Of a stretch of 64,000 nucleotides of DNA, positions 1-64,000 are shown piece after piece (within the stretch, counting starts at the first letter, position 1; the number at the start of each line of letters is the position of its first letter). Origin of the DNA: Owenia fusiformis. Lineage: Eukaryota; Annelida; Polychaeta; Sabellida; Oweniidae. A model generated the notes under the pieces. That model saw only the letters and a program-made list of their open reading frames with translations, made no database searches and had not been told where the DNA came from. The translations under genes and the position numbers were made by a program. The DNA lies in assembly GCA_903813345.2 (NCBI GenBank), contig CAIIXF020000010.1, positions 5,447,169 through 5,511,168 on the forward strand, written 5' to 3'.

Positions 1-3000
1 CATATTTTCATAACATATTTTCATGAACAATTTCTGATGATCAAATGATAGATTTAAGAAAATCAAAATTGACAAGGAACTTTCCAGGTATAGTAAATTA
101 TTCAATGAAATGCTTGAACCAATAATTGTTGAAACATCGAAAGAAATATCTCGTGCCAGGTGAAGTTTTGAAGCAGAGACCTCCACATGGGCAACAGATT
201 TAACCCCTTGCTGTTTGTCAGTTAACCTGGGGCATATTTTCATTCAAAATGCCATTATTAGCTTGTTTATTTACGCCTTTTCTCTAAAAAATTTGTATAA
301 AGTACATGAGATTTTTGCATTTTTGTACAATTTTGGATATTGGCTTTATAGCTTTTTACTTTATTTCTTGATATTATCCCTCATTTTTATAAAATTTGAG
401 ATTTAAGAATATGATCATGTAGTGTTTTATACGAGAGTATATACGTCTGCTATGATGAGTCTCAATGAGGAGTATAAGAGGGTTATCATTGGCACTTGGG
501 GAGCTATCTTCGAGTTGAGATAGAGTTTTGATATGACTTTAATAAAGTGTCCTGACTAGTGTGGTTCTTTGATAACACAACAAACTTACCTACAACTGGA
601 TTTATATTATATGAAGGATATAATAATACCATGCTGGTCAGTAAAAATATACATATTATATTATACCATATTTTCTATGTTATATCATTAAAGAAAATTA
701 AGTTAGTGTGATTTAGAATATATGTTTCCCAAAATCAAATCATTCCTTTGGAACAACAGTCATAAAGTTGAAATATTCTAAAATTATTTATAAGCCTTGG
801 AAACTGTTTATTCTATTATGACCTTCAAAATAATTGATATGTTAGAGCATGGTCATACAAGTGAATCGTATTTATAGAGAAAACATCTGGAAATATATTT
901 TATTAAAGCCACATGTATAAAGTAAACTAAATGTAGCTTTTTTATTTACCTTTGGATATCTTGAGTTCTCTTCCAAGCCAATCAATGTGAAGCCATTATT
1001 AACAGCTTTAGTTGAGAAAAGTAGGGTCAAAAGAATAGTGCTATTTGCCCCAGGGTTAGAATATACCATTGGAAAGACAAAAGTGTCATGAATAAGAATA
1101 TTTTAACATTATAGAATTATGTTACAAACTTGGGTTAATACTTATTTTATGAATTGGAGAAATGTTACTATTATTTCAAAAAGTCTTGTTTCGATGGGAA
1201 AAAAGAATTTACAATAAAAGTTTTTGCATGAAACCATGGGCTTTCAAGAGAAAGCCCGTGATGAACCATATTTCAAAGAGGGACTTTTTCTACCCCAAAT
1301 GACCTTCTAAAATAGAGCTCCTCAGAGCCCTAGGTACGTATTGTTCATTGTTAATATTTAAGTCATAAGAAATGAAATCCTTAAATCTGATATCCCCGGT
1401 TTATTGGAACCTTGGGGCTTATTGGGTCATCAAGTTCAATTTAATAGTATATCTTTGCGTAAGTATTTGGTGAAGACAGTAAATAGCTTCAGATATTTGG
1501 AATACTAAGAAAATAAAATTTCCAATAGTACCCATTTCAGTTTCAAAAAATGTTTTGACAGTTCTAAATTGTTTGTTGTATTCATCAAGGGTAAGTGGGT
1601 GTTGTAGAACATAGTTTAATACTTTTGAAACATCCCTTTTTTACGTAATCTGTGCTTGTCTGAGCTCGTGGTTAACATTTACATGTAGATTTTTTGACAA
1701 TTGATGATAAATGTGCATATAGTCTTAAAATGCACTTGTTTGTGAGAGTCATGGAGCCTTAAAGAGTGCCATGTCTTAGACATCGAAATATTTGAGCAAA
1801 GATAAAAATTATTAAATTGAAGAAAGATTATGCTAACCATGATTAAATAAATAGGGTTGGTTGTTGAATTAACCTCTTAACTACCTGGAGTGACGAGATT
1901 TCTCATCACCTCAGAAATGACCTTGAAACCCAGAGAGACGAGAAAATCTGTCACAAAAATTTTGACTAAAATTGCTTTTATTTGAACAATTTTCATCTAA
2001 TTTCCATTTTAATTGTTTTAAAATGTGTAGAAATGATCTCTGCCATCTAATTTTACTAAGTTGAGCATCTAAAGTTGTATAGGTATGTAGTAAAATGTCA
2101 AAAAGGTGGCAAAAATGAAAAATTCTCTGGTTTCATCTGATTTAAGAGCCTGGGATTCAAGAGGTTAAATTGGAATAAGGTATGACATGTTTGGACAATT
2201 AGGCATAAATTGATGAGGCAAAAAGTCAATACTTGGAAACCCTGTGATTTGAGTATTCATTTTATTATAAAGTAAATACTCAGTATATGTACATATTTCA
2301 GGGATCTAAACATTCCTGCATTTAAAAAAGGTTATAAATGCACAAAAGCAACCACCCTGTTTTTACGAGAACTTGAAATAGTTATTGATCATTTTGTGAA
2401 CACAAGATATTCAGAATACTGAAATAGAAACAGATTAATAAATATCAATATCATAAATAAATAAACAACCACAGTATGTAGCATATCATTCTTGCTTCAT
2501 GTAGTAAACAATTGATAAAGGGTTTATCAGTGTCCAATTAAATTGCAATTTTCTTTCATATAGTAGATCTATTTAAGAACTAAACTGAACTTATAATTGT
2601 TTGATATCTAAGGGACTTCTATTCTAAGGTCATATACGCATACCCAGTTTGATTTCCAATATAAACTTCATACATAACTAATCTAAGATGATCTTAGGAT
2701 GTCCCAGGTCAGTATTGTCCCAAAGAGTAATTATTTTTCCAGATTGATTCTCTCTTCAAAAATTTAAGCGAACATTTATTGATATTATCAAATTCAAAGT
2801 CACTTCCATTTAAAAATGTATCCTAATAAAACATAGTAATAATTACATTTGTAAGCATACGTTAATATGAATATTGACCTTGTACCTAAAAAGACAGTAG
2901 TAGGGGAATCCAAGTCTGTCTTAGTTTATTGATTGGCGGAAATCATTAAAAAGAACGAGCCATTAAGAAGCGTAACTCTCAGTGCCTTGGAATATGATTA

Positions 3001-3209
3001 AATGAAAAACATGAAATTCTGTACCTCTTCAATTCTATTTTAACTCCTAATAGTTTAGATAAGACTGGTTAGCAAGTGCTTCGAAAATAGTGCTTGTTTA
3101 GTCAGGATATTGTTTTGAATGGAATCAGTCTGATTTTTCTTGAAGTTTATATGGTGAACGAAACTCTGTGGATACACATGTAGTTATGGAATGCTTATAT
3201 CAATAACAG

Positions 3210-3412
3210 AAAAACCTCACTGACCTGTTTATATTGAACATTTTTTGCCAAGAAAAACGTTCACTGTTTGTAGGTGTTCACTACAGAGAGGGTAATTTAT
3301 ACAGAAGTCAGTAGAGTATATGTGAAGAAATGGTGTCTACTAGAGACAGGTGTTCACTAGAGACAGGTGTTCACTAGAGACAGGTGTTCACTAAGACAGG
3401 GTTTACTGTATA
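3210..3412 (+). repeat. Dispersed GTTCACT repeat, copy 1, with 17-bp tandem core
   Basis: This copy begins near TTTATATTGAACATTTTTTG, contains ACTACAGAGAG, then three tandem units of about 17 bp (ACAGGTGTTCACTAGAG), and ends with GACAGGGTTTACTGTA. Related copies are at 7279-7428 (+) and 52165-52352 (-). The outer ends ACAGTAAAAC and GTTTTACTGT are roughly inverted, suggesting a MITE. Confidence 0.6.
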
Positions 3413-5319
3413 AAGAATCAAAGATTAGTTCAATGTTAATACACACATATACTTAATGTACATATAATTAATATATGTCTGGAATTTGATTGGACGTTGT
3501 ACATTGTTTAAAGGTACATGTAAGATGCAACTTTTAGACTAGAAATGAGATATGGGTAACTTTTGAAAATTTTGTCACAATGTTACAATTTTTGCCTTTT
3601 TTGAAAACTTTTAAAAATTGCTTAAAACAATAATTCAATGTTATCTGGCAAGAGTTTAAATTCTATTGAATTTGGATATTTCTGTATCTTTTGAAATCTT
3701 CAGCAACTTTCACATTTGATCAAATCTCTTAACCTAACACGACTGGGTCAGGAAATCATCATGATAGAAACCATCTATTGATCAGCCAATATTTGAGACC
3801 AAATACACTTTCTGCAGTTATTGCAACTATGAATTGTATCATTTTGTATGCAAGATTTTAATGTTGCTACTAGACGGTTGAATTGTTTTGTCCGAGGAAA
3901 ACAGATTTTTCAAAGGTATACTTTATCAATTGTTTAACATATCCCAACTAATCAGAATAAAACACTAAGAGATATATTTTAATTGTATTTTCAGACTATC
4001 AAGACTAAGAACAACAAGAATCATATTTCCCATCACCTCATCATAGAATATATCAGGCTTGTAAAGCTATAATAAACAATCAATGCAGACCCTGGCGCCA
4101 CCTTTTTGGAAACACTTTGATTAAGTGAGGAATCTACACATCAACAATCTAACTGAATCAGGTATGTGGAATATTTTCTAGTGAAACCTGAGCGAGTCAT
4201 AAACAGATCAGAAACTGATTAAGTTGGTCAGATTTCTGAATGTGCTGTAAATACTGCTATATTTAGTATGATAAATGTTCCAGAACAGTTGCTTTTGATC
4301 TGCAGAAGTGTGTAATTCTCAATAGTTTTAATTATGGTTTTTGAATATATTTGATTGTTTGTTTTGTCTGTTTGTTTGTCAATTTTACCTACTTGTTTCA
4401 TTTGATTGATGATCCCTGTTGTCATACTTAAAACTTGATATTTATATATGATATTTTTGATATTTGATATGATATTTATTGATTGGACATTGTAAATGCA
4501 TTACATCATTGACTTGCTAGAGTAGAAACTTGGGTTAATTTGTCTTCACTTTGTCCTTCAAGGTTAGATTTAACAACTTAAAATGTCAGGTGAGTAAGTA
4601 TAAGTTAAAACTTATTACATCTTGGGGGTATGTTCTCTAATAAACACCTGTTTACTAGTTACCTTCATTCAATTTGGACAAAACAAAATACACAAAAGCA
4701 TCAATGGTAGTACAAAGATATCTCATATGAAACAAAATCATGTTCTTTTAAATTATGATTTTTTTATGCCAAGGAAAGGGGCCCTTATGCCTTAAAAGGT
4801 CATTTGTTTTATAACACGTTGGAATGTGTTTTGTCTGAGCGTTATTACACAGGATTGCCACAGGGTGTTTTTAATGATTTAGAAGCTGTAATGTACAGAA
4901 CATGTACTAATGACATAACATTAAACCACTGAGAAAACGTAACAGTCATGATATATTCAGAGGAAGGATTTATGAAAGTCACTATGACATTTCTAGGAAT
5001 CTAGATGAGGAAAAAACTGATATGTAAGTTTAGTAATCATTAAAAAGGTAACAAAGTTTGTAAAAAAAATTGAATTTGTTGAAATTTTTTGTAATCTTGT
5101 CTGATAATTTTTTATTGAGATACATGTAACTGGTTATTTTCTTTTAAAATTAAATTAAATTTCATATCATATCTTATCTGCAGTGTTCATGTTATTAATT
5201 AAAATTGGCAATACCATGACTTTTGTATTGAAAATTAGATCCTTTAAAAATATAGTCCTGGATTTCAAGGCTGTAGTTTGCACTATTGCAAAACCCAAGT
5301 ATGTGATAATGACTTACTC

Positions 5320-5905
5320 ACTTCGAGAGCCATGTTAGATTTTGAAACTTATGGCTCTCAAACGGGAAAGTGAACAGCTGATCAATAGTGACCTTTGAAA
5401 TCAAATTAAGTCGATCCGCGGCTTACTTTTGGTCTCTAACTGTGTCTTACATCAGTATCGGTCAATCCTTGTAAGTATTGGAGCGCTGGAGTACTTCTTT
5501 TTCGATCAAGACTTGTAATTGTTAGTCGAGTAAATCGTTTTACTGCCGAATTCCAATATGGCGTTTTCTGCTCGGACATTTTCGTAAATCTCCGGAGGTT
5601 GTCCGAACCTAACTAATTCTCAAAATTCATTTCGTTCGTTGCGTATCTCGCTCCTAGCGAACCGCCATATTGGAAATAGGTCTAAAAAACTTTCACTCGA
5701 TGAACAATTTACAAGTCTTGATCGAAAAAGAAGTACTCCAGCGCTCCAATACTTACAAGGATTGATGATACTGATGTAAGACACAGTTAGAGACCAAAAG
5801 TAAGCCGCGGATCGACTTAATTCGATTTCAAAGGTCACAATCATTCAGCTGTCCAAATGCTCCGTGGGAAAGCTATTATATCAAAATCCAAATAGCTTTC
5901 GCAGG
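5320..5905. mobile_element. Fold-back element, about 135-bp near-perfect inverted arms
   Basis: The segment 5389-5525 reappears as its reverse complement at 5706-5840 with few differences, separated by about 180 bp that include ATGGCG- and CCGCCAT-containing sequence. Outside the arms, smaller hairpins occur on each side (GAGAGCCAT/ATGGCTCTC at 5325-5363; GGAAAGCTATT/AATAGCTTTCGC at 5869-5901), so the whole is nested palindromic DNA. No transposase is present. A 74-residue ORF inside is an artefact of the arms. Confidence 0.75.
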
Positions 5906-7278
5906 AAGTAAATAATGACCATTTTATTGCATATAATCTATCTTAGTATGTACATCTACTTCATTTCAGGTACAAAATCATTAGTTTCTAATCTTGAGAG
6001 TTATTGACGCCATTGATTGTCACCTTGTTTATACTTGATAATTGGTTAATATGCAGTTCTACCTGTTCTTAAATATTTGTGCCTTTTTGATTCTTTTCAA
6101 GGTCAAGGTTTACTTTCAGAGTAATAAGATGTTTTCCAAAGTTGTCCCTGTTTACGATGTCGTGGTATAACAAGGGGGATGGGGATTTAATTAGACATCT
6201 GAAAGTTGAATTGAAAGGGTTTTGAGAGCTCTCACATTCTAATTTGAAACTTTATGCTACAACTAGATTTGGTGTACCCATAGGGAGACAGAAGAGTATC
6301 AAAAGATCAACAAAATATTATTGAAGATTTAAGACTCAGAAATGTGTTAATTCTGCAAAATGCATTGAATTAATTAAATGTGTTCATATCTATACGACTT
6401 TTATGGCATATTTGTAAGTTGATGACCATGTATATCATTTACATGTACATGAGTATATATATGTACATAATAATAATATTGGCATAATCTTCATGATGCT
6501 GGCCTGTTACAGTTAATTTTAGAAAATTGAATTAAAATTCTCATTCAATTTTGTTGCATTTTTCGTAGAATCCCACATGTACAATTTGTTTTTTTCAATG
6601 TGACTCGACGCTGACTTTTTGTTTATAGGTAACTTCAAAGTTATAGTGAAGAAGGCAATAAAAGAATAATCCTTTAATAATATTTTATGTGGAGTCATAT
6701 TTCTGAAACAAAATAGTCAAATAAATAGAAAGCATGAAGTGACTGCTTTACATTGTAGAGAAGTGTAACACCATTCATTGAATATCTGGAAGAGAAATGT
6801 AATAAATTGGAGTAAACAAGGTTGTATTTTATAAATGGGAACTGTAGGAGATAGTAAAGGTGAAGGGCAAGAGTTAGGAATATAATACTAATAGAAATGT
6901 AAATAACATCCCTTTGTTTTGATCCTGTTTCTTGATGATCCTGTTCCTCCAATTTAATTATCCTATTTATAGCTGTTATCATATTGGTCTAGAAACAAAA
7001 CAACTGTGTTTGTTAGGCCTATTGAATTTATAGTGAAACCCACCCTCTGTCCATTAGTTCATCATTGAATCTATCCATTTATCAAAAATGACTAAAATAC
7101 ATTGAAACCATTGGCTTAGTATTTAGTGGTATTTGGTATTTTGATAAATGATTTCATTACTAAAAGATTTCAGAATGGTAACTGCTAAGTTAAAGTTCTG
7201 TTTCACATGATTTGAAAATGACATACAAAAAAAGTTGTCTTCCTAGAGGCCCAGTGTATAAAATGGCTAAGAATATAC

Positions 7279-7428
7279 AGTAAAACTTATGTATATTGAA
7301 CAAGTTTTCGCCAAGAAAAAAATGTTCAGTGTTTGCTGTCACTACAGAGAGTAGTCAGGAGAGTATGGGCAGAGGTTCAAGGATGTCCACTTGAGAAAGG
7401 TGTTCACTAAGACAGGTTTAACTGTATG
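7279..7428 (+). repeat. Dispersed GTTCACT repeat, copy 2
   Basis: This is a compact copy starting ACAGTAAAACTTATGTATATTG and ending GACAGGTTTAACTGTA. It shares the CGCCAAGAAAAA, CACTACAGAGAG and GGTGTTCACTAAGACAGG blocks with copies 1 and 3. The inverted ends (ACAGTAAAAC / TTTAACTGT) define the likely element boundaries. Confidence 0.6.
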
Positions 7429-10400
7429 TATATATTTCAAGAAATAATCCACTTTTTATTAACCTTGATACTTGAATTGCATTGTATATCTTTAAATGAT
7501 TTCATAAGTGCATAATTTACACTTTTGATCAAAAAAAAAATTTTCAACCTGCAGTTTTTACTAATTATCCATAATGTAGCTTTCTTTCTTCTCCATTTGA
7601 TTAAAAAAAGGAATTAAGACTCATGATAACCCATATCCAGACTAATTGAAAAGTTGTCTAAATGTTGACGCCTTGTTTCATAAACATTTCTCTGAACTTT
7701 AGGCCAATATATTCACATTTTCGTTTCAAACATTTTATTCCCATGATCGAAATCGTTGGCAATCTGTTGAATCTAATCAAAGATATTTCTCCCACTTGAA
7801 CTTGTATCAATATTTCTCTCGTACAATTTCTACATGTTTCACACAATCACTTCAGTAATTCACAATTTCATTCACTCTCAAAGGATAACATCTGCATGAT
7901 GTAACGTGATGTCATTTTTATTTTTATTTTTATTCAATTCTTTGTTCAAACTCTACTCCAAATAAAACCTTGTACTTGATAACAGCATCAATTTCAAAAT
8001 AGCTCAAGAATGGAATTCGCGAAATTTCTAGATGTACAGTACGGGCCCTAACAGTACAACCTGTTTTTATAATAGGATGATCTGAAGTGAACACCTTTGC
8101 ACCAATGATAACATTTAAAGAGGTCAATTGCTAACATATTCCAGAATCAGCATGAAGAGGCTAAACTTTTATTTTCACTATCAACATTTGATGTGAATTA
8201 ACTCCAAGGTTTCATTAGCAGAGTTAGCTCAGGTTAAGATATTCTAATGTTATTTTAGTTCTTCTGTCATAAACTAAGTAATTAGCTATCTAAGAGGCAA
8301 AATACTTGAGATTCTCAATGTTTGAAGAGTTTTTTCAAGCCTTTTGTTTGAAAGATAGTTACCATAGGTTGCATCTATCATATTGTGGGGTGTCTGTTGC
8401 ATTGAAAGATGGGCAAAGTTATTATGTATGGTAGCCCTTGGGGATTGTTGACAGTTGTTAAAAAATGGTAGTCAATTCTATTAATGTTTGACCCCCTCTT
8501 CTCTCCCCATATAATTTGAAATTGTTTGTTTTGAATTTTACTTGAATTTCACTTATTAGCTCATTAATAATCAGGATTCAAATTTGATAAGAACTTTTTC
8601 CATATCATATTAGTTACAATTTAATAGATTTTTTGCGTGTAACTATTATAAGCTCATTTTAACTATGGTCTTGATAACACAATAATTAAACATCTAAATT
8701 TGTTTTTCACTCCCATTCGTTCAACTCTGAATTCTGGTTACCATAGGTTATAGTGCCAATTGCAGGTTTGCCCATTTACTAGTTTTACCAGACAACATAG
8801 AAGGCAACAAAAAGTGGAAAGTTCTACATGACCTGTTGCTGAGGTGAAAACTGGCTCTTTTATTTACTAATTCATATGGGTAATCAGCCCCCTTTTATCA
8901 GAGACACCAACTTTGCTTAAATTTTGTGATATTCTCAGTTGATCAATAATGTTTTTTGGAACCCTATATTTGAGATTCATAATTTCAAATATTACAAAAT
9001 CTTGGCACGTTTTTGCCATTGGGATTCTTAGCATACGAGGTGGAATGGTATTGAAACAATAGAAAAAGTTGAAATTGTTACATTGCCAATTATTTATCAA
9101 AATCAGTACAAATTCAGCATTATTTTGAGAGAAGCTTATTTTAAAGATGCTACGTATGTAATTGAATCCAGTTTCTGTAGTCTACTCCATAGAACTGTAA
9201 TATACCATAGTCTATGAATAAAATATCACATTGAATTTGTTTTATTTTTAAAATACAACAAAACTCTTGAAATTAGCAAAGAATGAAGTGAACAGACAAG
9301 AAGCGTGCTCTCATACTAAATTGTCCAATATGTTTAAAATCAAAAAATCAAATTTTGAAGAAATTAGGAGAGTATAATAATATGCCTTGTGCGTTTTAAA
9401 GAATAGGGAAAGTCTATGTATGTTCCATCCATAACAGTTTGCCAGTTAAATTGTAATAATCGGACAGTAAAAGTTGGACTCTTAAAGCAGGGACTAATGT
9501 AACATTGTCAGGAAGGATGTAATATGTGATGATAAACTATTGTCAAAAAGTACTCAATTGTTATTTTGTTGATCTGCAAGGATTTTATTTTAGTGCGTTG
9601 TTTATGACATTTTAGTGGATTTACAGGTAAAGTATGCACTTGATATTCCTCTTACTAAAAAACCTCATTATTTTCATTTAACTTTTGTTTGGTCTTTTTT
9701 TTTTATTTAAGTGTGTTTTCTTGATAGTTTCTTAGTAACTTATAATAGCAACATGGTAACTCAATCATTAGGCCTAACATTCAATTAAGTAACCTTCAAT
9801 TTACTATGACATCAAAATCAAATTAATCAAAAAATCGTGGGAGCTAAACTTCTTTTGTAAACAGTTTGAAATGTTAAGAATCTCTGTTGTGCTACTTCAA
9901 TGTAAAAGTGAAGATAACTTTGATTTTGTCCCAAGTAGGTATAAAATAAGGAAATGAACATTAGGAGATAGTTGTTAACTATAGGAGGAATATTTGAAGG
10001 CTTTATTCCGGAAGAAGTCACTCAGCACAAACAAATAAAAGATGGTTGATTGAGGTTTCGTGATCTTTGTGTACTTGATTTTATCATGGAAGTACATCCT
10101 TAGATAGCTTGTGCTGCCGTTCATTTAAGAAGAGGAGCAAACGTTGAACACCCATATACAAGTGGAGTTTAATAATATTTTCCTTTGTATCTTTATGGAT
10201 TTGTAACTTGGATTCAGGTAGTTCTAAACAGTAAGTTAAATTATATCGTGAGTTCGATTGCTTGCTTATTTGGAATTTTTGATAGCACATTTTGTATTCT
10301 GGGTAGGAAAGTTAATTTTATCATAAAAACATATAAGGATGTCTTAGCGAAAGAGGCCATTGGATAAAAAAGAGCTGATTATAGCAGTTTCCCAAATTAT

Positions 10401-12689
10401 CATCATTTTCTTTCTAATTATAGTCAAAGAGCTTGACCTTGATTTTTCGGAAAAAAAAAATATTTACATTAATTTTAAAGTGTCAAGTGTAGTGTTGAAG
10501 AATTTTACATCTTAAATCTCCGCTTACTTTCATTTATAATCAGATATTTCTTTTCAGATATAGATATTTGCATCTTAAGGAGCACATCACCATGTTTATT
10601 GAAATGTATATCTAATCCTAAAGTTAGCATTCTTTGTTGCCAATTATTTTGGAACTTATTATATATTATATATCGATTAGGGAGCAATTTGAATCATGCA
10701 TTTTTGAAAAAGTAGATATTTTTTATTTTAGGGGCTACAAAGTAAATATCACTAAGAAGCAAAAACTGCAAAATATTTAGGTTAATTGATGTGCCTATAA
10801 TAGGGTACCTCAAAAATGTCTTCTTATTGAACACGTTCAAGGAGTCGAGACAGTCAAAGTAAAAGCAGTTAATTGTACCTTCACCTATCACCTGGTTTTT
10901 ATTTAAAAGAAAAAAAATATTTCATTTCCTTATATAGACACAGTAAATATTTTGTTTTGTCTGGATGGCCTTACAAAATTACTCACAGCTGTAAAGAATA
11001 AAAAGATGATATTTTTGTGGTTAAGAAAAAACGCTTTGAGGTTTACTAAGAAAGTAAAATGTACAATTCATTATTGTAAAAATAGTTTATTTGTTGGGAT
11101 GATAAGCTTTTTCAGTATTTACTTTTGATTTATTTCATTTTTCAAATTTGTCAGTATCTGTAGATAATCTGAGAAAAAAGTATTTTTGTACATTTATTGG
11201 TCATGTATACATATACGTATTCAATATATAATACAAAGAACTGTAATTCTCGGATCTGATTCAGGTTTACAGTACACAGGAGACAACAGCAGTGTTTAAC
11301 TGTCAGCTTTCAACTGTCCACCACATGCTATTTAACTTGTATTAGCATATGGAGCTTTTCTGATGTTGTTCTGCTTTTCTGACTTAACAGGTGTTTAACT
11401 TAGTGATATTTTTGAATTATATTAATTTTGAAATTACTCGGAGGTGTTTGACTTACAGAGGTGTTTGACTGCAAGGTGTCTGACTTAGTAAGTACAAATA
11501 AGTACAATGAATATGACTTATGGAAATGTTAAAAAAAGATGTTCTAATAACATAAACGTCATAAATTCATATAAGTTGACTTGCAAAAGTGTTCTCCATC
11601 ATGAGGTGTTCTACTTATAGAGTTCTTCTTCTAGGCGTATCCATATAAAATGTGTTTATATAACTTGACATGTAGAAGTGCATTTAGGAGTCTAAAAGGT
11701 GTACTATTAACTAATTCTTCTTGGCGTATCCATATAAAAGGTGTTTATATAAATTAACATGTAGAAGTGTATCATATATAAGAGTCTTAATATATGAATC
11801 TTGTATATGGGTGTTTCCACTATTTAGGTGTTCTTATACGGTGTTCTTCCTATAGGCGTTCTACATATGGAGGTGTTTTCTTGTACATGTACCTAACATA
11901 GTATTGCTTCTCAAGCTATACTAACATGCCAATAGACTACAAAAAGGTGTGTTATGTTATATATTGCAAATTCTCTTGGATCCCTTGATGCCCCAATATT
12001 TTTCTATGTGCCTTCTATATCAAACTATTCAAAATTCATCTCAACAGTATCATCCCAAAAGTCGATTTTTCATATATAGGACGAGAATTTTTTTTTTTAA
12101 ATTCATGTAGCCAAGACAAACATTTTCCTATACTCTTCGAGAGAAAACTCCACATTTTTCTGCTAAGAGTTATGTTCAAGGAAAACTGAGATCTCATCCA
12201 GGCCTAACCTATAAAGGTCAAGATAACATACTAATTAGTTTTATGTAAGTGTAACTTATGCAAGGCCTTATATTTTGTATTCTGTGGTTCTTATACCATT
12301 TCATATAATGCCTCTGAATCTCAGCCAGAGTTCACTGGTGGCCCTGCCTCCCCCCTAAGATGGGCCCAAAAAATTTAGGGCCCCAATAAGTGGGCCTATT
12401 TGGGTATAACTTAGCATTTTTTGGCCTTATTTTTAATTTTAGGCCAAATTTTCAAGAATTCTTTTTCAGACTAGAAATCCCCCCCTCCCCTAGTTAGTTT
12501 CCAGATCCACTTAATCTTCATTACTTCCAAGTAAATCTAATTTTTGAGCTTTTTGAAAAAGGCCTTTATTAAAAGTCTATGACCCAATGTTCATAGCATC
12601 GTATTCAGGATTTTATATAAAATTTTGGAGAGCCCATTTTTGTAGAAGCCTCATATAGACCCTATGGTAAGAGGCCACCTCATAGTGTA

Positions 12690-13010
12690 AAGCCTAACGC
12701 AGACTACAAAACACTCACTTCAGAGCAAAGCCTCACAAAGAAATATTTACTCAAGAGTAAAGTCTCACAATGAAATACTCAATCTAAAGGAAAGCCTCAC
12801 AATAAAATACTCAATCTAGAGTAAAGTCTCACAATTAAATACTCAATCTAGAGTAAAGTCTCACAATTAAATACTCAATCTAGAGTAAAGTCTCACAATG
12901 AAATACTCAATCTAGAGGAAAGCCTTACAATGAAATACTCAATCTAGAGTAAAGTCTCACAATGAAATACTCAATTTAGAGCAATGCCTCCCAATGAAAT
13001 AGCCTCACAA
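12690..13010. repeat. 32-bp tandem repeat, about 9 units
   Basis: The unit is close to ACTCAATCTAGAGTAAAGTC followed by TCACAATGAAAT. Central copies are almost identical; both ends are degenerate. No coding potential is seen. Confidence 0.85.
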
Positions 13011-14122
13011 TTAAACAGAGTAAAACAAGGCTAACATTTAACCTGGATTAGTAATTTTACCTGTTATTCCACAACGCCCTCGAAGAAGGTTTTTGGCATT
13101 TGGTTTTAATATTTCATATTAAAAATGCATTACTTGATTTACCTTCCCAGACTTTATGAATTAAACAGAGTTTACATCATTCATAGTACAGCTGCAAACA
13201 AGATGAATTGTGCAGATCTCCATGTGTTATTTGCATTTTGAGTATTATAAGGGTGTTATTTCTATCACTCCAACCAGCCGGATATTTTGTTGTTGGTTTC
13301 TACCTTTAGAGTCTTAACTGCTGAGAAAAGTTCATTGGCTTATTACATGTATATCAGTAAGCACTTCTTAAGATCTGGAAAGCGACATGATAGAGTTATC
13401 TTGGACCTTTATACTGATCTTAATTTTTATGATGATATTGAAATTTACAGCGAAATTTACATTTACAATGATTCTAACTTTTTATGATAATCATTATAAC
13501 TGTTATGATGATGATAATGTTATATTATAATCTTTTGCATGATCTTTATTATCCTCCGTTTTGAAAAATGGCCGCCATTGACATGTACGTGTGTGCGATT
13601 TAGTTGAAATTTTATATGTGCCTATTGCCTATTTTACACTTTCTGGTGACAATTTGGCTATAGTGAGCAACCATGTGGCCATTTTTTGTATTTTATTTTA
13701 TGATTTTTGCTATATACTTTGTTTGTAAAAATGCCAGCCATCGATGTTCTTGATTTTGCTACGCTTTGGGATGCTGTTGTCTTGTTCATCAATTTTTATA
13801 GTGATCTTAACCTTGGTAATAATCTCGAATTTTAAAATGATTCTGATCTTTTGAATGATCTTGAGATTTGTTATCATTTTGAATTTTCTAGTTATCAAAA
13901 CTCTTATAATGAGTGAGTAACCTTCTTACTGTACAAGAAATATCAGGAAAATGATTAAATTTTGCAAAATGAAATATTAGGCCTCTTTAAAAACAACGAT
14001 TTTATCACTGAAACAAAACTCTATGTTTGGCAATATTTTAGCACAATCTTTTCCATTCCATTTGAAAGGCAGTCGAAATGTTGAGACATGCGCAGACCTC
14101 TATTTAGTGATATTTTCATTTC

Positions 14123-14640
14123 AAATATGGCGGCCAATCCGATGTCTGACGACCCTTACAAAGAATCTAGGCAGTTTGCATTTTTACCTCCTGTGAAATA
14201 ACAAGTGGAATTTAGTCGTTGTTTTGTGTTTTATTATCATTCTGCATCGTAATTCTATGTGATGTGGTGTTGAAATGTCAGCAGAAATACATATCCATAC
14301 GATAATCGAGTGAATCAGATAACAGATTTTTCGAAAACCCGTCTCGTGCTAAGAGTGTAAAAACTTGTATTAACATACTCAAAAGGGCCAATGAGCACAT
14401 CAATGTCAAGCTAAATCAATGTTGTGTCTAAAACAGGTACCCGATCTACTCAAAAGAGCTTGTCATTCACGTATACACGCTTAGCAAACACGGCGAAATG
14501 ATCTGAATCTTGGAATTTCGTTCCAGAGCTAGTAATGTTTGCTCCGGTCTTCGTCATAAGTGTCATCAGACTTCACGCATGCTCAGGAGAAAAACCATCA
14601 ACCAATAATGTTTTATAAATCAATTTTGCGCATGCGCCTT
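14123..14640 (+). promoter_or_regulatory. Candidate CpG-richer promoter patch upstream of RASL12 (YY1-, CCAAT- and NRF1-like sites)
   Basis: AAATATGGCGGCCAAT at 14123-14138 combines YY1-like and CCAAT motifs. GCGCATGCGC at 14628-14637 is a perfect NRF1-type palindrome. The surrounding 14.0-15.0 kb has more CpG than its neighbours. It would be the RASL12 promoter only if there is a 5' UTR intron between here and 17.7 kb; an acceptor-like TTTTCAG ends at 17170. No transcript evidence is available. Confidence 0.3.
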
Positions 14641-15719
14641 ACAACGGTAAAGAATTCGTATTTATAAACGAACCAATTTGAGATAACCCGATATCAGTCA
14701 GAGAAATCTGACGATCTACGAAACTCAGTTCAAAAAATCAAATGCGGACTGACGGCGTATTCTACTATGTTTGGATCTAAGATTTTCAGTATAGATAAAG
14801 TCTTTTATGATCTTTCGAATGAGGTTAGTCTCTAGTTCGAAAGACAATCGTATCAACTTGAACAAAAGTTGAGTTTTGACGAAAAATTTTAACATGCGCA
14901 GAAGTCCCATTTTCGTTATACCATATTGACTGAAAGGGTACAAGGTACAGGTAGGAGCACTGAATGGATCTGTTCCAATTCCAATCTCAGTATAACAACT
15001 GGCATGGAGTAAATGTGCAAAGTAAGTTCTGCTCTACCCTTTTCAAGAGAAGAAATTCAGCTATACTCTTCGAGAGAGAGAGAGATAATTCTTCAACCTA
15101 TCTTATGAATATGTATATAAATCACCACATACAATTTTATGTCTCGTTGAAACACTCATACAACCCTAGGCTACATTAAAGATTGTTAAGAATCTAAAAA
15201 ACTAAAATGCATTAATTTTTGATCTTTTGGTCTTACCTAATTATCTTCTCTTCCAAACATATGCAAAGCTCCATTGAAGACTATATTTGAGATTATTAAG
15301 AACTCCTTTGTATTATAACTGTAAAATTATCTGTTATTGTTAGAGTGTAATGTGAGATGAGCTGATGGAATTACAGGGTAGTCTGCAGCTTGATGAGAGA
15401 GCCATACAAGAGCCAGTAACATTTGCTTTACAGGTTATATGAACATGTTAACCCTAATGAAATAATTTGAGATTTCAGCTAGATAAACAAATGGAAACAT
15501 ATGATAAAGCTCTATTTTTAGAAATCAAACGTCAATGTCAATTTTTCTTGTTAAATAATGGCATAAGATATCTTAAGGCAATCGGTACAAAATAACAATT
15601 CCAGATTTCTGCACCGTCATTCTCTACCTAAATAATTTCTACAAATATTTTATTTAATTAGCAACATTTTTCTACACATTTTATAACAAAAAAAAAGCAT
15701 GATGTGAGGAGACAGAAAC

Positions 15720-16570
15720 TGATCCTTGAGAGGATCAAACATTTCTGATGGTTATGATAGTTTTCCGATGGTTATGAAAGTTTTCTGATTGATAAGAATT
15801 AATCTGTTGATAGCTATGATAGTTTTCTGAGAGTTGTGATGATGGTTATGATTTTCTAATGGTAAGATAGATTTCTGATGGTTATGTTTGTTTTCTAATG
15901 GTTATGATTTTGTCTAATGGTTATGATTTTGTCTAATGGGTAAGATAGATTTCTGATGGTTATGTTTGTTTTCTAATGGTTATGATTTTGTCTAATGGTT
16001 ATGATTTTGTCTAATGGTTATGATTTTGTCTAATGGGTAAGATAGATTTCTGATGGTTATGTTTGTTTTCTAATGGTTATGATTTTGTCTAATGGTTATG
16101 ATTTTTACTTATGGTTAAGATAGATTTCTGATGGTTATGTTTTCTAATGGTTATGATTTTGTCTAATGGGTAAGATAGATTTCTGATGGTTATGTTTGTT
16201 TTCTAATGGTTATGATTTTGTCTAATGGGTAAGATAGATTTCTGATGGTTATGTTTGTTTTCTAATGGTTATGATTTTGTCTAATGGGTAAGATAGATTT
16301 CTGATGGTTATGTTTGTTTTCTAATGGTTATGATTTTGTCTAATGGTTATGATTTTGTCTAATGGTTATGATTTTGTCTAATGGGTAAGATAGATTTCTG
16401 ATGGTTATGTTTGTTTTCTAATGGTTATGATTTTGTCTAATGGGTAAGATAGATTTCTGATGGTTATGTTTGTTTTCTGATGGTTATGTTTGTTTTCTGA
16501 TGGTTATAATTTTTTCTAATAAGTAAGATAGATTTCTGATAGTTGTGATTATTTTCTGATGGTTAAATAA
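15720..16570. repeat. Minisatellite with higher-order units built from TCTAATGGTTATGATTTTG
   Basis: A short subunit (TTTCTAATGGTTATG and variants) is arranged in a repeating order: TTCTGATGGTTATGTTTG, then one to four TCTAATGGTTATGATTTTG copies, then a TAATGGGTAAGATAGA spacer. The variable copy number inside each higher-order unit suggests unequal exchange. Confidence 0.9.
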
Positions 16571-17700
16571 TGTGTTAAATTGTAGACGTCATAACCTGAA
16601 GCAACAAGTGCACTAGTGCAGACATGTGTACCGTTTCCTCTTATTAATTAAAGCAATCTGTCGGATCTCACATTGTAGTTCTCTATATCAATGTTTTTGT
16701 AATCATTTCTACCTGCAATGTAAATATTATTTTTTCTCTAAAACAGTGACCTGTACTAACTTACAGAACCTATACAATAACTTTTTATCACATAATTTAA
16801 TATTATCCTTTTATACATCTTATATGTAAGCTGTATTGTATTAAAATGTATTCTCTCTGTACAATAAATATACAATTCGCTACTTTATAGGGAATATGAA
16901 AAGAATTATTCAATTTGTGAACTTATATGTAATACTCATCCATTCATTCATTTTTAACTTATTTAGTATAAATGTATGTTCATTTATCTAGTGTTTTGTA
17001 TATGCAATACTGATATGATAGTACCCTTTGCATTTGTTTGACTTCATTTCTTAAAAGAGAGCTTCGTCTTATATTTTATAACTAGACTGTGTGCAGGGTA
17101 ATATGATAAACATATAGTCATTTGAATGAACAATATGCATAAAAATAACAATTTTGTTTTTTATTTTCAGTATATTGCCAGCAAAGGAAGATGAGCTAAA
17201 ACAACAACTTCAATGTGGAGTGTAGTAAAGGAAACTAATGAAGTGCAGTTACTATAGCAAATGATCAAGTGTCTATCATTGCTTCATTCTCTATAAAGGC
17301 ACAAGAGGTTGAAGGACTAAAAACATATTCCAGGAAGAATTCATAAACAGAGGTATCAGACGCACCTCAAAGTAGCTACCTATTCACATACCATAAATAC
17401 GTTAAATAGTTGCGCTCATTCAAAGATTTGTGGACAAAATATTTATATCACATATTTGAGGCTTTATGATAAAAGACTTCTCAGTTCCAGTTTTACATAC
17501 CAAACAACCACAAAGCATTCAAAGACATTACCCTGGAAAAAGCCAAAGTAGGAACTTTTTAATGCGATGTGATGACCAGCAAATCATAACTCGATTTATC
17601 ATAATTTATTGCAATAGATTACTTGGATTAAAAAGTAATTTTAAGGTGACAGACCTCTTCAGGAGATTTTATTACTGGAGTTCGCAGACCACTAATCCTG

Positions 17701-20700
17701 ATGAAAGAGACAATGAGTGGTCGTAAAACGCTACAAAGAAATGGTAGCGGAGGTACTGAGTACCACATAGCTCTCTTGGGGGCTCTGGGGGTCGGCAAGT
17801 CAGGTAAGAGATAGATTCATAATATTTTTTGTGAAATACAATTTTATGACACACAGCTTTTTGTGGATAGTGTCCAGCAGTTGGTGTTTGGCATTTGGTG
17901 TTTGGTGGTCAGCAGTCGGTATCTGTAACAAATGGTAGGTGGTGACATTTTACATGTTTATGCCATGTTCAACAATTTCCAAAGCTGTGGAGTATTGAAA
18001 GATTCACCATTAAGGAGTCCATTGCTTTATATGATTTACATACTTTATCATAGGAGTTTTGGATATCTTATTTTGAAATGTGATGCTTTTGCTTCCTAAT
18101 TCTACAAATAATCTAAGTTAGTCTAAGTTAGGTTAGGGGGTCTCATCTGTACACAGCTACAATGTATCTGTCATGAGAAGAACAAAGGGCAATATGTAAA
18201 AAACTACAAACCTCTTTGAATCATGTGAACCATCAAAATGAATGTTTCATTATACTTTATAATAACTCATACATGAACTTGTTAATAACCGTGCTCTGTA
18301 ATTACATCTTCCACTTAAAGAATCTTGTATTATTAGACCATAATATGAACTTTTGCTCATGGAATTTTTCTTGAGTAAATACAAATTTTTATGTAAATAA
18401 TTATTAATAATCTTATGGAATATTCATGTGTCATTTTGATTAGAATTGCATGATGCCAATTAGCAAATTAAATTAATTAAGATATTAGTCAAGTTGACGA
18501 AAAAGTATATATACTTTTCAATATTCTTATCTAATATTTAAAACTTAGAGGATGGTTTATGTTCAAATGCTTTTAGTTGCTAGTCATTAATCATAAGTTT
18601 GTGTTCTGTTTTTCTTAATCCCCTTGTGTCTATACCTCCACTTGTAAATTACCTCACATTCAAATACCAACTAAACACAGGTAGTGTTAAATCTGTGTTT
18701 AAAAAGACCAAAGTTTAGAAGTTATATGCAATGCTGGAATCACCAAAGTTACCTGGGGTCATTCAAGGTCAAAGGTCAAGCATTAAGTCACTTCATACAA
18801 GACCTCGGGGAATTGTAGTAGGTGAATTCTCGAGACTTTGGATTGAGTTCTGAGGACTTGGGGTAGGTGGATTCTCGAGACTTTGGATTGAGTTCTGAGG
18901 ACTTGGGGTAGGTGAATTCTAGAGACTTTGGATTGAGTTCTGAGGACTTGGGGTTGGTGAATTCTCGAGACTTTGGATTGAGTTCTGTGGACTTTGGGGT
19001 AGATGAATTCTCGAGACTTTGGATTGAGTTCTGTGGACTTGGGGTAGGTGAATTCTCGAGACTGGATTGAGTTCTGAGGACTTGGGGTAGGTGAATTCTA
19101 GAGACTGGATTGAGTTCTGAGGACTTGGGGTAGGTGAATTCCCGAGACATTAGATTGAGTTCTGAGGACTTGGGGTAGGTGAATTCCCGAGACATTGGAT
19201 TGAGTTCTGAAGACTTGGGGTAGGTGAATTCTCGAGACTTTGGATTGAGTTCTGAGGGCTTGGGGTAGGTGAATTCTCGAGACTTTGGATTGAGTTCAGA
19301 GGACTTGGGGTATGTGATCTCTAGAGACTTGCATGGATTGAGCTCTGGGGACTTGGGGTAGGTGAATTCTAGAGACTTGCATGGATTGAGTTCTGGGGAC
19401 TTGGGGTAGATGAGTTCTCGAGACTTTGGATTGAGTTTTGTAGACTTATTTTAACAGAGGATGCAGCTCTTGAGCAAGTTAGTCTGATTGTTCAATAAAT
19501 ACTCCAGAATTACATGATAACATAGTCTAGCATGATAAAACAGACCTGGGTTACAGTTAACCTTTCTGGAAGCAAATAAGTTAAGATTTATAGGGCTATT
19601 TGCATACTAGGTTATAGCCTGGTTCAATTGTAAAGTGGTTGAATATATACTTTTACATGTACATTTTTTGCCTTAAAAGGCCCATTTTTTGAGGCCCCAC
19701 AAAATTTTGGGGCCCAAAAACTGAACATTTTTTCTAGGCCCACTAAAGGTGGGGGGGGGTGGCCCCCTGGATCCGCCATTGGCACCTGTGTTATAAATAT
19801 GTCTTGATTTTCAAATGACATCATTTAAAAAGTTTCTTTATAATTTAAAAAGTTAAATTGTGTCATGTGACAAGTTAACTTTTTATATGTATAGATTAGA
19901 AAATGTAAAGTTAGCATTTAACTTTGGAACCCAGTCATTTAATCTAAGTTAATTGGTATTTTATCCTCACTCTATTTTTTCCTTTCTTTAATAGGCAGTA
20001 GACAATGTTTAGTGGATCAATATTGACTTATGTTAAAGATGAGTTGGCTGACCTTAGATGCTTTCAGCTAAACCTGGCCAGCAATTATTTAAACATGTCA
20101 AAATATTTAGGAATCTGTTAATTTGATCCTCTTGCAACTATTATAGGCTATTTTGGGTTGAGTTTATTGTCAAAATACTGTATAATACAATCATTGGTAT
20201 CTTTGAGTAATTCTACTTCCACTTTTGACCAAGAAAACAAATGCAAGTGGTGAAAGTGAAAATTCTTTTAATGAAATGAAAGAAATTATTTCACCGAATC
20301 CTATGAGATATATGATAGCTACATGTAAATTATATTTGTTTGTATCTCTGATATTTGGAACCACAGCTTCTATTTTTATTGACTCCAACATTTTTGTAGA
20401 TGATGTTATGTGGTTGGCAATCAGCAGTCTGTGTTAGGCTTCTGTAACAAATGGCATGTGGTGACAAATTGCATGTTATAGCCTTGTTTATTTAACTATT
20501 TTGATTTACCAGACATTCAGCCTTGTTTTATTATTTTTGTGTTTTGTTCAGTTAATTTTCCCTTACCTTAGACTTTTATTTTTAAATTTTAATTTTTAAA
20601 GAAGTGTTTCAATTTACAGAAAAAAACCATTGTTCATTTTTATATCTAAACATTGACCATTGACAACTGCTCAACCTTCCAATTTATCTCAAGATAAAAT

Positions 20701-23700
20701 AAAATTCAAGAAGGACCTCTGGGTTGTTTTATGTTTTCAAATATTGCTCTTTGTATTTTCATTTGATCATCCAACTTTGAGAAACAAAACCAATTCTTGG
20801 GATTTTTTAGCTTTCTCTGAGAGTTCACCTCAAGCAGCATGCTCCTCTGACGCAGGTAGTTATACAAACCTATCAATATCAAACTCCTTGTATTAATCAT
20901 CACTAGACTCAGTAAATAAAATGTTGATAACATCTTGATTAAAAGCTTCATATAAACCAGTAAACATAGAAACAAATAGGGAATTGAATTAACAAGTATA
21001 ATGTGTATGGATTAAGTTTTTTATAAATGCAAAAAATTGAGAAGATTCCGATCACTGTGAAATTAGCACTGATGATATGAGATTTAATCTGTGGGATTTT
21101 CCATTCTTTGAATAGTGTGTGTATAGATGCTCAGTAGTAGTAGAACTATTAAGCAGTATGGTATCATATTTGATGGGCGTTATTTTTACAGAATTGGCAT
21201 TTGGAACATGCCAAATTAATGGTCTATTTCCTGGGGTATTAGTCAAAAGTAATTAATCTACATGGTAATGGTATTTTCTATTTTGATGAACAATTTACGC
21301 TGACGTAAATACTAATGGATATCGTAATTTGTTGGTTTGTTTGTAACTTAACATCCCATTGTGTATTGAAAATTATTTTCAGTAGGAACAAATCCTTTTT
21401 GCAAAAATAGCATTTTCATCGCCAAAAGTTCATTGCCAAAATATTCACTTGAAATAAAGCAGATGCGAGTAAGTAGTTACCAGTTTCACCATCAGGTGAC
21501 TTGTTTAGGTCAGATAGCATGGCGTGTATAGTAGAATGTTCCCTTTAACTCAAATTACATCTGTTTTAGTGGTTCAATTTTCATATAACCCTTATGTACC
21601 TTATTGTTAAGTAAATTAAAATATGTCCAGTAAAAGAAAATGTTATCTGTCCAATATAAAAAAAGATATTTCACTTTTTGTGATTTTTGGGGAATCAACC
21701 CGAACTAGAAGTCACATTTTCAAAAAAAATTAAATTTTCAAAGTTGATAAACAATTTTCGAAACCATATTTCTAGATGTACTTTTACATGTAGATATGAA
21801 TTTTGAATACTGTAGATTGGGTTAATTTGGCGCCCGCTTTAATTTGGCGAATTTGGCGAAATTGAAAAATTCGCCAATATAAATCTTCGCCAAAATTTAA
21901 AATGAATCCCCGGGAATTATCTAGAGTATTTCCTCCAGTGTATTTAGGTCACTTCCGGTTTAGTTTCTTTCAAAAATATGAAAAATGTCTCTCATAAATT
22001 GGCTCAGAACTGGTCAGTCACTCATTAATATTCAGGGAAAAACTAGAAAGGAAAAGCGTGGTATAGTAGCAGCATCGATCGAGGTGCAAAATGTAAAGGA
22101 TGATCGCCAGTGGTCCTCAAAAGAAAAATGGACATAGCCAAACTTATCCATTTACATGGTAATTCGCAAACAGTGCGTAAGTTAATTTTCTTGCATATCC
22201 GCCAAATTAAATAGCCGCCAATATGCCAAAAATGGCAAAATCGCCAAATTAAGTAGCGCCAAATTAACCCAATCTACAGTATTTAATGACGTAAATCAAG
22301 ATTATTTCTACTCGCATCTAGTCTATTGAATGATATTATCTTATTTTTCCAGCATTGATAAAAAGACAAGACTTGGACACTTCGCAAAGTGTTACTGTTA
22401 ACTTAATCAATTTACAAACTGGCCTATTGGGGGCCCCCCTATTCGACCGCAGTTTCACCTTTATAAAAAAGTAATGAAACCCATAATGAGCAAAAAGTAG
22501 CAGTTAAATAGATCCACAAGAGAATACTGACTCTGTAAACCATACCAATTAAATGTCAAACCATAATTTTCAACCAGTCACACTACATAAATTTATTTGA
22601 ATTTGTGCTAATGGCTGCAAAAGTCATTCTACCCCATATCACTTACATTTGACTCTTCATATTTCAGATAAAAATAATAAAAATCTACCATCTTCAACTT
22701 TTACCCTCTAGTGTTGAATGATTGTTGTTTATATACAAGTATATGGAAGAAGATAACAAACTCTCCTGCCTCTTGAAAATGTCTAGTTTTCAAAATTAAT
22801 GCCACTTGCGTTGAACTTGAACCTTTGGATTGGAATTACAAGCTAATTTGCTTTTATCTCTCAAAAAACACTTTGTATTTGTAGGCTGATAATTGGGATC
22901 ATTTCCAGTTTTTCATATGAGCTTCTTCTGATAATTTCAGTTTGTTTGAAGTCATTCACTAAATGCTATATATCATTGTGTATAATAGTCTGTAGATTGG
23001 GTACAATTACATGTGGTATAATTATCTATGTAACTAAACTACGGGAAATGTTGGCTAAAATGTTAGCTAAACCCTGGTTTATATTGAATAGAGCCAGCTT
23101 CGTCAAAGGCATAAATGCATTTACATGATTAAAAATGTACAAACCTTATGTCACTATCAGAAGTGGTGACATATTGTTATAGTCTCCAATTTTTTCTTCT
23201 GGTGACACTTTGCATGTTAATGCCTTGTTTGAGGTTTGAATGGCTCTGAAAAATCTCAGGACATAAGCCATACTAATACCATTAAAAAAATTAAACACAG
23301 CCAAGCTACTTGGGCTTTATCCATTTAGTAATGACAGTTGCAACTAAAAAAATTCCTAATTCATTTGATAAAACTGTCAACTGCTGCTATCTTTGTTTTA
23401 AATGTTACCCCTTCTTGTTTTTTTATGATCAAACATTTTAAATGTTGTGCAATTGTTTTAACAAGAAGCATTTTTATATTTTCAGCATTAACAGTCAAGT
23501 ACATCACTAAGAGATTCATCATGGAATATGATCCATTCTTAGGTGAGCTGTTTAAATATGTATGCATGAGAAATTGCTTTGGCCAATCAGAAGGTTTAAG
23601 TAAGAGTCAATGCCCACTTCTTTGAAAAAAAAACACATCTTTGAAAAACTCCACTTTCAAAAGGCAACATATATAATATAGGTAGCATCATCAACTGTAT

Positions 23701-26112
23701 TGAATTGTTATACTCATGGGCTTTCAATTCTAGTTGAAAGCCCATGTTATACTGAACAAAGTGAAACCCCATTTCACATAACTGGTGGATAAATCACTTC
23801 AGGGAACATACTGGGAGATAAATGTATTTTTGTTCTTTTGATTTGGTGAGGCAAAACATACAATGTACAAAGTTATCATTGTGTTTTTAGAAAACAAAAA
23901 AAAACATTTTCCTGTTTTCTATTACTCACATTTTCTCATTATTAATAAAGTATTTGGTTTTATATTTTTATATAATAAAAAAATTACCATATATACAGGG
24001 CTATATAATGTATTTATCAATATTTTGTCCGTTTGTTATTTTGAATATGACTAATATGATATTTACTAAAAAAGAAAGTTACATTTTTTGTGTGGTATAA
24101 GAATGTACAAGGATATGGATGATAAATGGGTAGATATGTTAAGTTTGAAGTGAACATTTGTTCTGTTTCTAAGATCCTCTTGTGATCCATTGAGCAGCAG
24201 AGACATGAACATCCATTCATTTTCCAAATGCTTCTTACTTCCACTGGAAGTACAGGATCTGTTAAAGGAATTTCAGTTAAATGTGGATTACTGTAAAATA
24301 TGCTATTTTCACTTGCCTGTTAGATGCCCATAGATTGTTTAAGTGTTATGTCGCAAATTATGAATTTTAAAGAGGGAATTCATCTTGAAGCAAATCAAGA
24401 AATTCAGATCAGGAGTAACAAAAAATCTTCAAACGTCTCTTGCACATTTGAGAACCTCTTACACATATTAAAACTGCTTACTATAAATACAGTTTGACCT
24501 GTGTAAGAAGAACATATTTAGTCCCATAAATGTGTTTAATTTGGGATTGTTCCACTAGAGGGTTCATTTAACATAAGGTTAATAAGCAACATGATTTTAA
24601 AGTGTACCACATAAACAGGTGTTCCATTTAAATAGGTGTACCACTTTACACTCTTTTGCTTTACTCCCTTTACACTTACAGATCATCCACATTTTACATT
24701 CTTCTTATTTTTCAGAGGATACCTATACTAAACATGAAACCATGGAGAAGGAAGATATAACACTAAAAATAATGGACACTTTTGAAAAGGTAATGCCAAT
24801 TTATTTTATAAGATATCAAACATTACAGAGTTTTTGGAGTGAATACAAATACATACAGTTTTATTTTCATGGATCCTTTGACAGCAAAATATGCAAGACA
24901 TTGTCAGGGCTATAGACCAAAGCATAAAATTTTGTCAAATTTTGTGAATGCCCTTGATACCCATTCTGTCTTTCAATATGATAATTTTTAAGGGTAACAT
25001 CATCTAATTATTAACAGCACCTTTGTCCTTGACCAATCAAAATTAAGTATTTAGACTGAGTCAGTAATAATATTCAATATAACATGAAATTGTGTTTCCA
25101 GGAAGAAAGTAATCCAGACCGATATTTAAAATGGGCAGATGCCTTTATTGTGGTTTACAGCATCACTGGCAGGCAAAGCTTTGAAGGTGCTAGGGTCTAC
25201 CTTGATAGCATAGTCAAATTCCAGAAGTCATCTGGCAAAGACATCCCTATAACCCTAGTTGGAAATAAAGTTGACCTAGAAAGATATAGGTATGTGAGTG
25301 AGTATGGGAGACAACACTGATCTCCACAGTCATGATTTTACCACTCAGCTGTGACATTATGTTATTATGTTTGTTTGTGTTATTTTGTTCCAGAAACTCT
25401 TCTGCCTCTATAGCAAACTTAATATTTTATCTTATCTGAACTCCAAAAATGTGAACTAGAGGCTGTGTTACAACATTTGATATATTTTCACAGATATTTT
25501 CTTAACAAAATATGTAAACAAAACTACGGGTAATTTTAGAATTTTTTCGTTTTACTTTTTAAAGACATACAGTATTTACCAATGAAGAAAGTCAAGAAAA
25601 AAAGTTTGCTATTTTGCTGACCTACTCAAAACAAATGAAAAATGACATATATATTCATATAAAATTTCAGGTGAAAGAAAATCAAAAAATGAATGAAAAT
25701 CAAAAAATGAATAATTTTATTTTCCAGGCAAGTAAGCAAGTCAGAAGGAAAAACTCTAGCCACACAATATGAGTGCCTTTTCTACGAGACCTCCGCTGCG
25801 GAGGATTATGAACTTGTTAATAAAATATTTGAGGGGACCTTACGAGAACTTTGTAGAATCAAAGAAAGACAAATTCCCCTTCAACCTTTGTATATAACAG
25901 AGGATAAACCAACAATATCAGCCCTGTTGAGCCCAACAAGCCCTGGACCATTCAGTGGTCTACACTCAACACGAAGGGCAAAATCTCCAAAAGTGACATC
26001 ATCAGATATAAAAGATACACGCAAGGATGAAAAGGACAGCTCTAACACTAAGTTTTACCAAAAGAAACCTACAACATTCAGGATTTTAAAGGGTTTTAAG
26101 CTGTTCAATTGA
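17701..26112 (+). CDS. RASL12: RASL12-like Ras-family small GTPase, 5 coding exons, about 268 aa
   Basis: Exons: 17701-17803, 23486-23542, 24716-24789, 25102-25289, 25728-26112. All introns are GT/AG and phases match. The protein shows a P-loop (GALGVGKS, residues 27-34), ALTVKYITKRFIMEYDP leading into switch I, NKVDL (G4) and ETSA (G5). The tail LKGFKLFN closely resembles the end of vertebrate RASL12, and the length is near the human 266 aa. There is no CAAX box, so prenylation is not expected. The residue matching Ras Thr35 is Phe, and the DTAGQ stretch reads DTFEK, so Gly60 and Gln61 are missing. The family is known for such departures and probably lacks normal GTP hydrolysis, which is inference here. 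The first in-frame ATG is 17701; a second at 17713 (MSGRKT) is equally possible. An in-frame stop lies at 17647-17649. Intron 1 is 5.7 kb and carries a 45-bp minisatellite. RERG or RASL11 would be alternatives, but the C-terminus favours RASL12. Confidence 0.9.
17880..17972 (+). repeat. Dispersed TGTAACAAATGGNAGGTGGTGACA repeat, six copies in the window
   Basis: The core reads CTGTAACAAATGG, AGGTGGTGACATTTTACATG, TTTATGCC. Other copies are 20405-20485 (+), 23155-23232 (+), 41235-41365 (-), 58560-58690 (-) and 63500-63630 (-). All lie in introns of RASL12, CFAP91 or the PARP gene. No terminal repeats are obvious; a SINE fragment is possible. Confidence 0.65.
18795..19445. repeat. 45-bp minisatellite in RASL12 intron 1, about 14 units
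   Basis: The unit is about 45 bp: GAATTCTCGAGACTTTGGAT, then TGAGTTCTGAGGACTTGGGG, then TAGGT. Because 45 is divisible by three, the minus strand stays open for 135 codons, which is an artefact. Variants of 41-48 bp occur. Confidence 0.9.
19655..19792 (-). mobile_element. MITE-like copy ending in ..GGATCCGCCATTGG
   Basis: It carries GGCCC/GGGCC-rich sequence and ends at CCTGGATCCGCCA. Copies with the same CACTGGCGGATC-type end occur at 12329-12500, 29287-29480 and 30880-31088. The terminal sequence resembles that of hAT-type MITEs. No transposase is present. Confidence 0.5.
21810..22279. mobile_element. 470-bp MITE with perfect 25-bp terminal inverted repeats and TA flanks
   Basis: The left end CTGTAGATTGGGTTAATTTG followed by GCGC is matched exactly in inverse at the right end, and TA lies on both sides (21808-21809, 22280-22281). 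Inner sequence has further TTTGGCGAA/TTCGCCAA inverted motifs. The TA duplication suits a Tc1/mariner-type non-autonomous element. It lies in RASL12 intron 1. Confidence 0.85.
23716..23747. repeat. Perfect hairpin with CATGGGCTTTCAA arms
   Basis: CATGGGCTTTCAA and its exact reverse complement are separated by 6 bases. A diverged hairpin with the same stem lies at 1236-1262, and a half-copy at about 49771. It probably represents the terminus of a dispersed element. This copy is in RASL12 intron 2. Confidence 0.6.
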
Positions 26113-26585
26113 TACCTGTAATTATAAGCATAAATGGAAGTTCATTAAATTGTCTGAGATATAAATGGTGCATTCTTATAATTCCGTGGTTCTGTATTAT
26201 ATAATCAGCCTCAATATTAATGCTTTTACTCAATCAGTGCTACTTCACAATATGTTGCTTTAATGTGGGACATGTGCATGGTTTTTGTGTATCATTTTTT
26301 CAATTTGCAAGACTAAATACAAGAATTAAGAAATACTTACCATTTGTATTTTCAGTCTACTGTTTATCCAAGTGCAAATAACTTAAGTCTGACCTGTTAT
26401 GTATACTGTACATGTATTCATGTACCAAAGCATAATTTATGTTACCAGCTGGAGCAGAGGAAGGTTTACAATTTATGAAAGATTGCAAGTTTGATACAGT
26501 GATAGTACTGTAGTGTTTCATACTATGGAAATTGTATTTGTACAATGAATACATTATTTCTTACAATTAATATTGTATTTTGCAC

Positions 26586-26591
26586 AATAAA
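26586..26591 (+). terminator. Possible RASL12 polyadenylation signal AATAAA
   Basis: First clear canonical AATAAA after the RASL12 stop at 26112, giving a 3' UTR of about 0.5 kb. AATAAA is common by chance in such AT-rich DNA, so this is only a candidate. Confidence 0.3.
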
Positions 26592-26605
26592 TCATGTATT
26601 TTACA

Positions 26606-26902
26606 GGGGTGTAGCCAGGATTCATAGTGCTATTACAAGAGGCAGTAGACCAAGCAAAATTAGGGGGGTCTGGGGGGCATGCTCCCCAAAAAAAATTAGG
26701 ATTTATATTGTACTTTCTGAGCAATTCTAGGACCAAAATATATTCTTTATTTGAAAAAGTTTTGAATTTTTGGGCTTATTTGGCACATTCTGATTGATTC
26801 TAGGATCAAAATATGATTTATTTCAATTTTCACCTCTGGTCTTTACTCTCAAAAGTATGCAACTGCGTATTCTGTGTATATGTAGCTACTGCTACGCCCA
26901 TG
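26606..26902 (+). mobile_element. MITE-like element with GGG(T/C)GTAGC ends
   Basis: The left end GGGGTGTAGCCAGG and the right end GTAGCTACTGCTACGCCCA are imperfect inverted repeats, flanked by similar TTTTACA and TTTTATA. It contains a G-run block (TTAGGGGGGTCTGGGGGGC). No ORF of interest. Confidence 0.45.
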
Positions 26903-28554
26903 TTTTATACAATAAAAATCGCATTTCACACAATAAGTATTGCATTTCATACAGAGAATATTGTGAATGATACAAAAACAACTGAATTTGATAAAATAAA
27001 TATTCTATGAGATTACAATTAAAATTGTATAATGAAAATAGATGTTTTGATGATCAAAGCATGATGTAGATTATGACTGACACACTAAAGATTGATGTTA
27101 TAATAAATTGCCATTTTCTGTTTTTGAAAACAGAATTTACTTCGTGATGAAATGAATTGTCAATGACAGAATATTAACCTTTGTGAATGGTTGACCTTTT
27201 TGCCAGTCATATAAAAACAGTTTTGCCATCTATACAAAAAAAGCTGTAAAAAAACTACAAAACTATTTATATAAGTCATGCATGAGGGAGATTCATGTTA
27301 TATTTGTTATATAAAAATGTGCCATATTGTTTTTTTTGTTAATTAAAAAAAAAGAAAAAGAAAATTAAAAGTTATTACAAATAAAATGTCAAGTGACATA
27401 ATAATATCTTATTGGTACAATGAAAACAATAGAAAGAGAAGTTTCCAACTTATAACTTACAAAAGATTTACCAGCATAATATGTATACATTTGCATAACA
27501 TAAGTTCAAGTATCCTACTCCCTTACTGGAATAGTGTTGGCATTTTGAAAGTGAGTCTAACACTGAGGAAATTGTCGATTTTAGAAAACGAATTGTCTAC
27601 AGGGTGACCTAAAAAGGTACAGACCAAAAAGTAGACTTTGAAATAGCTTTGATAATTTGTGAAATACAAATATAATATCATGTGCTATATTTTTACTCTC
27701 ATTGTGACAAACTTATAAAAAATGTTTTAGCATGATGCCACAAACAATATAAAAATTGAAAAATGGAAAAGTATATGTCAGCATTCATGCATAGCATTTA
27801 TTAACTTGCAATAACATTTGTGTGAAATTCTGTGAAGCGACCAATGTAATAAATAATTAGTGATTTGAAATAATAGTTGATGTCTATATTTCTAAGAATA
27901 CCTCCAAACGTTCATGCAGACAAACAATGTCAGGAGCTATACAGACTGGTGTAGGTCTGATTTTCCAATTGACCATAGAATCATAAAAGATGCATTCATC
28001 ATAATAGATTTGGTATGACTTTGTCACACACAGGAGATAAAAGACAAAACTATGAGAAATCACAGTGAAACCATGAATAGTTCAGACTTATCTGAGATAA
28101 CTTGGGCCCACTTTTTGGGTCACTCTGTACCTATGAGGTCAATGTATTAGTGCCTGTGTATCTACTATTCTAGTAATATGCAGCTTTGGAAGTCCAAAAT
28201 TCATTGTGTAACAACATTAAAAAATTGAAAATACTTGTAAAAAAATGTATTTATATTTTATAATGACTACACATTGCAGTTTTGTTATTCAAGGATATTG
28301 GGCGATCTTAAATATAAAGATAACTATAATTTATTAACACAGTTCATGTACTTTTATATTTGGTTCCTATTTTAAACCAAAATATGTCTTATGTGTCCAA
28401 ATTGTAGAAACAAATAAATATAAAGCAATAAAAAACGTTCAAGTAATAACTACTATGTCAAGCATTTTAGTTTTAATTATTTTTAAGAGATTCGCATGTG
28501 TATCATGAATATTGATTCCACAATGTGTGCTTTATCTTTATAAGTCCCACTTCC

Positions 28555-29040
28555 ACAGTCAGACCTTGATGTTTCATTTCAGCCAAACCTTGATGTTTCA
28601 TTCCAGTCAAACCTTGATGTTTCATTCCAGTCAAACGTTGATGTTTCATTCCAGTCAGACCTTGATGTCTCATTCCAGTCAAACCTTGATATTTCATTCC
28701 AGTCAAACCTTGATGTTTCATTCAAGTCAAACCTTGATATTTCATTCCAGTCAAACCTTGATGTTTCATTCAAGTCAAACCTTGATGTTTCATTCAAGTC
28801 AAACCTTGATGTTTCATTCCAGTCAAACATTGATGTTTCATTCCAGTCAAACCTTGATGTTTCATTCAAGTCAAACCTTGATGTCTCATTCCAGTCAAAC
28901 CTTGATGTTTCATTGAAGTCAAACCTTGATGTTTCATTCAAGTCAACTTTGATGTTTCATTCCAGTCAAACCTTGATGTTTCATTACAGTCAAACCTTGA
29001 TGTTTCATTCAAGTCAAACCTTGATGTTTCTTTCAAGTCA
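28555..29040. repeat. 24-bp minisatellite, about 20 units
   Basis: The unit is CAGTCAAACCTTGATGTTTC plus ATTC, with CAAGTC and CCAGTC variants. Since 24 is divisible by three, both strands stay open for 120-134 codons; these are not genes. A looser relative with CAGTCAAACCTTGCACAAC units continues at about 29500-29850. Confidence 0.9.
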
Positions 29041-29286
29041 TTTCATTACATGTAAAATTGCATCTAGAATGCATGTGGTTTAAAAAAGTATTTACCAAGT
29101 TCGAAAATTCAATTTTCTTTGAAAATGTGATTTCTAGGTCGGGGAGATTCCAGTTAGACCCCATGTTACAAAACCACAAAAAGTGAAATATCATTTCCTG
29201 TTTTGGGGAGATAATATTTTCTTTTACTGGACAGATTTTCGTTGATTTCTTATTTTATATAGTATAACTATCAGACACGTAGGGAT

Positions 29287-31088
29287 CACTGGCGGATCCA
29301 GAATCTAGCAGGGGGGGGCAAATTCTAAGTCAGGAAAAAACTTTTCAGCCTAAATTTGGGCCAAAATTTTGAAAATTGTAGGCCCATTTTTGGTAAGCCC
29401 AAAAAGCCCATTTTGAGGCCCTACAAAATATTTGGGTCCAAATATTTTTGGGGCCCTAAAATTTTTTCATGAACCCAAAGAAGGGGGGAAAATATGTTTC
29501 AGTACAGTCAAGCCTTGCACAACCAGGGATTCAGTTACAGTCAAACCTTTCATTACAGTTAATCAAACCCTTCACAACCAGGCATTTCATAACAGTCAAA
29601 CCTTATTCAATTGAATGTTTCATTACAATCAAACATTGCACAGTTAAATGTTTCATTACAGTCAAACCTTTCAGAACCAGGCATTTCGTTACAGCCAAAC
29701 CTTGCTAACAGTGTCAATATATAGGGACAGAAAATATTCTACACGCATAGTAAGAGCATCCAATTACAGTTAGCAAGTGTAACACAGGCCTTGAGTTTAT
29801 TGATTTACAGTCATTACAGTCAAACCTTCTACAAGAACTTGAACAAGGACAACAACAGCATTCCATTCCAACCTTGCACAGTTTATTATTCAATGATATG
29901 GCATAATAATACGAGTAGAATATAGAATTTAAAGCTGGTGCAACGGCAATATTTTGTAAGGGCAATTCATTCAGCAATGGGAAATCCCTGGGATATCCCG
30001 ATATACGTCATCGTTGTTTGGACGTGGCACAGACAGCCATTTTTGAGGAATAAACATAAACAACACGTTTTTATTCTAAAAGAGTGAGTATATCTTATTC
30101 TAGACTTTGTTATACGATTCACGTCATATATGACACGTTTATAAATCAAAATCACTTGCAGTCATTCTCTGTGTGACTCGCTTTGAAGAGTGATTTGGAA
30201 TTTTTGGAAAAATTTTGAAAAATTCAAAAAGATTTCAATTGTTTTGATTTTAGTTCATTTAGTTGAGCTTTTCAGCTCACATGATGAGCTTTTGCAATAA
30301 CCCACTTGTTATGATATGAATTGACGGTTACACGTTTAACTATGTTGATCTACTCTATGCCAGAAGCAAGAAGGACCTCGGGGAAGGACCACAGGCCCAG
30401 GAAGATTTAAATCCCCCCCCCCCCCCAGTCACTGTGTAGCTAAAGTAACCTAATACATAGTGAGTGGGAGGGGGATGAACTCTTGTTCCCGTGTCTGTGA
30501 GAAGAACAGTACTCCTCTTTTCACAGACACGGGAACAAGAGTTCATCCCCCTCCCATTCTTTAGCTACAGTGACTGGGGGGGGGGATTTAAATCTTCCTG
30601 GGCTTGTGCCTCATTTCATGTAAAAGATAGCAAGAACTTAACTTCAACATATAAGTGTTACCTGATGAATGGGACTCTCATGTGCCTTCCAAATGGTAGT
30701 AAACAAACTCCAATGTAACTACATCAGCTTATCTTTCCGTCCGATCAACAATAACAAGAAATGCTTGTCATTTCCAGAAGTTATGATACGTTATATTATC
30801 GAACATGTGTGAAAATGAAATGTTTGTTCGATGCTCGGATGATCGCATTTTATTTAGCTCTCGTAAAATGAACGAACAAATATTTGGGCCCCTAAAACCT
30901 AAAAGTGGGCCCAAATTTTGAAATTTTAAGGCTCATCTTATTCAAAATTTTGCCTAGAATTAAAAAATAAGGCCTTGGGAGCCTTAAGGCCTTTTTTGGC
31001 CCAAAACTTTTTGGGCCCAATTTTTTTTTCTGGGCCTACCCAAGGGGGGCAGGCCCCTGGGTCCCTCCCCCCCCCAGATCCGCCAGTG
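29287..31088. mobile_element. Two inverted CACTGGCGGATC-ended MITE copies around repeat-rich DNA
   Basis: A plus-oriented copy starts at 29287 (about 190 bp) and a minus-oriented copy ends at 31088 (about 210 bp). Both carry GGCCCAAAAT-rich interiors. I see no matching 8-bp flanks at the two outer ends, so two separate insertions are as likely as one composite element. Confidence 0.5.
30385..30610. mobile_element. Fold-back repeat with about 95-bp arms
   Basis: The arm from CCCAGGAAGATTTAAATCC through GAACTCTTGTTCCCGTGTCT is repeated in inverse to 30603. The left arm has an extra insertion near AGTAACCTAATACATAGTG. The loop is only about 20 bp. Homopolymer C and G runs lie in the two arms at matching places. 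Confidence 0.8.
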
Positions 31089-31188
31089 CATAATGCATTT
31101 GTCACAAGTTTAAGCTGAAATTTCGCTAAAATGAAGTAAGGGTTGTCTCTGTGATTTCGTTTTGTTTCATTGAGTTTGTGTTTCAGTG

Positions 31189-31216
31189 TAACTTCCGCAA
31201 AAATGGCGGACCAATG
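31189..31216 (+). promoter_or_regulatory. Putative PRRC1 core promoter: ETS-like, YY1-like and CCAAT motifs
   Basis: ACTTCCGC (from 31191) is followed within a few bases by AAAATGGCGGA and CCAAT, a mix typical of housekeeping promoters. It lies about 1.35 kb upstream of the first PRRC1 coding exon, which starts behind a splice acceptor and so needs an upstream 5' UTR exon. The assignment to PRRC1 is inference. Confidence 0.4.
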
Positions 31217-31326
31217 ACAGAATTAACATGTACAATGACTTCGAAATTTAAGACAACTTTTTACCTATAATAGCAAAACTTTTGCTTTATTTGTGCATTC
31301 TATCTATCAGATAATAGTCTCAGGGG

Positions 31327-32333
31327 CACGCCCGGTGATCGTGAATATGGGAGCAGGCAATTTCCGCTAGAAAATTCAACAAATCTGGTAAAATTATTTT
31401 TTCAAGACAAGGTTTACGATTGAATTGCAAATTGAATAAGCGCACAGTATGATAAAATATGTTAGGTATTCTAGGATTATTTTTCAACCGATACTCTTTT
31501 AAGATATAAGATCTATTAAAAAAGGCGCAACGCAACCAACGTGCAAAAGTCAAAGTTTTTGCTATAAATCAAGCAACAATGGACTACACGACCTGTAATA
31601 AATACTTGTAAGTGATGTTATCATAACTAAATTAATGTCATTGCTGAATTTATAAAATAAGTTTCCATTCGTAAAATAAAAAATAATCGAAAATAATTAA
31701 AATGGGACGGAGGGGGGAGGGGACGGAGGGGGGGAGTAATAATTCTATAAAGTGAAACAACTTCACACGAATTCTTGTATTTGAAAAATAAACTCATTAA
31801 CTTCGTAAGAAACTAGATGATATACCCCTGGAGACTGAAAAATGGGGACATTTGGAGTAAAAGGACTTAAAGTCGCGAAACATCTCTAATCATGTCTTAT
31901 ATACATATTGCTCCCCCCCTCCGTCCCCTCCCCCCCTCCGTCCCAAATTCATTATTTTCGATTATTTTTTATTTCACATATGGAAACTTATTTTATAAAT
32001 TCAGCAATGACATTAATTTAGTTATGATAACATCACTTACAAGTATTTATTACAGGTCGTCCAGACCATTGTTGTTTGATTTATAGCAAAAACGTTGATT
32101 TGTGCCTGTTGATGGCCTTGCGCCTTTTTTAATAGATCTCATACCTTAGATGCGTATCGTTTCAGAAAAAATCCCAGAAAACCTAACATATTCTACCATA
32201 CCGTGCGCCTATCCATTTAGCAATTCAATAGTAAACTTTTTCTTGAAAAAATAAATCTTCCAGATTTGTTGAATTTCCTAGCAGAAATTGCCTGCTCCCC
32301 CCCTCCGTCCCATATTCACGATCACCGGGCGTG
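31327..32333. mobile_element. 1.0-kb fold-back element with about 400-bp arms and 5-bp target duplication
   Basis: The left arm starts CACGCCCGGTGATCGTGAAT and the right arm ends with its inverse. The similarity continues inwards for about 400 bp to GGGACGGAGGGGGG / CCCCCCTCCGTCCC. AGGGG directly flanks both ends (31322-31326, 32334-32338), as expected for a target-site duplication. It sits between the probable PRRC1 promoter and the first coding exon, most likely in a 5' UTR intron. Clear arm divergence shows it is not brand new. Confidence 0.85.
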
Positions 32334-32543
32334 AGGGGTATGTAGGCAAATCCATTTTGATAGGAGCACTCTGTTTAGTTTGAAAACTCACCCTTTATTA
32401 TTTTGTAGCAGCACTATACAAGATCTTAAAGTGTGGATTTCTAGTCAAGTCAATGAAGATGACAGTTAAAACATAGTTTAATAAAGTCTTTTGTAATCTT
32501 TTGATTGATGTTACTTTCAGAAGGCATATACTAAACTGTGAAA

Positions 32544-36969
<4,426 letters not shown>

Positions 36970-39900
36970 CACAGATATACGTAATGTGTTGAGGAAGACT
37001 GGTGGAGTGCAATTTGAAAGGGGGTGTAAATTCAAGAAATAATTAGAAAAGGTTGTACATACTGTAAACATAGATGATTTGCCAAAATTCACTTATGGTG
37101 CAATTCATTAATTCTACATGGCTCAAATTGATGATTTGATGATCAATGAGAACTGTGGACATTACTGTAGACAACAAACAAAATATACTTAAGACGTTCA
37201 AAATTTCAAGAAGTGCTCATAGTAAACCTGTTTGGGGATTTATGAATTGATTTCATGAACTTCCATTTCTAATGTTTTTGAAAATATATGTGTATTATCA
37301 GTATATTGATGATAAAAAATGATCAAAATTCCAAAATAATTATTTAAAATTGTCTGTAGTCTCCAAGGCCATATTTATTTGTCTTGCCAAATTTTGTGCA
37401 GAATAGCATGTAATGCTTTTGTTAGTATTGTTGTGTAATTAATTTGTATTCTACCTTATCAGAAAATTATCCGGATCAATAGGATTTGAGGGATTAACCA
37501 TTTAATCCTTTGATGAATAGAATCTTGTTTCCTCAAACAACTGAACTCGGAAATATTTACCATTTTATCAAAAATATTTCTTTGTTATTTTGTAACCAAT
37601 AACATGTTTTAAAATGGTACAGTAGGCCTATCTATTATGATATGGTGCAGTATGAACTAAGGCCAGAAATTTTGAAGGGTTTAATTCCTTCAAAGTTTAA
37701 ACCATGTCTTTTATTTCAATATTCCTTAATCCAATGATGCAGGCCCGTAGCCAGCTTTATTTCCAAAGAGGTTTACTTTCCAAAAAATCAAGGGGGTTAC
37801 CATTTGACAACTTTAGTCCAAAATCGCTTGAAAAATGCTCAAAATTGTAAAAAACTGCATGATTTTGAAAGAATTTTTAGTCAGGGGGTACCTCAAATCC
37901 CCTGGTGCTATGGGTCTGTTATTATTTACTGTATATACATATGGAAGGTGTATAAATGTATTATAGATGTAAATACTCTGGAAATAGTACGGGGATGTTA
38001 TACTACATGTAGAATTTTACCCTGATTCCCCAATAGCTAACCAGTGTAACTACACTCTGATTACAACAAATCACTTCCCACATTTATGGGAATTTGATTA
38101 TTATGAATTGAATTTTAGCTAGACTTAATTACAGGCAAAAATGTTGTGTTATATGGTATATTCTGAGAGGCAAGTACAAAGAACTGATAGTAACAATGCG
38201 TTATTTAGAATGTAGATGATTTTCAGCTTTTGAGAAGGGTGACAGAAAGTAGGAGTTTTCCCTGATCCGTCCCTCATTCAAATCAAATTGTCCTATTTAA
38301 AAATAGCATTAACTGTTGGAAATTACTTGAACAGTTACAGTATCTTGTACCAGTATTTCCATATATTCTAAGAAGGTGCTTGATATTCGACTGAAGAAAT
38401 TTAATAATTGTTAGGTTGTACAAATTATTTGTTTTTTTTTGGGGGGGGGGTTGTGGTCAGGGAGTACAAGGAAAAAACTTTTTTCAAAACCCCCCTTTGC
38501 TAAAGCTGGCTACAGAGCTGAAGTTTGTTTAGGGGTGTCCCACCACGCACACAGTGTTGAGCTGAGGGCATGGACTAACGCATTGATGTTGTTATTATAT
38601 TCTAGTCAGAGCAAAATTTTGAATGGTATTTTTGAGCTTGATGTATTTTTCTACTGAAATTGTAGCATAATGACCAGTATAATTATTGTTATCTTACTTA
38701 TCTTAAAAAGACATCTGATTCCTATAATTTGAGGGTATCTTAATGTTGTTGTAACCCCATTACAATTTTTTCGGGCGTTGAGAACTAAGAAATTTCAGAA
38801 CTTGGAAATGAAATCTTGCTTTTTGTGAAATCTTCCCTCAAAAACTGAAGCAATATGCCAACATAATAATAAGAAACCCCTCCCCCTAGGATCACCATTG
38901 AAATTAGATTCTATGGGCTGGAATAATTTTAAAGATGAGTTCAAATCATTTTACCAAATTGTTCATTTCTTCAGAAAATAGCATAACCACAGAACACCAT
39001 GACACAGTAAAATATGGGATTATAATGTAGCCTACAGTTCATGTTTATGTAGCATGCCAAAAGAATATTGTAGCTTTGAAAATGCTTTGTTATAGCCATA
39101 ATGAATCCCAAAATGATTCATTACATTAATAAGTTATTGCTTTGTTAAATAAATATATGAAAAAACAATGATGTTGTTTGTTCAATTTTTCAAGTTATCA
39201 ATGTTTCCTGCTTGAACCTGTCAAAATCTCCATTTATTTGCATGTTGCATTCTTTTAATTAGACCTAAATTTCGCTTGAGATGGTAAGGGAGGGGCAGGG
39301 AACACAACTTATTTCCACTTGGATTTAGATTGGACAAAGGACCTAAAAATACAACATTTGTGATATGATTTGTCCTATTTCATTTTTTTTTGTTATGAAC
39401 AAAACATAATGATAATTTATATTTTACATTTTTATTTACACTAAAATATTTCATACATATTTCAATGAAGAATAGGTCAGCTCATTTGATCTGCAGCTAA
39501 AGATAAATATATTGTATAGCTGATAGTATATTGAACAGAGAATAAGATGAAATGATGGCAAAAATTAAAAGTGTTTATCTAAGACCTAGTATATAGTTTA
39601 TGGTGAATTATTTTTTTCTGGTCTTGAATTTTAGTTGAAAAATGAGTGAAATGAAATAGAATGACATATACATACATTTGCCATAAATCATTAAAATTTA
39701 GCTCTTAAAATGTTTTATCGATTTAGTAGACATACATACTCTATGTAAATGCGGCTGATGTGTATCATATTAAAATGTGTCAAATACAAAATATTGCATT
39801 TGATACATATGTTTTGTGTCAATTCTTCACAATTATTGGATAGCAAAAACATATAAATGTATGCAGTTCATTGTGAAATTAAATAAGCAACATTTTTTTC

Positions 39901-40092
39901 TGTGAATAAATAATTCATTTAAAAATATCCATGGTAGATTGATTAATGTTTAATCTTTTTCCAACATCACTGCACTGAGTAAAGATACTTTTATATACAA
40001 TTTTAGAATCCTATGTACACTGTATACTTTGTACAGAAGTTTTTATATACAAGTTTATGTACATATTTACATCCTTTGTATATTTAGACGTA
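36970..40092. other. Tail-to-tail spacer between PRRC1 and CFAP91
   Basis: It holds the 3' UTRs of both genes and one MITE-like copy. Candidate signals are AATAAA at about 39147 (+) and its complement TTTATT at 39431-39436 for CFAP91. I see no additional coding exon. Confidence 0.6.
37741..37918 (+). mobile_element. Second copy of the GGCCCGTAGCCAG element
   Basis: It begins AGGCCCGTAGCCAG and contains CATTTGACAACTTTAGTCC and the core TGCATGATTTTGAAAGAATT. It is more decayed than the copy at 35.7 kb and lies downstream of PRRC1. Confidence 0.55.
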
Positions 40093-49569
<9,477 letters not shown>

Positions 49570-49661
49570 GATGAAATGAAAATGACGGTCTTGCTAAGAT
49601 CTGGACACCATTAATAAAGGAAATACAACTTTTACACCCGAAAAAAGAAAAGTTCACAAAT

Positions 49662-49711
49662 CCAATATGGCGATCTTTACATTGTTGCCATAACAGCGAA
49701 ATCTCGCGAGA
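49662..49711 (-). promoter_or_regulatory. Putative CFAP91 promoter: X-box-like RFX site, TCTCGCGAGA box, YY1-like site
   Basis: On the minus strand 49697-49684 reads GCTGTTATGGCAAC, which fits the X-box consensus RYYNYY-N2-RRNRAC at every defined position. It lies about 115 bp upstream of the CFAP91 ATG. X-boxes bind RFX factors and mark ciliary genes. The palindrome TCTCGCGAGA (49702-49711), a known core-promoter element, is next to it. A CAATATGGCGAT stretch at about 49663 resembles a YY1 site. The motif matches are direct; promoter function is inferred. Confidence 0.7.
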
Positions 49712-51390
49712 TCGAAATCGTATATTTCGTTTAGTGTAATACGGTTGAATTTACCGGGAAATCAAGATGAACATGGGCTTTCAATAGATTAACATTATTG
49801 ATGATCATTTGATTGAGTGGTGACAATGGAAATTTGAACTTTACTGTGTGTTCTTTATTGGACTGACACCTCTAAAGCCAGGATCACAGGCCAGGATACT
49901 AACATCCAGCCCGTTCTTTTTATTGTAATAATTGTTAAACATCACATGAATAATAAAATACTTATTCAACCTAGTATTTAATAATATTTCAACCTCACTG
50001 AGGTGGCAACACAACATAATGAAATGTAGTTTATTGTAAGGAATTTACAGTTGTAACAAAGAAGGTGCATTCTTTTTCTATTGTTTTTAAAAAATTGACA
50101 CTTGACAAGCTATCCAAAACCAGTGTGGCACAAATATGATTAACTGTCACATGGAGTACACTAGCTGAACCAATTTCACTCCTCAGCACACTTACAGTAC
50201 CTCATAGTCAATTCAAAAGAAATCAAATTTTCCTAAAATTAGATCATGAGTCCTTTACCTTGCAAAAGAGTCAGTGTGGGGTTTAAGTTAGACAAACCAT
50301 TTGTACTCGGTCTTGGGAGAACTAATAGCCTAGGGCCAAGGTCCTTGGCTATTATTTCTCATAAAACCAACTCATAATTTATTTGTTACAAAATACAAAA
50401 GAAGGATCCAAATAAAAAAGTAAAAATGGTCAAGAGCCTATTTAAAGTACAATAGTGTAACCAATTAGGGCAGTGCTTAAAGTTATTTTTTAATATTAAA
50501 AACTAATTTTATATTGGAGGGAAATAATATTAACAGTCAACTGAACTTAACAGAGAGATCTATATTTGTTCTGTTTTTCGTTTATTCACATTTAGCAAAG
50601 CATTGGATAAAATACATCACAATCGGTTAAAACTATGTAGTGTTCCACATAAAATATAAACAGAAACGATTGAGTTACCCTCTAGAGTACATTCTTTCAA
50701 TGGTAATATTTCTGGATACATTAAAACATCATGACACTTGATAGATAGATTTTTAATTTTCTTATCTTACTGGCTTTATCTATAACCAGACAATAAGGTT
50801 TGGTCACCCTGTTTTAACTTGAAAAATAATGTTTTTCTTTACATTTCGGAGCATTTAGAAATGTGCTTGTAAAAATACCAAATAAAAATCCCCAAATACC
50901 TGATACAACACAAACTGACTGCACAGATAGTGTCTTTGACCTAAAATGTTTACAGACACTGTGAGACACATTAACAAGGGTGGTATCCAAGGAACTAATG
51001 GTTCACATCAATAATTTATACTGATGGCTCAATAATGCTGACATACAACAATAAAAATGAAGAGTGGATAAGTGAAAAGTATAAAGTATATAAATATAAA
51101 GTTTAACTCTGATATTATGTAAGGCCGGGGTAAATAAATTTTAACATCAATTTGTGGTTTCTCACAAGCCTGCATACCATTATTGGGCAATCTTCTAAAC
51201 CCCTTGGAAAATAAAAGGTGCCTTGTCCTTTTGATAAATCCTGTTTCCATATTGTGTATTGTTATGTGTAGCTATTATATTAAATATTTTATTTTATAGG
51301 CAATATTCAATATCATTTTTATATTCCTAAGTTTAGATGTATGACAACGGATTAAAATGAAATAAAGGAATTTTTAATAAATTTTTCAAG

Positions 51391-51700
51391 AATAAATGTT
51401 TTTAATAAATCACACTTGATATATTTGGATAGGCATGGTTTAAATAAGAAAGCATTCTCTTATTCACTAAACCCATTTTATCCATAGAAATTAATAGACA
51501 ATTAACATTGTCATTACTCAGTAGAAAATCATTGAATGTTAAATAAATGTTTTTAATAAATCACACTTGATATATTTGGATAGGCATGGTTTAAATAAGA
51601 AAGCATTCTCTTATTCACTAAACCCATTTTATCCATAGAAATTAATAGACAATTAACATTGTCATTACTCAGTAGAAAATCATTGAATGTTAAACATACA
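51391..51700. repeat. 151-bp tandem duplication, nearly identical
   Basis: The block starting AATAAATGTTTTTAATAAATC is repeated at 51542 with essentially no differences down to AAATCATTGAATGTTAAA. A decayed third relative (AAATCATTGAATGTAAAACA with TTTACCCTGGCCTTATGCAG) follows at about 51840-51910. Either a recent duplication or an assembly effect. Confidence 0.85.
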
Positions 51701-52164
51701 TGTACATATTTTAATTTACCCTGGCCTTTTGCAGCTAGAGCAAATTATTTGATGTTCATATATAATAATCACCTGCATATGACATTCACAAATGGAAATT
51801 CACTAAATTATTTAGGTAACCCTCTCATTGCTCGATCAAAAATCATTGAATGTAAAACACACATTTTATGAATTTACCCTGGCCTTATGCAGAAAGAGTG
51901 AATTATTTAGTATAATCATCACATCAGTCATGTAATGTGAAGTTTATAACATAAAGCCTGTAATAAAGCCTGATCTCTGGAATATAGCAGCTACATGAAA
52001 GATAAATGGCTGGGTCACGACATAACTTGAGGAAATTCACAGAATTACTTGTTTTTATTCAGTTAATAAGCTTCTGAATATCTGAAATAAATCTTAACAT
52101 CTTATATATTCTCAATGTTCACAATCTTTCGACTAAATCTACTTTAATGTGAAAATCTACGTTT

Positions 52165-52352
52165 ACAGTAAAACCTGTCTTAGTGAACACCTCTCTTTAG
52201 TGAACACCTGTCCCTAGTGGACACCCTTCCTAGGCACATAGTCTACTGACTTCTGTATAAATTACCCTCTCTCTAGTGAACACCTACCTACAGTGAACGT
52301 TTTTTCTTGGCAAAAAATGTTCACTATACACAAGTTTTACTATGAAAAAATC
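52165..52352 (-). repeat. Dispersed GTTCACT repeat, copy 3
   Basis: It runs from ACAGTAAAACCTGTCTTAG to ACACAAGTTTTACT on the plus strand. It is the reverse orientation of the copies at 3.2 and 7.3 kb, with three GTGAACACCT-type blocks. Confidence 0.6.
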
Positions 52353-52774
52353 ACACTGTACTAGATTGGCCGAAAATCAAATTTACAATCCCCTGTTTTT
52401 TATTGAGCACAATGAATCAGTTTCCAAAGTCTATTATCTGACGTGCTGGTTTCTAGGTCGAATTCGGGCTATATTTCTATTCTATGCTAGACCTACGTGA
52501 TATAGAGATAGCCTGCTGTAGGTGTTTTGGGGTATCCAAATCTTAGACATTTTGCCTATACAATATGTATTTTCAATAGCCCACAAAATATCAGAGACTA
52601 GGATATACATAAAATATGTTATATGTAATGATTTGTAGAAATTGAGGAGACAACAATTAGAAAATTACTGCAAATACATGTAGTTGAAAGTACAGGGTGA
52701 CCCTCAAAACAGGCCACCAAAATTAGTTAGTTACATAAAGTTTTATAATTTACTAAGAAAAAGGTATGTAAATT

Positions 52775-53000
52775 CATGATACAAGGCATGTGAAGTTACT
52801 GCACAAGGTATATGAAGTTACTGCACAGGGTATGAGAAGTCACTGCACAAGGTGTGTGAAGTCACTGCACAAGGTATGTGAAGCAGCCTGCACAAGGTAT
52901 GTGAAGTAACTGCATAAGGTATGTGAAGCAACTGCACACGGTATGTGAAGTCACTGTTCAACGTATGTGATGTCATCGTAAAGGGTACGTTTGTGGTACT
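52775..53000. repeat. About 22-bp minisatellite next to the PARP terminal exon
   Basis: The unit is close to ACTGCACAAGGTATGTGAAGTC, about ten copies. Related GTCACTGCATTTGATGTCACT sequence reaches to just beyond the PARP stop, so the array may lie in the 3' UTR. Confidence 0.8.
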
Positions 53001-53184
53001 TGGTATATATCCTCATATATGGTACGGTAGTCATCAGACAAGGTATATGATGTAAATTGGCTCCCTTCCAGTGAGCATGGACTCTTCTGTCACTTAATAT
53101 TGAGGTGTCACTTTATGACCTTGTGATATCACTGCACTTAGATGTCACTGCATTGGTTAATTTTTGTCACTGCATTTGATGTCA

Positions 53185-56100
53185 CTACATTGGCTCATGC
53201 ATTGTTAATGTCTGGAAAGACAGCGCCTTCAAGATTTCTTTGCGATGAGCCTCATTCTGAGTGTCAATGTTGTTGCCACCAACCTGACCATCTTCATACC
53301 TGGAATTAGTCAGAAAATAGACGTCAACATAGACATGGTGTAGAGGAAGCCAGAATTAGAATAGACGTCAACATAGACATGGTGTAGAGGAAGCCAGAAT
53401 TAGACTAGACTTCAACATAGGTTGTGATATAGATGAAGCCAGAGTAACAGCAAGTACAGATGTGTAATTCATAAAAAATTGAACTTTAATGTCCTAAGTA
53501 CAGGAAGACAAAAGAAAATTCATGAGGATTCAAAAACATGTAAGAAAGTTATTCCAAAATTAGAAAATTAGTTATGTGTTACCCTGTATTTTATAGAAAC
53601 CAAGTCAAATTAAAAAGGATGACATGGCGAACCAGAGAGGTCCTGTAGCACTTTTTCAAAGTGCGATAACAATGCATCGAGGGTGGGACAATTATTTAAA
53701 ACTCAGAAATAATCTTACCTTATTGCGATCTAAATCACTCTATCTATATATAGTTATCTAAATATAGTTTCACTATTATTGTCTTAACCACATAATACTT
53801 TCTTATAAGCCTTTCGGAATTGTTTGTTTTTCCAGCCATATATAAATGGATTCACCACACTGTTCAAACTAGCTAATAATCCAGATACAGTAAATAATAC
53901 ACCAACTGTTTCAGTCTGATTTGGAAGAGGGGTGTTGCAAAAACCCACAATAAATAAAGGAGCCCAGCAAAACAGATAAATCCCAACAATGATTCCAAGA
54001 ACTTTAGCTGATTTGATATTTGCTCTATTGTCTACTGGCTTACCGCCAGGGTTCATGGTTACTTCAAGCATTCTTATTTTGTTCGCTTGCTTTTGAGCTT
54101 GGGCGAATATTGCAGCGTATAATCCAACAATTGTTGCTGTAGCAACAATGAAAAATCCACCAGCAACACCAGAGAGAAAATACATTGGGACAATTTTATA
54201 GAAGTAGCATTCAAGTTCCTGCAAGGGTTTATGCCACCACACTAAAATTATACTTGTCAAAACACTAATGCTCCAGGTAACTGTGATCATGATACAAAGC
54301 CTCATCCTGGTGATGGTTGTTGTGTAATGTAGCGGGTAAGAAACTGCGACAAATCTATCAATAGCGATACAAACTAGTGTTATCACTGAGGCTTGGGAGC
54401 ATAATGTAAACAATACATATCTTGCTAGGCATGTTGGGAAATTACCCCAGACATAATAATCTGCGATGCTAAATGACGTCACCAACCCCACGATGAGATC
54501 AGCAACTGCTAAGCTCATCATAAGGAATGATGTGTCCCGTTGAAGTTCCGTATATTTCAAAATGATGAAAATTGTGAGCCCATTTCCAACACATATAAGC
54601 AACAATATTATGACACTGACCACAGTGTAAATGTAGTAGGAGGTGGGAATCTCATACACATTAGTAGATGTCTCTGATGTATTGTACATATCTGTCACAT
54701 TCATCATTGATGTAATTTCTGTGACATATTATATTGATATATCATCTCTGATAGGTTGTACATATCTGTCACATTCATAATTGATGTTGTATATATCTGT
54801 CACATTCATAATTGATGTTGTACATATCTGTCACATTCATAATTGATGTGTACATATCTGTCACCTTCATAATTGATGTTGTACATATCTGTTTCATTCA
54901 TAATTGATGTTGCACATATCTGTCACATTCATAATTGATGTTGCACGTATCTGTCACATTCATAATTGATGTTGTATATATCTGTCACATTCATAATTGA
55001 TGTTGTACATATCTGTCACATTCATAATTGATGTTGTACATATCTATCACATTCATAATTGATGTTGTACTGTACATATATGTCACTTTGATGTTGTACA
55101 TATCTGTCACATTCATAATTGATGTTGTACATATCTGTCACATTCATAATTGATGTTGTACATATCTGTCACATTCATAATTGATGTTGTACATATCTGT
55201 CACATTCATAATTTATGTTGTACATATCTGTCACATTCATAATTGATGTTGTACATATCTGTCACATTCATAATTGATGTTGTACATATCTGTCACATTC
55301 ATAATTGATGTTGTACATATCTGTCACATTCATAATTGATGTTGTACATATCTGTCACATTCATAATTGATGTTGTACATATCTGTCACATTCATAATTT
55401 ATGTTGTACATATCTGTCACATTCATAATTGATGTTGTACATATCTGTCACATTCATAATTGATGTTGTACATATCCATCTGTCACATTCATCATCTATA
55501 ATATTCATCGAAATCTCTAATCTACCTTGATCGATTAAAAGTATTTAGTTAGGCTAAACTAAAGTCAGTGCAAAAATCAATTTCCACATTCTCATCCATA
55601 TTTGATGTTCCTTGAAGATAGCCATACAATTGAATTGTGGTTTAATCATATGGTTCACATTATTGCCCAATTATACTGGAGAATCCACTTGTCCATAATA
55701 CTGTAGTAAGTCAATCCCAATTTTGAATGCATTATCTCTTAGCCCATAACAATGCTACTTCTTCATCAATGTGTTACTGCTCTCCTGTGACATTATCATT
55801 CTTCAATCAATGTGTGAAAAAGCAATTGCATAACAGGATCCTAATATGAGCTATAACAATGATCCAATTGTTCCCATTCAATTGTCTGAGACAATGACCA
55901 ATCACTTAAATATCTGATATCTTGCCAATGAAAATACCACCATGTCACCTCCTCCATTAGTGAATCAGGCTGTTGTTCTTGTATGCATTTGAGTTGATAA
56001 CATAAGAAGTTGTAAAACCTATGATGATGCTGCCTTTCATAACTTCTACTTTAACTCCAAATTGTTACATTATTAATGAGTGTACATTTGAATTAAAACT

Positions 56101-59100
56101 AGAAAAAACAGTAACTCAATGGAGTAGCAAATTAGTGGTAAATTAGTGACCATCTTGAAAATTCCATCTTGAACAGAGTATATCAGCTTCTAAAATTGAA
56201 ATCAAATCCATTCACTGGTATCTGAGTTATCAAAGATTACATTTTTTATGAAAAATGGTGGCCATTTTAAAATACAGCCACCATCTTGTTTACGAAAAAT
56301 GGTGGCCATTTTAAAATATATCTGCCATCTTGAAAATTTCTTATGTAGAGATCTCTTTTGTCCCTAGGTAGTAGCATATAAAATTTGAACCATTTAAACC
56401 ATACACCCCATGCACAACCTGAATAATAGATGCTAAACATATATTTATTTGCCTTAACTTATAGCTGAATGGAACATTAAGTGATATGAAAAAACCTAGG
56501 TCAATACAATCTAATCCCATTAAATCACACAATGTCTACAAGCCTTAAAATACAAATCTGACTATTACTAGTAAGTGATTCCACTAATGTAGTGCTATTG
56601 TCCTATTTCTGATAATAGCTAACAATATGGATGGGAGAGAAACATATTCAAGGGGCTTCAAAAAACTTAGCAAATAAACATGTACTCTATTTAACTTTCC
56701 AATTACATGTGTCATTGTCAAGGTGTCCTTCAATGACCCGAATTGCTTCATGATATACCGCTTTGACCTTTCAGAATCAATGTGACCGTGACATTAATGT
56801 CAAGTTGTCCTTCAATGAACACAATAGATTCAAGATATACAGTTGTTCTTCCATAACCCAATGACTTTACAATATACTGCTTTGACCCTTCAGAATCCAT
56901 TTGACCGTGACATATTCATAAGTTGTTCTTCCATAACCCAATGACTTTACAATATACTGCTTTGAGCTTTCAGAATCTATTTGACCTTGACATATTCATA
57001 AGATGTTCTTCCATAACCCAATGGCTTTACAATATACTGCTTTGAGCTTTCAGAATCCATTTGACCTTGACATATTCATAAGATGTTCTTCCATAACCCT
57101 TTTAACTTTACTTTGACCCTTCAGAATCCATTTGACCTTGTCATATTCATAAATTGTTCTTCCATAACCCAATGGCTTTACATAATACTGCTTTGACCTT
57201 TCAGAATCCATTTGACCTTGTCATATTCATAAATTGTTCTTCCATAACATAATGATTTTACAATATACTGCATTGACCTTTCAGAATCCATTTGACCTTG
57301 TCATATTCATAAATTGTTCTTCCATAACCAAATGGCTTTACAATATACTGCTTTGACCTTTCAGAATCCATTTGACCTCGTATTCATTAGTTGTTCTTCC
57401 ATAACATAATGATTTTACAATATACTGCATTGACCTTTCAGAATCCATTTGACCTTGTCATATTCATAAATTGTTCTTCCATAACCCAATGACTTTACAT
57501 AATACTGCTTTGACCTTTCAGAATCCATTTGACCTCGTATTCATTAGTTGTTCTTCCATAACATAATGATTTTACAATATACTGCATTGACCTTTCAGAA
57601 TCCATTTGACCTTGACATATTCATAAGTTGTTCTTCCATAACCCAATGACTTTACAATATACTGCTTTGACCTTTCAGAATCCATTTGACCTTGACATAA
57701 TATACATAATATACTTGTATAAGTTGTTCTTCCATAACCCCAATGACTTTAGAATATACTGCGCTGATCTTTCAAATTTCTTGAAACCTTGATGTATAAA
57801 TGTCAAGTTGTTCTTCCATGACCCAAAAAGCTTGATGAAATACCTCTCTGACCTTTCAGAATTGACTTATTATTGTCAAGTCGTCATTCCAAAACTTTGG
57901 TGATATACTATTTTATTGTCCTTTCAGAATTCATGTGACATTGATGTTTACATGTAAAAGTATTAGCCATTCAATTCTATATCATTATACTGCCATATTA
58001 TTGTTGAAAAGAAGAAAGAGAATTGGCCATACTATTTTTCCCTGGTGGATTCCAAAGAGTGCAATTGTCCAATGTGACAATTCTAACCTGCATGTTTTCT
58101 ACTGTTTAGAAGGCTGTCAACCATAGCATCCTATGTCATAGGCTTTTGACAAGTCTTTCAGTTGGTAATGCATCAAACAGATTTAAAGTAAAAATGGCAT
58201 CAATGTAGTCACCCTCACCTTATAGTTTGATCCAGTGTTAGTACAAGTACTAATTGTCTCATATTTAATCTCCAAGGACAAAAGCCATGTTGTATTTGAT
58301 ACATAAAAGTGACTCAGAGATAAACAAGCTTTCTTTTGTATATTTTACCAAGTTTTAAGTTATTTTTCTCAATTATTGCTTAAATGATTGATTTTAACGA
58401 TCAATTTATATTGTTCTGTTGAATACTCACACAAAAAAGAATCTTGTGCATACATGGTCTGGGTTAGGAGACACCCAGATGTTGCCGTGCTTCTTTAACT
58501 CTTTTGTTGTGACCACTGAAAATCACAAAAATACCGAATTGTTGAGAATTTTAGATAGAAACAAGGCATTAACATGCAAAATGTCACCACCCACCATTTG
58601 TTACAGATACTGAATGCTGAACTCAAAACATCAACACCATAAAAGTTTGAGACCATAACAATATGTCACCACTTGTGATGATGACATAATAAAATAATAA
58701 AAACAGTTATACTTTATACACTACAAAATATAGCTGTGCGACAAAATCAAGTAATAGGTTTATCTGTCTGATATACAAACATGCATATATAAGGGATATC
58801 TCACGAGGGATGAACCCAATATCTAAACCGACCGTACCGTTTTCTAATTTTCTTTCAATTTTTTTTCTATTTTTTTTATTTTTTCTATTTTTTCAATCTT
58901 TTTTCAATTTTTTATTTTTTCCAAATTTTAATATCTAAACCGACCGTACATAACTGCTTTATCCTATACCAAATAGAGTTTTCTAATTTTTTCAATCTTT
59001 TTTCACATTTTTTCAATTTTTTTCACATTTTTCCAATTTTTTCAATTTTTTTCTTTTTTTCAATTTTTTCACATTTTTTCTTTTTTTTCAATTTTTTCTT

Positions 59101-62100
59101 ATTTTTCAAATTTTTTTTTCGAAGCGGGGAGATATGCCCTGGAGCGGGAGATATGGCGGGAGATATGAAGGTTCAGGATATGGAAACCTCAAAATCAGGA
59201 TACGGGATATATCTTACCAACTTATCTCCCTAAAACTCTACTTGGCATAGGATAAAACTGTTTATATTACCAGCTACTGCTCAAAAGTGTTTAAGTGACA
59301 CCATTTCATGGACTCATCTTTTAAGTGACACCATTTCATGGACGAGTCTGAGTATACATCAGAATATCTTTGGTGGCCATTTGTTTAAAAAATTGGTCAT
59401 ATTGCAAAAGTAGGTCAAGTATATATCATGGATGAATATAACTCATGTTGCTTTAGGATAACTGATTATGATCAATATGTCAGCTAAACCCATTATTGAT
59501 TCATTTTTATTTATTACAGTTTATGCATCTGCTTTGTTAAAGAACTTCATTTCATTTCTCAGAAAACACTTTTATGGTTTCATTTTTTGTGAGCAATATA
59601 CATTTGGATAAATCTTGACAATTAGAAATACAATTAAACATGAATGTAGCATATGTTTAATTCATGATTTCCTCAAGAAAATTCCATTCTATCTTTTATA
59701 TGTTCATATTCATGAGAGTGAAGTTTTGCATCATCAAATGCTTTATCAATTGTTTCAAAGAAATTTATTTGAAAAAGTGTACAAACCTTCACATAGGGCA
59801 ATGCATGTAAGGTGTTTGCTGGACAGAAATCTCACACCTTTCTTTGACTGGGCCTGGAAATAAAAAAAATACTTGAACATGTACAGTATATGTATGAAAT
59901 TGATAGTCCAGTAATTGGTATATTTCAATTCAACTACTGTAATGCACTTAAGTGTATGGCTAATTTATGTCATATGAAACTATGTTATGTCATAGGAAAT
60001 AACTTTTTGTCACATCAATTAACTTTATGTCGTATCAAACTCATTTCACATTACATGTACTTTGTACACACAACCTCATATCAATATATGTATGTGTACT
60101 CGGGTATAACATGAAGTCCAGGCATTAACAAAGAACATTATCATAGACCACACTACAAAGTCCAATATACCACACTACCAAACACCACTCTGCCATACAC
60201 CACACTACCAAACACCACTCTGGCATTAACAAAGAACACTATCATACACCACACTACCAAGTCCAATACAACACACTACCAAACACCACTTTGCCATACA
60301 CATCACTACCAAACACCACTCTGGCATTAACAAAGAACACTATCATACACCACACTACCAAGTCCAATACCACTCTGACATACACATTACCTAGATGCAC
60401 ACTACCACACAACATTCTACCATATACCACATCAAAGTACATGAGAATAAAGCACTTACATCTGACCTCCCTTTCTGGGATCTATGATATGAGCCTACTC
60501 CTATACCAGAGTAGCCAAAAGAGACACTTGCATGAGGACTGAGGTAGATGCCATTGCCATACGCTGCTCCATGGAGCTACAATACAATGAATATAATCTA
60601 TACTGATATTATAGAGTACAATATTATAAGTTATTGAATGATTTGAAGTGCAATACAGGATATATTCTGGTCGAGAAATTCCGTATTGGAACGAGACGAA
60701 GTCGAGTGCCAATACAGAATATCGAGACAGAATATATCCTGTATTGCACTTCAAATCATTCAATAACGTTTTTATCGTGTGGTCCTCTGTATTGCTACTG
60801 AGATCGTCCCCTCCGTACCAATATTTTCTGTATTGCAACGGAGATGATCTACGGGAACAATCTCAGTAGCAATACAGATTGGTACAGCACAAGAACTGAC
60901 CAATCAGAGGTCTTCATTTTACAGATCATACGATAAAAATCTGTATTGCTACTGAAATTGTCCCCAATGATCATCTCCGTCGCAATACAGAAAATATTGG
61001 TTGGAGGGGACATTCTCAGTGGCAATACAGAGGATCACATGACAACACAGAGGATCACATCTCGATATTCTGTATTGGCACTCAACTTCGTCTCGTTCCA
61101 ATACGGAATTTCTCGAGCAGAATATATCCTGTATTGCACTTCAAATCATTCAATAACTTATAGTACAGCACAGAAACTGACCAATCAGAAGGCTTCATTT
61201 TTCAGATCATACGATACTATTGGCTACAATAGGTATAACATACACAGTGTAAAGTTAAGTTTTGACACAGGTAGTGCTATAGGATTATTTTTAATAAAAG
61301 CAACTTGGACTTTACGTTTGAGTTTGCAAAAGAGTAGAAGTTAGTTGATATAATAAACTCTATGTAATATGTGTACAATTCCCAGTGTTAAGTGCCTCTG
61401 GATAAATGACTACATGTAATATGTGTAAGGCACCTTCTAAGTTATGATTTGCTCAAGACAATTCCATCAGACTATTGTAACATGTAGATATTAGATATTC
61501 ATGAAAATAGTGTTTTGCTCTATCAAATCTATTACTACATGATTCAATCAATGTACACTGTACAGTACCTGGTGTTTAGTGCCTGATGCATTGATGAGTC
61601 CAATCCTCATGATTGCATGCCAATTTTCTATGTTAGAGCCACTGAAAATGGAATATACATCTGTACTACACATTAGCTACATACAGCATTATTAATTTGA
61701 TTAGATTTTATCATTCTTTTTTTTCATAAAAATTTATTTTATTTTCCAAACATAATTTACAGCACAAATTGAATATTTATATTAATTCAATCCATTGATA
61801 CTCATGGTTTGTGTCAAAGTCCATTGCATATGCTAAGTACCAGGCTATTAGTACTATTTGTTTTATTTATTTCTGGTTTTGAAGTAAAATATTGAAAAGG
61901 GAATTTGTAATAACTTATAATTCAGTTAATAAAAAGACAATCTTCCTTCTTTGCTGAATGATTATAAATAGTGCATTTTAGGAATCATTATTTGATTCTT
62001 CAATTCAACAGATTTATTTCATATTTGTCCATTTCGATTTTTAAATCTTACATGTGTTTTTATTGTAGATTTTTATATGGGGACATGAAATGCCAAAAGA

Positions 62101-64000
62101 TGATTCGTCCCAACCCTGTAAATTTTCTCTGCATTTGTATTTATGAAATAAACATATTGATAAAAAATGATAATTAAAATATACTTACTGAAATGCAAAT
62201 GTGCTCCCATGTTTTGCTTTCGCTGCCCGGAATATGCCCTCCTTTGCTGGAGGGCTACTCAGCAAAAGAAACTGGTGGGGGGTCAGCATGAACTTCACTT
62301 GCCGTTCTTCCGGCAGTTTCACGATATGTGACCTATTACTGGAGATAATCCTGGAATCATAGATATATGTTTAACATGGTACAAAATATTCAGTGCCAAA
62401 TATGTTCATTGTTTACAATCTTAAAAATTAAACATCAAAGGATAGGTATCGATATGGAGAACTGAATTCAACAATGTTTTCTCTTAAACCAATCATTGAA
62501 AACATTCTGTAAAAAAACATGGTATTTTATGTAATGTTGACTGATTGACAACAATTTAATGCAAAAATTATTCAGAAATATTTTATATAACTGTTTTTGT
62601 TAACTTTTTTTTTGTTTTTTTAGTGCAATTGTTTTTGCTTCTTTCTACCAATTCTTGAGAATGAAATAAAATGTCTTTTCGAACCTTGTTGGAACAAAAT
62701 AGCATATACAACATGTTTTTAGACCTCTCAATATTAAGGAATTTTTGGTTGATTTCAAATAAGTATTCAAAAAATTAAAACAAAATCCCCCCAAAATAGA
62801 TAAAAATCAAGAAAAACCTTTTATTTCATTAACAAGATACTTTTTTAAAATCAACCAAAATTTCCTTTGTACAATTACAATATTGAGAGACCTAAACATG
62901 TTGTGTTTATGTCATTTTGTTCCAATGAGGTTCGGAAAGATGTTTCATTTCACTCTGGAAACATGATACTAAGAACAAAACAAGTGTTTCATGTGTTTTC
63001 TAAAACAATATAGATGAAAGTATGTATATCAATTTCAAATTATATTGCTACCATTCAAAAGATGGCCATTAAATTGTAAGATTTTCAGAAATTTTTGATG
63101 ACTGGTTTAAGAGAAAAGTGTGTTCAAAAAGTTCACCATATCAATACCCATTCTTTTCAGAACCTACTGAGTCAATCTAAAACCTCTCTGGTCAGACTGT
63201 ATTTATAATCTATTTTAGCAATAAAATAACAAATATCATCTTGCCAACTGCCATTATCTCACCATTGCAACAGTGCATAAGCCAGCTTATGACAACTAAA
63301 TCTCGACATTATTGAAAAATGAATCAACCAAGCTTATAAATACTAAATCTCACCATTGCAACAGGGGATATGCCAGTTTATGACCAGCGTCAAGTTCACG
63401 CTTCAAGTTGGCGCCCTTGGAGGTCATCTCACGCATGGACATGAAACATTCTAGGATCTTTTCAACAGTTTTATAATCCTTATTCTGAAACAAAATTATT
63501 GAAAAGCAAGGCATTAACAGACAAAATGTCACTACCTTCCATTTGTTACAGACTCCAAATGCTGACCACCAACCAATGAACACTGTCTACAAAAGAACTT
63601 GGAGACTGTAACAAAATGTCACCACTTGTGGAAATTATATATTCTTACCATTATACATTTTATCATTTTATGTTGATTGAATACCCTTCAATTGTTCATA
63701 TCGAGTCAAGAACTAAATTCCCTCAATTCTTTTCAAGAAATAAATTCTTTCATGATTGTTCGACTGTTCAATTGATTAAGACTGTAGACCCATACTGTAG
63801 TGGTTCAAGTGATATATTCCCTAAATGAAATTCAGGAGATACAACATACATAATACCTAGAGCACATTTCATTACCTTGGGATGTAGCGCTAACTCTGTT
63901 GGGTTTGATGGATCAACGATGGTTGGAAATGGATCAAATATCTTTTCTCGTCTATTATGGCGACATGCTGCATTACACATAGCTATTAGGAGATCAACCA
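53185..64000 (-). CDS. PARP6: PARP6/PARP8-like mono-ADP-ribosyltransferase, C-terminal 290 aa, 5' end beyond window
   Basis: Exons in transcript order: 63876-64000 (runs off the right edge), 63354-63484, 62189-62350, 61569-61641, 60460-60576, 59787-59853, 58431-58515, 53185-53299. Phases agree at every junction. The sequence reads through DLLIAMCNAACR, PFPTIVDPSNPTELALHPK, LLQWIISSNRSHIVKLP, HQFLLLSSPPAKEG, FAFHGSNIENWHAIM, LHGAAYGNGIYLSP, SFGYSG, HLTCIALCEVV, HGNIWVSP, DHVCTRFFFVYEDGQVG and a stop. It is the PARP catalytic domain of the PARP6/PARP8 branch. The first catalytic His (FAFHGS) and the Tyr (GIYLS) are present. By eye the position of PARP1 Glu988 is an aromatic residue, as expected for mono- rather than poly-ADP-ribosylation. 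PARP6 and PARP8 cannot be separated safely; AAYG leans to PARP6. The last intron is 5.1 kb and encloses a GPCR gene on the same strand. The terminal exon is short and its end diverges from human. Confidence 0.9.
53325..53420. repeat. Two and a half copies of a 45-bp repeat in the PARP last intron
   Basis: AGAATAGACGTCAACATAGA followed by CATGGTGTAGAGGAAGCCAG and AATT is present twice in full and once diverged, directly upstream of the terminal exon acceptor. Confidence 0.7.
53784..54707 (-). CDS. Single-exon class A GPCR, adenosine-receptor-like, 307 aa
   Basis: This intact ORF has seven hydrophobic segments and class A landmarks: GN (41-42, TM1), LAVAD with Asp70 (TM2), Cys93 before TM3, DRF (117-119, a DRY variant), Trp145 (TM4), Cys167 in extracellular loop 2, FCWAP (246-250) in TM6, and NSVVNPFIY ending at 290. 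The AKVLGIIVG-CWAP stretch, the NSVVNPFIY end, and Cys-x-Phe followed by VPM in loop 2 are most like adenosine receptors. However, the positions matching A2A Glu169 and Asn253 are Tyr170 and Gly255, so adenosine binding is doubtful and the ligand is unknown. Sequons lie at N3, N9 and N263. The start at 54707 (or 54704) is supported by an in-frame TAA at 54729-54731. The gene lies inside the last intron of the PARP6/8-like gene on the same strand. A 31-bp satellite related to its first codons lies just upstream. Confidence 0.9.
   Translation of the reverse strand: MMNVTDMYNTSETSTNVYEIPTSYYIYTVVSVIILLLICVGNGLTIFIILKYTELQRDTSFLMMSLAVADLIVGLVTSFSIADYYVWGNFPTCLARYVLFTLCSQASVITLVCIAIDRFVAVSYPLHYTTTITRMRLCIMITVTWSISVLTSIILVWWHKPLQELECYFYKIVPMYFLSGVAGGFFIVATATIVGLYAAIFAQAQKQANKIRMLEVTMNPGGKPVDNRANIKSAKVLGIIVGIYLFCWAPLFIVGFCNTPLPNQTETVGVLFTVSGLLASLNSVVNPFIYGWKNKQFRKAYKKVLCG
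54745..55485. repeat. 31-bp satellite, about 24 units, derived from the GPCR start region
   Basis: The plus-strand unit is TTGTACATATCTGTCACATT followed by CATAATTGATG. The same sequence with one mismatch lies over the GPCR start codon at 54684-54714. Read on the gene strand, each unit contains ATGAATGTGACAGATATGTA, the codons for MNVTDMY. Most units are identical. Because 31 is not divisible by three, the copies rotate through all frames and do not form a long ORF. Confidence 0.95.
56700..57945. repeat. 80-bp tandem repeat, about 14 units, PARP last intron
   Basis: The unit runs CAGAATCCATTTGACCTTGA, CATATTCATAAGTTGTTCTT, CCATAACCCAATGACTTTAC, AATATACTGCTTTGACCTTT. Alternate units share variants (CATTGACC, CTCGTATTCATTAG), indicating higher-order duplication. 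Both edges are degenerate. Confidence 0.9.
58946..59265. mobile_element. Pyrimidine-rich stretch bounded by 30-bp inverted repeats
   Basis: ACTGCTTTATCCTATACCAA (58951 on) and its inverse TTGGCATAGGATAAAACTGT (to 59264) bracket T-rich sequence and a GGGAGATATG-rich block. TATCTAAACCGACCGTAC also occurs twice (58831, 58931). It is probably a non-autonomous element with an expanded T-tract. Confidence 0.5.
60140..60430. repeat. Degenerate tandem repeat, CATACACCACACTACCAA units
   Basis: Alternating blocks of ACCACACTACCAAACACCAC and GGCATTAACAAAGAACACTA occur four to five times. They lie in a PARP intron and end close to the 60460 donor. Confidence 0.8.
60630..61220. mobile_element. Nested palindromic element rich in GCAATACAG
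   Basis: 60631-60668 pairs with 60730-60766 around a central GACGAAGTCGAG. A second inverted part (61047-61160) repeats the same arm, and ACTGACCAATCAGA(A)GG(T)CTTCATTTT occurs twice (60894, 61175). Several internal palindromes use CTGTATTGC(T/A)AC. It lies in a PARP intron and creates spurious ORFs. Confidence 0.8.
62440..63155. mobile_element. Degenerate fold-back element with about 350-bp arms
   Basis: GGTATCGATATGGAGAACT on the left matches the inverse of AGTTCACCATATCAATACCC on the right. Further in, TTTCTCTTAAACCA, GAACCTTGTTGGAACAAAAT, ACATGTTTTTAGACCTCTCA and TTTTTGGTTGATTT all have inverse partners in order. Divergence implies an old insertion. It lies in a PARP intron. Confidence 0.75.

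Follow-up and report, generated by a model that had tools for sequence, protein, structure and literature searches.

The DNA described here raises the question of how a tandem repeat came to carry the beginning of a protein-coding sequence, namely whether the repeat was born from the start of a gene or the start of the gene from the repeat, and whether the repeat belongs to the gene's mRNA. The window (the whole 64,000-nucleotide stretch of Owenia fusiformis DNA that was analysed) contains on its minus strand an uninterrupted open reading frame of 307 amino acids (54707..53784), which opens MMNVTDMYNTSE... and whose start ATG is at 54707/54704. The encoded protein is a class A (rhodopsin-type) G protein-coupled receptor (GPCR), since it matches the PF00001 (7tm_1) profile over its full length (E 2.6e-42; residues 41-290; profile positions 1-260 of 260). 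Among the best 60 of 750 matches, the structures closest to it in sequence belong to trace-amine and adrenergic receptors, and position 3.32 is presumably Phe (counted by hand), so that an aminergic ligand is not supported.

On the 5′ side of this gene Tandem Repeats Finder (TRF) reports an array at 54755-55476 with a period of 31 bp, 23.4 copies, and 93% matches, whose units, read on the minus strand as the sense strand of the receptor, mostly carry ATG AAT GTG ACA GAT ATG TAC AAC. In the unit listing a start-type ATG is present in 23 upstream copies, namely 22 copies matching the core sequence described below and one altered copy at the far end, and additionally one degenerate partial copy near 55085, so the original prediction of about 24 copies was close to the actual content. 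The far-end copy (55458..55495, minus strand), with which the array extends to 55495, has a 4-base insertion and carries ATGATG as in the gene, unlike the interior units. Most substitutions lie in ten units towards the gene (55056 to 54778), while the eleven full units between 55457 and 55147 are identical except for one shared variant, AACATAAATT, found in units 55426 and 55240; the separation of these two units is 186 bp, or six units, and therefore suggests that a block of six units was recently duplicated in the distal array. Beyond the array no homology to the unit was found in the far flank 55493-55560 (383 of 500 shuffles were as good), and the raw score of 22 between this flank and the spacer described below, obtained without shuffles, was set aside as evidence.

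Satellite DNA forms long arrays or occupies many genomic loci, and minisatellites typically differ in copy number between individuals. The tandem array, which is real, had been called a satellite, but minisatellite is the better term for a repeat of about 0.8 kb with one locus found in the assembly, where repeat counts are lower bounds. Its 31-bp unit and 23.4 copies agree with the definition of a minisatellite as tandem units of 15-100 bp, as given in the accessible text of PMC3618361.

The relation between the unit and the gene start was estimated with the 23-base core ATGAATGTGACAGATATGTACAA, which at no more than 3 mismatches has 23 matches in the window, that is, the gene start and 22 array copies, with no mismatch at the former and in 15 of the latter, while in 100 shuffles the mean number of matches was 0.00. 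The claim that the array repeats the first coding bases of the GPCR is thereby confirmed. The gene-side copy itself (ATCAATGATGAATGTGACAGATATGTACAAT; 54681..54711, minus strand) includes the initiator ATG(s) and the MNVTDMYN codons and differs from the unit at 2 of 31 bases: one difference lies within the DNA of MNVTDMYN (AAC/AAT, both Asn) and the second one before the ATG, where the gene has ATGATG and the units ATTATG. Thus the difference of a single base that had been described holds for the part encoding MNVTDMYN, and two positions differ over the full 31 bp. Further into the coding sequence homology to the unit was not detectable (470 of 500 shuffles as good for 81 nt and 244 of 500 for 45 nt).

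The array adjoins the gene but was not exactly "directly upstream" of it, as 48 bp (54708..54755, minus strand) lie between the ATG and the last clean unit. In wraparound alignment with the unit this spacer scored 41, which was reached by 13 of 4000 dinucleotide shuffles, by 22 of 4000 shuffled decoy units, and by 0 of 5252 window chunks; in the first spacer test 2 of 500 shuffles were as good. The signal sits in 54708-54740 (3 of 1500 shuffles), with 67 of 1500 for 54708-54731 alone, and the array-side half 54732-54755 alone was not significant (355 of 1500). The spacer is thus probably decayed repeat, at least across 54708-54740, and for this reason the gene start may be read as the terminal unit of the array. 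Because the spacer appears homologous to the unit and the later coding sequence does not, the repeat runs across the start codon, and its last trace is near codon nine. A first duplication reaching further into the gene was considered and rejected, since 1557 of 5000 shuffles were as good in the comparison of the spacer with later coding sequence (other controls: 57 of 400 anchored, 2113 of 8526 window chunks). The contrast between the kept gene copy and the decayed spacer, considered as a sign of selection on the gene copy, was weak (P 0.007 with gaps and 0.09 with substitutions only).

In the 498-Mb assembly the unit at no more than 3 mismatches was found at this locus alone, again as 22 array copies and the gene start, the reversed-pattern control gave 0 matches, and these repeat counts are lower bounds. 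The DNA query of the region (891 bp) pointed to one other place, C12:245508, with 69% identity; it was rejected as a second locus, being a separate unrelated array with 37- and 58-bp units rich in ATGTACA-like sequence. Within the window TRF rows occupy 6039 of 64000 bases, and other long arrays lie at 18818-19437, 28556-29040, 15840-16565, and 56841-57699; in two of these arrays long frames have stayed open (18788-19450, minus strand; 28544-29083, plus strand). A 151-bp tandem duplication at 51391-51694 has copies that are 100% identical, which indicates either a very recent event or an assembly effect.

In order of rank, the three next-best matches of a protein search of the assembly (130 rows, window gene included) and the 60 matches following them, at 1.8 kb each, formed the survey of other receptors; two rows in this range were skipped, one with an internal stop and one partial, and L004, which is the same gene as L006, was counted once. 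For the array counts the start was residue 1 of the window receptor projected onto the match (60 receptors) or the first ATG of the frame (three receptors), and the projected starts are approximations both in these counts and in the comparison of each start with its own upstream sequence. TRF arrays with a score of at least 100 were found within 1.5 kb above the projected start in 17 of the 63 other receptors (7 of the 17 with at least 5 copies, two at least 500 bp long), so an array near a gene is ordinary here. The match between start region and upstream sequence is another matter: the window gene scored 74 (the largest of its 20 shuffles reached 28), L019 scored 41, and the remaining 62 of 64 receptors scored 30 or less. 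The L019 score comes from a small repeat, and the sole Met of that receptor lies 57 bases below the projected start. Among the best 20 of the 64 receptors, L047, L014, and L018 beat the best of their own 20 shuffles by 1, and none of the other receptors in these 20, the window gene and L019 aside, beat its own shuffles. According to these data the window gene is the only one of the 64 receptors with a strong array match to its own start region. One receptor of the survey, L003, is spread over two overlapping frames (96-1044, minus strand), by a frameshift, an intron, or an assembly error.

Unit identity, the single locus found, the array structure, and the ATG content considered below are observations; the direction in which the array grew, its neutrality, and its exclusion from the mRNA are what we infer from them. 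The growth of the array from the gene start, as in the original prediction, is the better-supported direction as judged from the sequence of a single genome, but tandem duplication is symmetric, and therefore no single-genome test can fix the direction. For N-terminal features each open frame was read from its first ATG, and the comparison was confined to genes with the TM1 GN motif, found in 47 of 64 receptors (46 of 63 without the window gene). Of the other receptors, 26 of 46 have an early N-glycosylation sequon (N at residues 2-4), compared with 26 of 1102 background ATGs in the window that have 15 open codons, the compared receptors being paralogues, some of them nearly identical, and hence not independent; with 30 open codons the background was 9 of 444. 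Since the early sequon is frequent in the family, a start with MNVT is what one would expect from a family member but not from a random repeat. In the window receptor the TM1 GN motif lies 40 residues from the first Met, the median being 42 (n = 47, itself included), and ATGATG is common to the gene and the far-end copy (55492), while interior units have TTATG. The early sequon, the typical N-terminal length, and ATGATG at both ends favour the direction from gene to array. The nearest paralogue (C7) is 49% identical to the window receptor, and no large array was found within its 3.4 kb; its frame opens MLPCQQNSIHDRKMNNTS, so that MNNTS aligns with the window start only through the second Met, and a start at MNNTS is possible in this paralogue.

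The consequences for translation depend on whether the array is transcribed. Array and spacer (55500 to 54708) contain 70 sense ATGs, spread over all three frames, of which 21 are ATG-stop and 45 have A/G at -3, none of these 45 with G at +4, so the expectation of many upstream AUGs is correct if the array is transcribed. The related suggestion that the array seeds alternative starts is not supported for the receptor, since the receptor frame is open for just 7 codons above its ATG and therefore no array ATG can extend the receptor without splicing. No good splice acceptor was found near the ATG; the three candidates have 7-8 pyrimidines of 17, and with such pyrimidine-poor sites the removal of the array by splicing is no more than possible. 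The receptor's ATGATG is the point at which four upstream ORFs terminate. In 25 of the 26 ATGA-type upstream ORFs the stop is a TGA that overlaps an ATG further along, the exception starting from 54809, and those from 54778 and 54745 terminate in the receptor's ATGATG. This relay was rejected as a sign of selection, because any unit that contains ATGA and has a length of 1 modulo 3 produces it. The predicted RNA structure of 54700-54990 does not stand out (z 0.69, with an equally good or better fold in 151 of 200 shuffles).

The explanation that we prefer, with a probability of roughly 0.6 as a whole, is that the gene start was duplicated on its 5′ side into an array which is neutral and excluded from the mRNA. 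A segment of about 31 bp over the receptor start codon would have been tandemly duplicated on the 5′ side and expanded to about two dozen copies via slippage or unequal exchange, leaving the gene's own start as the terminal copy with an N-terminus still typical of the family. The stretch beside the gene would then have decayed, and the distal array would have been homogenised later, including the six-unit block step. Since the ATGs of the array would interfere with initiation at the receptor's own start, the working mRNA most likely omits the array, either by starting in the spacer or the last units or by an intron in the 5′ leader; the array itself is most likely neutral. Against this explanation count the symmetry of tandem duplication, the weak contrast between gene copy and spacer, the lack of visible repeat in the later coding sequence, the dependence of the C7 alignment on the second Met, the non-independence of the paralogues, and the poor splice acceptors. 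The opposite origin, in which the array came first and the receptor captured its start codon from the terminal unit of a neighbouring minisatellite, replacing an older start, agrees with the reading of spacer and gene start as a continuous part-decayed array with the ATG within its last unit; it is nevertheless unlikely, as the encoded start is typical of the family in both its early sequon and its length, and the G of the gene's ATGATG is present at both ends of the array.

Less likely again is a receptor on its way out, whose translation or transcription is crippled by expansion within the 5′ leader or promoter: the 70 sense ATGs, with their ATG-stop and A/G contexts, and the four ORFs stopping at ATGATG speak for this reading, but the ORF is intact, with 307 codons and a full-length 7tm_1 match. 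The stop-start overlaps of 25 of the 26 ATGA-type ORFs, the last of them at the receptor's ATGATG, could also pass ribosomes along an array contained in the mRNA to the receptor ATG, with copy number tuning the output; this is very improbable, given that unit length and ATGA already produce the pattern, that the ORF from 54809 breaks the chain, and that RNA folding is unremarkable. A copy-number-dependent device of termination and reinitiation in the mRNA, acting as relay or brake to set receptor output and built from repeats of the gene's own start, is to be regarded as about as improbable. Equally slight is the chance that the copies were made or misplaced during assembly; a single assembly was compared and a second copy of the locus was not found in it, but the scattered substitutions, the indels, and the decayed edge are unlike the stutter of one read. 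In summary, as judged from the DNA, the array is a single-locus minisatellite in an unusual position and with no evident function. On the preferred explanation of duplication from the gene, it seems to document in nature how coding sequence can give rise to a minisatellite. RNA running through the array, if made, would contain false start signals by the dozen, and the locus therefore lends itself to testing how a gene deals with so many upstream AUGs.

Two other receptors of the same assembly likewise have tandemly duplicated DNA where the N-terminus is encoded; their repeats, unlike the window array, have units of about 15 bp, are in frame, and lie within the coding sequence. In L012 (C2:9093358-9095158, minus strand, about 364-265) an in-frame minisatellite of about 15 bp forms the receptor N-terminus MININVTQANMTTDNVTPGNVTP..., encodes serial glycosylation sequons MININVTQANMTTDNVTPGNVTPDNVTQVNVT, and shares AATGTGACA with the window unit, and in L002 (from C12; positions 2392-2421 of L002) the receptor frame opens MNTTTMNTTT, the start codon being part of a 15-bp duplication. 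Among the titles and abstract openings of open papers listed for repeats at or above start codons, no description of an array whose unit copies a start codon was found. The closest examples found of repeats in 5′ leaders are those of human thymidylate synthase and of human DDX3Y. The 28-bp unit of the human thymidylate synthase gene is not known to contain a start codon. According to the accessible parts of PMC3320636 and PMC2528158, this repeat is polymorphic with two or three copies in the 5′ UTR; it resembles the window array as a short repeated unit and differs by being polymorphic and by having only two or three copies. Reinitiation is treated in PMC5972666, as far as its accessible text extends. 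The MSY2 minisatellite 5′ of human DDX3Y was amplified in primates and lies partly in a long 5′ UTR, with units of about 100 nt in three or four human copies 885 nt above the ATG, and transcription from the repeat has been demonstrated (PMC3039753, accessible part). MSY2 and the window array have in common that they are tandem repeats located 5′ in a gene. In contrast to MSY2 with its transcription, the window array is read here as DNA only, and the same part of that source describes no unit copying the start codon.
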